Positions 1 through 64,000 of a DNA stretch of 64,000 bases are shown in pieces (position 1 is the first letter of the stretch; every line of letters starts with the position of its first letter). Below the pieces are notes generated by a model. It was not told the origin of the DNA. It did no database searches and saw only the letters and a program-made list of their open reading frames with translations. The position numbers and the translations under genes are program-made. Source of the stretch: Bacteroidota bacterium (GTDB lineage: Bacteria > Bacteroidota > Bacteroidia > Bacteroidales > F082); NCBI GenBank assembly GCA_014382445.1, contig JACNJS010000015.1:2298-66297 (forward strand). Direction: 5' to 3'.

Positions 1-56
1 AGAGTGAATTGTACAGATTTCAGAACAACATCAAGGGCTTCTTCAAACTTTATCAT
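1..56 (-). CDS. moeA: Molybdopterin molybdenumtransferase MoeA, N-terminal fragment (cut by window edge)
   Basis: Only the first 18 or so codons lie in the window, reading from an ATG at 56 down to base 1. The peptide begins MIKFEEALDVVLKSVQ, which resembles the usual MoeA start (M-I-S/K-F-E-E-A-L-x-x-V-L). MoeA inserts molybdenum or tungsten into the pterin cofactor. The start is only 10 bases after the stop codon of the TonB-dependent receptor on the same strand, so the two are probably co-transcribed. The call rests on a short N-terminus plus the surrounding molybdenum/tungsten genes, and the rest of the gene cannot be checked here. Confidence 0.6.
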   Translation of the reverse strand, partial: MIKFEEALDVVLKSVQFT

Positions 57-66
57 AATTTACTTT

Positions 67-2151
67 TTAGAATTTAAATTTAACCTCTCCTGTAAAAAAC
101 CTTCCGGGCGACAGATATCCTTTTCGATCAATATATTGATTATCGAGTATATTTTGAACAGTTAACGAAACATGGTATCTGTTCATAAATTCACGCGAAA
201 TATGCAAATCGATTATATCATACGAGCTGATTAAAATAGTGTTTTCGTCGTCGTACCACTGGCTGCTAATGTAATTATATGAAGCAGTTGTGTTAAAATA
301 CTTGTTTTTCCATCCTACACCCAGGTAGGCCATATGTTTGGGGACTTCGATCAGATATTTTCCAATTAGGTCTTTATTATCTGTTTGATGTTTATCAAAA
401 TCGTTAATTGTTGAATTATTGAAGCTATAATTAACAATAAGGGTTAAATTTTTAAGCAGCTGATATTTAGCTGATATTTCGGCTCCAATAATTTCAACAC
501 CGGCAATATTTTGTCGCTGATATACAGGTTGAAGTTTACCACCTCCTGTATCAACCGAATCGCCGGTACCTACAAAATACTGGAAGTCTTTACCCAACGA
601 ATAATAAAACGCTGGTTCGACAACAAGTTTATTAAAAAATTTGAGTGTGGCACCTAATTCATAATTTGTAATAAATTCAGGTCCAAGCTCAGGATTAGCA
701 AGTTTAAAACCCTTTCGAATAACTCCCGATTTACTAAGGTCGTCGAGCTTTGGCGGCATCATACCTTTTGAGTAAGATATGTAAGCTGAGTACGAACTAT
801 TGAAATTATATTTAACAGCAAGTTTCGGACTAAAAGCACTCCAACTCGAATTAATAAAATGTTCATCAAAAGGAGTTACAAAACCTGTGACAGAAGTTGG
901 GTTTTCAACAATTAACTGCCCCTTATTGAAGCTTGAAAAATCCATTCGTGCACCAACCACGGCAATTAGTTTATCACCTAGAAATTTCCAATCATCCTGA
1001 ATAAAAATCCCGAAAAAATCAAGGATACCTGAATAAATCAATACATCAGTTGATGTATGATAAATATTTTTTACATCAGCGATCCCCTGTTTAAGGTCGA
1101 TACCGTAAGTCAGAATATTTCTATCTGAAATATATGTTGTTGCATTTATCCATAATCCATAATCATTTTTATGAGAATCGCGATCGCTTAATTGATATTT
1201 ACCATTTTTTGAGCTTATTGATTCAGATTGCTTAAATTCGTTTTCAAGCTGATAAAAAGTATTAATATTTAGTAATGTTTTTTTGAATACTCCTTGATAA
1301 TCAGCTCTCAAAAAGGTAGTGTTTACTGACATATAATCACCATACTCCTCGTAAACCTTTCTTCCCTGCCCCCTGTGATCATCATACAAATGGGCACTAA
1401 TCTCCACCTTATGATTTTTGTTAAAGCTGTAACCAAGTTTTGCTGCGATATTATATTCCCGTAAAGATGCTGCTACATCAGTTGAGTCGCGGGTTTCAAC
1501 AGGTTCAAGTATATATCCGTCGCCCTGCCTGTAGAATGAATTCACACTCCAGATAAGTCCTTTTTCGTTTTTAACATTATTTCCCGACAAATTAAATTCT
1601 CCGCCAAAAGTATTATATAAACTTGCAAGCAATCCAATGTTTCCCTGAAAAGGTTTAGTCGGGTTTTTTGTAATGATACTAATAACCCCTGCCAAAGCAT
1701 TATTGCCATAAATAGCAGAAGCAGGACCCTTAATCACTTCTATTCTATCGATTGAATTCACTGATATAAGGTGCCAATTAACCGAACCACCTGCGCTTTT
1801 ATTCAAAGGAACACCATCAATAAGAACCAGCACCCTTGAACTGGCATCAAGTCCGCGCATTGTTACGCTGGCGTTTTGAGAAAAAATTCCCCAACTGCGG
1901 TTCACATAAACATTTGAAACCCATTGTAAAATTTCGTCAACATTTTGAACGGGCAACTCTTCAATTGTTTTTGAATCTATTATTGTAACCATACCCGGAA
2001 CATCTTCAACAAATCTGAGGTTTCTGTTTGCCGAAACAACAACTTCAGAAATATTAACTGTGTCGTGGATAAAATTACCTTGCCCGAAAGCGGACATATA
2101 TGATATCGCGCTTATCGCAATAACTAATATTATTTTAAACCTGCTCAACAT
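67..2151 (-). CDS. TonB-dependent outer-membrane receptor
   Basis: A 694-residue receptor that imports a ligand across the outer membrane using TonB energy. Residues 1-24 form a signal peptide ending in AFGQ. A plug domain follows (about 35-165), with the typical segments EDVPGMVTIID, VTMRGLDASSRVLVLIDGVP and RIEVIKGPASAIYGNNALAG. The remainder is a 22-strand-type barrel ending in an aromatic residue (KFKF), as expected for BAM substrates. There is no N-terminal carboxypeptidase-like domain and no SusD partner, so it belongs to the BtuB/CirA-sized class rather than the SusC class. It sits 10 bases upstream of moeA and downstream of molybdenum/tungsten genes, so oxyanion or metallophore uptake is a plausible but unproven role. 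Confidence 0.92.
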   Translation of the reverse strand: MLSRFKIILVIAISAISYMSAFGQGNFIHDTVNISEVVVSANRNLRFVEDVPGMVTIIDSKTIEELPVQNVDEILQWVSNVYVNRSWGIFSQNASVTMRGLDASSRVLVLIDGVPLNKSAGGSVNWHLISVNSIDRIEVIKGPASAIYGNNALAGVISIITKNPTKPFQGNIGLLASLYNTFGGEFNLSGNNVKNEKGLIWSVNSFYRQGDGYILEPVETRDSTDVAASLREYNIAAKLGYSFNKNHKVEISAHLYDDHRGQGRKVYEEYGDYMSVNTTFLRADYQGVFKKTLLNINTFYQLENEFKQSESISSKNGKYQLSDRDSHKNDYGLWINATTYISDRNILTYGIDLKQGIADVKNIYHTSTDVLIYSGILDFFGIFIQDDWKFLGDKLIAVVGARMDFSSFNKGQLIVENPTSVTGFVTPFDEHFINSSWSAFSPKLAVKYNFNSSYSAYISYSKGMMPPKLDDLSKSGVIRKGFKLANPELGPEFITNYELGATLKFFNKLVVEPAFYYSLGKDFQYFVGTGDSVDTGGGKLQPVYQRQNIAGVEIIGAEISAKYQLLKNLTLIVNYSFNNSTINDFDKHQTDNKDLIGKYLIEVPKHMAYLGVGWKNKYFNTTASYNYISSQWYDDENTILISSYDIIDLHISREFMNRYHVSLTVQNILDNQYIDRKGYLSPGRFFTGEVKFKF

Positions 2152-2260
2152 AATTACTAAACATTTTAGGGTAACTAATAAGTGTGTGTACTAAAAAATC
2201 AAGAGATAAATATATTTTCATTTTAAACGATATGTTAAATTATGCATAACGAAATGCAAA

Positions 2261-2293
2261 TAAAAAGCGATTTCTCAAATTAAGAGACCGCTT
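2261..2293 (-). terminator. Intrinsic terminator after the membrane-protein operon
   Basis: On the minus strand an AAGCG..TCTC arm pairs with GAGA..CGCTT across a short A/T loop, followed by a T-rich stretch. It lies 9 bases after the stop codon of the 193-residue membrane protein and would separate that operon from the TonB-dependent receptor. Confidence 0.6.
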
Positions 2294-2301
2294 CTATATT
2301 T

Positions 2302-2883
2302 TTATGTTTTTTTTAACAAATTACGGCCAAATAAATAAATACCTGTTCCAAGAAGTCCTCCCAAAAATCCAAAAAGTAAAAATGTTACCACTGGTGTTGC
2401 AAATCCATGTTTCAGGAAGGTTGAATATGGGAATCCTGTTGAAACAGATGTAATTATACGGCTTATGGGAATCAGCATATAGCCTATGCCTGCTGCCAGT
2501 GAAAGTATAAGATTTCTGTATTTTACATTTTTAAAATAATTATAGGCGATATCCACAAAAAAGCACGGAAGCATATAATTAAATCCCATCATCGGGTAGT
2601 TAAAACCAAGGACAGGAAAGAGGATGAAAACTCCAATGCCAAAAGCAGAAATGCTCGAAGCCCACTTCATTCCCGAGCTTAGCCGGGCAGCCACAATAAT
2701 TGCCATAAATTCAATGCCGTGATGACCCGGAATATTAATAGGAGTCCGTAATCGAGCATGAAGCACAATTGCTAACGCACCTGCCAACATGAGTAAAATT
2801 ATTTCCAGCACACCTGCCAGTGTACGATTAGTTAGAAACTCTTTTAACAAGTTCTTTTGCTGCACATTTCCATTCATAACCAT
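2302..2883 (-). CDS. Multi-pass membrane protein of unknown function, S-component-like
   Basis: A 193-residue, very hydrophobic protein with about five or six membrane segments (about 20-42, 58-75, 80-105, 120-145, 165-185). I do not recognise a named family with certainty. Size and layout resemble the substrate-binding S components of energy-coupling-factor transporters, but no EcfA or EcfT gene is visible here. The start overlaps the end of the upstream TiaS-like gene by about 50-56 bases, which indicates translational coupling; ATG codons at 2883 and 2877 are both possible. Its place in a molybdenum/tungsten gene group makes transport of an ion or cofactor precursor a guess only. Confidence 0.6.
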   Translation of the reverse strand: MVMNGNVQQKNLLKEFLTNRTLAGVLEIILLMLAGALAIVLHARLRTPINIPGHHGIEFMAIIVAARLSSGMKWASSISAFGIGVFILFPVLGFNYPMMGFNYMLPCFFVDIAYNYFKNVKYRNLILSLAAGIGYMLIPISRIITSVSTGFPYSTFLKHGFATPVVTFLLFGFLGGLLGTGIYLFGRNLLKKT

Positions 2884-3574
2884 TATTATTTGTTATTTTT
2901 TCAATTAATAAAACTGATCTGTTATTTTGAAGAACAGGTCGTGCCCATTCGTTTAAATACACTTTTTCCTTTGAGCTAACAATTTCATCCTCTACTGATT
3001 GAACTAAATCGATTCCTGCGTGATTGATTAAATCTTCAATTGTGCTGATGCCATGCTCAATATCACGTAAGTTTATTTTTGAGTTCAGCCAAATAAACCT
3101 TCCATCATTGCCACTAGCTCTTAATCCAACTGCTGCCAAAGCCCCGATTATTCCAATTTTTGTACCTGTCAACCCTTCAAGATAAATATCATTACTTTCT
3201 GCCTTCACAACTGCGTCGTCCATTTTTAACACAATTGATTTTGCATCAACTCCCCATTTGATAATTTCTTCCGATACTTTTTCCTTTTCAACTATGCAAA
3301 TACCTACATCTGAGCCAACGGCTCCAATATTTAGCATAAAATTCCTGCAAAACTCTATAATCTCATTATAATTCTCACCCGTTATTTCAAGACATGCAGA
3401 ACTGTTCTGTGAAGTATAAGGTATGTCGGGATGTACAAACAATTGATGCCTTGTAATTCCATGAACTTTGCCAAATCTCTTAGCTTCAATGGCAGTAGCC
3501 AGTTGCCTGGAGTTGTAGCCTGTACCTCTGCTATCCTTGTTATCTGTGTCGTCTATACCTATCAGTAACCTCAT
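2828..3574 (-). CDS. TiaS-like (COG1571-type) nucleotide-binding protein
   Basis: A 248-residue protein opening with MRLLIGIDDTDNKDSRGTG, the N-terminal signature of archaeal TiaS (tRNA-Ile2 agmatinylcytidine synthetase). A later SACLEITGE segment and the pattern GLTGTKIGIIGALAAVGLRA also fit the TiaS core. Archaeal TiaS is about 420 residues and carries C-terminal OB-fold and zinc-ribbon RNA-binding domains; these are absent here. A role in tRNA modification is therefore unlikely, and bacteria normally use TilS for this codon. It is probably a repurposed kinase-like domain. It overlaps the next gene and follows the ModE-like gene by 44 bases, so all three are probably one operon. Confidence 0.7.
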   Translation of the reverse strand: MRLLIGIDDTDNKDSRGTGYNSRQLATAIEAKRFGKVHGITRHQLFVHPDIPYTSQNSSACLEITGENYNEIIEFCRNFMLNIGAVGSDVGICIVEKEKVSEEIIKWGVDAKSIVLKMDDAVVKAESNDIYLEGLTGTKIGIIGALAAVGLRASGNDGRFIWLNSKINLRDIEHGISTIEDLINHAGIDLVQSVEDEIVSSKEKVYLNEWARPVLQNNRSVLLIEKITNNNGYEWKCAAKELVKRVSN

Positions 3575-3618
3575 AATAATCTATGAATCCTTCCTGCCGT
3601 AGGCAAGTGTGGCTATAA

Positions 3619-3990
3619 TTATTTAATCTGTTCCTTAAAATCATCATACGCATCTTCTATGGCAATATCCATTTTTTTATGCAGCGCATCATACGCTTCA
3701 AGAAGATTCTTTGCTTTATTAGTTAGTACTGATTTGCCACCATCTTTTCCGCCCCTGTGTTTGTCAGTAAGTTCATAGCCTAATAATTCTTCAGCATTTT
3801 TTATGTCACCCCATGCTTTTCTATAGCTGGTACCTAATTCGTCAGCAGCTGCTTTTAAAGAGCCCTTTTCTTCAACCATTCGGAGTAATAAGTATTGTCC
3901 TTCACCAATAATTCCCTCTCCCGAAACTGCTGATAACCATAGTTTGTATCTTAAAAAAACATCATTCCTCGAACTTCTTGGCGGCTTCAT
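3619..3990 (-). CDS. ModE-like winged-helix transcriptional regulator (DNA-binding domain only)
   Basis: A 123-residue protein matching the N-terminal, LysR-like winged helix of ModE. Visible features are the helix-turn-helix EEKGSLKAAADELGTSYRKAW, followed by AEELLGYELTDKHRGGKDGGKSVLT, in which the glycine-rich wing is typical of ModE. Full-length E. coli ModE (262 residues) has two further molybdate-binding MOP domains, which this protein lacks, so it cannot sense the oxyanion in the classical way. Single-domain ModE-like proteins are common near molybdenum and tungsten genes. A TACTTTTG -7 element lies at 4035-4042. It probably regulates the flanking oxidoreductase or cofactor genes. Confidence 0.85.
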   Translation of the reverse strand: MKPPRSSRNDVFLRYKLWLSAVSGEGIIGEGQYLLLRMVEEKGSLKAAADELGTSYRKAWGDIKNAEELLGYELTDKHRGGKDGGKSVLTNKAKNLLEAYDALHKKMDIAIEDAYDDFKEQIK

Positions 3991-4034
3991 ATTATTTCTC
4001 TGTGATCGATATGCGTAAAAATACCTATCGACTG

Positions 4035-4042
4035 CAAAAGTA
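4035..4042 (-). promoter_or_regulatory. Bacteroidota -7 promoter element upstream of the ModE-like gene
   Basis: The minus strand reads TACTTTTG, matching TAnnTTTG, about 45 bases before the ModE-like start codon. No convincing -33 TTG was found at the usual distance. Confidence 0.45.
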
Positions 4043-4201
4043 AAAAATGAAATTATAATGTAAAATAAAATCCTGATTATTTTTGATTTTATAAAATCAC
4101 GATCTCTAAATCCTATTCATAAACGCATTTATATGAATTTGATTCATCAACTCTTACTTTAAATTTAGTTTTTTTTAATATCGAAAATGTTTCAACATTA
4201 T

Positions 4202-4236
4202 GAAAAAAGCATCCTCTGAATATTCATAGAACGCTT
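4202..4236 (-). terminator. Intrinsic terminator after the tungsten oxidoreductase gene
   Basis: On the minus strand a nine-pair stem (AAGCGTTCT with AGGATGCTT, two G-U pairs) encloses an A/T-rich loop and runs into six T residues. It lies about 43 bases past the stop codon at 4279 and separates this gene from the downstream ModE-like operon. Confidence 0.65.
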
Positions 4237-4278
4237 CTTTTTAAAATTGCTTAATTATATTCCAGGATGGCCCTCTGG

Positions 4279-6438
4279 TTAGTCCTCCTGATGTGGCCCA
4301 ACCATTTCAATTAACTCTGGTAGTTCCATACCTAAATTTCTTAAATGTGAGATTTTCGGAACACCATTTTTAGTCCATCCCCTTCTGAAATAAACGGCAT
4401 CCAACAATTTTTCATATTGATCTTCACGATATTTACGAACAATGTCGCGTTTTTCTTCAGTGGTTTTTCCTTCGGGATCAATACCAATAAGTTCTTTCAT
4501 CTGCTTATCATACCGCTCTGCTCTCGATTCATATTCTTCAATAGTAACAGGGCCGGCTGCTCTATATGGCTGAGCATCATATTTTCTAACGCCATAACCT
4601 CTTCTTAGGTTGAAAATTCGTTGATAGTTGTAAACCCTTTCCGACTGACGAATCATTTCCTGTTTATCGATATTGCCACCTGTAACTGCATTATAGATAG
4701 TAACATAATTGTCAACATGCTCAGGAACTTTTGCAGGCTCATCGGTTTCGGCATTGTTTTCTGGCTCAACATCATTCCACGGTAGTTTACATAAACCCAT
4801 CAAACCGAACCAGGTGCGGAACATCGGGAAATAGTGCAATGCCTCAGCCTTATCTTCAAAAGTAGGGATTTGATTGTTAACCATATCCATAAAAATAAGC
4901 CAGGCTTCATCGTGTTGTGGCCCTTTGTTAGTCATAGCGAAACCACCCTGCTGAGCTAACGATTCTTTGGAGATATATTCAGAATATTCAAGGCCTTTAT
5001 TTTCCATTGCAATATCCTGTAAGAAAGCAGCATCGCCCCATCCTTTTTCAATAAACATTTCTTTCATCTTACGAACACCCATTCCGGCTATCAAACCAAA
5101 ACCCTCTCCACGGGCAAGTTGATGCATTGCTTCCATTGCCGAATCGGAATTTCCGAAGTTCAGTTTTAACCCTCCTGTTCGTTCTTCATTAAGAATGCCA
5201 TTTTCGAAACACTCCATTGCAAATGCCATTAGGGTTCCCCATGAGATTGTACAGATGCCATATGTGTCGCAATAAAAGTTTGCTTCGATAATGTAATCAG
5301 GATTAAAAATGCCGCAGTTTGAACCTAACCCACCAGCGTTTTCGTATTCCGGGCCGTCAACAATAACTTTTTGTCCGACATATGGACCTGTTCTCAGTTC
5401 ATAGTTATCAATGCCTTTTGAACACGACATATTACAGCCAATCCAGCATCCGTCAGGAATACCTTGCGTAAATCTGCGTTTCCATTCTTCTGAATCAATA
5501 TTTTTTGTATCGGGATGACTCCCAAATTTATAATTGTTGGTTGGAAGAAGGTCATAATCGTCCATAATCTCAACGAGATGCGCAGTTCCTTTTGTTCTCA
5601 TTTCAGCCTGATCATCATCAAGCTCACGCATTTCTTTGTTAAATGTTTTACCCCTTTCCATTATTGCCTTTAAATCAACAACATTATTCAGGTTTCCTTT
5701 AACGCCCGGAATTTTACAAATCAGTGCTTTAATTTTTTTATCCCTGAAAACTGTTCCGATACCACCCCGACCTGCTTGTTTTAATCTTACCTGTTTACGC
5801 TTTGAATCGTAAAAACTAAAGTTAAGCATACCTATTAAAGAATGTTCGGCTGCCTTTCCTGTTGAAACAACAGCGATATTTTTTTTGTCTTTATCATCAT
5901 CAGCATACATTTCGGTTAGCTGCTCAGCAAGCACATGGCTGTTGGTGGCTTCGCCGGGGGCTTCAAAAATCTCAATTTTACCGTTAACTCCGTCAATAAA
6001 AATGATAACATCATTCTCCGCTTTACCCTGAATTTCGATTGCATCAAAACCTGAGAATTTTAAAAATGGCCCGAAGAATCCACCAACATTACTATCCATT
6101 ACCGAATTTGTTTGGGGCGAAATAGTAACTACTAACGATTTTCCTGTTCCTGAATACTGAGTGATTCCACAAATTGGCCCACCTGAAATTATGATTTCAT
6201 TCTCGGGGTCATTCCAACTAGTATCAGGTTTAGTAGCATCCCATAAGTATTTTAAACCATATCCTTTTCCTCCAATAAATTTTTCTTTCATCAAAAGAGG
6301 AACATCCTTCGACTTTACAACGTTATCAGAAACGTTAATATAGAGCGTTCTATCTGCGTAACCTTTGTCGATAGGTGTAATTTCATAATCCCATCTGGTT
6401 AACAATTTGTGTTGATTTTTAATTTCTTCGATACTCAT
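4279..6438 (-). CDS. Aldehyde ferredoxin oxidoreductase family tungstoenzyme
   Basis: A 719-residue protein of the AOR family, whose members use a tungsten bis-pterin cofactor and one 4Fe-4S cluster to oxidise aldehydes or, in relatives, to reduce acids or aromatic CoA esters. The N-terminal AOR domain shows FIGGKGYGLKYLW, the GPICGITQYSGTGK segment and QAGRGGIGTVFRDKKIKAL, all typical pterin-binding parts. Candidate cluster ligands are C331, C335, C339 and C550 (MGLCKLPW). The first three are spaced C-x3-C-x3-C instead of the C-x2-C-x3-C of Pyrococcus AOR. It is longer than archaeal AOR (about 605 residues). It is transcribed alone, with a terminator at 4202-4236 and a TAATTTTG element at 6481-6488. 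The substrate cannot be told. Confidence 0.9.
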   Translation of the reverse strand: MSIEEIKNQHKLLTRWDYEITPIDKGYADRTLYINVSDNVVKSKDVPLLMKEKFIGGKGYGLKYLWDATKPDTSWNDPENEIIISGGPICGITQYSGTGKSLVVTISPQTNSVMDSNVGGFFGPFLKFSGFDAIEIQGKAENDVIIFIDGVNGKIEIFEAPGEATNSHVLAEQLTEMYADDDKDKKNIAVVSTGKAAEHSLIGMLNFSFYDSKRKQVRLKQAGRGGIGTVFRDKKIKALICKIPGVKGNLNNVVDLKAIMERGKTFNKEMRELDDDQAEMRTKGTAHLVEIMDDYDLLPTNNYKFGSHPDTKNIDSEEWKRRFTQGIPDGCWIGCNMSCSKGIDNYELRTGPYVGQKVIVDGPEYENAGGLGSNCGIFNPDYIIEANFYCDTYGICTISWGTLMAFAMECFENGILNEERTGGLKLNFGNSDSAMEAMHQLARGEGFGLIAGMGVRKMKEMFIEKGWGDAAFLQDIAMENKGLEYSEYISKESLAQQGGFAMTNKGPQHDEAWLIFMDMVNNQIPTFEDKAEALHYFPMFRTWFGLMGLCKLPWNDVEPENNAETDEPAKVPEHVDNYVTIYNAVTGGNIDKQEMIRQSERVYNYQRIFNLRRGYGVRKYDAQPYRAAGPVTIEEYESRAERYDKQMKELIGIDPEGKTTEEKRDIVRKYREDQYEKLLDAVYFRRGWTKNGVPKISHLRNLGMELPELIEMVGPHQED

Positions 6439-6832
6439 AATCAGGCTTTTTTTATTTCAAATTTTTAGTAATGTGATGGGCAAAATTATAAAATTTAAAT
6501 CATAATATATCTAAAATCAGCATTAATCAGTTATGCAAATAGTAGCATATCGATATTTATAATCAGTCTTAATTCGGTAAAGTTTTTTTAGATTTGCGAA
6601 AAGAAGAAGCAGGGGATTTGGGGATAAGGGGATAGGATATAAGGGTATAGGGTATAAGGGTATAGGGTATAAGGGGATAGGGGATAAGGGGATAGGGGAT
6701 AAGGGGATAAATTTATGGATATAAGGTAAATACAGGATGTTTTGGCAAAAGGGAAATGGGCAGTGTATGAACCACACGTGTACCCTTATTCTCTTTATAA
6801 AATCTCTAAAATCAAACTTTTAAACAAACAAC
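6439..6832. other. Divergent intergenic region between the tungstoenzyme and thiF-like genes
   Basis: This 394-base stretch holds the likely promoter of the oxidoreductase (minus-strand TAATTTTG at 6481-6488), the G-rich tandem repeat at 6620-6710 and the leader of the thiF-like gene. A minus-strand open frame through the repeat encodes low-complexity Pro-Leu-Ser and is judged not to be a gene. Confidence 0.6.
6620..6710 (+). repeat. G-rich tandem repeat of about six 15-bp units
   Basis: About six imperfect copies of GGGRATAAGGGRATA follow each other, alternating 7- and 8-base half units. The outer copies carry GGGGATA and the middle copies GGGTATA. Runs of three or four G occur every 7-8 bases on the plus strand, which is a pattern able to form G-quadruplexes. 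The array lies about 120 bases before the thiF-like start codon. Confidence 0.9.
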
Positions 6833-7417
6833 ATGAACTTTAATCAGATAAAAGAAAAGCTTAAAAATAGTACCGTTGGAATTGCCGGTTGTGGTGGACT
6901 AGGGTCTAATTGTGCTGTAGCCTTGGCCAGGGTGGGAATTGGCAAACTAATAATTGCAGATTTTGATATTATTGAGGAGGGCAATTTAAATCGGCAATAT
7001 TTTTTTCATAAGCAGATTGGACAAAAAAAAGTAAGTAGCCTACTAGAAAACATTCGATTAATTAATCCAAATGTGAAAGTTGAAGATCACGATGTTAAGC
7101 TTGATTCAAAAAATATTATTGATATTTTTAAAACGTGCGATGTAATTGTTGAAGCTTTTGATAAAGCAGAGATGAAGCAGATGATTATTGAATCGATTAG
7201 TGAAAACTTACCTCAAACTCCTTTAGTGGTTGGTTTGGGAGTAGCTGGATGGGGAGATAATAATTCAATTCACAGCAGACAAATAGATAATTTGTTTATT
7301 TGTGGTGATGAAGGAAAAGAAACAACGGAAGACCATCCTCCCCTGGCTCCACGAGTTGGTATTGTCGCAAACATGCAAGCAAATACGGTACTGGAAATAC
7401 TACTAAAAAATTCGTAA
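6833..7417 (+). CDS. thiF: ThiF/MoeB/HesA family sulfur-carrier adenylyltransferase (short form)
   Basis: A 194-residue E1-like enzyme that would adenylate the C-terminal glycine of a ThiS/MoaD-type sulfur carrier. It shows the ATP-binding loop GCGGLGSNCAVALARVGIG, the acidic IADFDII strand, NLNRQYFF with the catalytic Arg, and a conserved end (HPPLAPRVGIVANMQAN). MoeB and E. coli ThiF are about 250 residues with zinc-binding CxxC pairs, absent here; this short form is common in anaerobes. The stop is one base before the start of the carrier gene, so they are co-translated partners. Thiamine synthesis is the standard reading, but no other thi gene is nearby, and the context suggests pterin cofactor sulfuration. 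Confidence 0.88.
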   Translation: MNFNQIKEKLKNSTVGIAGCGGLGSNCAVALARVGIGKLIIADFDIIEEGNLNRQYFFHKQIGQKKVSSLLENIRLINPNVKVEDHDVKLDSKNIIDIFKTCDVIVEAFDKAEMKQMIIESISENLPQTPLVVGLGVAGWGDNNSIHSRQIDNLFICGDEGKETTEDHPPLAPRVGIVANMQANTVLEILLKNS

Positions 7418-7418
7418 A

Positions 7419-7622
7419 ATGAACATTACTTTAAATAACAAACCCGAATCTTTTGAAGCTACCGCACTTACTATATCAGCAATTCTTAAGCATAAAAAGT
7501 ACAGCTTTAGAATGTTAGTTATTAAAGTAAACGGTAAACTTATTAAAAAATCACAATATAATGTAACAGAAGTAAGAGATGGTGATAATGTACAAATTCT
7601 ACATATGATTAGCGGAGGATGA
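7419..7622 (+). CDS. thiS: ThiS/MoaD-like sulfur carrier protein
   Basis: A 67-residue beta-grasp protein ending in ISGG, the C-terminal Gly-Gly on which the thiocarboxylate is formed. The segments MNITLNNKP, LVIKVNGKLI and VRDGDNVQILHMISGG fit the ThiS family fold. It starts one base after the thiF-like stop, so the pair forms an activation module. ThiS feeds thiazole synthesis, while MoaD family members feed molybdopterin synthase. The sequence alone resembles ThiS more; the neighbouring tungstoenzyme, ModE-like regulator and moeA argue for a role in tungsten-pterin cofactor synthesis. The choice between the two is unresolved. Confidence 0.85.
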   Translation: MNITLNNKPESFEATALTISAILKHKKYSFRMLVIKVNGKLIKKSQYNVTEVRDGDNVQILHMISGG

Positions 7623-7631
7623 TGATATCAA

Positions 7632-8075
7632 CTAATAAACGAATGGAATCATTTTTTTTGTTTTCTCTTTGTATAAGGAATATTCTGTAAAATGAGCTGA
7701 TAACTGCTTTTCTTCATATTCTATTTTTACGAGCAAAATCACTATCAAAATAAGCATTGCGGTAAGCCTATACCACGAAAAATAATCTATAATAAGTGGT
7801 AGTACAGCTACTAACTGGGCAATGTACATTGGGTGTCTGATTATTCTATATGGGCCGGTGGTAATTAATTCACTATTCTGCTTTACTGTCGGAGTAATAT
7901 TTACGTTTTTAATTTTTACAACATAAATGGCGCGTAATGCAATAAATATTCCTGTGCATTCTATCAACAGCCCTTCAGCATTATTTGATATAATGGGACC
8001 TGAAATTGCAATAAATATCAAACAAATGAGCTGAATGGAGACTAAAAAATATGGATATAGTTTACTTGTGGTCAT
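7632..8075 (-). CDS. Isoprenylcysteine carboxyl methyltransferase-like membrane protein
   Basis: A 147-residue integral membrane protein with about four hydrophobic segments (8-28, 33-50, 88-102, 106-125). The motif TTGPYRIIRHPMYIAQL is the S-adenosylmethionine-binding signature of the ICMT/PEMT superfamily, and KIEYEEKQLSAHFTEYSLYKEKT is the matching C-terminal catalytic helix. Eukaryotic ICMT methylates prenylated cysteine; bacterial members act on unknown small molecules or lipids. It is convergent with the ThiS-like gene, with 9 bases between the two stops. The substrate cannot be deduced. Confidence 0.85.
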   Translation of the reverse strand: MTTSKLYPYFLVSIQLICLIFIAISGPIISNNAEGLLIECTGIFIALRAIYVVKIKNVNITPTVKQNSELITTGPYRIIRHPMYIAQLVAVLPLIIDYFSWYRLTAMLILIVILLVKIEYEEKQLSAHFTEYSLYKEKTKKMIPFVY

Positions 8076-8303
8076 ATATTAATTGATATAAATGTCGGCT
8101 CCGAACATATTTCTTAATGCAAGTAGAGAGAAAGTTAAATATCCAAAGCCGACATGCGAAATTAATAATAAAGTTCAACTAACTTCAGGAGCTAATTGGA
8201 TTATTACACACACAAAAAAACTAATTATGAAAAGAAATTACCATAACGGGAAATTAAATGTAAATAGTTATAAGACTTACTTTCTATTTATCAAATAATT
8301 ACG

Positions 8304-8311
8304 TATCTTTG
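8304..8311 (+). promoter_or_regulatory. -7 promoter element of the LruC lipoprotein gene
   Basis: TATCTTTG matches TAnnTTTG, with a weak -33 TTTC at 8281-8284 spaced 19 bases away. A transcript would begin near 8318, so the in-frame TTG at 8320 would be almost leaderless. This supports the ATG at 8356 as the true start. Confidence 0.6.
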
Positions 8312-8355
8312 CATGATTATTGTCCTTTCATTTTAGATCATTAAAATCTACTACG

Positions 8356-10596
8356 ATGAAAACATTTTATATCTTAAATTTTAAGCCTCTGGTTTTTACA
8401 ATTATTATAATTGCATTAATTGGAAATTATGGATGTAGGAATTTTGACCCTGCAAATCCTTCCGGTAAAACTGAGTTTACTGAGCTACAAATTGACCCAA
8501 ATTTCAAGTTCTCAACAACAAAAGAGCTCGACGTTAAACTCGAAATCGCGAGTACTAATCCTAAGGAACCAACGCATAAATTTGGAATATATCAGGGAGA
8601 CCCTGAGAAAGGTGGAAAATTGATTATTTCAGGAATTACTAATCCTTACCTTACTTTCAAAACAATTATCAAAATTCCATCGTATGTAACCGAACTATAC
8701 ATCACTAACCAAGACATCAACAATGTTATTGAAACTGTTGTGGTTGACGCCACCGGCAGCAGTATATATTATACTTTTACCAACGGAGTTTATATGTCGG
8801 CTGGGTTTAAGTCGACCCGAACACTTTTCACTGATCCCGGCTGTGGGACATGCGACCAAACAATTCCCGCCGGCACTTATCAACAGAAAGAGCTTGATGC
8901 TGGTATTACATATTGTATTGCTGCAGGAACTACTGTTACATTCACCGACAAAGTAAAATTTAAAGGAGGGACTCTTATTGTTTGTGGCACCCTTAACCTT
9001 GAAGAGGTAGATGCAGACGGTGGTGGTGGTGATTTTATTATCAGCTCGGGTGGTGTTCTTAATTTAGAAGACGGTGACATAGACAAAGACCTTACCAATT
9101 TTATAAATTTTGGCACTACTGCTATAGATGATGATACAAAAATTAAGAATTTTAATTTTGAAAATCAGGGAACACTAAGTATTGTTGGTAAAATTGACAA
9201 CGAAACTGAAGATTTTTATAATGACGGAACAATGACAGTATCCGGTAACTTTACTAATAAAGATGTAGTTTACAACACTGGATTTCTCTCAATTACCGGG
9301 CACTTTACAAATAATAATGATGGTGGTTGTGTGTTTACAAACGAGTGTAGTATGACCGTTTCTGGTAATTTTACTGTGAGTCAGACATTCAATAATAATG
9401 TTTATGCATATGTAGATGTATCTCAGAATACAATCTTTACCAATGATGGAATAGTAAATATGGGAGCCGAAAGCTTGATATCTACTGTCAATCTGACGGT
9501 AGATGGTGATTTAAACGGACCTATTCAATCATGTGCACGAATTGATATATCAAATGATATGTTTATAGATGATGATGGTGTTATAACCGGATATATGGAT
9601 TTATGCGATGCTACTCCTAATCAGGCAGGTGATATCACTGACGGTGACGCCACAGTTGGCCCTAATGTAACCTTCGATTGTTCATGCTTTGTTCCAACAA
9701 CCAGCTGTAACCCTGGTGCCGGAACACCGCCAATCCAGGATTCAGATAATGATGGTTGCCCCGACGATCAGGATGCTTATCCATATGACCCCAACAGATG
9801 CTCCAATGATTATTATCCAAATGAAACCGATTTTACGAGCATTGCCTTTGAAGACCTCTGGACAGCTTATGGCGATTACGATTTTAATGATTTAGTAATG
9901 CAAACAAACTATAAGATAGTAAAAGATGCTCAAAATAAAGTAGTTGAAATTTATGGCCAGTTTCATATAGCAGCTGTAGGAGCAGGCCTGAATAATGGCT
10001 TTGGAGTAGAGTTTGATGTACCAACTTCGGCAGTTTCAAGCGTTACAGGTATAGAAATTGACGGTACTGCGGTTACTTATTTAGCAAGTGGAATTGAAGA
10101 CGGCCCTGTAAGCAAAGCCGTATTGATTGTTTTTGATGCAATTAACAGCTATCTTGGCGCTTCATCAGTTAATACATATGCAAACGGAACAACCATGGTT
10201 ATAGATACGATAACAGTTCATATGGAATTTACATCACATCAAACTTCGATTGGTACGCCACCTTATAATCCATTTATTTTTGTAGGACAAGAGCGGGGTA
10301 AAGAAATTCATAAAATTGACCACGCCCCAACTGAACTTGTTAATGCAGCTTACTTCGGACAACAAAAAGATGACTCAGACCCTGCTACAGGTAGATACTA
10401 CGTTTCGGCAACAAACCTGCCTTGGGTTATTGAGATACCAACCTCATTTGAGTGGCCTTATGAAAAAGTAGATATATTAACAGCTTATCTAAAGTTTCAG
10501 CAATGGGCTGAATCCTCTGGAACCGACTACCCAGATTGGTATGAAGACAATGCAGGATACAGAGACGCTGATAGTATTTATCAATCCCCATTTTAA
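8356..10596 (+). CDS. LruC domain-containing surface lipoprotein
   Basis: From the ATG at 8356 the protein has 746 residues. It starts with a lipoprotein signal ending IGNYGC, with the lipidated Cys at position 27. A small beta-rich domain follows. Residues about 160-430 form a run of short repeats built around phrases such as MTVSGNFT and LSITGHFTN, which look like solenoid or beta-helix rungs. A calcium-binding thrombospondin-3-like stretch (DSDNDGCPDDQDAYPYDPNR, about 460-480) precedes a C-terminal LruC domain with YGDYDFNDLVM. LruC proteins are cell-envelope lipoproteins of unknown exact role. A TTG start at 8320 would add 12 unlikely residues. A strong terminator follows at 10622. Confidence 0.85.
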   Translation: MKTFYILNFKPLVFTIIIIALIGNYGCRNFDPANPSGKTEFTELQIDPNFKFSTTKELDVKLEIASTNPKEPTHKFGIYQGDPEKGGKLIISGITNPYLTFKTIIKIPSYVTELYITNQDINNVIETVVVDATGSSIYYTFTNGVYMSAGFKSTRTLFTDPGCGTCDQTIPAGTYQQKELDAGITYCIAAGTTVTFTDKVKFKGGTLIVCGTLNLEEVDADGGGGDFIISSGGVLNLEDGDIDKDLTNFINFGTTAIDDDTKIKNFNFENQGTLSIVGKIDNETEDFYNDGTMTVSGNFTNKDVVYNTGFLSITGHFTNNNDGGCVFTNECSMTVSGNFTVSQTFNNNVYAYVDVSQNTIFTNDGIVNMGAESLISTVNLTVDGDLNGPIQSCARIDISNDMFIDDDGVITGYMDLCDATPNQAGDITDGDATVGPNVTFDCSCFVPTTSCNPGAGTPPIQDSDNDGCPDDQDAYPYDPNRCSNDYYPNETDFTSIAFEDLWTAYGDYDFNDLVMQTNYKIVKDAQNKVVEIYGQFHIAAVGAGLNNGFGVEFDVPTSAVSSVTGIEIDGTAVTYLASGIEDGPVSKAVLIVFDAINSYLGASSVNTYANGTTMVIDTITVHMEFTSHQTSIGTPPYNPFIFVGQERGKEIHKIDHAPTELVNAAYFGQQKDDSDPATGRYYVSATNLPWVIEIPTSFEWPYEKVDILTAYLKFQQWAESSGTDYPDWYEDNAGYRDADSIYQSPF

Positions 10597-10621
10597 GTAA
10601 ATAAGATACAAAATAAAATAG

Positions 10622-10656
10622 AGAGAGGCTGTTGTAATGACGGCCTCTTTTTTTTT
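10622..10656 (+). terminator. Intrinsic terminator after the LruC gene
   Basis: AGAGGC and GCCTCT pair around a short loop and are followed by ten T residues. It lies 26 bases past the stop codon. Confidence 0.85.
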
Positions 10657-10696
10657 TGAACCTGCCTAAATTTCTTTAGAAAAAAACAAAAACAAA

Positions 10697-10727
10697 TTGT
10701 ACACAAATTACTTTCTAAGTACATTTG
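10697..10727 (+). promoter_or_regulatory. Full Bacteroidota promoter of the citrate lyase operon
   Basis: TTG at 10697-10699 and TACATTTG at 10720-10727 are separated by 20 bases, close to the ideal -33/-7 arrangement. The start codon at 10755 would give a leader of about 20 bases. The -7 element overlaps the alternative TTG start at 10725, which is therefore rejected. Confidence 0.8.
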
Positions 10728-10754
10728 CGAGCTTTAAATTCCAAAAATAATTAT

Positions 10755-11972
10755 ATGGAAAAATTAGGTATAGCCGGTAATCATGGCAATGATGTTAAAT
10801 CGGATTGCAGATCGCAATTTGAATTAGCTAAAGAAGGAGGTTTACAAATTGAGCTTACTAGCAGAGTAAAGGCGTTTTACGGAAACTCAATAATTAAACT
10901 TGCCAATGAGATGCTGTCATTTTTTGATATCAAAAATGCAAAACTTACCATCGAAGATAGTGGAGCAGTTGAGTTTGTGCTGGCAGCCCGTATTGAGGCA
11001 TCTATAAAGAAAGTTATTGAAACTGAAAAAGAGTTTATACTGCCTATATTAATTGAAAATCAAAATTCATCAAAAAAAGATCAATTCCGATTCTCACGTC
11101 TTTATTTACCCGGAAACAGTCCAAAACTAATGATAAATGCCGGTATTCATAAACCCAACGGATTGATTCTTGACTTGGAGGATGCTGTTGCACCTGTTAA
11201 AAAATTTGAAGCCCGGTTCCTCGTCAGAAATGCACTTCGCAGCCTTAACTTTTATGGCGTTGAGCGGATGGTTAGGATAAATCAAATACCGTTAGGTTTA
11301 AACGACCTTGATTTTTTGATACCGCATTATGCAAACCTTATTCTTGTACCAAAGTGTGAAAGTGCTGATTGCTTACATCAGGTAAATATTAAAATTAATG
11401 AGCTTAAAAAACAGTTCGGCATCAATAATGACGTATGGCTAATGCCAATAATCGAAAGTGCCAAAGGTGTTATGAATGCATATGAAATTGTTAATGCCGC
11501 TGATAATGTAGCTGCTGTGGCAATTGGTCTTGAAGATTATACCGCTGACATTGGAACAAGAAGGACTGCTGCCGGAAACGAATCTTTCTTTGCCAGAAGT
11601 ATGGTTGTAACAGCAGCAAAAGCTGCAGGAATTCAGGCAATAGATTCAGTTTTTTCTGATGTAAGTGATATGGAAGCACTTGCAATCAATGTTCGTGCTT
11701 CAAAAGGGTTAGGTTTTGATGGGATGGGTTGCATTCACCCCAGGCAAATAGCTGTTATTCATGAGAATTTTGCACCAGAAGAAGCAGAAATTGAAAAGGC
11801 AAAAAAAATTGTTTTGGCGTTCAGGGATGCTAATGATAAAGGACTTGGGGTGGTTTCGCTTGGCACGAAAATGATTGATGCACCCGTAGTTAAGCGTGCA
11901 CAAAACACAATTACGTTGGCAATAAATACAGGAAAACTTAGTAAAGACTGGATCAATAATCCAAACGACTGA
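10755..11972 (+). CDS. citE: Citrate lyase acyl-carrier (CitD-like) and beta subunit (CitE) fusion
   Basis: A 405-residue fusion. Residues 1-90 resemble the carrier subunit CitD: an early AGNHGNDVKSDC segment where Ser16-Asp17 may correspond to the SSD prosthetic-group site, then IELTSRVKAFYG and AKLTIEDSGAVEFVLAARIEA, matching the CitD core. Residues 110-395 are CitE, a citryl-CoA lyase TIM barrel with RLYLPGNSPKLM, LILDLEDAV, MPIIESAKGV, AIGLEDYTADIG and GMGCIHPRQI. In Klebsiella these are two separate proteins. CitF follows 7 bases downstream. Citrate lyase cleaves citrate to acetate and oxaloacetate. No citC, citX or citG maturation gene is in the window. Confidence 0.85.
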   Translation: MEKLGIAGNHGNDVKSDCRSQFELAKEGGLQIELTSRVKAFYGNSIIKLANEMLSFFDIKNAKLTIEDSGAVEFVLAARIEASIKKVIETEKEFILPILIENQNSSKKDQFRFSRLYLPGNSPKLMINAGIHKPNGLILDLEDAVAPVKKFEARFLVRNALRSLNFYGVERMVRINQIPLGLNDLDFLIPHYANLILVPKCESADCLHQVNIKINELKKQFGINNDVWLMPIIESAKGVMNAYEIVNAADNVAAVAIGLEDYTADIGTRRTAAGNESFFARSMVVTAAKAAGIQAIDSVFSDVSDMEALAINVRASKGLGFDGMGCIHPRQIAVIHENFAPEEAEIEKAKKIVLAFRDANDKGLGVVSLGTKMIDAPVVKRAQNTITLAINTGKLSKDWINNPND

Positions 11973-11979
11973 TAATAAG

Positions 11980-13545
11980 ATGAAAAAAAAATACGACAAA
12001 CTTGTAAAAAATGCAGCCGGAAGAATGGTGCCTACCATAATAAATGGTGAAGAACATATCCCGTTTAAAGGGGTTGGAAAACATCGGCCATCTGGGCGAC
12101 GCTACGGGCCAAAAATTGCCACATGTGCTGATTATCCCGAAGATGGAAATAAGCAAATAAAGTCTTTGAAAGATGCTCTAATTAAAGCCGGTTTAAGGGA
12201 TGGTATTACGATTTCAACACATCATCATTTTCGTAATGGAGATATTATTGCGAATCAGATTTTCGACATTGCTCACGAACTGGGAGTTAAAAACCTACGA
12301 TGGTTCCCCTCCGCATCATTTCCCTGCCAGGAACACCTTATCAAATACCTTGAAGATGGAACCATTAACCGTATTGAAGGAAGTATGAACGGTCCTTTGG
12401 GAAAATTTGCCTCTGAAGGTAAGATGCAGGGATTAGGCGTATTGCGATCACATGGTGGCAGATATCAGGCAATTCAGGATGGCGAAGTGAAAATTGATAT
12501 TGCAATAATTGCTGCGCCTACTGCCGATCCTTTTGGAAATGCTAATGGAGTAAATGGTGAAGCAGCATGTGGTTTGCTGGGTTTTGCTTTAGGCGATTCA
12601 CAATATGCTGAAAAAGTAATTGTAGTTACCGACAATATAGTCCCGTTCCCATGCATTCCCTGGCAAATTCATGGCAATTACGTTGATTATGTTGTTAAGG
12701 TTGATAAGGTTGGATTAGCTGAGAAGATTGTTTCGGGAACAACACGAATAACTAAAAGTCCTGATAGACTTTTAATTGCTGAGATGACAGCTGAATTTTG
12801 TGAGAAGGCAGGATTGATTTATGATGGCTTTTCCTATCAGGCTGGTGCCGGGGGAACAGCATTGTCGATTGGCAACTACTTTGGTGATATATTAAGAAAA
12901 AATAACTGGAAAGCGCGTTTTATCAGAGCAGGAAGTAACCAATATCCTGTTGAATTACTTGAAGAAGGCCTGGTTGAATATATATTAGACGGCCAAACTT
13001 TTGACCTTGAAGGAGTTCGTTCAATGCGTGAAAATCCTAATCATGTCGACACATCACCATTTACATCATATAATTATCATAGCAAAGGTAATTTTGCGTC
13101 GATGGTTGATATTGTTGTACTTGGAGCAACTGAAGTTGATGTAAATTTCAATGCAAATGTTGTAACACATTCTGATGGATACTTATTACATGGAATTGGA
13201 GGCTGGCAAAACTGTCTCGCAGCTAAAACTACAATAATGCCAATACCATTGTTTCGTGATCGAATTCCGGTTATACGTGATGAAGTAACTACCCTTTGTG
13301 CACTTGGTGAAATGATTGATGTAGTTGTAACAGAACGCGGCATCGCAATAAACCCTTTAAGGAAAGACCTGATTGAAAAAACTAAAGATTCGGGATTGCC
13401 CATAAAAACAATTCATGAGCTTAAAGTAGAAGCGGAAGCTATTTGCGGTGTTCCTGAAAAAGTTGAACTAGATGATGAAATAATAGCTGTGATTAAATGG
13501 GTTGACGGAACTGTTATTGATTCGGTTAGGAAGGTTATTGTTTAA
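11980..13545 (+). CDS. citF: Citrate lyase alpha subunit (citrate:acetyl-ACP transferase)
   Basis: A 521-residue CoA-transferase-fold protein matching CitF in length and sequence. Seen are GRMVPTIINGEEHIPFKGVG near the N-terminus, TISTHHHFRNGD, the APTADPFGNANG stretch, SYQAGAGGTALSIGNYF and the C-terminal VVVTERGIAINPLR. CitF swaps the acetyl group on the carrier for citrate, giving citryl-carrier for CitE to cleave. It starts 7 bases after the CitDE fusion gene and shares its promoter. Together the two genes supply all three citrate lyase functions, though the cofactor-loading enzymes must be encoded elsewhere if the enzyme is active. Confidence 0.93.
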   Translation: MKKKYDKLVKNAAGRMVPTIINGEEHIPFKGVGKHRPSGRRYGPKIATCADYPEDGNKQIKSLKDALIKAGLRDGITISTHHHFRNGDIIANQIFDIAHELGVKNLRWFPSASFPCQEHLIKYLEDGTINRIEGSMNGPLGKFASEGKMQGLGVLRSHGGRYQAIQDGEVKIDIAIIAAPTADPFGNANGVNGEAACGLLGFALGDSQYAEKVIVVTDNIVPFPCIPWQIHGNYVDYVVKVDKVGLAEKIVSGTTRITKSPDRLLIAEMTAEFCEKAGLIYDGFSYQAGAGGTALSIGNYFGDILRKNNWKARFIRAGSNQYPVELLEEGLVEYILDGQTFDLEGVRSMRENPNHVDTSPFTSYNYHSKGNFASMVDIVVLGATEVDVNFNANVVTHSDGYLLHGIGGWQNCLAAKTTIMPIPLFRDRIPVIRDEVTTLCALGEMIDVVVTERGIAINPLRKDLIEKTKDSGLPIKTIHELKVEAEAICGVPEKVELDDEIIAVIKWVDGTVIDSVRKVIV

Positions 13546-13566
13546 AGAAATGATAGGATTGAAGCT

Positions 13567-13644
13567 GTTCGGGATTTCCGAATCCCGAACCAAAGGACCA
13601 TAGGATTTGTAATCCAAACTATCCATTACCGATTTGGTAATCGG
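13567..13644. repeat. Cluster of three small hairpins (REP-like) downstream of citF
   Basis: Three perfect small inverted repeats follow one another: GTTCGGGATT with AATCCCGAAC at 13567-13590, GGATT with AATCC at 13603-13615, and CCGATT with AATCGG at 13629-13644. All share a GATT..AATC core with 3-4 base loops. The layout resembles repetitive extragenic palindromes. The cluster could also help terminate citF transcription. Confidence 0.65.
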
Positions 13645-13734
13645 ATTTTCCGTGTGCCATTTGCCACTAATTTATTAAACAACCACAAATTCACTAACAG
13701 TATTATTAAATGAATCTGTGGTTAATATATTTTC

Positions 13735-13750
13735 AACTAACTTTTTAGTT
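13735..13750. promoter_or_regulatory. Third copy of the BlaI-type operator, in the convergent gap
   Basis: AACTAA-CTTT-TTAGTT, extended to a 20-base perfect inverted repeat (13733-13752), lies 16 bases past the stop of the M56 peptidase gene. The half-sites and 4-base spacer are identical in form to the two sites upstream of blaI. Confidence 0.6.
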
Positions 13751-13766
13751 GATAAAAGCAAAAAAA

Positions 13767-15371
13767 TTATTGTAAAGCGAATTTAACTGGAAGATTATAT
13801 TGTACACGTACAGGTTCTTCTTGGTACATTCCCGGACTCCATTTTGGCATAGATTTAATTACCCTCAAGGCTTCCTTATCACAACCCGAGCCAATTCCCC
13901 TTAGAATTCCAACTTCATTCACCCTTCCATCCTTTTCCACCACAAAAGTAACAAACACTCTGCCTTGCACTCCATTCTTTTTGGCTTCTTCAGGATATTT
14001 AATGTTGTTTCCAAGATAGCTTATGAGTTTTTTTGTTCCTCCCGGAAATTCAGGCATAACCTCTACAACTTTATAAATTGTATCGGATAACTTTTCGTCG
14101 AGAACAAAATTTATAGGGATATTGTAGCTAACCTTAACCAGTTCACCTCTTTGTTTACCTGGTATCCAATTTGGCATAGATGAAACAACACGAACTGCCT
14201 CTTCATCGCAGCCACCACCAATTCCTCTTATTACTTTCGCCTTTATAACACCACCATCTGTATCAACAATAAAACTAACAAATACTTTACCCTGAATACC
14301 TTTTTCTTTTGCTTCTATTGGGTACTTAATATTATTTGACAGATAAGTAATCAACTCATCCATACCACCAGAATACTCAGGCATTTGTTCTACAACGGTA
14401 AATACATCTGGATCATCAGATATTATTTCAGTTTTTTTATTCTCGACCACTGCATCATCTTGCATTGGTCCGGAACAAGCAAATAACACCAGGCTCAATC
14501 CAACTAATCCCAACACAAGTTTTAACGAAAACCTAAGTGGGTTTTTTGATTTTTTAATCATAAATAACCTCCTTTTTAAAAGTGAATAACTAAAATTATG
14601 TGTTAATATATTTGTCTTGATAATACTTGAATTGTTAATCAATAACTTAGTATAGGATATTATGTCAGGATAAATCGCAATTACATCACTATCCGCAATA
14701 AACTCATGGTTTTCCTTTAGAGTTTTCTTTAACAAATATACTAAAGGGTTATACCATTGAATAATGGCAAATATCTCTGCAACCAATAAATCTATAGAAT
14801 GTTTTTGTTTTATATGAATCATTTCATGAACAATAATTTTTTCACCCTCGCCCCTACTATTAAATAAGTCTTCATCAATAAAAACATAATTAAAAAAGGA
14901 GAACGCAGGAGTATCCTTCTCTGTAAAAATAAAATGTAAACCATTTTGTTCAACAACTTTTGATTTGTTAAAAATCTTCAACAGATGATATAATTTATTT
15001 ACAAGGCTTGCCGTAGAAACAAAAACTCCTACAAAATAAATCAGTATTATAAGTCCAAAATAAGATGTCAAGCTTTCAGTCCCGGCAAAACTAACATCTT
15101 CATTCCCATGTCCGTAAATAGTTACTTCCCCTATAGTATATTCAAACAAACTATAAATTGAAACAATATTAATAGTTTGGCTGCTTGTCGAAAATATTTG
15201 AATAAAATTAAAGTTCACCAATGGAAGCAACGAAGAGATAAAAATGGCAAAAAGCAGATAATACCTATTAAATACGAAATAGGCATCTCGCTTAAAAAGC
15301 AGCTCATAGAATATGGAAAACACTAAGAGACTTACTGATGATTGGATTATATATAGGATTAAAGAATTCAT
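13767..15371 (-). CDS. BlaR1/M56-family membrane peptidase with two TonB C-terminal domains
   Basis: A 534-residue protein. The N-terminal half (1-270) is an M56 membrane metallopeptidase with helices at about 5-22, 33-50, 95-115 and the zinc motif HEMIH at 182-186. A further hydrophobic helix at about 285-305 ends in LFACSG. Beyond it lie two tandem TonB_C-like domains (about 325-425 and 435-534), each with the pattern GG..L..YL..NIKYP.EAKE.G.QG and WxPG. M56 proteins respond to a signal and cleave a BlaI-type repressor. Here the sensing part appears to be TonB-like domains rather than a penicillin-binding domain. It follows blaI by one base. Confidence 0.9.
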   Translation of the reverse strand: MNSLILYIIQSSVSLLVFSIFYELLFKRDAYFVFNRYYLLFAIFISSLLPLVNFNFIQIFSTSSQTINIVSIYSLFEYTIGEVTIYGHGNEDVSFAGTESLTSYFGLIILIYFVGVFVSTASLVNKLYHLLKIFNKSKVVEQNGLHFIFTEKDTPAFSFFNYVFIDEDLFNSRGEGEKIIVHEMIHIKQKHSIDLLVAEIFAIIQWYNPLVYLLKKTLKENHEFIADSDVIAIYPDIISYTKLLINNSSIIKTNILTHNFSYSLLKRRLFMIKKSKNPLRFSLKLVLGLVGLSLVLFACSGPMQDDAVVENKKTEIISDDPDVFTVVEQMPEYSGGMDELITYLSNNIKYPIEAKEKGIQGKVFVSFIVDTDGGVIKAKVIRGIGGGCDEEAVRVVSSMPNWIPGKQRGELVKVSYNIPINFVLDEKLSDTIYKVVEVMPEFPGGTKKLISYLGNNIKYPEEAKKNGVQGRVFVTFVVEKDGRVNEVGILRGIGSGCDKEALRVIKSMPKWSPGMYQEEPVRVQYNLPVKFALQ

Positions 15372-15372
15372 G

Positions 15373-15762
15373 TTATTTTTCGTTCAATTTCTTTTCAATT
15401 TCCTTATCCAGCAATTGCCGCAGATCTTCTAGTTCATTCAAACTCAGATCCTTTTCATTAGTAAAAAATGAAGTCAGTGCTTGGTAAGAATTACCAAAAT
15501 AATTCTGAATAAATCCTTTAAAAAAGTTTTTACGATATATATTTTTTGAAATTACAGGATAATATTCATGAGCTTTACCATAGGCAATATAACCTACAAA
15601 TCCCTTTTTCTCAAGTATCCTTATAATTGTAGATACAGTATTGTAGGCAGGTTTTGGTGCATGTAGTTTATCCAGTATTTCACGCACATAACCCTTTTTC
15701 AATTCCCATAACACATGCATTATTTGCTCTTCGGCTTTAGTAAGTTGTTTCATATAACTCAT
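15373..15762 (-). CDS. blaI: BlaI/MecI/CopY-family transcriptional repressor
   Basis: A 129-residue winged-helix repressor. The segment LTKAEEQIMHVLWELKKGYV and the recognition region PAYNTVSTIIRILEKKGFVGY are diagnostic, followed by a C-terminal dimerisation part. BlaI dimers bind an inverted repeat near their own promoter and are cleaved by the partner peptidase, which is encoded one base downstream. Two copies of AACTAA-N4-TTAGTT lie upstream at 15772-15787 and 15833-15848. ATG codons at 15762 and 15753 are both possible starts. Whether the signal is a cell-wall antibiotic or another envelope stress is not shown. Confidence 0.93.
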   Translation of the reverse strand: MSYMKQLTKAEEQIMHVLWELKKGYVREILDKLHAPKPAYNTVSTIIRILEKKGFVGYIAYGKAHEYYPVISKNIYRKNFFKGFIQNYFGNSYQALTSFFTNEKDLSLNELEDLRQLLDKEIEKKLNEK

Positions 15763-15767
15763 TTTTT

Positions 15768-15791
15768 ATATAACTAACTTCTTAGTTATAT
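15768..15791. promoter_or_regulatory. BlaI-type operator proximal to blaI
   Basis: A 24-base inverted repeat with 10-base arms (ATATAACTAA and TTAGTTATAT) and a CTTC centre lies 5 bases upstream of the blaI start codon, where a bound dimer would block transcription. Confidence 0.75.
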
Positions 15792-15832
15792 ATTGCAAAG
15801 AAAATAAAATAATTGTAACAAACAACATATTG

Positions 15833-15848
15833 AACTAAATTATTAGTT
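15833..15848. promoter_or_regulatory. BlaI-type operator distal to blaI, between divergent genes
   Basis: A perfect AACTAA-ATTA-TTAGTT repeat, the same half-sites and spacer as the proximal site, lies 71 bases upstream of blaI and about 135 bases upstream of gdhA. Confidence 0.7.
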
Positions 15849-15924
15849 GATTATTTACTTAATTTAGACCCAATTAAAAATAGCTATTTACTAAAAAAAA
15901 GTAATGCTGAATGGTTTATATGCC

Positions 15925-15932
15925 TAATTTTG
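15925..15932 (+). promoter_or_regulatory. -7 promoter element of gdhA
   Basis: TAATTTTG matches the -7 consensus about 50 bases before the gdhA start; the -33 element is weak. Confidence 0.45.
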
Positions 15933-15983
15933 CGTTGTTAAAAAAATAACAACAATTTAAAAATAATTATAATAAATACGACT

Positions 15984-17321
15984 ATGGATCTAACTAAAAT
16001 AATGAATGATCTGGAGAAGAAACATCCTGGCGAAGTTGAATATCATCAGGCTGTTCGCGAAGTACTTGAATCAATTGAGGAAGCAGTAAGTGAAAATCCA
16101 CATTTTGATTCTGCAGGAATTATTGAGCGATTAATTGAACCCGATCGAGTACTAACGTTTAAAGTTTCGTGGGTTGACGATACCGGCAAGGTAAATGTTA
16201 ATCTCGGTTACAGAATACAATTTAATAATGCTATTGGCCCTTACAAAGGAGGCCTACGTTTCCACCCCAGTGTTAATCTAAGTATACTTAAGTTTTTAGG
16301 ATTTGAGCAGATATTTAAAAACGCTCTTACTACCCTGCCTATGGGCGGAGGAAAAGGTGGTTCTGATTTTAATCCAAAAGGTAAATCCGATGCCGAAATA
16401 ATGAGATTTTGTCAGGCATTCATGCTTGAGCTTTGGACCCTTATCGGACCTGACACAGATGTTCCTGCCGGTGATATTGGTGTTGGTGGCAAAGAAATCG
16501 GTTATTTATATGGCATGTATAAGAAACTGGCCAGGGAACACACAGGTGTATTAACCGGTAAAGGACTTGGATGGGGAGGTAGTTTAATCCGTCCGGAAGC
16601 TACCGGATTTGGCACAGTTTATTTTGCACAAGAGATGCTTACAACCATAGGTGAAACCTTCGAAGGTAAAATAGTTGCCTTATCAGGATTTGGAAATGTT
16701 GCCTGGGGAGCCGCTCTAAAGATTGAAGAACTGGGTGGTAAGGTAGTAACTTTATCAGGACCTGATGGTTACATCTATGATCCTGATGGCATTACCGGAG
16801 ATAAGATTGAATATATGTTGGAGCTGAGAGCATCAAACCAAGATATAGTAGCACCTTATGCCGAAGAGTTTCCCGAAGCAACATTTTATGAAGGCAAACG
16901 TCCCTGGGAAGTAAAAGTTGATGTTGCGCTTCCCTGTGCTACTCAAAATGAATTGGATGGAGAAGATGCAATTACCCTAATTAAGAACGGTTGTATTTGT
17001 GTTGCCGAAGCAGCTAATATGCCATGTACGCCTGAAGCAGTTCATCAACTGCAATCAAACAAGATTCTGTTTGGTCCTGCAAAAGCGGTAAATGCAGGAG
17101 GTGTTGCAACCTCAGGTCTTGAAATGACTCAAAATGCCATGAAATTAGCATGGACTCGTGAAGAGGTTGATGCAAAACTTCAGCATATTATGAAAAGTAT
17201 CCACGAAGCTTGTGTTACACACGGAACACAAAATGATGGATCGGTTGATTATGTAAAAGGAGCTAATATTGCAGGATTCCTAAAAGTGGCCAACGCAATG
17301 CTTGATGAGGGAATAGTGTAA
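15984..17321 (+). CDS. gdhA: Glutamate dehydrogenase (hexameric GdhA type)
   Basis: A 445-residue enzyme, the normal length for the small hexameric class, which interconverts 2-oxoglutarate plus ammonium and glutamate. Visible signatures are YKGGLRFHPSVN, LPMGGGKGGSDFNPKGKSD with the catalytic Lys, PAGDIGVGGKEIGYL and the dinucleotide-binding GFGNVAWGAA. GdhA of this type often uses NADP, but the coenzyme cannot be fixed by eye. It has its own promoter and a terminator at 17373. Together with the citrate synthase and isocitrate dehydrogenase in this window it gives a route from citrate to glutamate. Confidence 0.96.
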   Translation: MDLTKIMNDLEKKHPGEVEYHQAVREVLESIEEAVSENPHFDSAGIIERLIEPDRVLTFKVSWVDDTGKVNVNLGYRIQFNNAIGPYKGGLRFHPSVNLSILKFLGFEQIFKNALTTLPMGGGKGGSDFNPKGKSDAEIMRFCQAFMLELWTLIGPDTDVPAGDIGVGGKEIGYLYGMYKKLAREHTGVLTGKGLGWGGSLIRPEATGFGTVYFAQEMLTTIGETFEGKIVALSGFGNVAWGAALKIEELGGKVVTLSGPDGYIYDPDGITGDKIEYMLELRASNQDIVAPYAEEFPEATFYEGKRPWEVKVDVALPCATQNELDGEDAITLIKNGCICVAEAANMPCTPEAVHQLQSNKILFGPAKAVNAGGVATSGLEMTQNAMKLAWTREEVDAKLQHIMKSIHEACVTHGTQNDGSVDYVKGANIAGFLKVANAMLDEGIV

Positions 17322-17372
17322 AGCTTTTTTCTATTTTAAACATTAGGATTTAGTAACTAATACTAAATATTA

Positions 17373-17407
17373 AAACCTTTTTCATAATATTTGAAAGGGG
17401 TTTTTTT
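17373..17407 (+). terminator. Intrinsic terminator after gdhA
   Basis: AAACCTTTTTCA pairs with TTGAAAGGGGTTT and is followed by a T-run. Confidence 0.75.
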
Positions 17408-17432
17408 GTTATTAACCCTTTATAAGTAAAAC

Positions 17433-17462
17433 TTGTTTCACACATAAATTTAACTATTTTTG
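17433..17462 (+). promoter_or_regulatory. Bacteroidota promoter of the peptide transporter gene
   Basis: TTG at 17433-17435 and TATTTTTG at 17455-17462 are spaced 19 bases apart, giving a full -33/-7 match about 40 bases before the start codon. Confidence 0.75.
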
Positions 17463-17503
17463 TCGGCTTACTGAAAATTATTGTTACACTAAATACGAAA
17501 ATT

Positions 17504-19030
17504 ATGTTTAAAGGACATCCGAAAGGTCTTATTCCTGCAGCACTTGCCAACATGGGTGAGCGCTTTGGTTTTTATACAATGATGGCAATTTTAGTTCTGT
17601 TTTTACAAGCTAAATTTGGATTAACCGGACCTAATGCAGGTATTATTTATGGAGTTTTCTATTTTTCAATTTATTTCCTTGCCCTTGTTGGCGGAATTAT
17701 TGCAGATAGATTAAAAAACTATAAAGGAACAATTACAGTTGGTTTAATTATGATGGCTGCAGGATATGTAATCCTGGCTATTCCTACACCAACACCTGTA
17801 TCTAGTATTCCATTTTTCTTAACTGTTACTATCATCGGATTATTTGTAATCGCTTTCGGTAATGGCTTGTTTAAAGGAAACTTGCAAGCAGTAGTAGGCC
17901 AAATGTATGACAATAAAAAGTATGAAAAAATGAGAGATTCTGGTTTCTCATTATTCTATGCTTTTATTAACGTAGGTGCCATTTTTGCTCCTCTTGCAGC
18001 AGTAGGTATCAGAAACTGGTGGTTAGGACGTAATGGCTTCAGCTACGATGCAACCCTACCCGAACAATGTCACACATACTTAAATGGCTTAATGTCAGAA
18101 GAGTCTGTTAACAGATATCAGGAATTTGCTGAAAAGGCAGCAGGCGGAACAATAACCGACCTTACAGGATTTTCAAATGACTATTTAAATATCTTCAATA
18201 CTGGATTCCATTATGCATTTGGAATTGCAATTATAGCCATGATTATTTCATTTGTTGTTTACATGGTGAATAAAAATAAATTTCCTGATCCTAAGGGAAC
18301 AACCACTTCTGGAAAAGTAGAAATTACAGATGAAATTAAAATGGAGGCTAAAGAAGTAAAACAACGCATGTATGCCTTATTAGCTGTTTTTGGTGTTGTT
18401 ATTTTCTTCTGGTTTTCTTTCCATCAAAATGGATTAACCTTAACATTCTTTGCCAGAGATTACACGGTACTTAAAATTGGCACCTGGGAATTCTCTGCTG
18501 AAATTTTCCAATCGATGAATCCTTTCTTTGTTGTATTTTTAACTCCTGTTATAGTTGGATTATTTGGTTGGTTACGCGCCAGAAATATTGAACCATCAAC
18601 TCCTAAAAAGATTGCCATCGGTATGGGAATTGCCTCAATAGCGTTTGTTGTTATGGTAATAGGATCAATTGGTTTGCCTTTATACTCTTCAATAAGTTCA
18701 GCAGCAGGCGGTATTCCATTAGCTGATGCACAGAAAGTTACTCCGTACCTGTTATTAGGAACCTATTTTATATTAACAGTTGCTGAATTGTTTATCAGCC
18801 CAATGGGAATTTCTTTTGTTTCTAAAGTAGCGCCTCCGCAGTATCAGGGATTAATGCAAGGCGGATGGCTTGGAGCAACAGCTTTAGGTAATGGACTACT
18901 ATTTATTGGTGCTATTCTTTATGATGCAATACCAATTTGGATGACGTGGAGCATTTTTGTTGTGGCCACAGCTATTTCAATGTTCACAATTATATTTATG
19001 ATTAAATGGCTCGAAAGAGTAGCTAAATAA
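17504..19030 (+). CDS. POT-family proton-dependent oligopeptide transporter
   Basis: A 508-residue inner-membrane transporter of the PTR2/POT family within the major facilitator superfamily, taking up di- and tripeptides with protons. The N-terminal part HPKGLIPAALANMGERFGFYTM contains the ERFGFYTM proton-coupling motif on helix 1. GGIIADRLKNYKG follows as the loop 2-3 signature, then GNGLFKGNLQAVVGQMYD, and FSLFYAFINVGAIFAPL matches the PTR2 signature. About 12-14 membrane helices are visible. It is monocistronic, with a clear promoter and a terminator at 19056. Peptide uptake suits an organism with secreted proteases, as the right edge of the window suggests. Confidence 0.94.
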   Translation: MFKGHPKGLIPAALANMGERFGFYTMMAILVLFLQAKFGLTGPNAGIIYGVFYFSIYFLALVGGIIADRLKNYKGTITVGLIMMAAGYVILAIPTPTPVSSIPFFLTVTIIGLFVIAFGNGLFKGNLQAVVGQMYDNKKYEKMRDSGFSLFYAFINVGAIFAPLAAVGIRNWWLGRNGFSYDATLPEQCHTYLNGLMSEESVNRYQEFAEKAAGGTITDLTGFSNDYLNIFNTGFHYAFGIAIIAMIISFVVYMVNKNKFPDPKGTTTSGKVEITDEIKMEAKEVKQRMYALLAVFGVVIFFWFSFHQNGLTLTFFARDYTVLKIGTWEFSAEIFQSMNPFFVVFLTPVIVGLFGWLRARNIEPSTPKKIAIGMGIASIAFVVMVIGSIGLPLYSSISSAAGGIPLADAQKVTPYLLLGTYFILTVAELFISPMGISFVSKVAPPQYQGLMQGGWLGATALGNGLLFIGAILYDAIPIWMTWSIFVVATAISMFTIIFMIKWLERVAK

Positions 19031-19055
19031 GAAATAAAGCACTATTGCTTTCAAG

Positions 19056-19086
19056 AAGGGATGGATCGTCAAGATTCATCCCTTTT
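19056..19086 (+). terminator. Intrinsic terminator after the peptide transporter gene
   Basis: AAGGGATG pairs with CATCCCTT around a short loop, followed by TTTTT. Confidence 0.85.
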
Positions 19087-19124
19087 TATTTTAAGTAACT
19101 TTACATCGGTTATTCTTAATATAT

Positions 19125-20105
19125 ATGACAGATCACAAATACCCATGGAGTCACAACCGCCGATACAATGCTTACACCCAGTACTTCACAAAGCAGTTTG
19201 GACAACGTGTGCAAAAAATTAGCGTTGATGCCGGTTTTTCCTGCCCAAACAGGGATGGAAAACTTGCAGCTGGCGGATGTACCTATTGTAATAACGATGC
19301 TTTCAATCCTTCCTATTGCAACCCATCAAAATCCATCGATCAACAAGTACAAGAAGGAATTGAATTTCATAAAATACGATATCGCCGCGCTAGTAACTAC
19401 CTTGTATATTTCCAGCCCTACTCAAATACATATGCCCCGCTTAATCACCTTAAAAAACTTTACGAAACCGCTTTAAAACAACCTGGTGTGATTGGGCTTG
19501 TTATTGGTACAAGGCCAGATTGTATTGATGATGAAAAACTTAAATATCTGCAAGAACTCTCAAAACAATACTACATTATTATTGAATATGGTGTTGAAAG
19601 TATTTACAACAATACTTTAAAAAGAATAAACAGGTGGCATACATTCGAACAATCAATTGAGGCAATAATTAAAACTGCCGATTACGGAATTAATACGGGT
19701 GCTCATTTTATTTTTGGGCTCCCTGGCGAAAGTCGAACAATGATGATGGATTCCGTTAATGAGATTTCAAAACTCCCCCTAACAACTATAAAGTTTCATC
19801 AGCTTCAAATTGTTGAAAATACCATAATGGCTAAGAATTTCAATACAAATCGTAGCGACTACAATTTGTTCTCGTTTGAAGATTATATTAATTTTATTGT
19901 AAGCTTCACCGAAAAATTAAATCCCGAATTCATAATCGAAAGATTTGCCGGAGAAGTCCCGCCGAGATACTTGGCCGGGCCCGGTTGGGATCTTATTCGC
20001 AACGATCAAATAGTTATTGCAATTGAAAAGGAACTGGAAAAAAGAGATAGCTGGCAAGGGAAGTATTTTAATTCAAAAAGATCATCTCAAAAAAACCCCC
20101 GCTGA
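19125..20105 (+). CDS. Radical SAM protein of the YhcC/TIGR01212 family
   Basis: A 326-residue radical SAM enzyme. The cluster ligands are C40, C52 and C55 in GFSCPNRDGKLAAGGCTYC, i.e. the long C-x11-C-x2-C spacing seen in the YhcC and Elp3-like group rather than C-x3-C-x2-C. Further family features are YFQPYSNTYAP, IGTRPDCIDDEKL, EYGVESI and HFIFGLPGES. The biochemical role of YhcC proteins is not settled. It starts at the ATG at 19125, 39 bases past the previous terminator, and ends about 17 bases before a tRNA on the opposite strand. Confidence 0.9.
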   Translation: MTDHKYPWSHNRRYNAYTQYFTKQFGQRVQKISVDAGFSCPNRDGKLAAGGCTYCNNDAFNPSYCNPSKSIDQQVQEGIEFHKIRYRRASNYLVYFQPYSNTYAPLNHLKKLYETALKQPGVIGLVIGTRPDCIDDEKLKYLQELSKQYYIIIEYGVESIYNNTLKRINRWHTFEQSIEAIIKTADYGINTGAHFIFGLPGESRTMMMDSVNEISKLPLTTIKFHQLQIVENTIMAKNFNTNRSDYNLFSFEDYINFIVSFTEKLNPEFIIERFAGEVPPRYLAGPGWDLIRNDQIVIAIEKELEKRDSWQGKYFNSKRSSQKNPR

Positions 20106-20121
20106 TAGTGAAGTTTTTTAG

Positions 20122-20196
20122 TGGGCGATGAGGGATTCGAACCCCCGGCCCCCTCGGTGTAAACGAGGTGCTCTGAACCAGCTGAGCTAATCACCC
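20122..20196 (-). tRNA. tRNA-Val (anticodon TAC)
   Basis: The minus strand folds as a complete cloverleaf: acceptor GGGTGAT with ATCGCCC (one G-U pair), D-arm GCTC..GAGC, anticodon stem CCTCG with CGAGG around the loop TTTACAC (anticodon TAC), a 5-base variable loop, and a T-arm with TTCGAAT. The discriminator is A and CCA is not encoded. Confidence 0.96.
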
Positions 20197-20373
20197 TTTT
20201 TTTGTTGGTACTCTGACCTCCTGATAGACATCTGGAGAGCTGAACACCCTGTTTTTCACGTTTCAAAAACGAGTGCAAATATACACCTATTTTTATTTGA
20301 CACCCTAATAATAATAAAAATTATTTTCGGCAAGACAAAATACAATCTACCTGACAAATTATTCTCGTTTTGC

Positions 20374-20381
20374 TACATTTG
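20374..20381 (+). promoter_or_regulatory. -7 promoter element of tamL
   Basis: TACATTTG matches the consensus about 76 bases before the TTG start; a CTG at 20351-20353 is a weak -33 candidate at 20-base spacing. Confidence 0.5.
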
Positions 20382-20456
20382 CACTTGTAAAAAATTTGTA
20401 ATTAAATAGTGTAACGAAAATTAAAGATTACAATTAATCTATAAATAACATCAAAA

Positions 20457-22799
20457 TTGGAATTTGCCAAAAATAAAATATGGGTACTGGTATTTGTTGT
20501 ATCGATTATGCTAACAGGTTGTTCTGTTAAAAAAAACCTTAGTAATGATCAACACCTTATAAACAAGTACAAAGTTACTGTAGATGGGAAGCATTCAGAT
20601 ATAAGTAATTCGGAGATTAAAACATTAATTAAACCTGATCCGAACAGCAAGTTTCTTTTTATCAGATTTAAGTTATGGGCTTATTACAAATATACCAAAA
20701 AGCAATCAAAATTTAATACATGGCTCAATAAGCATTTTGGTCAGGAACCTGCATTATATGACGAGAAAAATATTGTTAATATAACCAGCAAGATGAGCCG
20801 TTATCTTAACAATGTTGGGTTTTTTAACGCGACAATTGATTACACAACAAATTTTCGCCATAAAGTTGCCAATGTAAAATTCATCATTAAACCTGCCCAG
20901 CCATATCGAATTTCGGAAATTAAATATGATATAGCCGATACACTTTTACGACATTTCTTTGATCAAAATATTAATAACACTCTCATTAAAAAAAACGACA
21001 TATATAATGCATATACTTTTGATAATGAAAGAGACAGGATAACTGATGAACTAAGAAATACAGGGTATTATTATTTCAACAGAAATTATATTCAATTTAT
21101 GGTCGACAGTAATCATACGGATCATATAATGAGTTTAAACCTGGTTATTAACAATGTAAAAAAACAAGATATAAACTTACCAGGGGAGTTTATTGAGGAA
21201 AACCACAGGAGGTACTTTATAAATAACGTAACAATTATTCCGGAATTTGACCCTAATAATACTGCCAAATTCGATACTACATTTCATACGATTAACTTCT
21301 GGAAAGACACTAATAATTACACATATTACTTTCTTTACGCCGGCAAGAAACATATATTACCATCTGCTTTTAATTCGGCAATAAAAATTAAACCAGGGCA
21401 GGCATATTCGTCAAAAAAAGTTCAGACAACGTACCGAAAACTATTTAATTATCAGATAATTCAAACCGCAAATATTACTTTTGACACAATTGCAACGGTT
21501 AAAAGTAATAAGCCAAACCACTATTTTATAAACTCCCGCATTCAATTAAAAGACAGCAAATTAAATCGTTTTTCAACAGAAATTGAGGGCACAAATTCCA
21601 GTGGTGACCTCGGCATTAGAGGAAACCTTGTATTTTTAAATAAAAATGTATTTAGAAGAGCTGAAGTATTCCGTTTAAGGATTAACGGTGGAGTTGAAGC
21701 ACAAACAATAAGTGAGCCTACTAAGTACTCCAGAGGTTTATTCAACACATTTGAAGCTGGAATAGGCGGTACCATTTTCTTCCCCCGGTTTCTTTCCCCA
21801 ATCAGGCTCGATCGTTTTAACCAAAAATACATTCCCAATACCAATGTAAATTTTGGGTTTAACTACCAGCGCAGGCCAAATTATTCACGTAATATCACCA
21901 ATCTTGATATTGGATACTCCTGGAATGCAGGGAAAAATATTAATAATATTCTTACTCCGGTAAATATTAACTATGTAAATATTAATCCTACGCCAACATT
22001 TGACTCTATTCTTCAAAACGAGCCAAACAGAAGATTAAGGGAACAGTATTCTGACCATATGATAGTTGGCCTTAAATACAGTTTTATTTTCAACAACCAA
22101 AATATACAGTCTCTGCAGCACTTTAACTACTTAAGGATAAATTTCGAATCATCAGGCAATTTACTTTATGCAGTTAACTCATTGGCTAATTCACAAAAAT
22201 CCGATAGCGGATATTATGAAGTTTTGGGCGTACGCTATTCTCAGTATTTTAGATTAGGTATCGATTTCAGGCATTATTATTACTTTAACAAAAAAACAAA
22301 CAGCCTTGTTTGGCGATTACTTTTAGGTGCCGGAATTCCATTATTAAATTCAGATGATCTGCCATATGAAAAAGGATTTTATGCAGGGGGGGCAAATGAT
22401 ATGAGAGGCTGGTTATTCAAAGATCTCGGCCCCGGTGATTATTCAGGTAATTCCCCTTATGAAAAGGTTGGCGACATACAAATTGAAGGAAATCTCGAAT
22501 ACAGATTCCCGATTTACAGTTTCTTTAAAGGTGCTTTGTTCACCGATATTGGTAATATTTGGACCTATGGCAAATCGGAATCATTCCCAGGTGGCAAATT
22601 TCATTTTAACACATTTGTATCCCAACTGGCGGTTGATGTGGGTGTTGGCTTCAGGTTTGATTTTAAGGTTCTTATTTTTAGAATCGATGCCGCTGCACCA
22701 ATCAGAAATCCGGCGTACACTGCCGGAAACAGATGGAGAATTAACTATCTGCAACCTAATGATATAGTTTGGAATTTTGGAATAGGATACCCGTTTTAA
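20457..22799 (+). CDS. tamL: TamL-like lipidated BamA-family outer-membrane protein
   Basis: A 780-residue outer-membrane protein of the BamA/TamA family. The signal peptide ends in MLTGC, giving lipidation at Cys22, which is the mark of the Bacteroidota variant TamL. POTRA-like segments occupy about 30-390, and the C-terminal barrel has the GGANDMRGW (lid-lock-like) region, GNLEYRFPI and a terminal Phe (GIGYPF). TamL is thought to work with TamB in envelope assembly or lipid transport; tamB is not in this window. The start is a TTG, since the first in-frame ATG would destroy the signal peptide. The helicase gene follows 12 bases downstream. Confidence 0.88.
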   Translation: MEFAKNKIWVLVFVVSIMLTGCSVKKNLSNDQHLINKYKVTVDGKHSDISNSEIKTLIKPDPNSKFLFIRFKLWAYYKYTKKQSKFNTWLNKHFGQEPALYDEKNIVNITSKMSRYLNNVGFFNATIDYTTNFRHKVANVKFIIKPAQPYRISEIKYDIADTLLRHFFDQNINNTLIKKNDIYNAYTFDNERDRITDELRNTGYYYFNRNYIQFMVDSNHTDHIMSLNLVINNVKKQDINLPGEFIEENHRRYFINNVTIIPEFDPNNTAKFDTTFHTINFWKDTNNYTYYFLYAGKKHILPSAFNSAIKIKPGQAYSSKKVQTTYRKLFNYQIIQTANITFDTIATVKSNKPNHYFINSRIQLKDSKLNRFSTEIEGTNSSGDLGIRGNLVFLNKNVFRRAEVFRLRINGGVEAQTISEPTKYSRGLFNTFEAGIGGTIFFPRFLSPIRLDRFNQKYIPNTNVNFGFNYQRRPNYSRNITNLDIGYSWNAGKNINNILTPVNINYVNINPTPTFDSILQNEPNRRLREQYSDHMIVGLKYSFIFNNQNIQSLQHFNYLRINFESSGNLLYAVNSLANSQKSDSGYYEVLGVRYSQYFRLGIDFRHYYYFNKKTNSLVWRLLLGAGIPLLNSDDLPYEKGFYAGGANDMRGWLFKDLGPGDYSGNSPYEKVGDIQIEGNLEYRFPIYSFFKGALFTDIGNIWTYGKSESFPGGKFHFNTFVSQLAVDVGVGFRFDFKVLIFRIDAAAPIRNPAYTAGNRWRINYLQPNDIVWNFGIGYPF

Positions 22800-22811
22800 T
22801 ATTACTCATCA

Positions 22812-24263
22812 ATGCCAAAGGATTATAGTGATAGCAAAAATCTTAGCGAATCTGTTATTAACAATCTGTCGTTTACACCAACCGCCGACCAGTTAACAGT
22901 TTCAAGGCATCTTGGGGCGTTTACATTGAGTACCAAAGTTAATCCCGTTTATGTACTTAAGGGTTATGCAGGAACCGGAAAAACAAGTATGCTTAGTGCC
23001 TATGTGAACACCTTAAAGCAAGAAGGTATAAAATTTTTATTGCTGGCACCTACCGGGAGGGCTGCTAAGGTGTTAGCTCAATATACAGGATATCAAGCCC
23101 ACACTATTCACCGTAGTATTTATCAGTTCCTTACAAATAAGGATGGTATTACAAATATTGTTCTCAACCACAATAATTTGAGAAACTCCGTTTTTATAAT
23201 CGATGAAGCATCGATGATCGGTGATAATAGTCAGGTTAATAGTTCATTTTTTAACCGAACCAGCTTATTAGACGACATTATTCAATTTGTCTTTTCACAA
23301 CAGGGTAATAAGCTAATACTTGTTGGTGATACCGCTCAGCTCCCACCAGTTGGCACTGTACTAAGCCCGGCATTGGATATTGGCATTTTGAACAATTCAT
23401 ATACACTCACATTGTTTGATTTTGAGATGAAGGAAGTAATGCGCCAATCGCTGGATTCAGGAATTCTAACATCAGCAACCATATTACGAACGAAAATATT
23501 TGATGAGAGTAGTTCTCCTCCTTTCTTTAAAATTAATCATAACTCCAACGACGTTACTATAATTGACGATGCGAGCGTATTTGAAGAATTGCTTATTGAC
23601 ACCTTTTCGGGCAACTCAATGGAACAAGGCATAATTATTTGCCGTTCGAATAAACAGGCTAATATGTATAATAACCAAATCAGAAGCAGGATATTAATGC
23701 TTGAAACCGAAGTTGAAGCCGGTGACCTGTTAATGGTTGTAAAGAATAATTATTATTGGCTTGATAAGGACTCAGATGCAGGTTTTATTGCCAACGGTGA
23801 TATAATTAGGATAACCCGATTCAAAAAAACAGAAGAATTATATGGTTTTCGCTTTGCTGATGTTGATATTCAGTTACTTGACTATCCTGAAGAAAAAGAA
23901 TTAACTGTAAAAATCCTGATAGATACTCTTACAACAAATGCACCGGGTTTGTTGGAAAAAGATAGTAACAGGTTGTTTGAAAATATTCAGCAGGATTATA
24001 TGGATTATTCAAACCGGAGGACGAGATTAAGTAAAATTAAAGCAAACCCGTATTTTAATGCCCTCCATGTAAAGTTCAGTTATGCAATGACCTGCCATAA
24101 AACCCAGGGAGGGCAGTGGCCAAATGTTTTTGTTGACAAAGGTTTTGTTAAAGATAACAAAATTGACGTTGAATATCTGCGATGGTTATATACTGCAACA
24201 ACCAGGGCTACCCATAACCTGTATCTGATTGGGTTTAATGAAGAGTTTTTTGAGGAAGTTTAA
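22812..24263 (+). CDS. RecD/Dda-like ATP-dependent DNA helicase
   Basis: A 483-residue superfamily 1B helicase. Walker A is GYAGTGKTSM, motif Ia is LAPTGRAAKVL, Walker B is VFIIDEASM, motif III is LILVGDTAQLPPVG, and the C-terminal UvrD_C_2-like part shows SYAMTCHKTQGGQWPNV followed by LYTATTRATHNLYLIG. It lacks the extra domains of exonuclease V RecD (about 600 residues) and the RecB/RecC partners, so it is a stand-alone helicase, probably for repair or replication restart. It starts 12 bases after tamL and converges on ispF with a gap of 36 bases. Confidence 0.92.
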   Translation: MPKDYSDSKNLSESVINNLSFTPTADQLTVSRHLGAFTLSTKVNPVYVLKGYAGTGKTSMLSAYVNTLKQEGIKFLLLAPTGRAAKVLAQYTGYQAHTIHRSIYQFLTNKDGITNIVLNHNNLRNSVFIIDEASMIGDNSQVNSSFFNRTSLLDDIIQFVFSQQGNKLILVGDTAQLPPVGTVLSPALDIGILNNSYTLTLFDFEMKEVMRQSLDSGILTSATILRTKIFDESSSPPFFKINHNSNDVTIIDDASVFEELLIDTFSGNSMEQGIIICRSNKQANMYNNQIRSRILMLETEVEAGDLLMVVKNNYYWLDKDSDAGFIANGDIIRITRFKKTEELYGFRFADVDIQLLDYPEEKELTVKILIDTLTTNAPGLLEKDSNRLFENIQQDYMDYSNRRTRLSKIKANPYFNALHVKFSYAMTCHKTQGGQWPNVFVDKGFVKDNKIDVEYLRWLYTATTRATHNLYLIGFNEEFFEEV

Positions 24264-24299
24264 GCTGAAACCTATTGGATTTATGGGCATTGAGCCAAA

Positions 24300-24794
24300 T
24301 CAAACCTTGAGACCTTTGCTTGTTAAAAGCACAATAGCTTCGGCAGCTATTCCTTCGTTCCTACCTGCAAATCCAAGGTGGTCGGTGGTGGTTGCCTTTA
24401 CTGATATACTTTTAATGTCTATCTGTAAAATTTCAGCGATATTTTTACGCATTTCGGGGATATGTTCACTTATTTTCGGGGACTGCAAAATTACAGTTGA
24501 ATCAACATTAACAATATCGAAATTATTTAAGCTCAATATATTTGCTACTTCGGCCAGCAAAACAAGGCCTGATAATCCGTCATTTTTTTCATCTGAATCA
24601 GGGAAATATTGACCTATATCGCCCAATGCTGCTGCACCCAGAAGCGCATCTGCAATAGCATGGATTAATACATCGGCATCAGAAAATCCTAATGCTCCAA
24701 GTTTATGATCAATTGTAACTCCGCCTATAATAAGCTTTCTGTCAGCGACAAGTTGATGGACATCGTAACCAATACCAACCCTAAGCGCAGTCAT
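24300..24794 (-). CDS. ispF: 2-C-methyl-D-erythritol 2,4-cyclodiphosphate synthase
   Basis: A 164-residue enzyme of the non-mevalonate isoprenoid pathway, the normal length for IspF. Metal ligands D11, H13 (GYDVHQL) and H45 (VLIHAIADALLGAA) are present, and the C-terminal KATTTDHLGFAGRNEGIAAEA carries the Thr-Thr and Glu of the active site. Position 37 is Phe (GFSDADV), where E. coli has His34 (GHSDGDV). The start codon shares one base with the porV stop, so translation is coupled to the T9SS gene. Confidence 0.95.
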   Translation of the reverse strand: MTALRVGIGYDVHQLVADRKLIIGGVTIDHKLGALGFSDADVLIHAIADALLGAAALGDIGQYFPDSDEKNDGLSGLVLLAEVANILSLNNFDIVNVDSTVILQSPKISEHIPEMRKNIAEILQIDIKSISVKATTTDHLGFAGRNEGIAAEAIVLLTSKGLKV

Positions 24795-25993
24795 TATTTA
24801 GAAGCAGTAGCTTTGTTTGCTCCTCCAAGATTAAACAATAGCGAGAAACGTAGTGTGTTTTGTAGTGGGTTTTGATCTTGTGTTACAGGTATCAGATAAG
24901 AAAAATCAAGGCCAAATACATTATAACGAAGACCAACACCAAGTGTGGCATATTTGCGGTTTCCTTTTGTAAGGTCTTCATAATAAAACCCACCGCGAAG
25001 TGCAAGTACATCAGTGTACCAATACTCAGCACCAATAGCAAAGCTAAATTCGCGCATCTCTTCCGAAAAACCTCCCGGAGCATCATACCACGATTGTAAC
25101 ATACCTGTAATAACACTTACATCAGGATTCATACCTTTTTCAATAATATAAGTGCCATCAGCATTTGTAGAGTCGGCGTAAATAGGAGGTGTAGGTACCA
25201 ATAATTTATTAATATCCAGCTGAAACGAAAGGCTGTTATAATCATCAAGATCAAGTGTTAACCTGGGTCCAAACCTTAAATTTGTTGGTACAAAATCCTT
25301 TTCAATATTTGTTCCTGAGTAAGATATCTTGCTTCCAATATTAGAGATATTAAGACCCCAGGCAAAAGTAGCATCAATGCTTTTAAACCAAACTACTTCA
25401 TCTTCCCAATACATTGCCACATCGGCAGCAACAGAAGTTCCGGGCTTTGTTTCAACACCCTGCACAAATTGCCCTTGCGTTAAGTCGGAATATATAAAAC
25501 GCCCGGCAACTGCAAGCGATAATTTATCAGTCAATATTCGCGAATACGTAGCATCAATAGCAAATTCATTTGGCTTAAATGTACCCAGTTCGCCACCATT
25601 AATATCGGTAAAAGTAATTTCACCAAGCGAAAAATACCGTAGAGATGCGGCAACTACCTGGTTGTCATCTATGCGGTAATATCCCGACACATATGCCAGA
25701 TTAATATCGTTTACCAGATTTCGTAACCAAGGTGTATATGACAAAGCGAATCCCATATCATCACTTATCCTTGCATATTTAGCAGGGTTCCAGTGCATCG
25801 AGTTTGCATCAGCAGACGAAGCAACGCCACCGTCTCCCATACCTCCTGCGCGTGCATCAGGACCAATCATTAGTAATGGAACTGCTGTTGTAATAACATT
25901 TAATTGTTGCCCGTTCTTAGTAATAATACTCTGAGCATCAACATTTACATATAAAAATGTTGCTATTAAAATTAATATAATTTTCTGTTTCAT
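24794..25993 (-). CDS. porV: Type IX secretion outer-membrane protein PorV (LptO)
   Basis: A 399-residue outer-membrane beta-barrel of the FadL-like PorV family. Residues 1-20 form a signal peptide ending NVDAQ. The diagnostic PorV stretch AVPLLMIGPDARAGGMGDGGVAS is followed by SMHWNPAKYA, and YATLGVGLRYNVFGLDFSYLIP lies near the C-terminus. PorV receives cargo from the SprA translocon and shuttles it to the PorU sortase. porU lies immediately upstream (58 bases), and the ispF start codon overlaps the stop. A TAGGTTTG element at 26024-26031 suggests an extra promoter of its own. Confidence 0.96.
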   Translation of the reverse strand: MKQKIILILIATFLYVNVDAQSIITKNGQQLNVITTAVPLLMIGPDARAGGMGDGGVASSADANSMHWNPAKYARISDDMGFALSYTPWLRNLVNDINLAYVSGYYRIDDNQVVAASLRYFSLGEITFTDINGGELGTFKPNEFAIDATYSRILTDKLSLAVAGRFIYSDLTQGQFVQGVETKPGTSVAADVAMYWEDEVVWFKSIDATFAWGLNISNIGSKISYSGTNIEKDFVPTNLRFGPRLTLDLDDYNSLSFQLDINKLLVPTPPIYADSTNADGTYIIEKGMNPDVSVITGMLQSWYDAPGGFSEEMREFSFAIGAEYWYTDVLALRGGFYYEDLTKGNRKYATLGVGLRYNVFGLDFSYLIPVTQDQNPLQNTLRFSLLFNLGGANKATASK

Positions 25994-26023
25994 TTAAAGT
26001 AAGTATGATTAAAAATCGGTTTG

Positions 26024-26031
26024 CAAACCTA
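26024..26031 (-). promoter_or_regulatory. -7 element upstream of porV
   Basis: The minus strand reads TAGGTTTG within a 12-base palindrome GGTTTGCAAACC (26018-26029), 30 bases before the porV start. Confidence 0.45.
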
Positions 26032-26051
26032 ACGAAATAATTTAAGTAATA

Positions 26052-29000
26052 TTATTTGTTAATCTTAAATAATTTTTGCTGACGAACGGTAACATTGCCA
26101 TAATTATCCTTTACCTCTATCGTATAAATATAAATATCAGACGCTACTATATCGCCATTTTTGTTATGCCCATCCCAATATATTGTTTCATGCACATTCG
26201 ATCCGTTTAAACTATTATTAGATAGCTCGATTACAAAATCACCATTCATATCATATATCCTTATAATAACTTCAAGTTCTGAACCATTCTTATTATGAAT
26301 GAACTCAAACCGGGTTTGGTCGTAAAAAGGATTTGGGTAATTTAACACTTGTGTAAGCTTAATTTCAGCAGCATCATCAACAACGAACTCGATTGTTTTT
26401 TCTGATGAATTATTTTGAAGATCCCATGCTTTTATCGTTAATGTATGCCTACCTTGTTCAAGTGTTGTAAGCGGATATACAATTTTACCTGATTTAAACG
26501 AGTTAATGTCCATTTTAAAATTTTCATTCATGATAGTTGGATTTGAATGATCGTTATCAATAATCATAACAATATCACGACCAATTCCGTTTCCTGTAGA
26601 ATTAATTCCATTATCATCAACAATATAAGTTAGCAAAACGGGACTGTTTGCAACAATATCACCTGACTTAAATAAATTTGTGTTCAGATAAAGTTCTATA
26701 TCAGGTCCTATATCATCAGTTTCAGCATCCTCATCAATACCTCCAATGTATAAACTATCGTAAGCTCCCCAGGCATCCACATATTTAACTGTATCCAGAG
26801 CATAATATCTTATTTTTCCGAAGCCATAATTATACGAGATGTCCTTTGGTACCATGAACTCGAATTCAAATTTGCCACTTATAACCTCTACCCTTCCATC
26901 AAACATTACCTTATCAAAAAGATAAAAGTCCTGGGGATAGCTACTTCCATCATTTCCAAGTGTAGTATAAAGAGAGGCTTTATCAACTACTTTTGGATAA
27001 ACATAGCCGTTAAAATCATCAACGATAGTTCCATTAGCATGCTGTATTTCTCCCGAAACGCTAACAACTGAAAGTGCATGAATTGTATCAGTTACTTCAA
27101 TGGTCCCATCTCTGTTTTCAATAGTTGCTACATTATACTGAGGATAAGCAAGCATAAGTGCAGGATCGCCTAACAAGGCAAAATTCAGATAATTTTCGTT
27201 TGAGGGCGTTTTTGAAAGACGTATCAAATCACCTAATCTTGGCCTGCTGCCATCATCACAAGCCAGCAGATTATTGTAAATTCTACGGTTTACAATATAA
27301 TTTGCATGAGCGTAAGCAAGTCGGGTTGTGGTAAGCAGAGCAATAGCTCCCCCCTTATTATTCAGAAAAACATATTCGCCGGCCGAAGTAAACTCTGGGT
27401 CATCAAAGCGGCTAAACTCGCATGTTGCTGTAATGACAAGTGGAAGATTATCAAAATTGTCAAATGCATTAATCATTGGTACATCCAGTATCATCTCATC
27501 TGTCCAGCCTATAAGGCCGCCATGCCCCGTATAATTTAGCACTAATGCTCCCTCTGCCATTTGCTTGTTAATTTTCTTATTAACATCAGGATAGCGAAAT
27601 CCTCCGGGAACAGTTATTTTATTATAGGCATCAAGAAAAATTTTATTCACACCTATACCTTTGTGCAAAGTATCGGCAATTGCTATTAAACCTTCTGCCT
27701 GGTTAAGATGAAGATTATTATCCTTGTCATCGGCCACAAAGCAAATAATGGTTCGCCAATCGCTCATAACATCTTCATTATAACTAAGGTAATTTTCAAT
27801 TTTATTAACTATATCAACTGCCTGTTGGCTTGTACTAATTGGAAACCTGCCAATACCTATGTCAAGATTTCCTGATGCACTGGCACCTTCATGATCATCT
27901 AAAAGTCCAAAGTAATCATCCGTTGCAAAAGAACCTGTTTCCCTCAATGATTCCTGCGATTCATAGGTTGGAACCAAATTAGTATTTTCATGAATCCTGT
28001 GCTTGTAATCAAACGAAGCATCGCCAAAAAGTAGCAAATATGCACGTTCGCCACCAAATGCACCTTTCATATATAACATCCTCATAAAATCGCGGATTGC
28101 ACTAACATCCTGCGAACCTGATGAAAACTCGTTATAGATTTGCTGAGGGCTTACACAAATTGTGGATAATCCGTCGTGATCCCTGTGAATATTTGCAAGG
28201 CGTTCAGCTTCTTCCACAAACATATCAGGGCGAACGATCACAAAATTAACTTCATCAATACCATGGAGATTTTGATTTGGAATATCTTCGTAAGAAACGG
28301 GTGAATAATAATCCGAATTGTCAAAAATCAAAAAGTTTTTTATAGAATCGGTTGGAAGAGTGAAGTTAATCATATCATTCCCAACAGAATAAATAACTTC
28401 TTTGGGGTTATGTATGTCGGTAATATCCCAAACAACATCATTGCTGTTTGTTTGAATAATCTCAAATTGGGTAATGTTTCCAGCAGCTGATATATGCGGA
28501 TTACAAAACTTCATTTGGCCTCTGTTAAAAATCAGCTCTCTATTAGCATTCAGAACAATAAAATCGAGCCATGCAATGGAGTTTATGTCTTCGGAGTAAT
28601 ATTTAATTTTTATTGTTATTTCATCACTATCGGCAAAAAAAGTTAAACTTTTATTCGACTTACGGGCAAAAATGCCCAGGGTCGAACTGATTAACCTGAT
28701 CATGGTTGAATCGGTTAACAACTCATCATTTACGTATATGGAGTAATATGAGTCGACAAACGAGCGGGCAATTATATCCATTCCAATATAAACAGGATCG
28801 TTAGTAATAAGGTTAGGGAATGAAAACGAAAATTCCCTCTCAAGTGTATCACCGGTAAACCGTTCGCCAAACCACTCCTTACCTGATGATATCATATTTT
28901 CATAATCACGTTCGTAAACCACGTAGTCGGTAAAAGAAACTACAAATTGTGTTGGCTCTAAGCTAACTCCATCTAACATATTAATTGGTTTAGCAGTTCC

Positions 29001-29855
29001 TTTGTCGGGCGTGAAAAAATAATAGGTAGTATCAGTGTAAATGTTGTTTTTATGAGTGAATCGTCCCGTAAACGGATTGTATGACCATGTTGTTGCAGCC
29101 TGTGCGTAGAACAGAATAAAATCCTCAGGATCGAACGAGCCATCTTCAAGGCCGGCTACATGAATAGAATTTTCCTGTAAATCATCTAACTTTTGTTTAT
29201 TATTCGATTCAGGCAACACACCTGAATAATTACCAAATACACCAATTTTACTAACATCTAACTGCAGCGGGTTAATCTCCATATTCTCAATATCCGCATA
29301 TGTTAGCTTATGCACTCCTGTTTTCAGGATTCCCATTTTTACCCACGTTCCGGAATTAAGTACCGACTCAGAAGCATAGGAACGAACTTCATTTGAATGG
29401 GTATATTGAGTGTCAACAGGAATAAAATCAACACGTAAGTTAAACTCTTTCAACCTTATTATTTCACTATGTGAATCATTCCACTTAAATGGCAGAACAA
29501 ATATTTTAGCAACGTTTCCAGAATATAATATTGATTGTTCATAGTTAAGCCCAACCAGGTCGTTATCAGTAAGCAAATTTGATTGATTTTGAGTTAGGGT
29601 ATCAGATGAAATTTCCTCAACTTCAATTTCACAACCAAAATACTCACCCGGGAGATCAACTTCATAATAATAAACCGGAAATGCACCAAATTCTGATAAG
29701 TTTTGAGCTCCGGTAAATGAAAGATAATTCACCTCCAACTGCCATGTTTTTTGGGATGAAATTTCAGAATACTCAAGTTTAACAGGTACTACAATCTGCG
29801 AAACTGCAGCCAAATGCATCAAGGTAAATAAAGAAATAATATATAGATTTCTCAT
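26052..29855 (-). CDS. porU: PorU-type C25 sortase, copy A (next to porV)
   Basis: A 1267-residue secreted protein of the PorU family, which removes the C-terminal sorting domain of T9SS cargo and attaches the cargo to lipopolysaccharide. A signal peptide (1-20) precedes beta-rich N-terminal domains. The gingipain-like C25 domain (about 540-910) keeps the catalytic His778 (NYTGHGG) and Cys812 (TATCEFSR). The C-terminal part has an FlgD-like immunoglobulin fold (YPNPFYDQTRFEF..YDMNGDFV) resembling cargo sorting domains. It lies directly upstream of porV. A promoter-like TATTTTTG is at 29867-29874. It is paired with a second sortase of the same length just upstream. Confidence 0.93.
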   Translation of the reverse strand: MRNLYIISLFTLMHLAAVSQIVVPVKLEYSEISSQKTWQLEVNYLSFTGAQNLSEFGAFPVYYYEVDLPGEYFGCEIEVEEISSDTLTQNQSNLLTDNDLVGLNYEQSILYSGNVAKIFVLPFKWNDSHSEIIRLKEFNLRVDFIPVDTQYTHSNEVRSYASESVLNSGTWVKMGILKTGVHKLTYADIENMEINPLQLDVSKIGVFGNYSGVLPESNNKQKLDDLQENSIHVAGLEDGSFDPEDFILFYAQAATTWSYNPFTGRFTHKNNIYTDTTYYFFTPDKGTAKPINMLDGVSLEPTQFVVSFTDYVVYERDYENMISSGKEWFGERFTGDTLEREFSFSFPNLITNDPVYIGMDIIARSFVDSYYSIYVNDELLTDSTMIRLISSTLGIFARKSNKSLTFFADSDEITIKIKYYSEDINSIAWLDFIVLNANRELIFNRGQMKFCNPHISAAGNITQFEIIQTNSNDVVWDITDIHNPKEVIYSVGNDMINFTLPTDSIKNFLIFDNSDYYSPVSYEDIPNQNLHGIDEVNFVIVRPDMFVEEAERLANIHRDHDGLSTICVSPQQIYNEFSSGSQDVSAIRDFMRMLYMKGAFGGERAYLLLFGDASFDYKHRIHENTNLVPTYESQESLRETGSFATDDYFGLLDDHEGASASGNLDIGIGRFPISTSQQAVDIVNKIENYLSYNEDVMSDWRTIICFVADDKDNNLHLNQAEGLIAIADTLHKGIGVNKIFLDAYNKITVPGGFRYPDVNKKINKQMAEGALVLNYTGHGGLIGWTDEMILDVPMINAFDNFDNLPLVITATCEFSRFDDPEFTSAGEYVFLNNKGGAIALLTTTRLAYAHANYIVNRRIYNNLLACDDGSRPRLGDLIRLSKTPSNENYLNFALLGDPALMLAYPQYNVATIENRDGTIEVTDTIHALSVVSVSGEIQHANGTIVDDFNGYVYPKVVDKASLYTTLGNDGSSYPQDFYLFDKVMFDGRVEVISGKFEFEFMVPKDISYNYGFGKIRYYALDTVKYVDAWGAYDSLYIGGIDEDAETDDIGPDIELYLNTNLFKSGDIVANSPVLLTYIVDDNGINSTGNGIGRDIVMIIDNDHSNPTIMNENFKMDINSFKSGKIVYPLTTLEQGRHTLTIKAWDLQNNSSEKTIEFVVDDAAEIKLTQVLNYPNPFYDQTRFEFIHNKNGSELEVIIRIYDMNGDFVIELSNNSLNGSNVHETIYWDGHNKNGDIVASDIYIYTIEVKDNYGNVTVRQQKLFKINK

Positions 29856-29866
29856 AACATCTACGA

Positions 29867-29895
29867 CAAAAATAATTCACTTAACGTTGGCACAA
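29867..29895 (-). promoter_or_regulatory. Promoter-like element upstream of porU copy A
   Basis: The minus strand has TTG (29893-29895) and TATTTTTG (29867-29874), spaced 18 bases. The TTG falls just before the stop of porU copy B, so copy A may be transcribed independently. Confidence 0.5.
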
Positions 29896-32800
29896 TTAGC
29901 GAATATAAACCAATTTCGAATGGTCGTTTCCAACGGCGCCATCTTCGTTTCTTACAATTACACGATAAACATAAAATCCTCTCCCAATTTTGCCGCCATT
30001 ATCAGTCGACCCGTCCCAAGTAACCGGCTCCGATCTAAACCCTTCGGGATGGAGCGTTGTATTAATTGATCTGACAATTTTCCCATCCAATCTGAAAATT
30101 TCAATTCGAACATCAATAACATTACCTGTTTGGTTATGATCGAAAACAAAATTGGTTTCATTTATGAACGGATTTGGATAATTCATAAGATTTTCAACTA
30201 CTACCTGCTCAGCAGAAACTACCAGAAAATTAAGAAATGCAGTAGACGAGTTATTATAAACATCCCACACTTTAAAACTCAGATTATGCTCACCATCGGG
30301 CAAATCATCAAAAGGATATGCAATTTTTCCCTTATTGAACTTATTCTGCTCAGCCTCATAATAATCATTCAGCACAAATGTTAAATCCTGGTCACCATCG
30401 ATAACAGTAACAATATCATGTCCAATTCCGATGCCTGTAGTATTTATTCCACTTTCGTCGCTTACAAATGCCAATAGCAATGGATTTTGGTTTGTAAAAT
30501 CGCCCTGTAAAAATGTTGTATCATTCATAAACAACTCAATAACCGGACCTTCATTATCGGGTTTGGCATTTTCATCAAAACCTCCCACCACAATATTCTC
30601 ATAATATCCGTTACCATCAGTTTTAAGATTTCTGAAATAATAACTTATTCTTCCTGTACCGTATTTATATGCTATATCTTTTGGCACCATAAACTCAAAC
30701 TCAAAATCCCCAATTATAATACTTGCTTTTCCGTTAAATATCACATTGTTTCTTACATAAAAGGTATAGGGTGGGTTTTCGTCGCCATAAGTTTGAATTT
30801 CTGTTTGCTTATCATAAACAGAGGTAAACATCTCACCATTGAAATCAGTTAATTTAACACCATTTTCATCAGTAACAATTCCCTCAATTTTAACAAGTTG
30901 CAATGCACGAATAGTATCTGGCTCATCAGGAATTACAATACGGGAATTTATTTTCACAGTTTCAGCTCTGTGCTCGGGATATGCCATTTTGCATGCCGGA
31001 TCTCCGATAAGAACAAATTTTTTATCGTTTGGTGTTCCATTTAACTTTGATCTTCGAATAACATCGCCAAATCTGGGGTATTCTCCGTCAATCTTTTTAA
31101 ATAAATTATTATTAAAAATCGCCATATTGAGTGCCAGATTTGAGCCTGCAAACGTAGCCCGCGATGTAGTGAACAGAGAAATTGCTCCACCCTTTTCATT
31201 TAAAAAAACCAGCTCACCTGCTGATACTCTTGCAGGGTCGTCATACCTTGTAAACTCGCATGTAGCTGTAATAAAAACCGACAGCTTATCGTAATTTTTC
31301 CAGGAAACAATATCAGGTATTTGTACAATTCTTTCATGGCCAAGCCCAATTTCACCACCATGACCTGAATAATTTAAAATTAGTGTACCTTTTTCAATTC
31401 GTTCGTTAATAGCCTGATTTACGGCCGGTGCCATTTGGCCGCTTGGTGTTGATATTTGTTCATAGGCATCAACATATATTTTACTAATATTATACACCTG
31501 AAATGCCGTGTCGAATATAATAGCTAATCTTTCTGCATCTTTTAAATGTCTGTTAGCATCGCCATCATCAGCTACAAAGGTTACAATATTACGCCAGGGT
31601 GCCATAACCTGAGTTGTATTTACAGAATAGTGCATAGTTTTATCAATTGCGGCCTGAGCTTCTTCGGGAGTGGACACTACAAACCTCCCGATTCCTATAT
31701 CAACAAGGTCATTAGCAAACTCTTCTCCTTCTCCATCATCGAGGAATCCAAAATAATCATCAGTGGCAATTGAAGATACAATATCAAGAGACCGGACAGA
31801 TTCCCAGCATGGAACAAAATTAGTGTTGTCGGGTAATATATCTTTATAATCATATGATGCATCGCCAAAAAGTAATAAATACCTGAGCTCCTTACCGGGG
31901 TCACTGTCATCGTAAAGCATTTTTGCAAAATCACGAATTGCAGTTATATCCTGTCCTCCTGATGAAAATTCGTTATACACCTGATCAATAGTTGCCACTA
32001 ACACATCCAGGGTTCCGTGCGATCGATGAAAAGTTGCAAGGTTCTCAGCTTCAGCAGCGAAGTCGGGGTGGGTAATAATTAAATAATCAACATTTCTATA
32101 ACTATGCAAATTTTGGTTTGGCACTTGTTCAACAAACTCAACAACAAGATAATTTGTTTGGGTGAATGCAATATATTCATGAAACGTAGTTGCATCGGCA
32201 TTAAAAGTTAAGCCGTTACCTTCCTGTTGAGTAGGTATTTGTTGCGGATTTACAGGATTTGAAATATCCCAAACAGCAACATTTTGATCAGCGTTCAACA
32301 AATTGTATTTAGCAATGTTACTTCCTAAACCGACTATTTTGCGGAACATCATCTGATTACCGGCAAATTTCAATTCACGCTCAATATTTATCTCAAAAAA
32401 GTCGAGATAACCTACTGATGTTGACGATGCACGCTGAAATAATATTTCCACCATTAATTGATCGCTTAACGGAGTAAACTGAAAACTTGTTTCAGCATCC
32501 TTACCATATTCATATCGATTGCCTATCGTTAACGGTTGAATGCTTACTGTTTTTTCCGGCTGGTTATTAATGGATATCTTAAAAGAATTCGAAGAATAAG
32601 CCTTTGAAGCAAAGTTACCTCTAAAAAATCCTTTATCTGCCTGCTTAATCACGTTGGGAAAATCGAAAACAAAGTCATAATCAATAATGTAATCAAATAT
32701 TTCGCCGTACCAGGTTCGGCCAATCCCTGCGATATTCCTCTCGGTTAACTCATGAACAACATAGTCGGTGAAATCTGAAATTTCAATATCGTGATCTCCT

Positions 32801-33699
32801 GAAGGAGGCTCAAGATTTTGAATTCTCTTTGCAGGGTAAGTAAGAGCAGTTATAAAATAGTAGGAGTGATCTTTATAATAATTCGTTTTATGTTGAAAGT
32901 TTTGCGATGAATTATTATATTTCCAAACCACAGGGCCTTCTCCATAAAATAGCAAATAATCGCCCGGGTCAAAGCTTCCATCATCACCGCCAACAACACT
33001 AATTGGATTTTCGTAAAGATCATCGTAACGAAATTCATCATTCTTTTCAGGAAGGATACCCCCTCCGTTTCCAAAAACTGCGATACGTGATGGCACAGTG
33101 CTCATATCGAAACCCATTGTTGACAATTCGTTATAAGTTACTTTATATATCCCGTTCTTATCAAGTTTTATTTTAAACCATTGTCCGGTGGCCAGCACAC
33201 TTGATGTTGTATATTGCCTTCTTTCGCCTGTAGTTTCAATAATGTCTATAACATCGGCAATAATATCAAATTTTACAAGCTTTTCATAAATATGTTTTGA
33301 CGCATTCCATCTGATTGGAATAAGCTCGACCTGTACCAAAGGTTGTTTTCTGGATGTAACAATGCTTGCATTTATCTTTATTGTTGTATCGCTTAAACCA
33401 ATTAACCTGATAATTTTTTCTTCAAACGCAGTAACGGGCACAAAAACCTGGTTGCTTAATGAAACATCCAACCGTGCATTGGTCGTATGGATAGGTAATT
33501 TCTCAATATAAACAGGCAAACCTGCCATTTCATGATAATGTGCACCTTCAAACGACAATCTTTCTATTGTAAATCCTTCATCACCTACTTTTTGTATTCC
33601 ATTCCATTTTATTGAAGACTGAAAATCATAGGGAAAGGAGTACCCAACGAAAGAAATAAAAAAGAAAAAAAGTAATATTGAAAGTTTTTGATGCAACAT
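29896..33699 (-). CDS. PorU-type C25 sortase, copy B
   Basis: From the ATG at 33699 the protein has 1267 residues, the same length as copy A. An upstream start at 33756 is rejected because a -7 element lies at 33718-33725 and the chosen start gives a normal signal peptide. The C25 domain retains His780 (NYSGHGG) and Cys814 (TATCEFTR). The C-terminus has YPNPFINETNFVFDHN and WDGSTDNGGKIGRGFYVYR, parallel to copy A. The two copies share architecture and order of motifs but diverge widely in sequence, so the duplication is old. Forty bases separate its stop from the start of copy A. Which copy is the housekeeping sortase cannot be told here. Confidence 0.9.
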   Translation of the reverse strand: MLHQKLSILLFFFFISFVGYSFPYDFQSSIKWNGIQKVGDEGFTIERLSFEGAHYHEMAGLPVYIEKLPIHTTNARLDVSLSNQVFVPVTAFEEKIIRLIGLSDTTIKINASIVTSRKQPLVQVELIPIRWNASKHIYEKLVKFDIIADVIDIIETTGERRQYTTSSVLATGQWFKIKLDKNGIYKVTYNELSTMGFDMSTVPSRIAVFGNGGGILPEKNDEFRYDDLYENPISVVGGDDGSFDPGDYLLFYGEGPVVWKYNNSSQNFQHKTNYYKDHSYYFITALTYPAKRIQNLEPPSGDHDIEISDFTDYVVHELTERNIAGIGRTWYGEIFDYIIDYDFVFDFPNVIKQADKGFFRGNFASKAYSSNSFKISINNQPEKTVSIQPLTIGNRYEYGKDAETSFQFTPLSDQLMVEILFQRASSTSVGYLDFFEINIERELKFAGNQMMFRKIVGLGSNIAKYNLLNADQNVAVWDISNPVNPQQIPTQQEGNGLTFNADATTFHEYIAFTQTNYLVVEFVEQVPNQNLHSYRNVDYLIITHPDFAAEAENLATFHRSHGTLDVLVATIDQVYNEFSSGGQDITAIRDFAKMLYDDSDPGKELRYLLLFGDASYDYKDILPDNTNFVPCWESVRSLDIVSSIATDDYFGFLDDGEGEEFANDLVDIGIGRFVVSTPEEAQAAIDKTMHYSVNTTQVMAPWRNIVTFVADDGDANRHLKDAERLAIIFDTAFQVYNISKIYVDAYEQISTPSGQMAPAVNQAINERIEKGTLILNYSGHGGEIGLGHERIVQIPDIVSWKNYDKLSVFITATCEFTRYDDPARVSAGELVFLNEKGGAISLFTTSRATFAGSNLALNMAIFNNNLFKKIDGEYPRFGDVIRRSKLNGTPNDKKFVLIGDPACKMAYPEHRAETVKINSRIVIPDEPDTIRALQLVKIEGIVTDENGVKLTDFNGEMFTSVYDKQTEIQTYGDENPPYTFYVRNNVIFNGKASIIIGDFEFEFMVPKDIAYKYGTGRISYYFRNLKTDGNGYYENIVVGGFDENAKPDNEGPVIELFMNDTTFLQGDFTNQNPLLLAFVSDESGINTTGIGIGHDIVTVIDGDQDLTFVLNDYYEAEQNKFNKGKIAYPFDDLPDGEHNLSFKVWDVYNNSSTAFLNFLVVSAEQVVVENLMNYPNPFINETNFVFDHNQTGNVIDVRIEIFRLDGKIVRSINTTLHPEGFRSEPVTWDGSTDNGGKIGRGFYVYRVIVRNEDGAVGNDHSKLVYIR

Positions 33700-33717
33700 A
33701 ATTGAGAAATTGAAGGT

Positions 33718-33725
33718 CAAAAATA
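33718..33725 (-). promoter_or_regulatory. -7 element of porU copy B
   Basis: The minus strand reads TATTTTTG, 19 bases before the ATG at 33699. This supports that start over the longer frame. Confidence 0.5.
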
Positions 33726-33899
33726 ATATTAATGACAATGTATAGTTTATAAACAACGTTATAACGGATGCAATTACGTTTTATTTTATTATTTTTCTAA
33801 TCAGGTTGTTTTAAGAAAAATTTAACTCACAGTTAATATTATTAAGAAAAAGGTCGTATAATTGTGCACTCAAAAACCAGAACCAAAATAATTGTGTTA

Positions 33900-34904
33900 A
33901 TGGGGACAAAAAATCGTTTAGTTATAATAATCATACTGATGATGGCCTGGAGCGTTGGCAAGGCGCAGGATCCGGAGTTTTCGCAATATTATGCGAACCC
34001 GTTATACCTGAATCCTGCCTATGCCGGATCGACTGAATGTGGTCGGTTAGGACTTAATTACCGTAATCAATATCCATCATTAGCAAACGCATATATTACC
34101 TATAACGCTAGTTATGATCAAAGCTTGCCAGGAATAAACAGCGGATTCGGTTTTTTGGTTATGAATGATGCACAGGGAGATGGAGGATTGGTTAGAACCT
34201 CAGCAGCAGCATTCTATTCATACAGTTTAAAGGTAAGTAATACTGTTAATATCAGGTTTGGAGCTAAAGGAGCTTATTATCAGGAAAAGTTAAACTGGGA
34301 TAAATTTATTTTTGCCAGCCAAATCGACCCTACAACGGGAAATATTAACCCCTATTCGGGCGAACCACCTCCACCGAAAGATAATATCACTGCTGTTGAT
34401 TTTTCTGCAGGTCTGGTTATGAACTACATCGATAAATTTTTTGTTGGAGTAGCTGTTGATCATTTAACACAGCCAAACCTGTCGTTTTACAGTAACACCG
34501 ACAGCAAATTACCTATGAAAATTACCGTTAACGGAGGCGTATTAATAAATGCTTCAACAGGTGGTTTAGGTAATGCAGGGGGAAGTGATATTATAATTCA
34601 GCCGAATTTTTTATTTATGAATCAGGAAAATTTTCAGCAACTTAGCGCAGGATTATACGTTAATAAATATCCTTTTGTGGTAGGTACATGGTTCAGGCAT
34701 AATTTTCAAAATCCCGATGCTGTAGTTGCCTTGTTTGGAATTACTTACATTAATTTAAGGGTTGGGTATAGTTACGATTTTACTGTCTCACAAGTAGGTG
34801 GAAAAGCTGGTGGTGCTCATGAAATTTCATTTGCCTGGGACTTTTGTTTATTAAAAGAGGAAGCAAGAAGACATATTAGGGCAATAAAATCACCATCATT
34901 TTAG
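33900..34904 (+). CDS. PorP/SprF-family type IX secretion outer-membrane protein
   Basis: A 335-residue beta-barrel from the ATG at 33900; the GTG at 33864 would add an unlikely extension. Residues 1-23 are a signal peptide ending GKAQ. The mature start DPEFSQYYANPLYLNPAYAG is the hallmark of the PorP/SprF family. The barrel ends in Phe. PorP anchors the T9SS ring or partners a specific surface protein, depending on the member. In gliding species PorP/SprF proteins often sit next to their own large partner, but here the neighbour is gldJ, 37 bases downstream. It is divergent from porU copy B. Confidence 0.92.
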   Translation: MGTKNRLVIIIILMMAWSVGKAQDPEFSQYYANPLYLNPAYAGSTECGRLGLNYRNQYPSLANAYITYNASYDQSLPGINSGFGFLVMNDAQGDGGLVRTSAAAFYSYSLKVSNTVNIRFGAKGAYYQEKLNWDKFIFASQIDPTTGNINPYSGEPPPPKDNITAVDFSAGLVMNYIDKFFVGVAVDHLTQPNLSFYSNTDSKLPMKITVNGGVLINASTGGLGNAGGSDIIIQPNFLFMNQENFQQLSAGLYVNKYPFVVGTWFRHNFQNPDAVVALFGITYINLRVGYSYDFTVSQVGGKAGGAHEISFAWDFCLLKEEARRHIRAIKSPSF

Positions 34905-34941
34905 TTATAAGCAAAATAGAGTTAACCAAAATAGAATCAAA

Positions 34942-36432
34942 ATGTTCAGAAACAGAAAGTGGTTTATTTTACTATCAGGGATTGCAGTAGTGGCAATTAT
35001 GGCAAGTTCATGCAAAAGCCGCGAAAGATCAAACACGACAGGTTGGGAATATAATAATCCCGACAACGGAGGTTTTGAAGTTGCTCAGGCAGTTGAGCAA
35101 ATAACGGGTCCCGGTTTGGTACTTATTGAAGGAGGTACATTTACCATGGGAGCTACTAATGAAACCCCTTTTTACGAATGGGATAACATTCCGCGTAAAG
35201 TTACTGTAAGCAGTTTTTATATCGATCAAACTGAGGTTAGCAACCTTGCCTACCTTGAATATATATTCTGGCTAAACAGAGTTTATGGCGAGAGTTATCC
35301 GATGGTAGTTCTAAACGCACTCCCCGACACTTTGGTATGGAGAGATCGTTTAGCGTATAACGAACCTTTAGTTCAAACCTATTTTCGCCATCCATCGTAT
35401 AAAAGCTACCCTGTTGTTGGTGTTAGCTGGGTTCAGGCCAACGATTATGCGTCGTGGAGAAGCGACCGCGTAAACGAAGGTCTGCTTATTGAAGCAGGGA
35501 TTCTTGATTTTGATCCCGATCAACGTGATGAGAACAATTTTAATACTGATGCCTATCTTGCCGGTCAATACGAAGGACTCGTAAAGGAAGGAAAAGAGGA
35601 TCTGGACCCTAGCGGTACAGGATTAAGAAACGTTCGGTTTGAAGACGGCCTTATGTTACCTAACTATCGACTTCCTACAGAAGCCGAATGGGAATATGCA
35701 GCCCTTGGATTAATCGGAAACACGCTCTATAACCGTGTGGTTGAGCGAAGAACATACCCATGGAACGGTGAAGGAGTAAGAACTGACGAAACCAAATATT
35801 ATGGAAGTTTTGTTGCAAACTTTAAAAGAGGTGCCGGTGACTATATGGGTGTTGCGGGTAATCTCAACGATGGCGCAAGTATTCCGGCACCTGTTGGATC
35901 ATACTGGCCAAACGATTATGGACTTTACAATATGGCAGGTAACGTTAGCGAATGGGTACTTGATGTTTACAGACCAATGACTCCGGAATTTGTTTCCGAC
36001 TTTAACCCCTACCGAGGTAACATCTTTAAAAATACTTTGCGTGATATGGATGGTAGTATTGCAGAAAAAGACAGTCTGGGTCGTTTGAGAACTGTTGAAA
36101 TTACAGCTGAAGAAGCTGCTTCACGTAAAAATTATCGTAAAGCTGATAATGTTAACTATCGTGATGGCGACTATCAATCATCTATAAGAGCAAATTGGCT
36201 TGATGGAGAAGAAGACGTTGCAGTTACTTCTCAAAATATGTACGACTATGGTGTTACAACTTTAATTAGCGATAAAGCCAGAGTTGTTAAAGGAGCGTCG
36301 TGGAATGACGGAGTATATTATCTAAGTCCTGGTACAAGAAGATTCCTGAATGAAGATGAATCAGCCTCGACAATTGGATTCAGATGTGCCATGATTAGAG
36401 CAGGCAGTCCAATGCCCGGAAGAGGAAATTAG
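34942..36432 (+). CDS. gldJ: GldJ-like T9SS lipoprotein (SUMF1/FGE fold)
   Basis: A 496-residue lipoprotein with signal peptide ending ASSC (lipidated Cys24). The sequence TGWEYNNPDNGGFEVAQ just after it matches GldJ rather than GldK. The sulfatase-modifying-factor fold follows: PGLVLIEGGTFTMGATN, FYIDQTEVSN, YRLPTEAEWEYAALG, YGLYNMAGNVSEWVLDVY and a C-terminal RFLNEDESASTIGFRCAM. It is a structural homologue without formylglycine activity in T9SS systems. GldJ stabilises the GldK ring complex. It forms an operon with the PorP-like gene, and murF follows after a terminator. Confidence 0.9.
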   Translation: MFRNRKWFILLSGIAVVAIMASSCKSRERSNTTGWEYNNPDNGGFEVAQAVEQITGPGLVLIEGGTFTMGATNETPFYEWDNIPRKVTVSSFYIDQTEVSNLAYLEYIFWLNRVYGESYPMVVLNALPDTLVWRDRLAYNEPLVQTYFRHPSYKSYPVVGVSWVQANDYASWRSDRVNEGLLIEAGILDFDPDQRDENNFNTDAYLAGQYEGLVKEGKEDLDPSGTGLRNVRFEDGLMLPNYRLPTEAEWEYAALGLIGNTLYNRVVERRTYPWNGEGVRTDETKYYGSFVANFKRGAGDYMGVAGNLNDGASIPAPVGSYWPNDYGLYNMAGNVSEWVLDVYRPMTPEFVSDFNPYRGNIFKNTLRDMDGSIAEKDSLGRLRTVEITAEEAASRKNYRKADNVNYRDGDYQSSIRANWLDGEEDVAVTSQNMYDYGVTTLISDKARVVKGASWNDGVYYLSPGTRRFLNEDESASTIGFRCAMIRAGSPMPGRGN

Positions 36433-36478
36433 AATTAAACAAAAAAATAATCAGCTTGACATAAGCAGGCAGATTTAC

Positions 36479-36506
36479 CCCCACTCAAACAAGAGTGGGG
36501 TTTTTT
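36479..36506 (+). terminator. Intrinsic terminator after gldJ
   Basis: CCCCACTC and GAGTGGGG form an eight-pair stem with a 6-base loop followed by TTTTTT. It closes the porP-gldJ operon. Confidence 0.9.
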
Positions 36507-36613
36507 GTGCCACATTTTCTGTAATAAAAATAGGAACACGAAGTATTTTCAACTATTTTTGATTCTTACAATGAGTTATACAACTTTTCAAAAATATTGA
36601 ATGAAACAACTAT

Positions 36614-36639
36614 TAACTGACGGGTTAACCCGTCAGTTA
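36614..36639. repeat. 26-base perfect palindrome upstream of murF
   Basis: A perfect inverted repeat centred on GGGTTAACCC lies 35 bases before the murF start, with arms TAACTGACGGGTT and AACCCGTCAGTTA and no loop. It could be a repeat element or a dimer binding site. Confidence 0.85.
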
Positions 36640-36673
36640 GAATAATAGAATAACTAACTAAAATTCACTACAA

Positions 36674-37960
36674 ATGAAGATAATAAAGGAACTTTATCAT
36701 CATTTTATATTGTCGGAGGGGGTTTCAACCGATTCAAGAGAAGATGTTGCCAACAAAATTTTCTTTGCTCTGTCAGGTGATAACTTTAATGGAAATAAAT
36801 TTGCAGATGATGCACTGAATAAAGGAGCAAAACTTTGTGTTATCGACGACCCTTCATTCGCAACTGATAGTAAATGTATCCTTGTTAATAATGTATTATT
36901 GGCTTTACAAGAACTTGCCAAACATCACCGGGAAAAAAACTCAGCCACCGTACTGGCAATTACCGGTTCCAACGGAAAAACTACTACTAAGGAATTAATA
37001 TCATCAGTATTAGGCAATTATATCGATATTATTTCTACACAAGGAAATTATAACAACCATATTGGAGTGCCCCTAACATTATTAAACATAAAGCCAAATA
37101 CAAATATTGCAGTTGTTGAAATGGGAGCCAACCATATTGGCGAAATTGATAAACTTTGTGAAATTGCCAATCCTGATGTAGGCATTATAACTAATATTGG
37201 TAAAGCTCACCTTGAGGGATTTGGATCGTTTGAAAGTGTTATTTGTGCTAAGAATGAATTATATAATTACCTGAAAAAAAATAAGGGTACTGTTATTGTA
37301 AACAACGATGACGAGCTGCTTAAAAAACTCGCTATTGAACTACCACAATTTTCATATGGTAAAAATAATTCGGATGTTGAAGGGGAAGTTGTTGAATACA
37401 ATCCATCTTTAAAAATAAAATGGACCTACAACAACAATGTATTTGAATGCACCAGCCAGCTTTACGGAAAATATAACTTCGATAACATTATGGCAGCAAT
37501 TGCTGTTGGATTGTTCTTCAATGTTTCTGAACAATCTATAAATCAATCCATTGAAACTTTTGTACCTGGAAATAACCGATCACAACAAATTAAAACTAAA
37601 TATAATTCAATCTTTCTGGATGCTTATAACGCAAATCCAACCAGTATGAATGAGGCTGTCATGAGTTTTGCAGGTAATAACTTTGCAATGCCCTGGCTAA
37701 TACTTGGCGACATGTTTGAACTTGGTAGTTACTCGAAAAATGAACATCAATTAATTGTTGATTTGATCAATAAAACAGGTTTTAAAAATGTAATTCTTGT
37801 TGGAAGTGATTTCAACCAAACCCTGGAACATAATTTCATGAAATTCATTACAACAGATGACGCAAAATCCTATTTGATTGTAAACAAAATTAAGAACGCT
37901 AACATACTAATTAAAGGCTCAAGAAGAATGGAACTTGAGAAACTGATAGATTTACTTTAA
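36674..37960 (+). CDS. murF: UDP-N-acetylmuramoyl-tripeptide--D-alanyl-D-alanine ligase
   Basis: A 428-residue Mur ligase that adds D-Ala-D-Ala to the peptidoglycan precursor in the cytoplasm. The ATP loop is AITGSNGKTTTKEL; next come STQGNYNNHIGVPLTLL, a MurF hallmark, VVEMGANHIGEID and FLDAYNANPTSM. It is slightly shorter than E. coli MurF (452). anmK follows 19 bases downstream, so wall synthesis and recycling are joined. The order gldJ-murF also occurs in other Bacteroidota, by recollection rather than by search. Confidence 0.95.
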   Translation: MKIIKELYHHFILSEGVSTDSREDVANKIFFALSGDNFNGNKFADDALNKGAKLCVIDDPSFATDSKCILVNNVLLALQELAKHHREKNSATVLAITGSNGKTTTKELISSVLGNYIDIISTQGNYNNHIGVPLTLLNIKPNTNIAVVEMGANHIGEIDKLCEIANPDVGIITNIGKAHLEGFGSFESVICAKNELYNYLKKNKGTVIVNNDDELLKKLAIELPQFSYGKNNSDVEGEVVEYNPSLKIKWTYNNNVFECTSQLYGKYNFDNIMAAIAVGLFFNVSEQSINQSIETFVPGNNRSQQIKTKYNSIFLDAYNANPTSMNEAVMSFAGNNFAMPWLILGDMFELGSYSKNEHQLIVDLINKTGFKNVILVGSDFNQTLEHNFMKFITTDDAKSYLIVNKIKNANILIKGSRRMELEKLIDLL

Positions 37961-37979
37961 TAGTGCAAAATCTTATACT

Positions 37980-39032
37980 TTGGAAAAATATAAGGCCATA
38001 GGAATAATGTCGGGAAGCTCACTTGATGGGCTCGATATTGCATACTGCGAATTTTTTTATGATACAAAGTGGAGTTTCAGGATATTTGAAGCTGAGACAA
38101 TTTCTTACGCTGAAGAATGGCAAATTACCCTCAAAGAAATGCCTTACCAGAAAGGGAGCAAATTAATTGAATATGATATTAAATATGGCCAATATATTGG
38201 GGAACAAGTTGTTAGTTTTAAGAAAAAACACAAACTAAGTCCTGATTTAATCTCATCACACGGTCACACAATTTTTCATAATCCTGAAGCAGGTTTTACA
38301 TTTCAATTGGGCAACGGACAAGCTATTGCATCTGCTACCGGCATTAAAACAATTTCCGATTTCCGAATTGGTGATATACTACTTGGCGGACAGGGAGCAC
38401 CGCTGGTTCCAATTGGCGACAGTTTGCTTTTTCATGAATACGATTTTTGCATTAACCTGGGTGGTATTGCAAATATATCATTTGAGGATGATAATAAACG
38501 AGTTGCTTTTGATATTTGTCCTGCTAATCAGCTACTTAATTATTTAAGCAAACGGCTGGGCAAACCTTATGATAAAAATGGTAGTATAGCTCAATTAGGT
38601 AAGATGAATACCCAACTTTTTAAGGAATTAAATAATCATCCCTATTACTCGCTTCCCTATCCAAAATCGATGAGCAACCAGCTTGTTAGCGGTTCCTTTT
38701 TAAAAATACTCGATGATTCTGATGCAAATGTAGAAGATAGTTTATACACAGTCTGCAAGCATATTGCTTACCAAATTAAGAGTACCGTAAATAAAAGCAA
38801 AACCATACTCGTTACCGGAGGTGGTGCTCATAATAAATTTTTAACTACAGCTATCGAGCGCGAATTGGTGCAAAATGTAATAATTCCTGATAAAGTGACA
38901 GTTGATTTTAAAGAAGCAATGATATTTGCATTTATGGGTATACTTCGGTTTGAAGGCAAAATTAATTGCCTTGCATCAGCAACAGGTTCAAAAAGAGATA
39001 GTTCGGCCGGAGTGATTTATATTCCTCATTAG
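37980..39032 (+). CDS. anmK: Anhydro-N-acetylmuramic acid kinase
   Basis: A 350-residue kinase that phosphorylates and opens anhydro-MurNAc from peptidoglycan turnover. The family signature AIGIMSGSSLDGLDIAYCEF is present at the N-terminus, with HGHTIFHNPEAGFTFQLGNG, GDILLGGQGAPLVPIGD and the C-terminal VTGGGAHNKFL. The start is a TTG at 37980: the next Met is inside the GIMSGSSLDG motif and would remove the first strand. It lies 19 bases after murF, and a strong terminator follows at 39244-39300. Confidence 0.94.
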   Translation: MEKYKAIGIMSGSSLDGLDIAYCEFFYDTKWSFRIFEAETISYAEEWQITLKEMPYQKGSKLIEYDIKYGQYIGEQVVSFKKKHKLSPDLISSHGHTIFHNPEAGFTFQLGNGQAIASATGIKTISDFRIGDILLGGQGAPLVPIGDSLLFHEYDFCINLGGIANISFEDDNKRVAFDICPANQLLNYLSKRLGKPYDKNGSIAQLGKMNTQLFKELNNHPYYSLPYPKSMSNQLVSGSFLKILDDSDANVEDSLYTVCKHIAYQIKSTVNKSKTILVTGGGAHNKFLTTAIERELVQNVIIPDKVTVDFKEAMIFAFMGILRFEGKINCLASATGSKRDSSAGVIYIPH

Positions 39033-39063
39033 CGCACATTTTACCCTTACTAGCCCCACACTA

Positions 39064-39219
39064 GCGTACATTTGCAATGCGTGCTTAAATTTCAACTCCA
39101 CAGTGACGTCTTTGCGATGACGAGGTACGAGGAAGAAGCAATCTGCTTAAATTTCAATTAGTGTTAGTAATGTCACGCATTGCAAATGCGCGCCAGGGGC
39201 GTGTCACGCATCGCAAATG
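39064..39219. repeat. Mosaic of inverted and direct repeats
   Basis: CATTTGCAATGCGTG (39069-39083) recurs inverted as CACGCATTGCAAATG (39174-39188) and again with one mismatch at 39205-39219. Inside, the 14-mer TGCTTAAATTTCAA is directly repeated at 39082-39095 and 39144-39157. The 48 bases between those copies hold a GACGAGGTACGAGG-type stretch resembling the widespread bacterial repeat family with AAGCAATCTG. Confidence 0.8.
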
Positions 39220-39243
39220 TGCAACATTGTGGGTTAATTTCTC

Positions 39244-39300
39244 AACCCGCTGAGAGTTTTCCTCTCCTACCGTCGAGGAAAATCCACTCAGCGGGTTTTT
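39244..39300 (+). terminator. Large intrinsic terminator between anmK and gapA
   Basis: An eleven-pair outer stem (AACCCGCTGAG with CTCAGCGGGTT) and an inner stem (TTTTCCTC with GAGGAAAA) are followed by a T-run. It sits between two convergent genes and ends 4 bases before the gapA stop codon. Confidence 0.9.
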
Positions 39301-39303
39301 ATA

Positions 39304-40311
39304 CTACAAATTAAACAAATCAATCAAGTCAACTACGCGACATGAATAACCCCACTCATTATCGTACCATGCTAGTATTTTAACTGTTCTTCCCTGAACC
39401 ATCAAACTCTCTACATCATAAATCGAGGAATGGCTGTTATGAATAATATCGACCGAAACAATCGGGTCTTCCTGGTATTCAAGGATTCCCTTCATCGGCC
39501 CTTCGGCAGCTTCTTTCATAGCTGCATTAATTTCATCTTTTGAAGCCTCTGTTTTCAAATTCACTACCAAATCAACCAATGAGCCGGTTGGCGTTGGAAT
39601 ACGGATAGCCATGCCATCCAGTTTTCCATTCAAATCAGGAATAATTTTTCCAACGGCTTTTGCAGCTCCTGTAGTTGTAGGAATTTGCGAAACTGCAGCC
39701 GAGCGTGCTCTTCGTAAATCAGAATGGGGTGCATCAAGAATAACCTGATCGTTAGTGTAAGCATGAATTGTTGTCATTAACCCGTTTTCAATCCCAAACC
39801 TGTCGTTCAGCACCTTAGCAACAGGAGCAAGGCAGTTGGTAGTGCACGATGCATTTGATACACATTGGTCGCTATCCTGCAACTCGTTATCGTTAACACC
39901 AATAACAATCATACGATCAATTTGATCTTTTGCCGGAACTGTTAGTATCACTTTTTTGGCTCCGTTTTTCAGATGGTCGCCATAGCCCCCTTTATTGCTT
40001 TCCCTCATTCTGAAAATTCCTGTTGCTTCAATAACAACATCAGGAGTTTTAGCCCACTTTATATCAATAGGTAATCTTTCTGAGGTTACTCTTATTTCCT
40101 GTCCATCAACAATCAGGTTATTTTCGTTGTATGTAACTTTTCCGTTAAACTTCCCTTGTGTTGAATCGTACTTTAGTAGGTGTGCAAGAGTTTTAGTGTC
40201 CGTTAAATCGTTAATCCCAACAACTTCCATATTATCTCTCTCATGGGCTATTTTAAACACATTTCGTCCAATACGCCCAAATCCGTTGATTCCAATTTTA
40301 ATTTTAGTCAT
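39304..40311 (-). CDS. gapA: Glyceraldehyde-3-phosphate dehydrogenase, type I
   Basis: A 335-residue glycolytic and gluconeogenic enzyme. The NAD-binding GINGFGRIGRNVFKIA, the catalytic SNASCTTNCLAP with its Cys, HAYTNDQ, and WYDNEWGYSCRVVDLI at the C-terminus are all canonical. Position after the second strand reads GINDLTD, where Asp favours NAD over NADP. A TATACTTG element lies at 40341-40348 on the minus strand. The gene stands alone between the anmK terminator and the divergent PPDK-like gene. Confidence 0.97.
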   Translation of the reverse strand: MTKIKIGINGFGRIGRNVFKIAHERDNMEVVGINDLTDTKTLAHLLKYDSTQGKFNGKVTYNENNLIVDGQEIRVTSERLPIDIKWAKTPDVVIEATGIFRMRESNKGGYGDHLKNGAKKVILTVPAKDQIDRMIVIGVNDNELQDSDQCVSNASCTTNCLAPVAKVLNDRFGIENGLMTTIHAYTNDQVILDAPHSDLRRARSAAVSQIPTTTGAAKAVGKIIPDLNGKLDGMAIRIPTPTGSLVDLVVNLKTEASKDEINAAMKEAAEGPMKGILEYQEDPIVSVDIIHNSHSSIYDVESLMVQGRTVKILAWYDNEWGYSCRVVDLIDLFNL

Positions 40312-40443
40312 AGCTATAGTTTTTATATATTAATAATTGGCAAGTATAATTTTTCAAGAATTATGTTTCTTAAGAATTAGAGTGGTATTATTATTCTTTC
40401 CCGAAACAAAAACATAGAGTATAAATCCTTTTAGTATTATCCT

Positions 40444-40451
40444 TACCTTTG
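40444..40451 (+). promoter_or_regulatory. -7 element of the PPDK-like gene
   Basis: TACCTTTG fits the consensus 72 bases before the start codon; no clear -33 element. Confidence 0.45.
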
Positions 40452-40523
40452 TAAGTTATACTTCAATTATTTTTAACAAAATTAAACTAAAATAATCTAT
40501 CATTTTGCGCATTATTTATCAGT

Positions 40524-43500
40524 ATGGCGGAAAAATTCATATCAAAAGCTCTTGAAGCAAACCTGGCAGAAACCAGATACAAGGATATAAAAATAGAATC
40601 TGACTATCAACAGTTTATAGATATGTCGAAAAAATACTTCGGCATTAATAAACGTGCAAACGATTGCATTGTTGAATTTCAGCACCCTTTTTCGAACAGA
40701 AAATTTGTTGCCGAAGAACTTCGTACAATAATTTTAACAGATTATTGGTATTATATAGCTCTTGATGACCCCAATAATGCTTTTACTGTACCTATTAACC
40801 TTCTTGAAAAGCTTCTTTTGGAATCGGAAAGTACCGAATATCATGTGCTGATCATACGAACTCTTCTCGAGTTCATTCAAAAACTTGCCAACGAAAAAAA
40901 TGATCATTCCAAAACAATTGAGAAGTGTTGTAATTCTATCAGAAATGGGCTGGAAAAAGATTCGCTTAGTTTTATTAAAGCATCAAAATATTTCAACAGG
41001 TATTTAGCAGATGTTGCAGAACTAGAGCAATGTAAAACTAAAATTCTGGAGACAAACTTAATCATATATTTAAAAAATATTGAGTACTGGGAAAACAGCA
41101 CTAAAATTGAAGAATGGTTAAAACAACACGCTGAAATATTGACCGTTAATCCTTCAGAAATTATAAATATATTAGGTAAACCATGGTTTATACACCTTAA
41201 AATAAAGCTTGCTGAAATTAAAGATTGGAAGACGTTGGTTAGCGAATTACCCGACTATGATATGGTGGCTGATAAATTTGCATCATCTGTTTCATTGTTT
41301 AATACGTTCATCGAAAAATTTTACTATAGCTTCTATCTGCTACAGCTTGATGGAATGTTTTCTCATAAAGAACGTATTATCTGGAACTTAAACAGCATGC
41401 TTAAGGAAACTATCGAAGAAGTTGATAATGACGATTTGATAAATTTCATCAACAAAATTTTTGATTTTTGTAAAGAGTTGCGAAACGGTCATACATCATC
41501 AGTTCTGGATATATTACTTACACTTGGTAAGAAGATAATTGATATTGATGATTCACCCGACTTTAAAATCATTCATCATTTTGAAGATAAAATAATTGAT
41601 TTTGGCTTTGAAACACCTGGTATTGTTTATGTTAACGAAGACTGGCAGCTGTCGGTAAATGACAATCATATTAAAAATATTAGTGTTTGGCTGGAATTAA
41701 TCGAATATTCTCAGCTCGAGATGGAGAAGCTATTATCGGTGTTAATTGTTAACCTTCAGTTAGGCGGTATTTTTTTGAGTGATACCGATTTGTTTCAACG
41801 GGAAATAACCAAAATTTTAAATTCAAACATCGCCCCTTTTTATAAAAAGATAAAACAGCTCACGAGGATATTTCCTGTTTATTTTAACGAAATAGGAGCC
41901 GAAGGAGAAATACGTAAAGTAACAACTTCGATGGATGAAATATCCTATCGCAAGGACAAATTAATCCATTTTCTGCGAAAGCAGGTACATACCGAAAGTA
42001 ACAACACATTAATTGGTCTTGCTAAACAGATATTTACTTTCTGGTACGATGGCAACCTTGCGGCAATTAAACAGTTTCTACCAAAAAATGTATACGATAC
42101 TATTGATAAAAAAAGCAAGTATTACGCACCGGTACATGAAATGGTTGTTGAGATGTGTACAATAAGCCAAAAATCACCAGGCGATTTACTTGCTTTAAAT
42201 GAAAAACAGTTTGAACTGATACTAGCCAAATTGCATTCAACCAATGAAAGTGATCTGTTACGTTTGCGTGATATGAGGATGCTATATGCATTTTTAAAAG
42301 AAAAATATTCGTTCGAAACTGTTGATATCACAAATTTGTTAAAACGATATTCTTACATTCACGATTCAGATATTGATAAGTTTGAATTAGCCCTAAAAAA
42401 GGATGACTTCGGAGCATCTCTGAAACTGATTTATAGTTTTATGAACAGTTTGAAGGAGATTATATTTAACCCTAAGCCCAGTCAGGGCTGGGAAAACATT
42501 TATCACAAAAGGCACATTGCCATTGGAATACCTTCAATGTATGGTACTTACCGTGAACCAAAGTTTGAAGCTCTGGGATTAACATTCAGGCTCGAAAATG
42601 TAGCCACACGGTTGATGGAAAACGTTGTAGATCAAATCAACCTTAACTACATTTCTGCAAAAACGTTAAAAGATATTTATGATATCCTTGATTTTTTTAG
42701 AGAAGGCCTTGAGTTAGACGGTATTACAAATCAAAGTTTTAACTCAAATCTGTTAATGTTAAAGTACAGCCTTCGGTCGCAAAGCTTATCATTTGATCAA
42801 TACATTAACATTTTTCAGTTTTTAGCCGAAGATGTGAAACGTACAATAATAAAGTACTTTTTACGATCGTACGAAATACCATTACGCATAGTTGTACCCC
42901 AACTTTTTGATAAAGAAAATAAACTTAACGCAAGTGAAGTTGTTAATCTTGTAAATAACAGGGCCGAAACATTTTACCGAGACGTTATTGCGGATGCATT
43001 TTTAATGCAACCACTCGATAATTTTATTGCACGGATACTGGAATCGCTGAGAGAAATGGCGGATAACCTTCAACCGTCGATGATTAATGAAGTGATGTCG
43101 TATAATTCTGATTTGGTGATAGCACGATTAGGCAAACCAAACCCACAAGTTGATAATCAATTGTTTTTAGGGTCGAAGGCATACCATCTTAAAAATTTAA
43201 GGATGGCTGGCTTTCCAATCCCGCCTGGATTTGTACTAACAACCGAAGTCTTCAGAAAACATGATGCAATATTTAAACATCCTGAGCTGCGAAACGAAAT
43301 GTACCAGCTCATTCGTGAACACCTTAGTAGAGTTGAAAAAGCATCACAAAAGGAATTTGGAAATACTGATAATCCGCTTCTTCTTTCAGTAAGATCCGGA
43401 ACAGCTATTTCAATGCCAGGTGCAATGGATACTCTCCTCAACGTTGGCATGAATGACGAGATTACCCTAAGCCTAAGCAAAAAACCCGGCTTCGAATGGT

Positions 43501-44642
43501 CGGCATGGGATTCATACCGGCGACTCCTGCAAAGTTGGGGGATGGCCTTCGGTTTAACAAGAGACGAGTTTGATAATGTTATTGAAAGTTATAAAGTTAA
43601 ATATAAAGTTGATCAAAAAACTAATTTTAGCCCAAAGGCAATGCGTGAAGTTGCTAAGGCCTATAAAAAAACAATATTAAACAGTGGAATTGAATTTGAA
43701 GAGGATGTTTTTAATCAGCTGATTATTAGTACAAACCTCGTTTTTGAATCATGGTCATCAGAAAGAGCAAAAGTTTACCGCCAGCACCTTGAAATAGCTG
43801 ATGAATGGGGAACAGCAGTTGTGGTTCAGCAAATGATATTTGGCAATATGCATCACAAATCAGGAACCGGAGTTGTATTCACTCAAGACCCAACCAAAGA
43901 AAAACAGGGAGTAAGCCTCTATGGTGATTTTACCTTTCGAAGTCAGGGCGAAGATATTGTTGCCGGACTGGTAGTACCGCTTCCTGTTAGCAAATATCAA
44001 AAATCATCTATTGATGGAAAACAATCATTACAGGAATCATGTCCTGAAATTTATAACAAATTAAATGATATGGCAATTGAGCTTACGGAGGACCTTGGTT
44101 ACAGCCCTCAGGAAATTGAGTTCACTTTTGAATCGGATAAACCCGAAGACCTTTACATATTACAGATAAGGGATCAGGACATGGCATCACGACAATCGGT
44201 AAATGTTTTTAAAACGAGTATCGACAAAATGGAATTGGTGGGTAGAGGTTTAGGAATTGGAGGTGGAGCCATGAACGGCCGGGTTGCATTTGATGAAAAT
44301 GATATAAAGCTAATTACGAAAAAGCATCCTAATGACGATATAATACTTGTAAGGCCCGATACTGTTCCTGATGATATTGGAATGATATTTAAAACCAATG
44401 GGCTGTTAACCGGAAAAGGTGGAGCAACTTCTCATGCGGCTGTTACTGCAGTTAGGCTTAATAAAACATCGGTTGTGAATTGTACAAGTCTTCATGTTTA
44501 TGAAAACGAAAAACGTTGCTCGCTTAGCAATACAATATTTGAATCAGGCGATCTTATATGTATTGATGGAACTTTGGGTAATGTTTATAAAGGTAATTAT
44601 CCTATCGAAAGTAAACAGGAGTATGCAGAGTTTAAGTTTTAG
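40524..44642 (+). CDS. Giant PPDK-like protein: helical N-terminus, ATP-grasp and phospho-His domains, no PEP barrel
   Basis: A 1372-residue cytoplasmic protein. Residues from about 883 match the pyruvate phosphate dikinase nucleotide-binding domain (GSKAYHLKNLRMAGFPIPPG, LLSVRSGTAISMPGAMDTLL), and the mobile phospho-histidine domain follows with His1304 in GLLTGKGGATSHAAVTAVR. The protein ends 68 residues later, so the C-terminal PEP/pyruvate TIM barrel of true PPDK and PEP synthase is missing. The first 880 residues are charged, mostly helical and unlike any domain I recognise. It could phosphorylate a different acceptor, or pass phosphate to a partner protein. Bacteroidota genomes often carry one such gene. 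It is monocistronic. Confidence 0.85.
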   Translation: MAEKFISKALEANLAETRYKDIKIESDYQQFIDMSKKYFGINKRANDCIVEFQHPFSNRKFVAEELRTIILTDYWYYIALDDPNNAFTVPINLLEKLLLESESTEYHVLIIRTLLEFIQKLANEKNDHSKTIEKCCNSIRNGLEKDSLSFIKASKYFNRYLADVAELEQCKTKILETNLIIYLKNIEYWENSTKIEEWLKQHAEILTVNPSEIINILGKPWFIHLKIKLAEIKDWKTLVSELPDYDMVADKFASSVSLFNTFIEKFYYSFYLLQLDGMFSHKERIIWNLNSMLKETIEEVDNDDLINFINKIFDFCKELRNGHTSSVLDILLTLGKKIIDIDDSPDFKIIHHFEDKIIDFGFETPGIVYVNEDWQLSVNDNHIKNISVWLELIEYSQLEMEKLLSVLIVNLQLGGIFLSDTDLFQREITKILNSNIAPFYKKIKQLTRIFPVYFNEIGAEGEIRKVTTSMDEISYRKDKLIHFLRKQVHTESNNTLIGLAKQIFTFWYDGNLAAIKQFLPKNVYDTIDKKSKYYAPVHEMVVEMCTISQKSPGDLLALNEKQFELILAKLHSTNESDLLRLRDMRMLYAFLKEKYSFETVDITNLLKRYSYIHDSDIDKFELALKKDDFGASLKLIYSFMNSLKEIIFNPKPSQGWENIYHKRHIAIGIPSMYGTYREPKFEALGLTFRLENVATRLMENVVDQINLNYISAKTLKDIYDILDFFREGLELDGITNQSFNSNLLMLKYSLRSQSLSFDQYINIFQFLAEDVKRTIIKYFLRSYEIPLRIVVPQLFDKENKLNASEVVNLVNNRAETFYRDVIADAFLMQPLDNFIARILESLREMADNLQPSMINEVMSYNSDLVIARLGKPNPQVDNQLFLGSKAYHLKNLRMAGFPIPPGFVLTTEVFRKHDAIFKHPELRNEMYQLIREHLSRVEKASQKEFGNTDNPLLLSVRSGTAISMPGAMDTLLNVGMNDEITLSLSKKPGFEWSAWDSYRRLLQSWGMAFGLTRDEFDNVIESYKVKYKVDQKTNFSPKAMREVAKAYKKTILNSGIEFEEDVFNQLIISTNLVFESWSSERAKVYRQHLEIADEWGTAVVVQQMIFGNMHHKSGTGVVFTQDPTKEKQGVSLYGDFTFRSQGEDIVAGLVVPLPVSKYQKSSIDGKQSLQESCPEIYNKLNDMAIELTEDLGYSPQEIEFTFESDKPEDLYILQIRDQDMASRQSVNVFKTSIDKMELVGRGLGIGGGAMNGRVAFDENDIKLITKKHPNDDIILVRPDTVPDDIGMIFKTNGLLTGKGGATSHAAVTAVRLNKTSVVNCTSLHVYENEKRCSLSNTIFESGDLICIDGTLGNVYKGNYPIESKQEYAEFKF

Positions 44643-44809
44643 ATTAAATTTGAAGCCACTTTTCCGGATTTCGGCTAATAGTCAGTTGGAAGCTCTAAAA
44701 GTTTGAATATTAGCCTAAAACAATTTTTAATTTATACTTATTATAAATAATAAATTTGAGTTCATATAACATTTGAGTTCAAATATCAATAATAAATAAC
44801 ATATTTTAC

Positions 44810-44817
44810 TACCTTTG
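44810..44817 (+). promoter_or_regulatory. -7 element upstream of the small peptide gene and icd
   Basis: TACCTTTG matches the consensus 50 bases before the ATG at 44868. No -33 element is evident. Confidence 0.45.
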
Positions 44818-44867
44818 CCGCTTTCAAAAAACAATTGGTAAAGTACAGTAACTTAATACCTGAAATA

Positions 44868-45047
44868 ATGAAAGGGAAATTAAGAAATTTAGGCTTTTTG
44901 GGCTTCTTAGGACTTTTAGGAGTTCTTGGTACTATATTGGACAATCCGGGTTTATATGGCCTTTATGGATTTTTTGGATTTTACGGTTTTTTTGGATTAT
45001 TTAATGATCATCATCATGACGAAAAACAGCATCATAATGATGAGTGA
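44868..45047 (+). CDS. Small Gly/Leu/Phe-rich membrane peptide with His-rich tail
   Basis: From the ATG at 44868 it encodes 59 residues. The N-terminal part is basic (MKGKLRNLG). A hydrophobic stretch of repeated G-F-L-G and Y-G-F-F-G steps follows (about residues 8-45), then an acidic, histidine-rich tail (NDHHHDEKQHHNDE). It may span or insert into the membrane, with the tail binding metal. The composition is reminiscent of small proteins annotated as DUF3796, but that is not certain. It has a promoter-like element upstream and lies 36 bases before icd. It could be a leader peptide or a true gene. Confidence 0.55.
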   Translation: MKGKLRNLGFLGFLGLLGVLGTILDNPGLYGLYGFFGFYGFFGLFNDHHHDEKQHHNDE

Positions 45048-45083
45048 ATCTAAAGAAATCGAAAATCTTTTGTTTTCAAATAA

Positions 45084-46340
45084 ATGACTAATAAGATGAA
45101 TAAAATTCGTGTAGATAATCCTATCGTAGAACTGGATGGAGATGAAATGACCAGGATTATCTGGACAATGATTAAGGAAAAACTAATATTACCATACCTT
45201 GATATAGATATTAAATATTACGACCTTGGTATTGAGTCAAGAGACGAAACTAACGACCAAATTACAATAGATGCTGCCAACGCCATAAAAAAATATAATG
45301 TTGGAATTAAATGTGCAACTATTACTCCTGATGAGCTTCGGGTTGATGAATTCGGATTAAAATGCATGTGGCGCTCACCTAACGGAACCATTCGCAATAT
45401 TCTTGGCGGTACTGTTTTCCGTGAACCTATATTGATGAAAAACATACCACGACTAGTACCAGGATGGACTATGCCAATTGTTATTGGCCGTCATGCTTAT
45501 GGAGATCAATATCGTGCAACTGATTTTGTAACAAAAGGAAAAGGGAAACTTACAATTACGTTTACTCCTAAAGAAGGTGGAGAAATTCAATCCTACACCG
45601 TACACGATTTTGAAGGTGATGGTGTTGCCATGGCAATGTTCAATACTGATGAATCAATAGCAGATTTTGCACATTCATGCTTTAACATGGCTCTTGAAAA
45701 AGAATGGCCATTGTACTTAAGCACAAAAAATACTATCCTTAAAAAATACGATGGTAGGTTTAAAGATATCTTTGAAGAAATTTACCAGAATGAATTTGTT
45801 GAGAAATTTACTGAAAAAGGAATCCATTACGAGCACAGGCTTATAGATGACATGGTAGCAGCCGCCCTTAAATGGGAAGGTGGCTTTGTGTGGGCATGTA
45901 AAAACTATGATGGTGATGTTCAGTCGGATACACTGGCACAGGGCTTTGGCTCACTTGGGCTTATGACTTCTGTTCTTATGGCACCCGATGGAAAAACTAT
46001 TGAAGCCGAAGCCGCTCATGGTACTGTTACACGCCATTATCGTGAGCATCAAAAAGGAAATCCAACATCAACTAATCCAATTGCATCTATATTTGCATGG
46101 ACTAGAGGTTTGGCACATCGTGGAGAACTTGATGACAATAAAGAGCTGATCGAATTTGCTAATACTATAGAGAATGTTTGTATTGCGACCGTTGAATCAG
46201 GAAAAATGACAAAAGACCTGGCTCTTATAATTCATGGAAAAAACCTAAATTCTAAACATTATTTAACAACAGAAAATTTTCTTAACGCTTTAGATGAAGG
46301 CTTAAAGCAAAATTATCGATGTAAACTAATAAAATTATAA
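45084..46340 (+). CDS. icd: NADP-dependent isocitrate dehydrogenase (eukaryote-like class)
   Basis: A 418-residue enzyme that oxidises isocitrate to 2-oxoglutarate. It matches the class typical of eukaryotic IDH1/IDH2 rather than E. coli Icd: [61 protein letters not shown] and [17 protein letters not shown]. The class is NADP-dependent. The start could be 45084 or the ATG at 45096. Citrate synthase starts 2 bases after the stop, so the two form one operon. No aconitase gene is seen, though one is needed between the two reactions. Confidence 0.94.
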
Positions 46341-46342
46341 TT

Positions 46343-47647
46343 ATGAGTTATCTTAAAAATTTACTACACGAAAAAATTGAGGCTCACCGCCCAAGAGTTA
46401 AAAGATTATTAACCGAACACGGAGAAAAAATCATTAACCAAGTATCTGTTCAACAGGTAATCGGCGGTATGCGCGGCATAAAAAGCCTTATTACTGATAT
46501 ATCTTATCTCGACCCTTATGAGGGTATTAGATACAGGGGTTACACTTTACCAGAAGTTTTCGAGAAACTACCCAAACCTCCAGGTGGCAAAATGCCTTAT
46601 GTTGAAGGTTTATTCTACTTACTTCTTACCGGAGATTTACCCACAGAAAGCCAGGTTGGTGATGTAATTTATGATTCGGTTAACCGCCGTCAGTTACCAC
46701 GTTATGTGTATGAAGTTATCGATGCATTTCCTAATAACAGTCATCCGATGGTAATCCTCTCATCAGCAGTAATGTCAATGCAAAGAGAGTCGATTTTTAA
46801 TCTTAAATACCAAAGAGGGCTTGATAAACTTAACTACTGGGACCCAACTTATGAAGATGCATTTAACCTGGTTTCTAAACTTCCGGTAATTGGAGCGTAT
46901 ATTTATAATAAACTTTATACAAAAACAAAATTTGTTTATCAGGATCCGACCCTCGATTTTGGCGCCAACTTTGCCTCGATGATAAATATTGGTAAACCAT
47001 ACGATGACGTGTCGAGGATGTATTTTATACTTCATGCCGATCATGAAGGCGGTAACGTTAGTGCACACGCAGGCCACCTGATAGCCAGTACATTATCCGA
47101 TGTATATTATGCAACTTCAGGTATGATAAACGGATTGGCAGGTCCGCTTCATGGTTTGGCAAATCAGGAAGTACTGAGATGGATACAAGAGCTGAGAAGT
47201 AAAATGGGCGATAAAGTACCGAGTGAGGATGACATGAAAAAATTTGTTCACGAAACCTTGCAAAGTGGCCAGGTTATTCCTGGTTTCGGACATGCCGTAC
47301 TGAGAAAAACCGATCCAAGATATTCTATTCAACGTGAATTTTGCCTCGAGTATATGCCGGATGATGAACTGTTTAAATATGTTGATATACTATACAAAGT
47401 TGTTCCTGATATACTGCTGGAACAAGGCAAAGCTAAAAACCCATGGCCAAATTTAGATGCACAATCGGGTGTAATTCAATGGCATTATGGGTTAACCGAT
47501 TATGATTATTATACAGTATTATTCTCAATCGGACGTGCTATTGGCGTTCTTTCAAATATTATTTGGGATCGTGCTTTAGGTTACCCAATTGAACGACCTA
47601 AGTCGATTACCACTGATATGCTTGAGCAGATGGTTGGTATTAAATAG
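46343..47647 (+). CDS. gltA: Citrate synthase (mitochondrial-like type)
   Basis: A 434-residue enzyme condensing acetyl-CoA and oxaloacetate into citrate. The sequence is close to the mitochondrial/eukaryotic type: GPLHGLANQEVLRWI with the active-site His, GFGHAVLRKTDPRYSIQREF with the second catalytic His, and LDAQSGVIQWHYGL with the catalytic Asp region. This differs from the E. coli hexameric type. It is co-transcribed with icd. The same genome region has a citrate lyase operon, so citrate can be both made and cleaved. Confidence 0.95.
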   Translation: MSYLKNLLHEKIEAHRPRVKRLLTEHGEKIINQVSVQQVIGGMRGIKSLITDISYLDPYEGIRYRGYTLPEVFEKLPKPPGGKMPYVEGLFYLLLTGDLPTESQVGDVIYDSVNRRQLPRYVYEVIDAFPNNSHPMVILSSAVMSMQRESIFNLKYQRGLDKLNYWDPTYEDAFNLVSKLPVIGAYIYNKLYTKTKFVYQDPTLDFGANFASMINIGKPYDDVSRMYFILHADHEGGNVSAHAGHLIASTLSDVYYATSGMINGLAGPLHGLANQEVLRWIQELRSKMGDKVPSEDDMKKFVHETLQSGQVIPGFGHAVLRKTDPRYSIQREFCLEYMPDDELFKYVDILYKVVPDILLEQGKAKNPWPNLDAQSGVIQWHYGLTDYDYYTVLFSIGRAIGVLSNIIWDRALGYPIERPKSITTDMLEQMVGIK

Positions 47648-47669
47648 TAACATCATAACCATTATAATA

Positions 47670-47708
47670 AAGTCCTTTTTGGTAATTTCCGGAAAGGGCT
47701 TTTTTTTG
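47670..47708 (+). terminator. Intrinsic terminator after gltA
   Basis: AAGTCCTTT pairs with AAAGGGCTT (one G-U pair), followed by eight T residues, 22 bases past the stop codon. Confidence 0.8.
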
Positions 47709-47879
47709 GCATACTCCTTCCTTGCTTTTTTTTGTCAAAGGCGTAAGCGAAGGAACTCTATTTCTTATTCTTGATATAACTATGTGATTCTTCGCTTTGC
47801 TCCTTTAGAAGGACAACAATTGAACAATCGAGTAGCCGAACAATTAAACCAAACCTCGTATCTTCGCAAAAAAAATCAA

Positions 47880-48293
47880 ATGATTGAACAAAAAGAAATA
47901 ACTCTCAACCCAATGTCAAAAGGGTTTCATAATATCGATCGAATTATTAGTGGTGCTTTTGGAAAAAAACTACCTAAAGCAGGGTTGATTAATATTTTTG
48001 TGAAACATACTTCTGCAGCACTTATGATAAACGAAAATGCCGACCCTGACGTTCAGGTAGATATGAAAACACTTTTAAATAAATTGGCTCCGGAAGGTGC
48101 TCCTTTTTATGAACACACCATGGAAGGTACTGACGATATGCCCGCGCATTTCAAGTCATCGGTTTTTGGACAATCGTTAACTGTACCCATTACAAATGGC
48201 AATCTCAACCTTGGAACCTGGCAAAGTGTATATTTTTGTGAGTTTCGGAATTATGGAGGGAGCAGGAAAATTGTGGTTACCATATATTCATAA
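47880..48293 (+). CDS. YjbQ/UPF0047 family protein
   Basis: A 137-residue protein from the ATG at 47880; a longer frame from 47784 is rejected because it adds a poor, low-similarity extension. The conserved features are NIFVKHTSAALMINENADPD and GTWQSVYFCEFRNYGGSRKI with its C-terminal His-lacking beta strand. YjbQ members have weak thiamine-phosphate synthase activity in E. coli, but their true role is unsettled. A TATCTTCG element at 47859-47866 is a weak promoter candidate. It is an isolated gene between citrate synthase and the glycogen enzyme. Confidence 0.9.
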   Translation: MIEQKEITLNPMSKGFHNIDRIISGAFGKKLPKAGLINIFVKHTSAALMINENADPDVQVDMKTLLNKLAPEGAPFYEHTMEGTDDMPAHFKSSVFGQSLTVPITNGNLNLGTWQSVYFCEFRNYGGSRKIVVTIYS

Positions 48294-48349
48294 CGTAATT
48301 ATGAGGCTTAAAATAGTAGAGCAAACTCAAACTGTTTGATCATAATTCG

Positions 48350-48357
48350 TATGTTTG
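48350..48357 (+). promoter_or_regulatory. -7 element of the glycogen synthase-phosphorylase gene
   Basis: TATGTTTG matches the consensus 47 bases before the start codon. A -33 TTG at the usual spacing is not evident. Confidence 0.5.
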
Positions 48358-48404
48358 CCAGCTCAAATAAATTTAAATTACCACTAACAATCGACTAAAC
48401 TATA

Positions 48405-51400
48405 ATGAATATAAAACCCGATTTTATTTTTGAAACCAGCTGGGAAATTTGTAATAAAATAGGCGGTATTTATACTGTTATTTCTACAAAAGCTAAAAGT
48501 ATTGTTGATGAATTTCAAGACAACTACGTACTTATAGGCCCCGATGTTTGGAAAGAAACTACTAATAACCCTGATTTTATTGAAGACCCTACCCTGTTTG
48601 AAGAGTGGAAAGTTAAAGCATGGAAAGAAGGTTTAAAAGTCCGTACTGGCAGGTGGAATATTGAAGGGTCTCCTCTCGTAATTCTCGTTGACTTCACACC
48701 ATTATTCTCTAAAAAAGATGAAATTTTCGCACACTTTTGGGAAACCTATAAACTTGATTCGTTACATGGAGAATGGGATTATATCGAATCAACCATATTT
48801 GGATACGCTGCCGGACAAGTAATTGAGAGTTTTCAAAATTATTACTTGCCTCACCCTAACAATGTTGTAGCCCATTTTCATGAATGGATGACAGGGGCCG
48901 GTGTTCTGTATCTCAAAAACAAAGCACCACATATCAGCACTGCATTTACAACTCATGCAACCGTTCTTGGAAGATCAATCGCCGGAAACGGCTTTCCCCT
49001 TTATGAAAATATTAAACAGTATCAGCCCGACCGCATCGCCCGCGAATTCAATGTAATAAGCAAGCACTCTCTTGAATTGCTTTCGGCTAAGGAAGCTGAT
49101 GTAACTACAACTGTTAGCCAGATTACAGCCAAGGAATGTAATCAATTTTTTGGCATAAAACCTTCGATAATCACAACCAATGGGTTCGAAGAAGACTTTG
49201 TTCCAACCGGAAAACAATTCGATAAGAAAAGAATTGATGCACGGAAAAAAGCTTTAGAAATTGCTTCTGAACATACAGGAACCTCCTACCCTGAAGATAC
49301 GATACTTCTAATTACAAGTGGTAGATATGAGTACATAAATAAGGGCATTGATTTGTTTATCAAATCATTAAGCAATATTCAAAAAAATAAACTAATAAAT
49401 AAAAATATTGTTGCCTTTATAACTGTACCTGCAGGGCATCACAAACCAATTGTTTCGGAAAACGGTAATTTTAACGGAAAAAATAGGTTTTTAACACATC
49501 AACTTCACGATCCTGATAATGATCCTATTATTAACGAAATAAAAACCCAGGGCTTTACAAATGATTCCGACAATAACGTACATATAATTTTTGCCCCGGT
49601 TTATCTGGATGGAAATGATGGTGTAATAAATCTTTCATATTATAACTTTTTAATTGGATTCGACCTTTCTGTTTTTCCATCTTATTATGAACCATGGGGA
49701 TATACACCATTGGAGAGCATCGCCTTTCGGGTACCTACAATTACAACTAACTACGCTGGTTTTGGCGATTGGGTAAATATTAACTTCGACCTGAAATACG
49801 ACTCAGTTTGCGTTATTGAAAGACATGAAGGAAATGATGAGAAAGCTATAAAAGAAATTCAAAATATCATACAGCGCTTTGCAAATTTAAATAGCACAAT
49901 TGAAATTAGAAACGAAACCAACAAGGTGCTAAGTATGGCATTATGGAAACAAATGGCAATTAATTATTTTAAAGCGTGGGAACTTGCAATAGAAAAATCT
50001 GAAAAAAGAAAAATTAATTTACCAACAAAAAAATATACAGAAACCTTAAAAATTGATGGTGCAGTAAATTCGGAAAAACCCGAGTGGAAGAAAATACTTG
50101 TTCAAAATAAATTGCCGGATGTACTTAAACCGCTCAAAGAACTTGCATACAATTTATGGTGGTCTTGGAATTATGAAGCAACAAATATGTTTGCAGAAAT
50201 TGATTCCGGCAAATGGAAAGCTTATGAAAATAACCCTGTTAGATTAGTGGAGTCTCTGTCAAAAGAAGAAATTGACGGATTACAAAATGATCATAAATTT
50301 ATAACACTCCTTAACAAAGTAACTACCAATTTCAAAAACTATATGTCGCAGGCTGATGACAAGCCTCAGGAGATGATTGCGTATTTCAGTATGGAGTATG
50401 GTTTGCATAATAGCATAAAAATATTTTCGGGAGGGCTGGGGATATTGGCCGGCGATTATTTAAAACAGGCAAGTGATTCGAATAAGAATATGGTAGCCGT
50501 TGGATTACTCTACCGATATGGCTATTTTAATCAGGAATTATCAATTTTTGGAGACCAACAAGCCAGATACAAAGCTCAAAAATTTACTCAACTGCCCTTA
50601 ATTCCTGTCAGAAAACCGTGCGGTGATTGGTTAACTGTTCTGGTAGCTCTACCCGGTAGAACAATAACTGCCAAAGTTTGGCAAATTAATGTAGGAAGAA
50701 TACCATTATACTTACTCGATACCGATATCGATATAAACAGCACTGAAGATCGGGCCATTACGGCTCAACTTTACGGAGGCGACAACGAACATCGCCTGAA
50801 ACAGGAGTTACTACTTGGTTTGGGCGGAGTGCGACTATTAGAAGGAATAGGACTTAAGCCAACCGTTTTTCACAGTAACGAAGGCCACTCAGCATTTAGC
50901 GGACTGGAACGTATTAAAAATATAATTGAAAAACACAATGTTGATTTCAATACTGCGAAAGAATTAGTGAGAGCTAACACATTATTCACAACACATACAC
51001 CTGTACCTGCCGGTCATGATACATTTGAAGAACATTTGATTAGAGCTTACTTGAGTCACTTCAGCGATATTTTTAAAATTAGCTGGGAACAATTTATGGC
51101 ATTGGGAAGGCATAATATTTCCAATTCTAACGAAAAATTTTCGATGAGTTTATTAGCCGCCGGGCTATCACAGGAAATTAATGGCGTTAGTAAAATTCAT
51201 GGCCGTGTGTCGCGTCAAATGTTTAGCAGTTTGTACCCGGGGTATTTCCCAGAAGAGATTCATATAGGCCATGTTACCAATGGTGTACATTATTTTACCT
51301 GGACAGATGAATTATGGCAAAAACTATATAAAGAAAATTTTGATAAGGATTTTGAAAGTAACCAATCTGATCAATCAGCCTGGAAAAATATATTAAACGT

Positions 51401-52613
51401 ACCAGATGAGCAAATTTGGCAAACCCGTCTTTCATTAAAGAAAAAACTGGTTGAAGCAATAAAGGAAAAACTTAAAAAAGACCTTACACGACGGCAGGAA
51501 TCACCTTCAGTAATTTTAAATTCCATGGCGGGCATTAGTGAAGAAACTCTAATAGTAGGTTTTGCACGACGATTTGCAACATATAAACGAGCTCATCTTT
51601 TATTTACTGATCTTGAACGACTTTCGCAAATAATAAATAATAACGACAGACCCATTATTTTTATTTTTTCGGGTAAAGCACATCCCAACGACAAAGCTGG
51701 TCAGGATCTAATAAAACGTATTATTGAGGTAAGTAAAATGAAAGATTTTATCGGGAAAATTCTTTTTCTTGAGAATTACGATATGATATCAGGAAAATTA
51801 CTTACAAGTAGCGTCGACATCTGGTTAAATACGCCTACAAGGCCACTCGAAGCTTCGGGCACAAGTGGTGAAAAAGCTGTTATGAACGGAGTAGCAAACT
51901 TTAGTGTGTTAGACGGTTGGTGGGCAGAAGGGTATAAACCTGATGCAGGATGGGCAATAGAGGAAGCAAAAACTTTTGCCAACCAACAATTTCAGGATGA
52001 GCTGGATGCTCAAATAATTTATAACACATTTGAAAATGAGATTGCAGCTATTTACTACGATAAAAATAGTGCCGGCGTTTCTGAAAAATGGGTTTCATAT
52101 ATTAAAAATACCATTGCCAAAGTTGCCCCTCATTTCACAATGCAGCGGATGCTTGAAGATTACTACAATAAATATTATTCGCCTTTATTCGACAGGAGAA
52201 ATGAACTTTACGCCAACAAGTTTGCAGTTGCAAAATCATTGGTAGCATGGAAGAGCAAAGTACAAAAATCGTGGGAGAATATTTCGCTTGATTCGTTAAT
52301 TGTGCCCGATGCTGATAATAAACCATTAGAATTTGGTAAACATTTTGTAGCCGAGATTACTCTTAATATTCCGGGACTTGAACCTGCCGACATTGGAGCA
52401 GAAATAGTAATGGGAAACAAATCAAATGGTGATGTAAAGAAAATTGATTTTAAGAGCGAACTTAAACTTTCTGACGCTGAAGATGGCAAAGCAAAATTCA
52501 AATGCGAATTTCCTTTGGAACATACCGGAGTATACGATTATGCATTCAGGATATTCCCCAAAAACAGTAGTTTAAGATACAGGATGGATTTTCCACTGGT
52601 TAAATGGATATAA
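48405..52613 (+). CDS. Glycogen synthase (GT3-like) fused to alpha-glucan phosphorylase (GT35)
   Basis: A 1402-residue fusion. Residues 1-545 resemble eukaryote-type GT3 glycogen synthase: ETSWEICNKIGGIYTVISTK, HFHEWMTGAG, TTHATVLGRS and YYEPWGYTPLE for nucleotide-sugar binding. Residues 560-1290 are an alpha-glucan phosphorylase: ELAYNLWWSWNYEA, EYGLHNSIKIFSGGLGILAGD, FHSNEGHSAF, and the PLP-binding Lys1157 in EASGTSGEKAVMNG. The last 110 residues are a beta-sandwich-like tail. One part builds glycogen from a nucleotide sugar, the other releases glucose-1-phosphate. A single chain holding opposite activities needs internal regulation. The fusion is also known to me in other Bacteroidota. Confidence 0.92.
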   Translation: MNIKPDFIFETSWEICNKIGGIYTVISTKAKSIVDEFQDNYVLIGPDVWKETTNNPDFIEDPTLFEEWKVKAWKEGLKVRTGRWNIEGSPLVILVDFTPLFSKKDEIFAHFWETYKLDSLHGEWDYIESTIFGYAAGQVIESFQNYYLPHPNNVVAHFHEWMTGAGVLYLKNKAPHISTAFTTHATVLGRSIAGNGFPLYENIKQYQPDRIAREFNVISKHSLELLSAKEADVTTTVSQITAKECNQFFGIKPSIITTNGFEEDFVPTGKQFDKKRIDARKKALEIASEHTGTSYPEDTILLITSGRYEYINKGIDLFIKSLSNIQKNKLINKNIVAFITVPAGHHKPIVSENGNFNGKNRFLTHQLHDPDNDPIINEIKTQGFTNDSDNNVHIIFAPVYLDGNDGVINLSYYNFLIGFDLSVFPSYYEPWGYTPLESIAFRVPTITTNYAGFGDWVNINFDLKYDSVCVIERHEGNDEKAIKEIQNIIQRFANLNSTIEIRNETNKVLSMALWKQMAINYFKAWELAIEKSEKRKINLPTKKYTETLKIDGAVNSEKPEWKKILVQNKLPDVLKPLKELAYNLWWSWNYEATNMFAEIDSGKWKAYENNPVRLVESLSKEEIDGLQNDHKFITLLNKVTTNFKNYMSQADDKPQEMIAYFSMEYGLHNSIKIFSGGLGILAGDYLKQASDSNKNMVAVGLLYRYGYFNQELSIFGDQQARYKAQKFTQLPLIPVRKPCGDWLTVLVALPGRTITAKVWQINVGRIPLYLLDTDIDINSTEDRAITAQLYGGDNEHRLKQELLLGLGGVRLLEGIGLKPTVFHSNEGHSAFSGLERIKNIIEKHNVDFNTAKELVRANTLFTTHTPVPAGHDTFEEHLIRAYLSHFSDIFKISWEQFMALGRHNISNSNEKFSMSLLAAGLSQEINGVSKIHGRVSRQMFSSLYPGYFPEEIHIGHVTNGVHYFTWTDELWQKLYKENFDKDFESNQSDQSAWKNILNVPDEQIWQTRLSLKKKLVEAIKEKLKKDLTRRQESPSVILNSMAGISEETLIVGFARRFATYKRAHLLFTDLERLSQIINNNDRPIIFIFSGKAHPNDKAGQDLIKRIIEVSKMKDFIGKILFLENYDMISGKLLTSSVDIWLNTPTRPLEASGTSGEKAVMNGVANFSVLDGWWAEGYKPDAGWAIEEAKTFANQQFQDELDAQIIYNTFENEIAAIYYDKNSAGVSEKWVSYIKNTIAKVAPHFTMQRMLEDYYNKYYSPLFDRRNELYANKFAVAKSLVAWKSKVQKSWENISLDSLIVPDADNKPLEFGKHFVAEITLNIPGLEPADIGAEIVMGNKSNGDVKKIDFKSELKLSDAEDGKAKFKCEFPLEHTGVYDYAFRIFPKNSSLRYRMDFPLVKWI

Positions 52614-52718
52614 AACATGAAAATTTTACAATTACCAAAGCTAACACTTAGTTTTTTTTTACTTTAGACGTTTTTACATTGCTTTAATAATTAAAACCAA
52701 GTTTTTATTTTTTAGCAA

Positions 52719-55607
52719 ATGTTACTTAACAGAATCTTATATAGCGGATTTATATCGAGCATTATTATGTTAATATTATGCTTGTCATCCATTTCATCCT
52801 CAGGTATTGAAAACAATAACACAATAAACGACTCTGCCAATATCCCATCGTTTTATATTCGCATCGGTGATAGCAATAGTGCCCAATGCAAATATCAGGA
52901 TGCTGACAAAGCTTACCAAAAGGCAAAGGAATTAATTATTATTAACGGCACTGGAAGTGAAAAAGCAAATATTTATTATCTGCTTGCCAGCAATTATTAT
53001 AACTGGAGTAAGTACATCGAATCCAGGCAATATTATGAAAAGGCCAAAGATGAATTTGAAGGATTAAAAGACAAAAAAGGCGTAGCCAGTTCTCTAAACG
53101 GTCTTTCGGCAATTGCTTCAAACTTTGGTGATTACGAGCTCGCAATTGGCCACATGCAGCGCGCTCGCGATATTTATATTGAAATTGAAGATCCGAAAAG
53201 TTTAGCACGCACAACACTCGGGCTTGGTGTTATTTTTGAGAGTTGGGGTAAATACGAAAGAGCTTTAGCATATTACCAGCAGGTCTACAAAGATTTTAAA
53301 GAAGATAATAACAAGATGCAGGAAATAAATATACTACTTCATATTGGAGATGTATTTTTAAAACAGAATGAATTTATTCAGGCATTAGATTACTTCAAAC
53401 AAGCAATAATGCTTGAAAATGAGGCTCCTAACAAAAAGTTGCTTTCAATTGGTTATAGTAATTTGGGAGAAACATATTTTGCTTTGAAGGAATATGATAC
53501 AGCCCTGTATTTTCAGGAAAAAGCTCTTGCCATTAAATATGAAGTTGGTGATAAAAAACGAATTGCAGTTTCTTTATTAAACATTGGAAAAATATATTTT
53601 GCACTCAATGATGTTAAATTAGCTGAAGAAAATATATTGAAATGCTTACATTTAGCCAACGAATCCAGTTTAAAAGAAATTGAAATGGAGTCAATGCTGA
53701 TGCTCTCGAAAATTAATGAAAAAAAATATAACTATAAAAAATCCTACGATTTCTTAAAACAGTATATTGAGCTTAAAGATCAGGTTTTTGATTTAAAAAG
53801 TCAGGCAATGATAAATGATCTTTCTGTAAAATACGAAGCGGAGAGATTTGAAAAAGAAAATGAAATATTAAGGCAAAAAGATGCTATTACCACACTCGAG
53901 CTGGAAAGGGAAAAAGATACAAAATTATTCACGACAATATTTTTACTATTTATTATTGTTATTGCGGTTACTGTAATTTTCTTTATTAATTCCCGAACGA
54001 AACAGAGTAAAAAAAACTATTCAATTTTAGCTAAGAAAAACAAAGAAATAACTTATCAAAAAGAGAAGCTCGGTGATTTAAATAAGGAGCTGGTGTACAG
54101 CCGGGAGCAATACAGGAGCATTGTAGAAAATGCTACTATCGGGATGTACCAGACTCTCCCAAATGGCAAAATAAAATTTGCTAATATGGGTCTTATCAAC
54201 ATGCTTGGTTATAATACTTTATCAGAATTAAAAAACATAAACCTCAATAAAACCAACAAAAACCGACAATCATTTATAAATTTTGTAGAAGAAAATCAGG
54301 TAGTTTCAGGTCGGGAAGACATCTGGACACGGCACGACGGCACTAGCATGTTTGTAAATGAAAGCGCCTGGATTGTAAAAGATAATATGGGCCAAACAAT
54401 GCATTATGAAGGAATTGTAGAAGATATTTCAAAACGAAAAGAGGCTGAACTAGCTTTAAAAAAATCGGAAAAGGAGTTACAAAGTATAAATAATATCCTT
54501 CAGGAAAAAAATAAAGAATTGGAGAAGGCTAAAAACGAGGCTATTGCTGCCAATGAAATTAAGAGCCTGTTTATTGCCAAAGTCAGTCACGAAATACGAA
54601 CACCAATGAATTCAATAATTGGGTTTTCTGAGCTGCTATCGAAAATTGTAGCCGATAAGAAGCAACTATCGCATATTAATGCAATTAAAGCGAGCAGCAA
54701 AAGCTTACTTACTTTAATAAATGATATTCTCGACCTTTCAAAAATTCAGGCCGGAGAGCTCGATATAGTTTATGAACCTATGTCACTTAATAGTTTGACG
54801 CAGGAAATAGAACAGGTTTTCAATCTAAGCTTTAAGGATAAAAAACTCGATTTCATAACTAAAATTAACAGGAATGTCCCTGAAAGGGTTTTACTCGATA
54901 AAGTAAGGATCAGACAGGTGTTATTTAACCTTATCGGAAATTCAGTAAAATTTACTGATGAAGGTAGTATAACTTTGGTAATACATGGAAAACCTAAAAG
55001 CAAGGATTCAATAGATCTCTTAATCTCAATTACCGACACAGGTATTGGCATTCCAAAAGCAGAACAGGAAACTATTTTTGAAGCATTTAAGCAAAGCAAA
55101 TTCTCTAATTCAAAATCTCCCACCGGGACAGGTCTCGGCTTAAGTATTTCGAAGCGGCTTGTGGAAGCAATGGGTGGATGGATAAAACTTGAAAGTCAAC
55201 CAGGCAAAGGCAGTAGTTTCTCGATATTAATTCCTGATATTGATATAGCAACAGATGAAACAGATATTTCTAAAAAAACCCTCCATGGAATCGAAGATAT
55301 GGCATGGAATGAATCGTATAAAGTCCCGTTTATTGATAAGGACTATATTTTGAAAATAGACATTAATATCAAGCAAGAACTCATAAACGAGTTTAAACAT
55401 AAATGGGAAATATTAAATACTAACCATGTAATAAATGAAATTGTTTCTTTTGCCGAGAGTTTACTTTTATTTGCCAAAAGCAAAAATGATCCGGTGTTAA
55501 TTAATTACTGTGAAAACTTATTATTTTCCTCTCACAATTTTGATATCGAAAACATTGATAAACTGATAAAAGCCTTTGGAGATTCTCTTAATTTTAAAGA
55601 AGTATAA
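52719..55607 (+). CDS. TPR-containing membrane sensor histidine kinase
   Basis: A 962-residue kinase. A signal peptide precedes a periplasmic tetratricopeptide array (about 60-370) with repeats such as ALAYYQQVYKDF and ALDYFKQAIML. A coiled linker leads to the membrane helix (about 403-424, FLLFIIVIAVTVIFF). A PAS domain (about 460-575) and another coiled coil lead to HisKA with phospho-acceptor His624 in SHEIRTPMNSIIGFSELL, and an ATPase domain (725-845) with N-box NLIGNSVKFTD and DTGIGIP. The last 100 residues may be an HPt-like helical bundle but lack a clear motif. A kinase with a receiver domain follows 20 bases downstream. Confidence 0.92.
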   Translation: MLLNRILYSGFISSIIMLILCLSSISSSGIENNNTINDSANIPSFYIRIGDSNSAQCKYQDADKAYQKAKELIIINGTGSEKANIYYLLASNYYNWSKYIESRQYYEKAKDEFEGLKDKKGVASSLNGLSAIASNFGDYELAIGHMQRARDIYIEIEDPKSLARTTLGLGVIFESWGKYERALAYYQQVYKDFKEDNNKMQEINILLHIGDVFLKQNEFIQALDYFKQAIMLENEAPNKKLLSIGYSNLGETYFALKEYDTALYFQEKALAIKYEVGDKKRIAVSLLNIGKIYFALNDVKLAEENILKCLHLANESSLKEIEMESMLMLSKINEKKYNYKKSYDFLKQYIELKDQVFDLKSQAMINDLSVKYEAERFEKENEILRQKDAITTLELEREKDTKLFTTIFLLFIIVIAVTVIFFINSRTKQSKKNYSILAKKNKEITYQKEKLGDLNKELVYSREQYRSIVENATIGMYQTLPNGKIKFANMGLINMLGYNTLSELKNINLNKTNKNRQSFINFVEENQVVSGREDIWTRHDGTSMFVNESAWIVKDNMGQTMHYEGIVEDISKRKEAELALKKSEKELQSINNILQEKNKELEKAKNEAIAANEIKSLFIAKVSHEIRTPMNSIIGFSELLSKIVADKKQLSHINAIKASSKSLLTLINDILDLSKIQAGELDIVYEPMSLNSLTQEIEQVFNLSFKDKKLDFITKINRNVPERVLLDKVRIRQVLFNLIGNSVKFTDEGSITLVIHGKPKSKDSIDLLISITDTGIGIPKAEQETIFEAFKQSKFSNSKSPTGTGLGLSISKRLVEAMGGWIKLESQPGKGSSFSILIPDIDIATDETDISKKTLHGIEDMAWNESYKVPFIDKDYILKIDINIKQELINEFKHKWEILNTNHVINEIVSFAESLLLFAKSKNDPVLINYCENLLFSSHNFDIENIDKLIKAFGDSLNFKEV

Positions 55608-55627
55608 TCATCAAAACCAATAGCCCT

Positions 55628-56785
55628 ATGAAAGAGACAAATGAAAAAATACTAATTGTTGATGATGTTTCAAAAAATATACAGATACTTGGGAACATTC
55701 TTTCTCAAAAACATTATCAAATTGCATATGCCAATAACGGACAACAGGCATTGGATATTTGCAATGTACAAAAATTTGATTTGATATTGCTCGATATAAT
55801 GATGCCCGGAATAGATGGTTACGAAGTATGCAAACATCTTAAAGAAAATCCTGCAACAAGCGAAATCCCTATTATTTTTTTAACGGCAAAAGCCGATATG
55901 GACAGCATCATAAAGGGATTCGAAAAAGGCGGACAAGATTACATAACAAAACCATTTAATGCTGCTGAACTACTTGCAAGGGTTAACACACACTTGCTAA
56001 TTAAACGACAAAGGGAACGTTTAAAATTAATGAATAACCATTTGGAAGATCTTGTTAGAGAACGGACTTTGGAATTAGAAACAGCAAATCATCAGCTTAG
56101 CGTTCTCGACCAAGCAAAAAGTAATTTTTTGTCACTTATCAGCCATGAAATACGAACTCCGTTAAATGGCGTTATCGGACTAACTGAATTATTAGACCAA
56201 ACTAATATTGATAGTGATCAAAAAGAATACCTTAATTACCTAAAGGATGTTTCAGCTCGTTTGATGAAATTTAGTGATACTGCATTGTTAATTACTACCT
56301 TAAAAATAAACAAATACTTACCCGAAATATTACTGGTGTCGGTTCATCAACTTATTAATGATGCTATAAGCGAATTTATTGAAACCCATAGTAATTCAAC
56401 ATTGCAGATAAAAAACAACATGCCTGCAGAAACTTTATTAGCACAGGTTGATTCGGATTTAATACGGACGTGCTTTTCAATAATTATTGATAATTCGGCA
56501 AGATTTGCAGGAGAGAAGGCACAACTTGAAATTTCTGCCCATATATTAGAAGATTCTATTTTGCTCAAGTTTTGTGATAATGGGCCCGGCTTTTCAAAAG
56601 CAGCATTAGATCATTTATTTGAACTTTTTTCTGCCGGTGATATATTACATGCAGAGGGGACCGGTTTAGGCCTTGCGGCAGCCAAATTAATCCTCGATGC
56701 ACATGAAGGAACTATAGATATTAAAAATTCTGATACTGGTGGAGCGGAGATTACAATAAAACTAAAGTATAATTCAATTGGGTAA
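55628..56785 (+). CDS. Receiver domain fused to histidine kinase
   Basis: A 385-residue cytoplasmic protein. Residues 7-125 form a receiver with ILIVDDVSKN and phospho-acceptor Asp56 (DLILLDIMMPGIDGY). A coiled coil (130-160) connects to HisKA with His173 (LISHEIRTPLNGVIGLTELL), then a short ATPase domain (about 280-385; DNGPGFSKAALDHLF, GTGLGLAAAKLI). No output domain is present. The N-terminal receiver may be phosphorylated by the upstream TPR kinase, which lies 20 bases away in the same operon, making a phosphorelay that continues elsewhere. Confidence 0.9.
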   Translation: MKETNEKILIVDDVSKNIQILGNILSQKHYQIAYANNGQQALDICNVQKFDLILLDIMMPGIDGYEVCKHLKENPATSEIPIIFLTAKADMDSIIKGFEKGGQDYITKPFNAAELLARVNTHLLIKRQRERLKLMNNHLEDLVRERTLELETANHQLSVLDQAKSNFLSLISHEIRTPLNGVIGLTELLDQTNIDSDQKEYLNYLKDVSARLMKFSDTALLITTLKINKYLPEILLVSVHQLINDAISEFIETHSNSTLQIKNNMPAETLLAQVDSDLIRTCFSIIIDNSARFAGEKAQLEISAHILEDSILLKFCDNGPGFSKAALDHLFELFSAGDILHAEGTGLGLAAAKLILDAHEGTIDIKNSDTGGAEITIKLKYNSIG

Positions 56786-56830
56786 ATCAAGAGGTAATAG
56801 TAAGTAATTTTAACAATTTTCCAGCCTGAA

Positions 56831-58246
56831 TTACTTTCCCCTACCCTGCAACACTATTAAAATTGTGTATATCAATATTTTAAAGTCCATGGCAAGAGAC
56901 ATATTCTCCAGGTATAATATATCGTATTGCAGTCTTTCTACCATCTCGTCAATAGTTGAGGCATAACCAAATTTAACCTGACCCCACGAAGTTATTCCGG
57001 GTTTTATTTTCATCAACAAACGGTAAGGTGGAGCTTTTTTCACAATTTGATCAATATAGAACTTACGTTCAGGTCTTGGCCCCACAAGCGACATCTCTCC
57101 TTTTAGGACGGTATAAAACTGAGGTATTTCATCTATTCGCACTTTTCGTAAATACCTGCCAAAGGGTGTAATCCTTGCATCTGTATCTGACGACAATTGG
57201 GGTCCATCAATTTCAGCATCGCTATACATCGACCTGAATTTATGCATCATAAAAGGTTTGCCCCTTCTCCCTATCCGTTCCTGAGAAAATAATATCGGAC
57301 CCGGAGAAGATATTTTTACCCCTATTGCGGTGAATATATATATCGGGAGTAGCAAAATCATGGCCATTAACGAAACAATTATATCGAAAACTCTTTTTAT
57401 TGTTTGCTGCCAGGCAGGCATTAAATCAGGTGAAATTTCAATCAGGGGGGTGTGAAAGATGCCCGAAACTTTAACAGAACCAAAGATAATATCCTGCATT
57501 AATGGTATTACCTTTATTAATACGTTCGTAGTTTCCAGTTCGATAATTATTCTTTCTACAGTACTAATCTCCGACCTTTCAATCGCAATAATAACCTCTT
57601 CAATCTGATAATCTATAATAATTTTATTTAGGTCCTTATAAGCTCCAAGATGTGGCATATATTGATCTATTTTAAAATGTTCAAAGTCGTGAACATTAAC
57701 AAAACCAACAAACTTGTTTCCAGAAGAAAGCTCCTGCCCTGTAATATCATTATAAACTTTTACAGCATTACCATTACTTCCAACAATAACAGTGTTAAAG
57801 CCAATTTTTCCCGAATGAATCCTCCTTACAGTAACTGTTGTTATTACTAACCTGAAGCTATATGTTAAAATAAATTGAAACAAAAACAAAGCAACAAACG
57901 ACTGATAATAAGATTTATATGTTAATATTACATCGTCAAGTATGAGGACAAAGAAAATTACTGTAACGCCTATTAATGTAACAAAGAAGGTTTGACCAAG
58001 CTCTTTAAGTCGTGCTTTACGGTAAATTCGACGATAGGAACCAATAACAATATATAATGTTAACCAAAAAAAAGGTACAATTAAAATACCAAGCCAGAAC
58101 TTCTGATCATCCCAAACAGTGTCAAAATGTGAAAAAACAGTAGTATCCTCAGTATATTTACGATAAATATAAAACAAACTCCATGCTGCTGCTGCTGCGA
58201 TCCAGTCGAAAAAAACATATTTTGTAACCTGTAGCCGTCTATTCAT
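56831..58246 (-). CDS. Polyprenyl-phosphate sugar-1-phosphate transferase (exopolysaccharide initiation)
   Basis: A 471-residue membrane enzyme that loads the first sugar onto undecaprenyl phosphate. Four N-terminal membrane helices (about 10-30, 45-65, 85-105, 115-135) precede a CoA-binding-like region (about 150-270). The C-terminal bacterial sugar-transferase domain has KRVFDIIVSLMAMILLLPIY, SPGPILFSQERIGRRGKPFM, FRSMYSDAE and SLVGPRPERKFYI. It belongs to the WbaP/WcaJ group. The lipoprotein gene lies 6 bases upstream. The sugar specificity is not visible. Confidence 0.93.
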   Translation of the reverse strand: MNRRLQVTKYVFFDWIAAAAAWSLFYIYRKYTEDTTVFSHFDTVWDDQKFWLGILIVPFFWLTLYIVIGSYRRIYRKARLKELGQTFFVTLIGVTVIFFVLILDDVILTYKSYYQSFVALFLFQFILTYSFRLVITTVTVRRIHSGKIGFNTVIVGSNGNAVKVYNDITGQELSSGNKFVGFVNVHDFEHFKIDQYMPHLGAYKDLNKIIIDYQIEEVIIAIERSEISTVERIIIELETTNVLIKVIPLMQDIIFGSVKVSGIFHTPLIEISPDLMPAWQQTIKRVFDIIVSLMAMILLLPIYIFTAIGVKISSPGPILFSQERIGRRGKPFMMHKFRSMYSDAEIDGPQLSSDTDARITPFGRYLRKVRIDEIPQFYTVLKGEMSLVGPRPERKFYIDQIVKKAPPYRLLMKIKPGITSWGQVKFGYASTIDEMVERLQYDILYLENMSLAMDFKILIYTILIVLQGRGK

Positions 58247-58252
58247 ATACTA

Positions 58253-59203
58253 TTACCTATATACTATTTTAATATTATCCAGTAATATTTGAGCTTCTGA
58301 AGATGCATTTTCCAATCCGGTTCTAAAAATTATTTTATAGTCAATTGCCATTGGATGTAATGAAAGATTTGCTCCCAAATTTATATATATTTTTTTCCAC
58401 TCATCACATTGGTTCAGAATTAACAAATCTTTTTCAATAACTTCATAATTATCACGAATTAACAATCCAACCATAATATAATTATTCGTTTTAAAGTTCA
58501 GCTCCATTATTATAACAGTTCCGGGAGTTTGAGTTTCAAAACTATTAAACGAATTTCCGCCATATTCTTTTTTATCGAAAGTTAAATTAATAACCCCTGA
58601 ATACCTCGAATCAGGACTTAAAAATGCAATAGGATTATTTTCGGGCACAGTACGTTTAATAACTGTATCACTCCATGTAGTACTTTCAATTGATAGGCCG
58701 GGTTGTTCAAAATCTTCCATCCATGCAAAATTAACCGTACCAAGATATGAGGTAGTTAAGTTGCCTAAGGGCTGTACAGTACCACGAATAAAATCAAATT
58801 CTTCAAAAATAATTGGTTCATAAAACGGGTATGGCACCCTGGTGCTCGAAATTCCATTCAATTTTATACCAGGCCTTATTTCGAGCTTATGTTTACCTTC
58901 GGCTAAAACCGGAAAAACGGCAGGTAACGAATCATTTTCAGGAAACTCAAATACTCCTAACAACCCATCATCAACATAAACCCAAATATCAATAATATCA
59001 CTGGAATTAGTCCCTTCTTCAGGATAATATGTGTTTAAATTAATCGCTTGAATGCTGATGTAAGCAGGAACAGTTTGATCACCTTCAAACTTATAACACC
59101 CCGTAACTGCATAAAGGCTAACTAGCAACAAACCAACTGAAAAATAGTATAATTTCGATCCTATTCTCAACTTTAAATTTCTTATGTTTCTTATAACGAA
59201 CAA
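58253..59203 (-). CDS. Hypothetical lipoprotein
   Basis: A 316-residue protein starting at a TTG at 59203; a TTG at 59170 would give a more compact signal peptide ending AVTGC (lipidated Cys36 in the longer numbering). The mature protein is beta-rich with many aromatic and acidic residues and no recognised domain. It includes a VYVDDGLLGVFEFPEN stretch and a C-terminal part like carbohydrate-binding beta-sandwiches (DNIKIVYR end). It is 6 bases upstream of the sugar transferase and 31 bases after the oxidoreductase, so it probably belongs to the same envelope-glycan operon. I do not recognise the family. Confidence 0.65.
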   Translation of the reverse strand: MFVIRNIRNLKLRIGSKLYYFSVGLLLVSLYAVTGCYKFEGDQTVPAYISIQAINLNTYYPEEGTNSSDIIDIWVYVDDGLLGVFEFPENDSLPAVFPVLAEGKHKLEIRPGIKLNGISSTRVPYPFYEPIIFEEFDFIRGTVQPLGNLTTSYLGTVNFAWMEDFEQPGLSIESTTWSDTVIKRTVPENNPIAFLSPDSRYSGVINLTFDKKEYGGNSFNSFETQTPGTVIIMELNFKTNNYIMVGLLIRDNYEVIEKDLLILNQCDEWKKIYINLGANLSLHPMAIDYKIIFRTGLENASSEAQILLDNIKIVYR

Positions 59204-59234
59204 TTGAAATTGTTATTGTTATCAGGTTAATTTT

Positions 59235-60221
59235 TTACAAAACCGGAGACGAATTGTCGATTTTTTCCATAATCATATGGGCTACATTTAAAGCATTATA
59301 TCCATCTTCGATAGTAACGGTAGGGCTTGTATTATTTAGTATCGAATCTTTAAAACTTTTTAATTCCTCAACAATTGCATTAATATTTTCAACCTGAGGC
59401 TTATCAAAATAAATTCTGCGTTTCTTTTTTTGTGGACCAAGGTCGATTATCATTGCCATGGGATCATCCGGTATAGTTTCCACTTCCTCCATTTTAATAA
59501 TTTCAGCAACTTTTTCAAGAAAATCAACGGTAATGTATGCATCACGCTGGAAGAATCTGATTTTCCTCATATTCTTTAAAGAAATACGACTTGCAGTAAG
59601 GTTAGCGACAGCGCCATTTTCAAATTCAATGCGCGCATTTGCAATATCGGGTGTGTCGCTTACAACATTCACTCCGCTGGCATGTACATTTTTAACTTTC
59701 GAATTAATAACGTGCAAAATAATATCTATATCATGTATCATTAAATCGAGTACAACCGGCACATCGGTACCTCTTGGATTAAAATGTGCCAGGCGATGGC
59801 TTTCAATAAACATAGGATTATCCAAGGCATGATGAGCTGCCATAAATGCCGGATTAAATCTTTCCACATGGCCTACCTGCACTTTTACATTAACCTTAGC
59901 TGCATATTCAATTAAAGCGCGTGCTTCTGCAGGTGTTGTTACAATTGGCTTTTCAATAAAAACATGTTTTAAGTTTTCTAAGGCACTCTTTGCACTTGTA
60001 AAATGGGATACAGTTGGTGTAACAATATCAACTACATCAACAGCTTCTACTAATTCCGATACGTTATCAAAGCCCTTGATGCCAAATTCCTGCTCAACTT
60101 CCTGAACCCGCGAAACATCGGTATCATAAAATCCAACCAGCTCGTACCCTTCAATCTCTTTAATACACTTTATGTGGATTTTACCTAAATGGCCTACACC
60201 TAATACCCCTATTTTTAGCAT
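59235..60221 (-). CDS. Gfo/Idh/MocA family NAD(P)-dependent oxidoreductase
   Basis: A 328-residue enzyme from the ATG at 60221; an upstream frame start at 60263 would add 14 residues that overlap the divergent pcm promoter. The N-terminal dinucleotide loop is GVLGVGHLGKIHI, the catalytic EKPIVTTP is present, and HVERFNPAF with LDLMIHDIDIILH carries the typical Lys/Asp-His set. The family acts on sugars, nucleotide sugars or inositol. It is at the head of an operon with the lipoprotein and sugar-transferase genes, so a role in making an envelope sugar is likely. The exact substrate is unknown. Confidence 0.88.
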   Translation of the reverse strand: MLKIGVLGVGHLGKIHIKCIKEIEGYELVGFYDTDVSRVQEVEQEFGIKGFDNVSELVEAVDVVDIVTPTVSHFTSAKSALENLKHVFIEKPIVTTPAEARALIEYAAKVNVKVQVGHVERFNPAFMAAHHALDNPMFIESHRLAHFNPRGTDVPVVLDLMIHDIDIILHVINSKVKNVHASGVNVVSDTPDIANARIEFENGAVANLTASRISLKNMRKIRFFQRDAYITVDFLEKVAEIIKMEEVETIPDDPMAMIIDLGPQKKKRRIYFDKPQVENINAIVEELKSFKDSILNNTSPTVTIEDGYNALNVAHMIMEKIDNSSPVL

Positions 60222-60269
60222 GATTGAAACTTTTTGGCAAAAGTAATCCTTTCTTGCGGTCAATATTGC

Positions 60270-60277
60270 TATTTTCG
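60270..60277 (+). promoter_or_regulatory. -7 element of pcm
   Basis: TATTTTCG is one base from the consensus and lies 31 bases before the ATG at 60308, supporting that start. Confidence 0.4.
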
Positions 60278-60307
60278 CACAAAAAAGTGGGTGAAAAATT
60301 TAACTCT

Positions 60308-60955
60308 ATGGTTGACTCTTATCGTCATAAAGGAATGCGGAAAAAACTTGTTGAAAGTATAAGAGGAAAAGGCATTTCAAACGAAAGCATACTTGATGCT
60401 ATTAATAAAATACCCCGACATCTGTTTTTGGATTCATCTTTCCTGGAGTTTGCATATGATGATACACCATTCCCAATAGGTTCAGGGCAAACAATTTCTC
60501 AGCCTTATACCGTTGCGTTTCAAACAGAAATATTAGATGTTTCAAAAGGTCACAAAGTGCTTGAAATAGGATCAGGTTCGGGATATCAGGCATGTGTGCT
60601 TGAAGAAATGGGTGCTAAAGTTTACAGCATCGAGCGTCAAAAAAAATTATATCAAAAAACTAAAGAATTCATCAGCAGTTTAGGGTATAAAATCAGATTT
60701 TTTTATGGGGATGGTAATAAGGGCATTCCTTCTTTTGCTCCCTACGACAGGATTTTAATAACAGCTGCTGCCCCTGAAATTTCAGATGAATTATTACAAC
60801 AACTTAAACCAGGTGGCAAACTTGTTGCACCCATAGGTACTGGTGATGTTCAAACGATGATCAGAATAACAAAACAATCAGACAATAATATAATTAAAGA
60901 AAATTTCGGTGCGTTCAGGTTTGTTCCTATGTTACGTAACAAGGCGGATGATTAA
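60308..60955 (+). CDS. pcm: Protein-L-isoaspartate O-methyltransferase
   Basis: A 215-residue enzyme that methylates isoaspartyl residues for repair of aged proteins. From the ATG at 60308 it has the usual Pcm length; the longer frame from a TTG at 60224 overlaps the divergent gene's promoter zone. The S-adenosylmethionine loop is VLEIGSGSGYQACVLEEMG, preceded by GSGQTISQPYTVA, the PIMT signature, and followed by YDRILITAAAPEI and LKPGGKLVAPIG. It is divergent from the oxidoreductase gene. The C25 protease starts 51 bases downstream. Confidence 0.95.
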   Translation: MVDSYRHKGMRKKLVESIRGKGISNESILDAINKIPRHLFLDSSFLEFAYDDTPFPIGSGQTISQPYTVAFQTEILDVSKGHKVLEIGSGSGYQACVLEEMGAKVYSIERQKKLYQKTKEFISSLGYKIRFFYGDGNKGIPSFAPYDRILITAAAPEISDELLQQLKPGGKLVAPIGTGDVQTMIRITKQSDNNIIKENFGAFRFVPMLRNKADD

Positions 60956-60966
60956 TTCGATTCTTA

Positions 60967-60974
60967 TATATTTG
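60967..60974 (+). promoter_or_regulatory. -7 element of the C25 protease gene
   Basis: TATATTTG matches the consensus 32 bases before the ATG at 61007. The -33 element is not clear. Confidence 0.5.
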
Positions 60975-61006
60975 CTTCTGTCAATATTTAATTAATTAGT
61001 CAAAAA

Positions 61007-64000
61007 ATGAAAAAAAATCTACTAATTGTTAGCATTATGCTGATAAGCTTATCGCTGATGAGCCAAAGTAACTATCTATCGGTCAATAATAACATAAGCC
61101 AAAGCAATGATAATATAATGCCTGTAAGAACATTACAGGATAGTGGAACCGATGGTTTAATTATCGAATATAATTTTCCGGGGGTTATTACAAATAATAT
61201 CAATGTTGGTGAAGATATATATCAATTCGTACACATAGGTGGTTTTGGCAAAATGCATGAGATAGGCAAACCCGCTCTACCGGCACATAGTGATTTTGTA
61301 GCCATCCCAGCCAATGCAAATGCAACCTATAATATAATAGATGTTGAATTTATTGAATATGATAATTTCATCATCCATCCGGCGCTAAAACCTGCAACTG
61401 ATACTCACGGAGATCCGGAACCCGAATTCGAAATTGATAATAGTCTTTATAGTACAAATGAATATTATCCCGAAAATAATATCGAAATAGCCGAAACACT
61501 TGCTTACCGCGGCAACAATTTCATAAGGGTAAGGATATGCCCTGTTCAACACAACCCGGTGACAAAAAAAATCAGAGTTATTTCAAAAATTACCTATAAA
61601 ATAAATTTCTCCTCAAGCTCTTCATTTTTTGGCAACAAAATGCTTTCAGAAAACTTGCTGAATATTTTCCCGAATTACGTACTAAACGCCTCGAGCGTTA
61701 AAAAAGAAATCGAAGAAAATTTACTCAACCAAACAAATGTTGCAGATAACAACAGAAGCGATTTTATTATTATTACAAACTCCAGGTACGACGAAGCCGC
61801 CGGCGCTCTTTCGGTTTGGAAGCAACAGCTGGGATATTCGGTAGAAGTTGTGTCGCAATCAACATGGACGTCGGATGAGGTGTTATCGGCTATTCACTCG
61901 CGATATGAAAGCTGGTACCCTGCCCCTGAGTTCTTTGTAATAATTGGTGATCATCAGGATGTTCCCGGAGTAATTCTTCAATCTCCGGATGATAACGATT
62001 TCGCTACCGATTTATATTATGCTTGTATGGATGGTGCTTATGATTATGTACCTGATATGGCCCATGGCAGGATATCAGTATCTGACAATGAAGAAGCAAT
62101 TCGTGTAGTTAATAAAATTATACAATATGAAAAAAATCCGGTCAGCGATCCGTTGTACTATCAAAACGGACTTAATTGTGCTATGTTTCAGGATGATGAA
62201 AATAATGGTTACGCCTCACGCCGTTTTACTCATACGAGTGAAAACATTCGCGATTATGTTATGTTGCAGGGATATAATTCTAACAGGGTTTACAATACCG
62301 AAGCACATATAACACCAACAAATTATAACCCCGGTTATTATTCAAATGGTGAACCCATTCCTCCCGAATTATTACGCTCAAATGGATTTGAATGGAACGG
62401 TGGTGCTCAGGAGATTATAAATAATATTGATGAAGGCAAATTTTTTGTGTTTCACCGCGACCATGGTTATAGCGGTGGAAGTGGTTGGGCTACACCATAT
62501 TTTACAACAACTTCGATGGATGGCCTTAATAATGGCAATAAATTGCCTGTAGTTTTTTCAATAAACTGCCACACCGGTGAATTTAAGCTGAATAATTGTT
62601 TTGCCGAGAAATTTTTAAGATTAGAAAATGGTGGTGCTGTAGGTGTGTTTGCTGCATCGTACTATAGCTATAGTGGATATAACGATGGCATATCGCTTGG
62701 ATTTATTGATGCAATCTGGTCGAATCCCGGTTTAATTCCAGTTTTTGGTGATGGTGGTATTCCAAACCCAAACCTTACACCTCATACCGACATAATTACA
62801 ATGGGTAATGTACTTAACCAGGGACTTATAAGAATGATGGAAACATGGGATGGAGGAAATAATGGTAACAGATATACTCATGAAATTTTTCATTATTTTG
62901 GCGACCCTGCAATGAGGATATTTACAGCATTCCCAATTCAAATAACTGCTTCTAATACTGATACAATAATATTTCAAGAAACTACTGATATTGAAGTTTT
63001 TGATTGTTCGGTTGAGGGTGCGCTTGCAACTCTGGTTATTAACGGCGAACTCATAGGCAGCACATATATTGAAAACGGAAGCGCTGAATTTACATTCAAC
63101 AACGGAGCAGGAGATTTTGCCATTGTAACAATTTCAAAGCATAACTATGCTCCATATATCGATACTATTTTTATAGCCGGTAAACCAATACCCGATTTTT
63201 CGGCAACACCTGAATTTACCTGTGATGGTATTGTTAATTTTTACGATCACTCTATTATAAATCCTGTTACATGGTACTGGCAATTTGGTGATGGCGAAAC
63301 TTCTGATATCCGTAACCCCCTTCACGATTACAAAGAAAGTGGCATTTATAACGTAACACTTATTGTAAATAACAGTTATGGCTCCGACACTCTTGTAAAA
63401 GATAATTTCATTACAATCGACAGACCCATTGCACCTACCACAAGTTCAGGTTCGGGTTGCGTAAACAGTTCTGTTTTATTATCTGCTTCGGGAGATGGTG
63501 AGTTATTCTGGTATGAGTCGCCGGTAAGCAATAACATTATTAATGATGGAGAAAACTTCAATACTCCCGAATTAACAGAAACTACCACTTACTATGTTGA
63601 AAATGCCTTGCCGGAAATAGCTTTTACCGGAAAAGCTGACAGTATTGGTGAAGGCGCTTACACCTCTGTTGCCGGTTTAATATTTGATGCTGTTTCTCCA
63701 TTTAATTTGGTAGCAGTAACCATGTTTTCAGTCGGGGAGGGTGAAAAAGAAATTATACTGTTCGACGCTGACAATAATATACTAAACTCTACAGTGATAT
63801 ATCTTGAAAAAGGGGAAAACAGAGTTGTATTGGATTATGAAATAGCAGAGGGACTAAGCTACAGGCTTCTTGGATATACAGGTTGTGAGTTATTCTACAA
63901 CACAAGTAGTGTTTCTTTCCCATACGAAGTTGACGGTATAATGTCAATTACGGGAAGCACCTATATTCCTGCTCCTTCAAACAAATATTGCTTCTTTTAT
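61007..64000 (+). CDS. Gingipain-like C25 cysteine protease with PKD domain (3' end outside window)
   Basis: An open frame of 998 codons runs from the ATG at 61007 to the window end without a stop. A signal peptide (1-19, ending LSLMSQ) precedes a propeptide-like region (about 50-230). The C25 domain (about 255-640) keeps His486 (HRDHGYSGG) and Cys521 (SINCHTGEF), followed by YFGDPAMRIFTAFP. After an Ig-like domain, a PKD domain (about 728-805) shows WYWQFGDGETSDIRNP. An Ig-like domain of Ig-lipase type follows (LSASGDGELFWYESP). Such proteases are secreted by T9SS. The C-terminal sorting domain, if present, lies outside the window. Confidence 0.9.
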   Translation, partial: MKKNLLIVSIMLISLSLMSQSNYLSVNNNISQSNDNIMPVRTLQDSGTDGLIIEYNFPGVITNNINVGEDIYQFVHIGGFGKMHEIGKPALPAHSDFVAIPANANATYNIIDVEFIEYDNFIIHPALKPATDTHGDPEPEFEIDNSLYSTNEYYPENNIEIAETLAYRGNNFIRVRICPVQHNPVTKKIRVISKITYKINFSSSSSFFGNKMLSENLLNIFPNYVLNASSVKKEIEENLLNQTNVADNNRSDFIIITNSRYDEAAGALSVWKQQLGYSVEVVSQSTWTSDEVLSAIHSRYESWYPAPEFFVIIGDHQDVPGVILQSPDDNDFATDLYYACMDGAYDYVPDMAHGRISVSDNEEAIRVVNKIIQYEKNPVSDPLYYQNGLNCAMFQDDENNGYASRRFTHTSENIRDYVMLQGYNSNRVYNTEAHITPTNYNPGYYSNGEPIPPELLRSNGFEWNGGAQEIINNIDEGKFFVFHRDHGYSGGSGWATPYFTTTSMDGLNNGNKLPVVFSINCHTGEFKLNNCFAEKFLRLENGGAVGVFAASYYSYSGYNDGISLGFIDAIWSNPGLIPVFGDGGIPNPNLTPHTDIITMGNVLNQGLIRMMETWDGGNNGNRYTHEIFHYFGDPAMRIFTAFPIQITASNTDTIIFQETTDIEVFDCSVEGALATLVINGELIGSTYIENGSAEFTFNNGAGDFAIVTISKHNYAPYIDTIFIAGKPIPDFSATPEFTCDGIVNFYDHSIINPVTWYWQFGDGETSDIRNPLHDYKESGIYNVTLIVNNSYGSDTLVKDNFITIDRPIAPTTSSGSGCVNSSVLLSASGDGELFWYESPVSNNIINDGENFNTPELTETTTYYVENALPEIAFTGKADSIGEGAYTSVAGLIFDAVSPFNLVAVTMFSVGEGEKEIILFDADNNILNSTVIYLEKGENRVVLDYEIAEGLSYRLLGYTGCELFYNTSSVSFPYEVDGIMSITGSTYIPAPSNKYCFFY

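Follow-up and report, generated by a model that had tools for sequence, protein, structure and literature searches.

The window, a stretch of 64,000 nucleotides from a bacterium of the order Bacteroidales, carries a gene for a large bacterial protein, previously uncharacterised and referred to here as the dikinase. The open reading frame proposed in the earlier note is present, starts with ATG and encodes 1372 amino acids; the features of the locus are collected in Table 1. In the dikinase, Pfam searches at E 0.01 matched PPDK_N (E 9e-32) as well as the PEP-utilizers mobile domain (E 1e-13), did not match the PEP-utilizers_C barrel (PF02896) and gave no match within residues 1–880. The note's description of intact ATP-grasp and phospho-His domains, a missing PEP/pyruvate barrel and about 880 N-terminal residues without a known family was thereby confirmed. 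Because the two catalytic domains are intact and the barrel is absent, the phosphate acceptor is probably not pyruvate, as had also been claimed. Matches running from residue 1–3 to at least residue 1362 were found in 56 of 61 related loci from many assemblies, and faulty assembly is thereby discounted as the origin of the architecture.

Table 1. Features of the dikinase locus (positions in the window)
Feature	Position	Strand	Basis
Type I GAPDH, divergently transcribed neighbour, kept in relatives	39304..40311	-	TIGR01534; relatives' loci
Intergenic stretch, 212 bp, between divergent GAPDH and dikinase genes	40312..40523	.	ORF coordinates
PPDK-like dikinase, GAPDH-linked, 1372 aa	40524..44642	+	ORF (ATG), Pfam, full-length homologues
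N-terminal region (residues 1-875), helical and solenoid-like by prediction	40524..43148	+	AF2 model; Pfam none convincing
Conserved N-terminal segment 1, residues 359-500	41598..42023	+	Column conservation
Conserved N-terminal segment 2, residues 643-697	42450..42614	+	Column conservation
PPDK-type ATP-grasp domain, residues 882-1227	43167..44204	+	PF01326; superposes on 1dik (jointly with His domain)
Phospho-His swivel domain, residues 1271-1352	44334..44579	+	PF00391; aligned to PPDK carrier domain
His1304 codon, TSH motif aligned to PPDK catalytic His motif	44433..44435	+	Alignment; H in 77/77

The catalytic half resembles PPDK, with 33% identity over residues ~881–1361, and the predicted model of the ATP-grasp and His domains superposes on PPDK 1dik with Z 40.2 and 2.3 Å over 472 residues. 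Conservation was assessed in 77 distinct proteins with frames longer than 1300 aa, the window protein included, and K885, R957, E1197, E1199, Q1214, R1216 and H1304 are identical in all 77 rows. In the alignment to 1kbl, these residues pair with PPDK K22, R92, D321, E323, Q335, R337 and H455. Among the features that make up a PPDK, the ATP-grasp domain with its catalytic residues and the His swivel with its TSH motif were found and the PEP barrel was not. The PPDK equivalog model TIGR01828 scores 374 bits (cut-off 843) and the 534-position PPDK model NF004531 scores 288 bits (cut-off 456), both below threshold; the PEP_synth model reaches 72 bits, also below its own cut-off, and compared with the 374 bits of TIGR01828 this suggests a PPDK-type rather than a PEP-synthase-type protein. 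The dikinase shares both domains, the ATP-site residues and the His with PPDK of C. symbiosum (1kbl/1dik), whereas it lacks the PEP/pyruvate barrel and has a helical region of ~880 residues placed in front.

Within its own order, the dikinase was detected in at least 26 of 295 genomes, a lower bound among the matches listed, with at most two candidates scored per genome. Long matches were obtained in 24 of these carriers, whereas contig ends truncate the remaining two (G369, G300); weak matches beyond those listed could be fragments. Across the wider phylum, a profile of the N-terminal region found 1 of 395 genomes (its own), five others of the same order being among those 395, and a scan with a single sequence found 1 of 296. 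Beyond the phylum, sampling comprised the order of locus L065 and a peptide-pattern scan. No relative of the N-terminal region was found in viral contigs (searched with two short conserved peptides), plasmids or phage records. The full length is kept across families, and frames are interrupted in some loci. A tree of 44 rows contains one branch with SH-aLRT 99 that splits two gene arrangements; L065 and L081 lie on long branches.

The earlier note had considered that a PEP barrel might be supplied by a separate adjacent protein in relatives. In the genome of the window, the sole place matching PF02896 lies inside a separate full-length PPDK on a different contig. Among the 26 carriers, PF02896 was matched at one place in 23 and as two pieces in G389, and was unmatched in two (G442, G539). 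In all 24 carriers with a match, every match is on a contig other than that of the dikinase, and therefore no adjacent barrel protein was found. The matched frames span 847–987 aa, as in PPDK, in 21 of these 24 (in G389 for one of the two pieces) and are shorter, 299–661 aa, in G544, G418 and G529.

The N-terminal region was folded whole, with no separate subdomain. Its AF2 model has a mean pLDDT of 83.6 and consists of helices, save for a small number of bridge residues, so that the region is predicted to be helical and solenoid-like, and nothing further is concluded about its fold. Structure prediction as proposed in the earlier note was thus carried out, and its helical outcome lends no support to a glucan target. 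A known fold was not assigned, as Foldseek returned many unrelated solenoids (TM ~0.2 or less among the best 50 rows) and VIA returned generic solenoids with Z up to 10.8, within the tool's stated common range for helical repeats. A profile of the N-terminal alignment had a sole match among PDB sequences, 8tno_A 'UNC_239', at the chance level of E 1.3. When 13 diverse N-terminal regions were searched against Pfam at E 0.1, scattered weak matches to nine families were obtained (best E 0.012), and no carbohydrate-binding family was among them.

Conservation in this region is striking, as columns conserved to at least 98% in the 77 rows make up 39% of segment 359–500 and 49% of segment 643–697, compared with 28% of the ATP-grasp and 29% of the His domain. 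Invariant charged residues (R, K, H, D and E) abound in both segments, and the second contains an invariant KRH (662–664) and GIPSMYG (668–674). Residues 657–674 have a pLDDT below 50 in both predicted models and are predicted to be mobile. Because both segments outdo the catalytic domains in conservation, they suggest an acceptor or partner site. The N-terminal region looks like a new acceptor domain in a new domain order.

The conserved genomic partner of the dikinase, which the earlier note does not name, is GAPDH. The GAPDH of the window scores 435 bits with TIGR01534, above the cut-off of 367, and a GAPDH gene lies nearby in 54 of the 61 related loci, although these counts are not independent because the linked genes share ancestry (SH-aLRT 99 branch). 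A divergently transcribed GAPDH lies within 400 bp of the dikinase in 44 loci and 1.0–5.4 kb upstream in nine, and in L065 a GAPDH-like gene follows directly downstream; the seven loci without GAPDH hold merely 0–2.7 kb of upstream DNA. No other neighbour is as constant in the loci sampled, the next being LepA in 33 loci. Gene neighbourhood does not tell which substrate is used.

In 13 divergent relatives, a normal GAPDH precedes the dikinase in five, and a second GAPDH-like gene (GAPDH2) follows it in the same direction in 11. GAPDH2 was detected in 14 of the 295 genomes, with at most six first-look candidates scored per genome; all 14 are among the 26 carriers, compared with none of the 269 other genomes, and in 11 of them it adjoins the dikinase. 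In G435, by contrast, it does not follow the dikinase but sits on a separate contig. GAPDH2 is lacking in 12 carriers, three of which (G343, G544 and G470) have a GAPDH on a different contig, and in G470 none was found within ~6 kb of the dikinase; these exceptions count against a role at the GAPDH step. Three kinds of GAPDH are linked to the dikinase, namely the window type, a type 44–47% identical and GAPDH2. GAPDH2 itself is divergent, has altered cofactor motifs and is perhaps an NADP-type GAPDH; since the catalytic Cys and His are kept, an acyl-phosphate substrate is plausible. A functional link of some kind between dikinase and GAPDH is likely, and because GAPDH genes adjoin it in most relatives examined, the dikinase probably acts at the GAPDH step.

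How it might do so can be outlined tentatively. With ATP as donor, the ATP-grasp domain would phosphorylate His1304; the swivel domain would then hand the phosphate on to the helical domain at the N-terminus, which takes the place of a PEP barrel. The best candidate for the acceptor would be 3-phosphoglycerate, whose carboxylate would be converted to the acyl phosphate of 1,3-bisphosphoglycerate, the compound that GAPDH consumes; the reaction may instead run in reverse, from AMP and PPi to ATP. The protein would then be a phosphoglycerate dikinase working alongside PGK and perhaps docked on GAPDH. We regard a PPDK-derived His-swivel dikinase with 3-phosphoglycerate as acceptor as a guarded first choice, and the more elaborate proposal, a PPi/AMP-linked alternative to PGK that makes or consumes 1,3-bisphosphoglycerate by way of the phospho-His swivel, has an acceptor domain of which no description was found, docks on NAD- and NADP-type GAPDHs and renders the step irreversible or PPi-driven, as rather unlikely. 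The very high N-terminal conservation and the wealth of invariant charged residues are expected of an acceptor site and support the acceptor reading. Helical solenoids serve more commonly as scaffolds for binding proteins than as sites for small molecules, which counts against 3-phosphoglycerate, and Foldseek, VIA, the PDB profile and Pfam gave no known fold or family in support of its binding. Replacement of PGK was rejected, since 25 of the 26 carriers have PGK, as do 262 of the 269 remaining genomes in the order; the sole carrier without it (G470, 94% complete) carries no weight because seven of the 269 others lack it as well. Among the open-access papers listed in literature searches, none was found to describe the dikinase architecture or an enzyme acting as a phosphoglycerate dikinase. 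The one listed paper with the phrase 'phosphoglycerate dikinase' deals with rice proteomics.

It is also conceivable, though somewhat doubtful, that the dikinase is a regulatory phosphotransferase, in which autophosphorylated His1304 and a solenoid binding GAPDH or its complex would tune GAPDH by binding or phosphate transfer. The solenoid-like model, the linkage to three GAPDH kinds and the predicted mobility of the most conserved loop, 657–674, which resembles a segment that becomes ordered on a partner, are in line with this reading. A partner protein was also among the targets offered in the earlier note, and this option may still hold. A precedent is VadK (Rv1127c), described as a truncated PPDK relative with an ATP-binding and a His domain that autophosphorylates His422, is reported to interact with methylcitrate enzymes in pull-downs and is proposed to regulate the enzymes of the methylcitrate cycle (PMC13400623). 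Like the dikinase, it has no PEP barrel and is tied to metabolic enzymes; however, VadK, at ~50 kDa, is described there without such an N-terminal region and comes from another lineage with other partner enzymes (PMC13400623), whereas the dikinase, with its conserved 875-residue N-terminal region, is not of the two-domain-only type. Moreover, conservation exceeding that of the catalytic domains would be unusual for a regulator, and GAPDH binding is putative.

Less probable still, the dikinase may act on a different small molecule from central metabolism, such as glycerate, a triose or some other sugar acid, and be regulated together with GAPDH. More than one kind of acceptor domain occurs in the superfamily, and rifampin phosphotransferase (RPH) and the two-component HpeHI, CreHI and PpsAB share the ATP-grasp/His-swivel logic with the acceptor domain exchanged (PMC12167813). 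The acceptor domain of RPH and HpeH is described in that text as of the RIF-binding type, in contrast to the helical, N-terminal region of the dikinase (PMC12167813). RPH chains align to dikinase residues ~858–1358, the N-terminal region having been folded only whole, and no match to the RIF-binding family was found outside the ATP-grasp and His regions. The linkage to GAPDH paralogues, one with altered cofactor motifs, would suit another substrate, but no further pathway gene is constant in the sampled neighbourhoods.

A glucan target, suggested by the earlier note from a GlgA-GlgP fusion 3.8 kb downstream in the window, is very improbable. This fusion neighbours the dikinase in 2 of 61 loci, and co-occurrence with glycogen genes was uninformative, as Glycogen_syn (PF05693) was matched in 23 of 26 carriers versus 25 of 26 chosen non-carriers, two of the three carriers without a match being incomplete assemblies. 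The N-terminal model is helical, and the search for carbohydrate-binding families came back empty for the 13 members. GWD and PWD are large dikinases with an N-terminal acceptor region, in which they resemble the dikinase. GWD, however, has the opposite domain order, with the His followed by a C-terminal ATP-grasp domain, and beta-rich N-terminal starch-binding modules (CBM45/CBM20), none of which was found in the dikinase. Scarcely credible is a decayed or non-functional PPDK derivative, to which the absent barrel and the interrupted frames might point, but whose catalytic residues would hardly be identical throughout nor its 875 N-terminal residues conserved; the dikinase is no broken PPDK, since at least 26 genomes of the order encode it and its own genome has a separate full-length PPDK.

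Dikinases with ATP-grasp and His-swivel domains form a modular platform on which swaps of the acceptor domain gave new chemistries, acting on pyruvate, starch, rifampin and phenols. The genomic tie with GAPDH points towards a pathway that is among the best studied in biochemistry. If 3-phosphoglycerate is phosphorylated, lower glycolysis would gain an enzyme that was not found catalogued; if GAPDH is regulated instead, the dikinase would be the second PPDK relative, after VadK, turned into a regulator of central metabolism.

The dikinase encoded in the window carries the phosphoryl-transfer modules of PPDK at its C-terminal end. At an E-value of 0.01, Pfam identified the PPDK ATP-grasp domain (residues 882–1227) and the mobile phospho-His domain (1271–1352) and nothing else; the nearest NCBIfam model was PPDK (TIGR01828), at 374 bits well below its cut-off of 843, and phmmer against PDB sequences matched residues 881–1361 to Clostridium symbiosum PPDK (E 8e-77). 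Aligned to 1kbl, K885, R957, E1197, E1199, Q1214, R1216 and H1304 pair with PPDK residues that we take to be K22, R92, D321, E323, Q335, R337 and H455, and none of them varies across the 77 rows compared (frames longer than 1300 residues). The C-terminal part of a model of residues 173–1372 superposes on PPDK 1dik (Z 40.2, 2.3 Å, 472 residues, 33% identity). The earlier note had described intact ATP-grasp and phospho-His (His1304) domains and a missing PEP barrel, and the Pfam result, the 1kbl alignment and the 77 rows bear this out. In the own genome (3.47 Mb; window on contig 29), PF02896 has a single location, a separate PPDK-type protein of 936 residues, beside a gene that on reading by eye is presumably a PEP carboxykinase. 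PPDK-like ATP-grasp proteins apparently occur in some phages too: residues 878–1233 of the dikinase score 296 bits against PHROG 18609 ('kinase', 685 positions). For the N-terminal region, no phage match was found.

Window features under study
Feature	Position	Strand	Remark
Dikinase ORF	40524–44642	+	1372 residues
Type I GAPDH	39304–40311	-	divergent from dikinase; homologues upstream in related loci

Exchange of the acceptor domain is already known in PPDK relatives, in rifampin phosphotransferase (excerpts of PMC4844700) and in the two-component HpeHI, CreHI and PpsAB, whose authors confine the PPDK homology to the ATP-grasp and swivel domains (excerpts of PMC12167813). Among the papers listed in literature searches, none described the present architecture of an N-terminal helical region, ATP-grasp and His.

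AlphaFold2 predicted the N-terminal region from a 65-row alignment as helical (mean pLDDT 83.6, pTM 0.73), and the longer model of 173–1372 reached a mean pLDDT of 84.6 and a pTM of 0.66. In Foldseek and VIA-align the N-terminal model drew low-TM or middling-Z matches to diverse, unrelated proteins with helical solenoids, among them exportins, importins, CAND1 and designed repeats; this supports a predicted solenoid-like region assignable to no named fold. Columns at least 98% conserved over the 77 rows, which include near relatives and make the percentages meaningful only between segments, amount to 39% in residues 359–500 and 49% in 643–697, against 28% in the ATP-grasp and 29% in the His domain and 5%, 6% and 14% in 1–358, 501–642 and 698–875. 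The two conserved segments hold nearly invariant charged residues, such as R464, R476, H482, R485, K486, H489 and E491 as well as K662, R663, H664 and E678. Stretch 657–674 is among the most conserved, yet has a pLDDT below 50 in both models (484–503 of the longer one), as would a mobile loop or partner-dependent segment. From this conservation, the clustered charges and the low-pLDDT stretch, we infer that the acceptor or partner interface lies in 359–500 and 643–697, including 657–674.

The dikinase is a conserved family and no accident. One short-peptide scan of species genomes retrieved 61 related loci, mostly titled Bacteroidales or Bacteroidetes, of which 56 matched from residue 1–3 to at least 1362; 42 aligned homologues share 46–81% identity with the window protein. 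When 295 genomes of the order were scanned with a profile, at least 26 proved to be carriers; the matches are long in 24 of them and truncated at contig ends in G369 and G300. The remaining matches listed cover residues from about 829 onward only, as expected of ordinary PPDK. Among 395 genomes across the phylum, including five others of the own order, the N-terminal profile matched the own genome alone, so the family looks confined, within the phylum, to part of its order. Six loci (L007, L037, L043, L052, L059, L062) have frames ending early by stops, frameshifts or N runs, which may be sequencing error or decay.

The conserved genomic partner of the dikinase is GAPDH. In 53 of the 61 loci the divergent gene upstream of the dikinase encodes a homologue of the window GAPDH (44 within 400 bp, nine at 1.0–5.4 kb); in L065 a GAPDH-like gene immediately follows the dikinase, and the seven loci without a GAPDH nearby have just 0–2.7 kb of upstream DNA. 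Other neighbours are a LepA-type gene (33 loci), citrate synthase (nine), isocitrate dehydrogenase (seven) and a glycogen fusion (two). In 13 more divergent relatives the gene arrangement differs and the GAPDH partner is kept: 11 have a codirectional downstream gene for a second, divergent GAPDH-like protein of about 420 residues (GAPDH2), the other two have GAPDH2 on a separate contig, and five have a normal GAPDH upstream. These two are G389, where the dikinase reaches the contig end, and G435, where GAPDH2 is not downstream of the dikinase. Among five further members fetched, GAPDH is adjacent in G424 and G472, lies at 2–4 kb in G452 and G395, and was not found within about 6 kb in G470; G343 and G544 have it on contigs other than that of the dikinase. 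The remaining flanking genes are variable in the neighbourhoods examined. Locus L065 (contig JAENZQ010000015.1), from a genome labelled Anaerovorax, Bacillota, is the sole dikinase and GAPDH2 pair found under that label; among 98 genomes of its order the matches were this genome itself and one short fragment, and either horizontal transfer or mis-binning may be responsible.

An order-wide scan scoring up to six candidates per genome found GAPDH2 in 14 of 295 genomes (711–781 bits; next match 142 bits), all among the 26 carriers, and in none of the other 269. Both genes occur in G534, G442, G539 and G383 (genera g173, g175, g275 and g229), and sister genomes of these genera lack both (G327, G440; G329, G535; G446; G484; completeness 88% for G484 and 68% for G535), so dikinase and GAPDH2 seem to be gained or lost jointly. 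In a tree of 44 dikinases one branch (SH-aLRT 99) splits the GAPDH2-linked members from the others; thus, the association is a trait of one lineage, not 14 independent events. Both catalytic residues are retained in GAPDH2, Cys within SASCTTT and His within STVHA or STIHA. In its Rossmann region the Asp after Asn is replaced (NVGR and similar versus NDLT), and it mostly has ILSTTG where others have IPTTTG; together with engineering work on bacterial GAPDH, these altered motifs suggest use of NADP. A third GAPDH type (frames of 483–522 residues, 341–366 bits; noted for G000 C28:50226-51233 and other carriers) was listed in 10 of 12 carriers without GAPDH2, in none of 14 with it and in one (G310) of 26 non-carriers, which were hand-picked from high-quality genomes of the dikinase profile scan, not random, as also for the glycogen comparison and one of two PGK comparisons. 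By this distribution, carriers tend to have several GAPDH types.

By inference from PPDK and VadK, ATP would phosphorylate His1304; for VadK, autophosphorylation of the equivalent His was reported by LC-MS (excerpts of PMC13400623). Gene linkage suggests that this phosphate would pass to, or arrive from, the GAPDH reaction. Nearly as likely is a regulator whose solenoid would dock on GAPDH, parallel to the action proposed for VadK on methylcitrate synthase (excerpts of PMC13400623), and sequence could not separate the two readings. The dikinase replaces no missing PGK, and that role was rejected, since 25 of 26 carriers encode a PGK, as do 262 of the 269 remaining genomes in the order. The glucan target suggested earlier from a nearby glycogen fusion is not supported, with Glycogen_syn in 23 of 26 carriers versus 25 of 26 hand-picked non-carriers and the fusion a neighbour in two of 61 loci.

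The fusion itself (window 48405–52613, 1402 residues) joins glycogen synthase to a DUF3417 alpha-glucan phosphorylase and is not special to the locus, because frames of about 1400 residues with a Glycogen_syn match are common across the order. Tandem PGK matches, two per 797-residue frame, occur in G348 (C110:1566-3908) and G391 (C35:226821-229157), apparently fused double phosphoglycerate kinases; in G491 and G576, PGK matches lie in frames of 821–824 residues.

The GAPDH product 1,3-bisphosphoglycerate is an acyl phosphate with a transfer potential that would suit exchange with phospho-His, and PGK, the usual GAPDH partner, uses ATP to phosphorylate 3-phosphoglycerate. As a phosphoglycerate dikinase, the protein would perform the reaction of PGK while spending two high-energy bonds, or would regenerate ATP from PPi and AMP, and its relation to PGK would mirror that of PPDK to pyruvate kinase.
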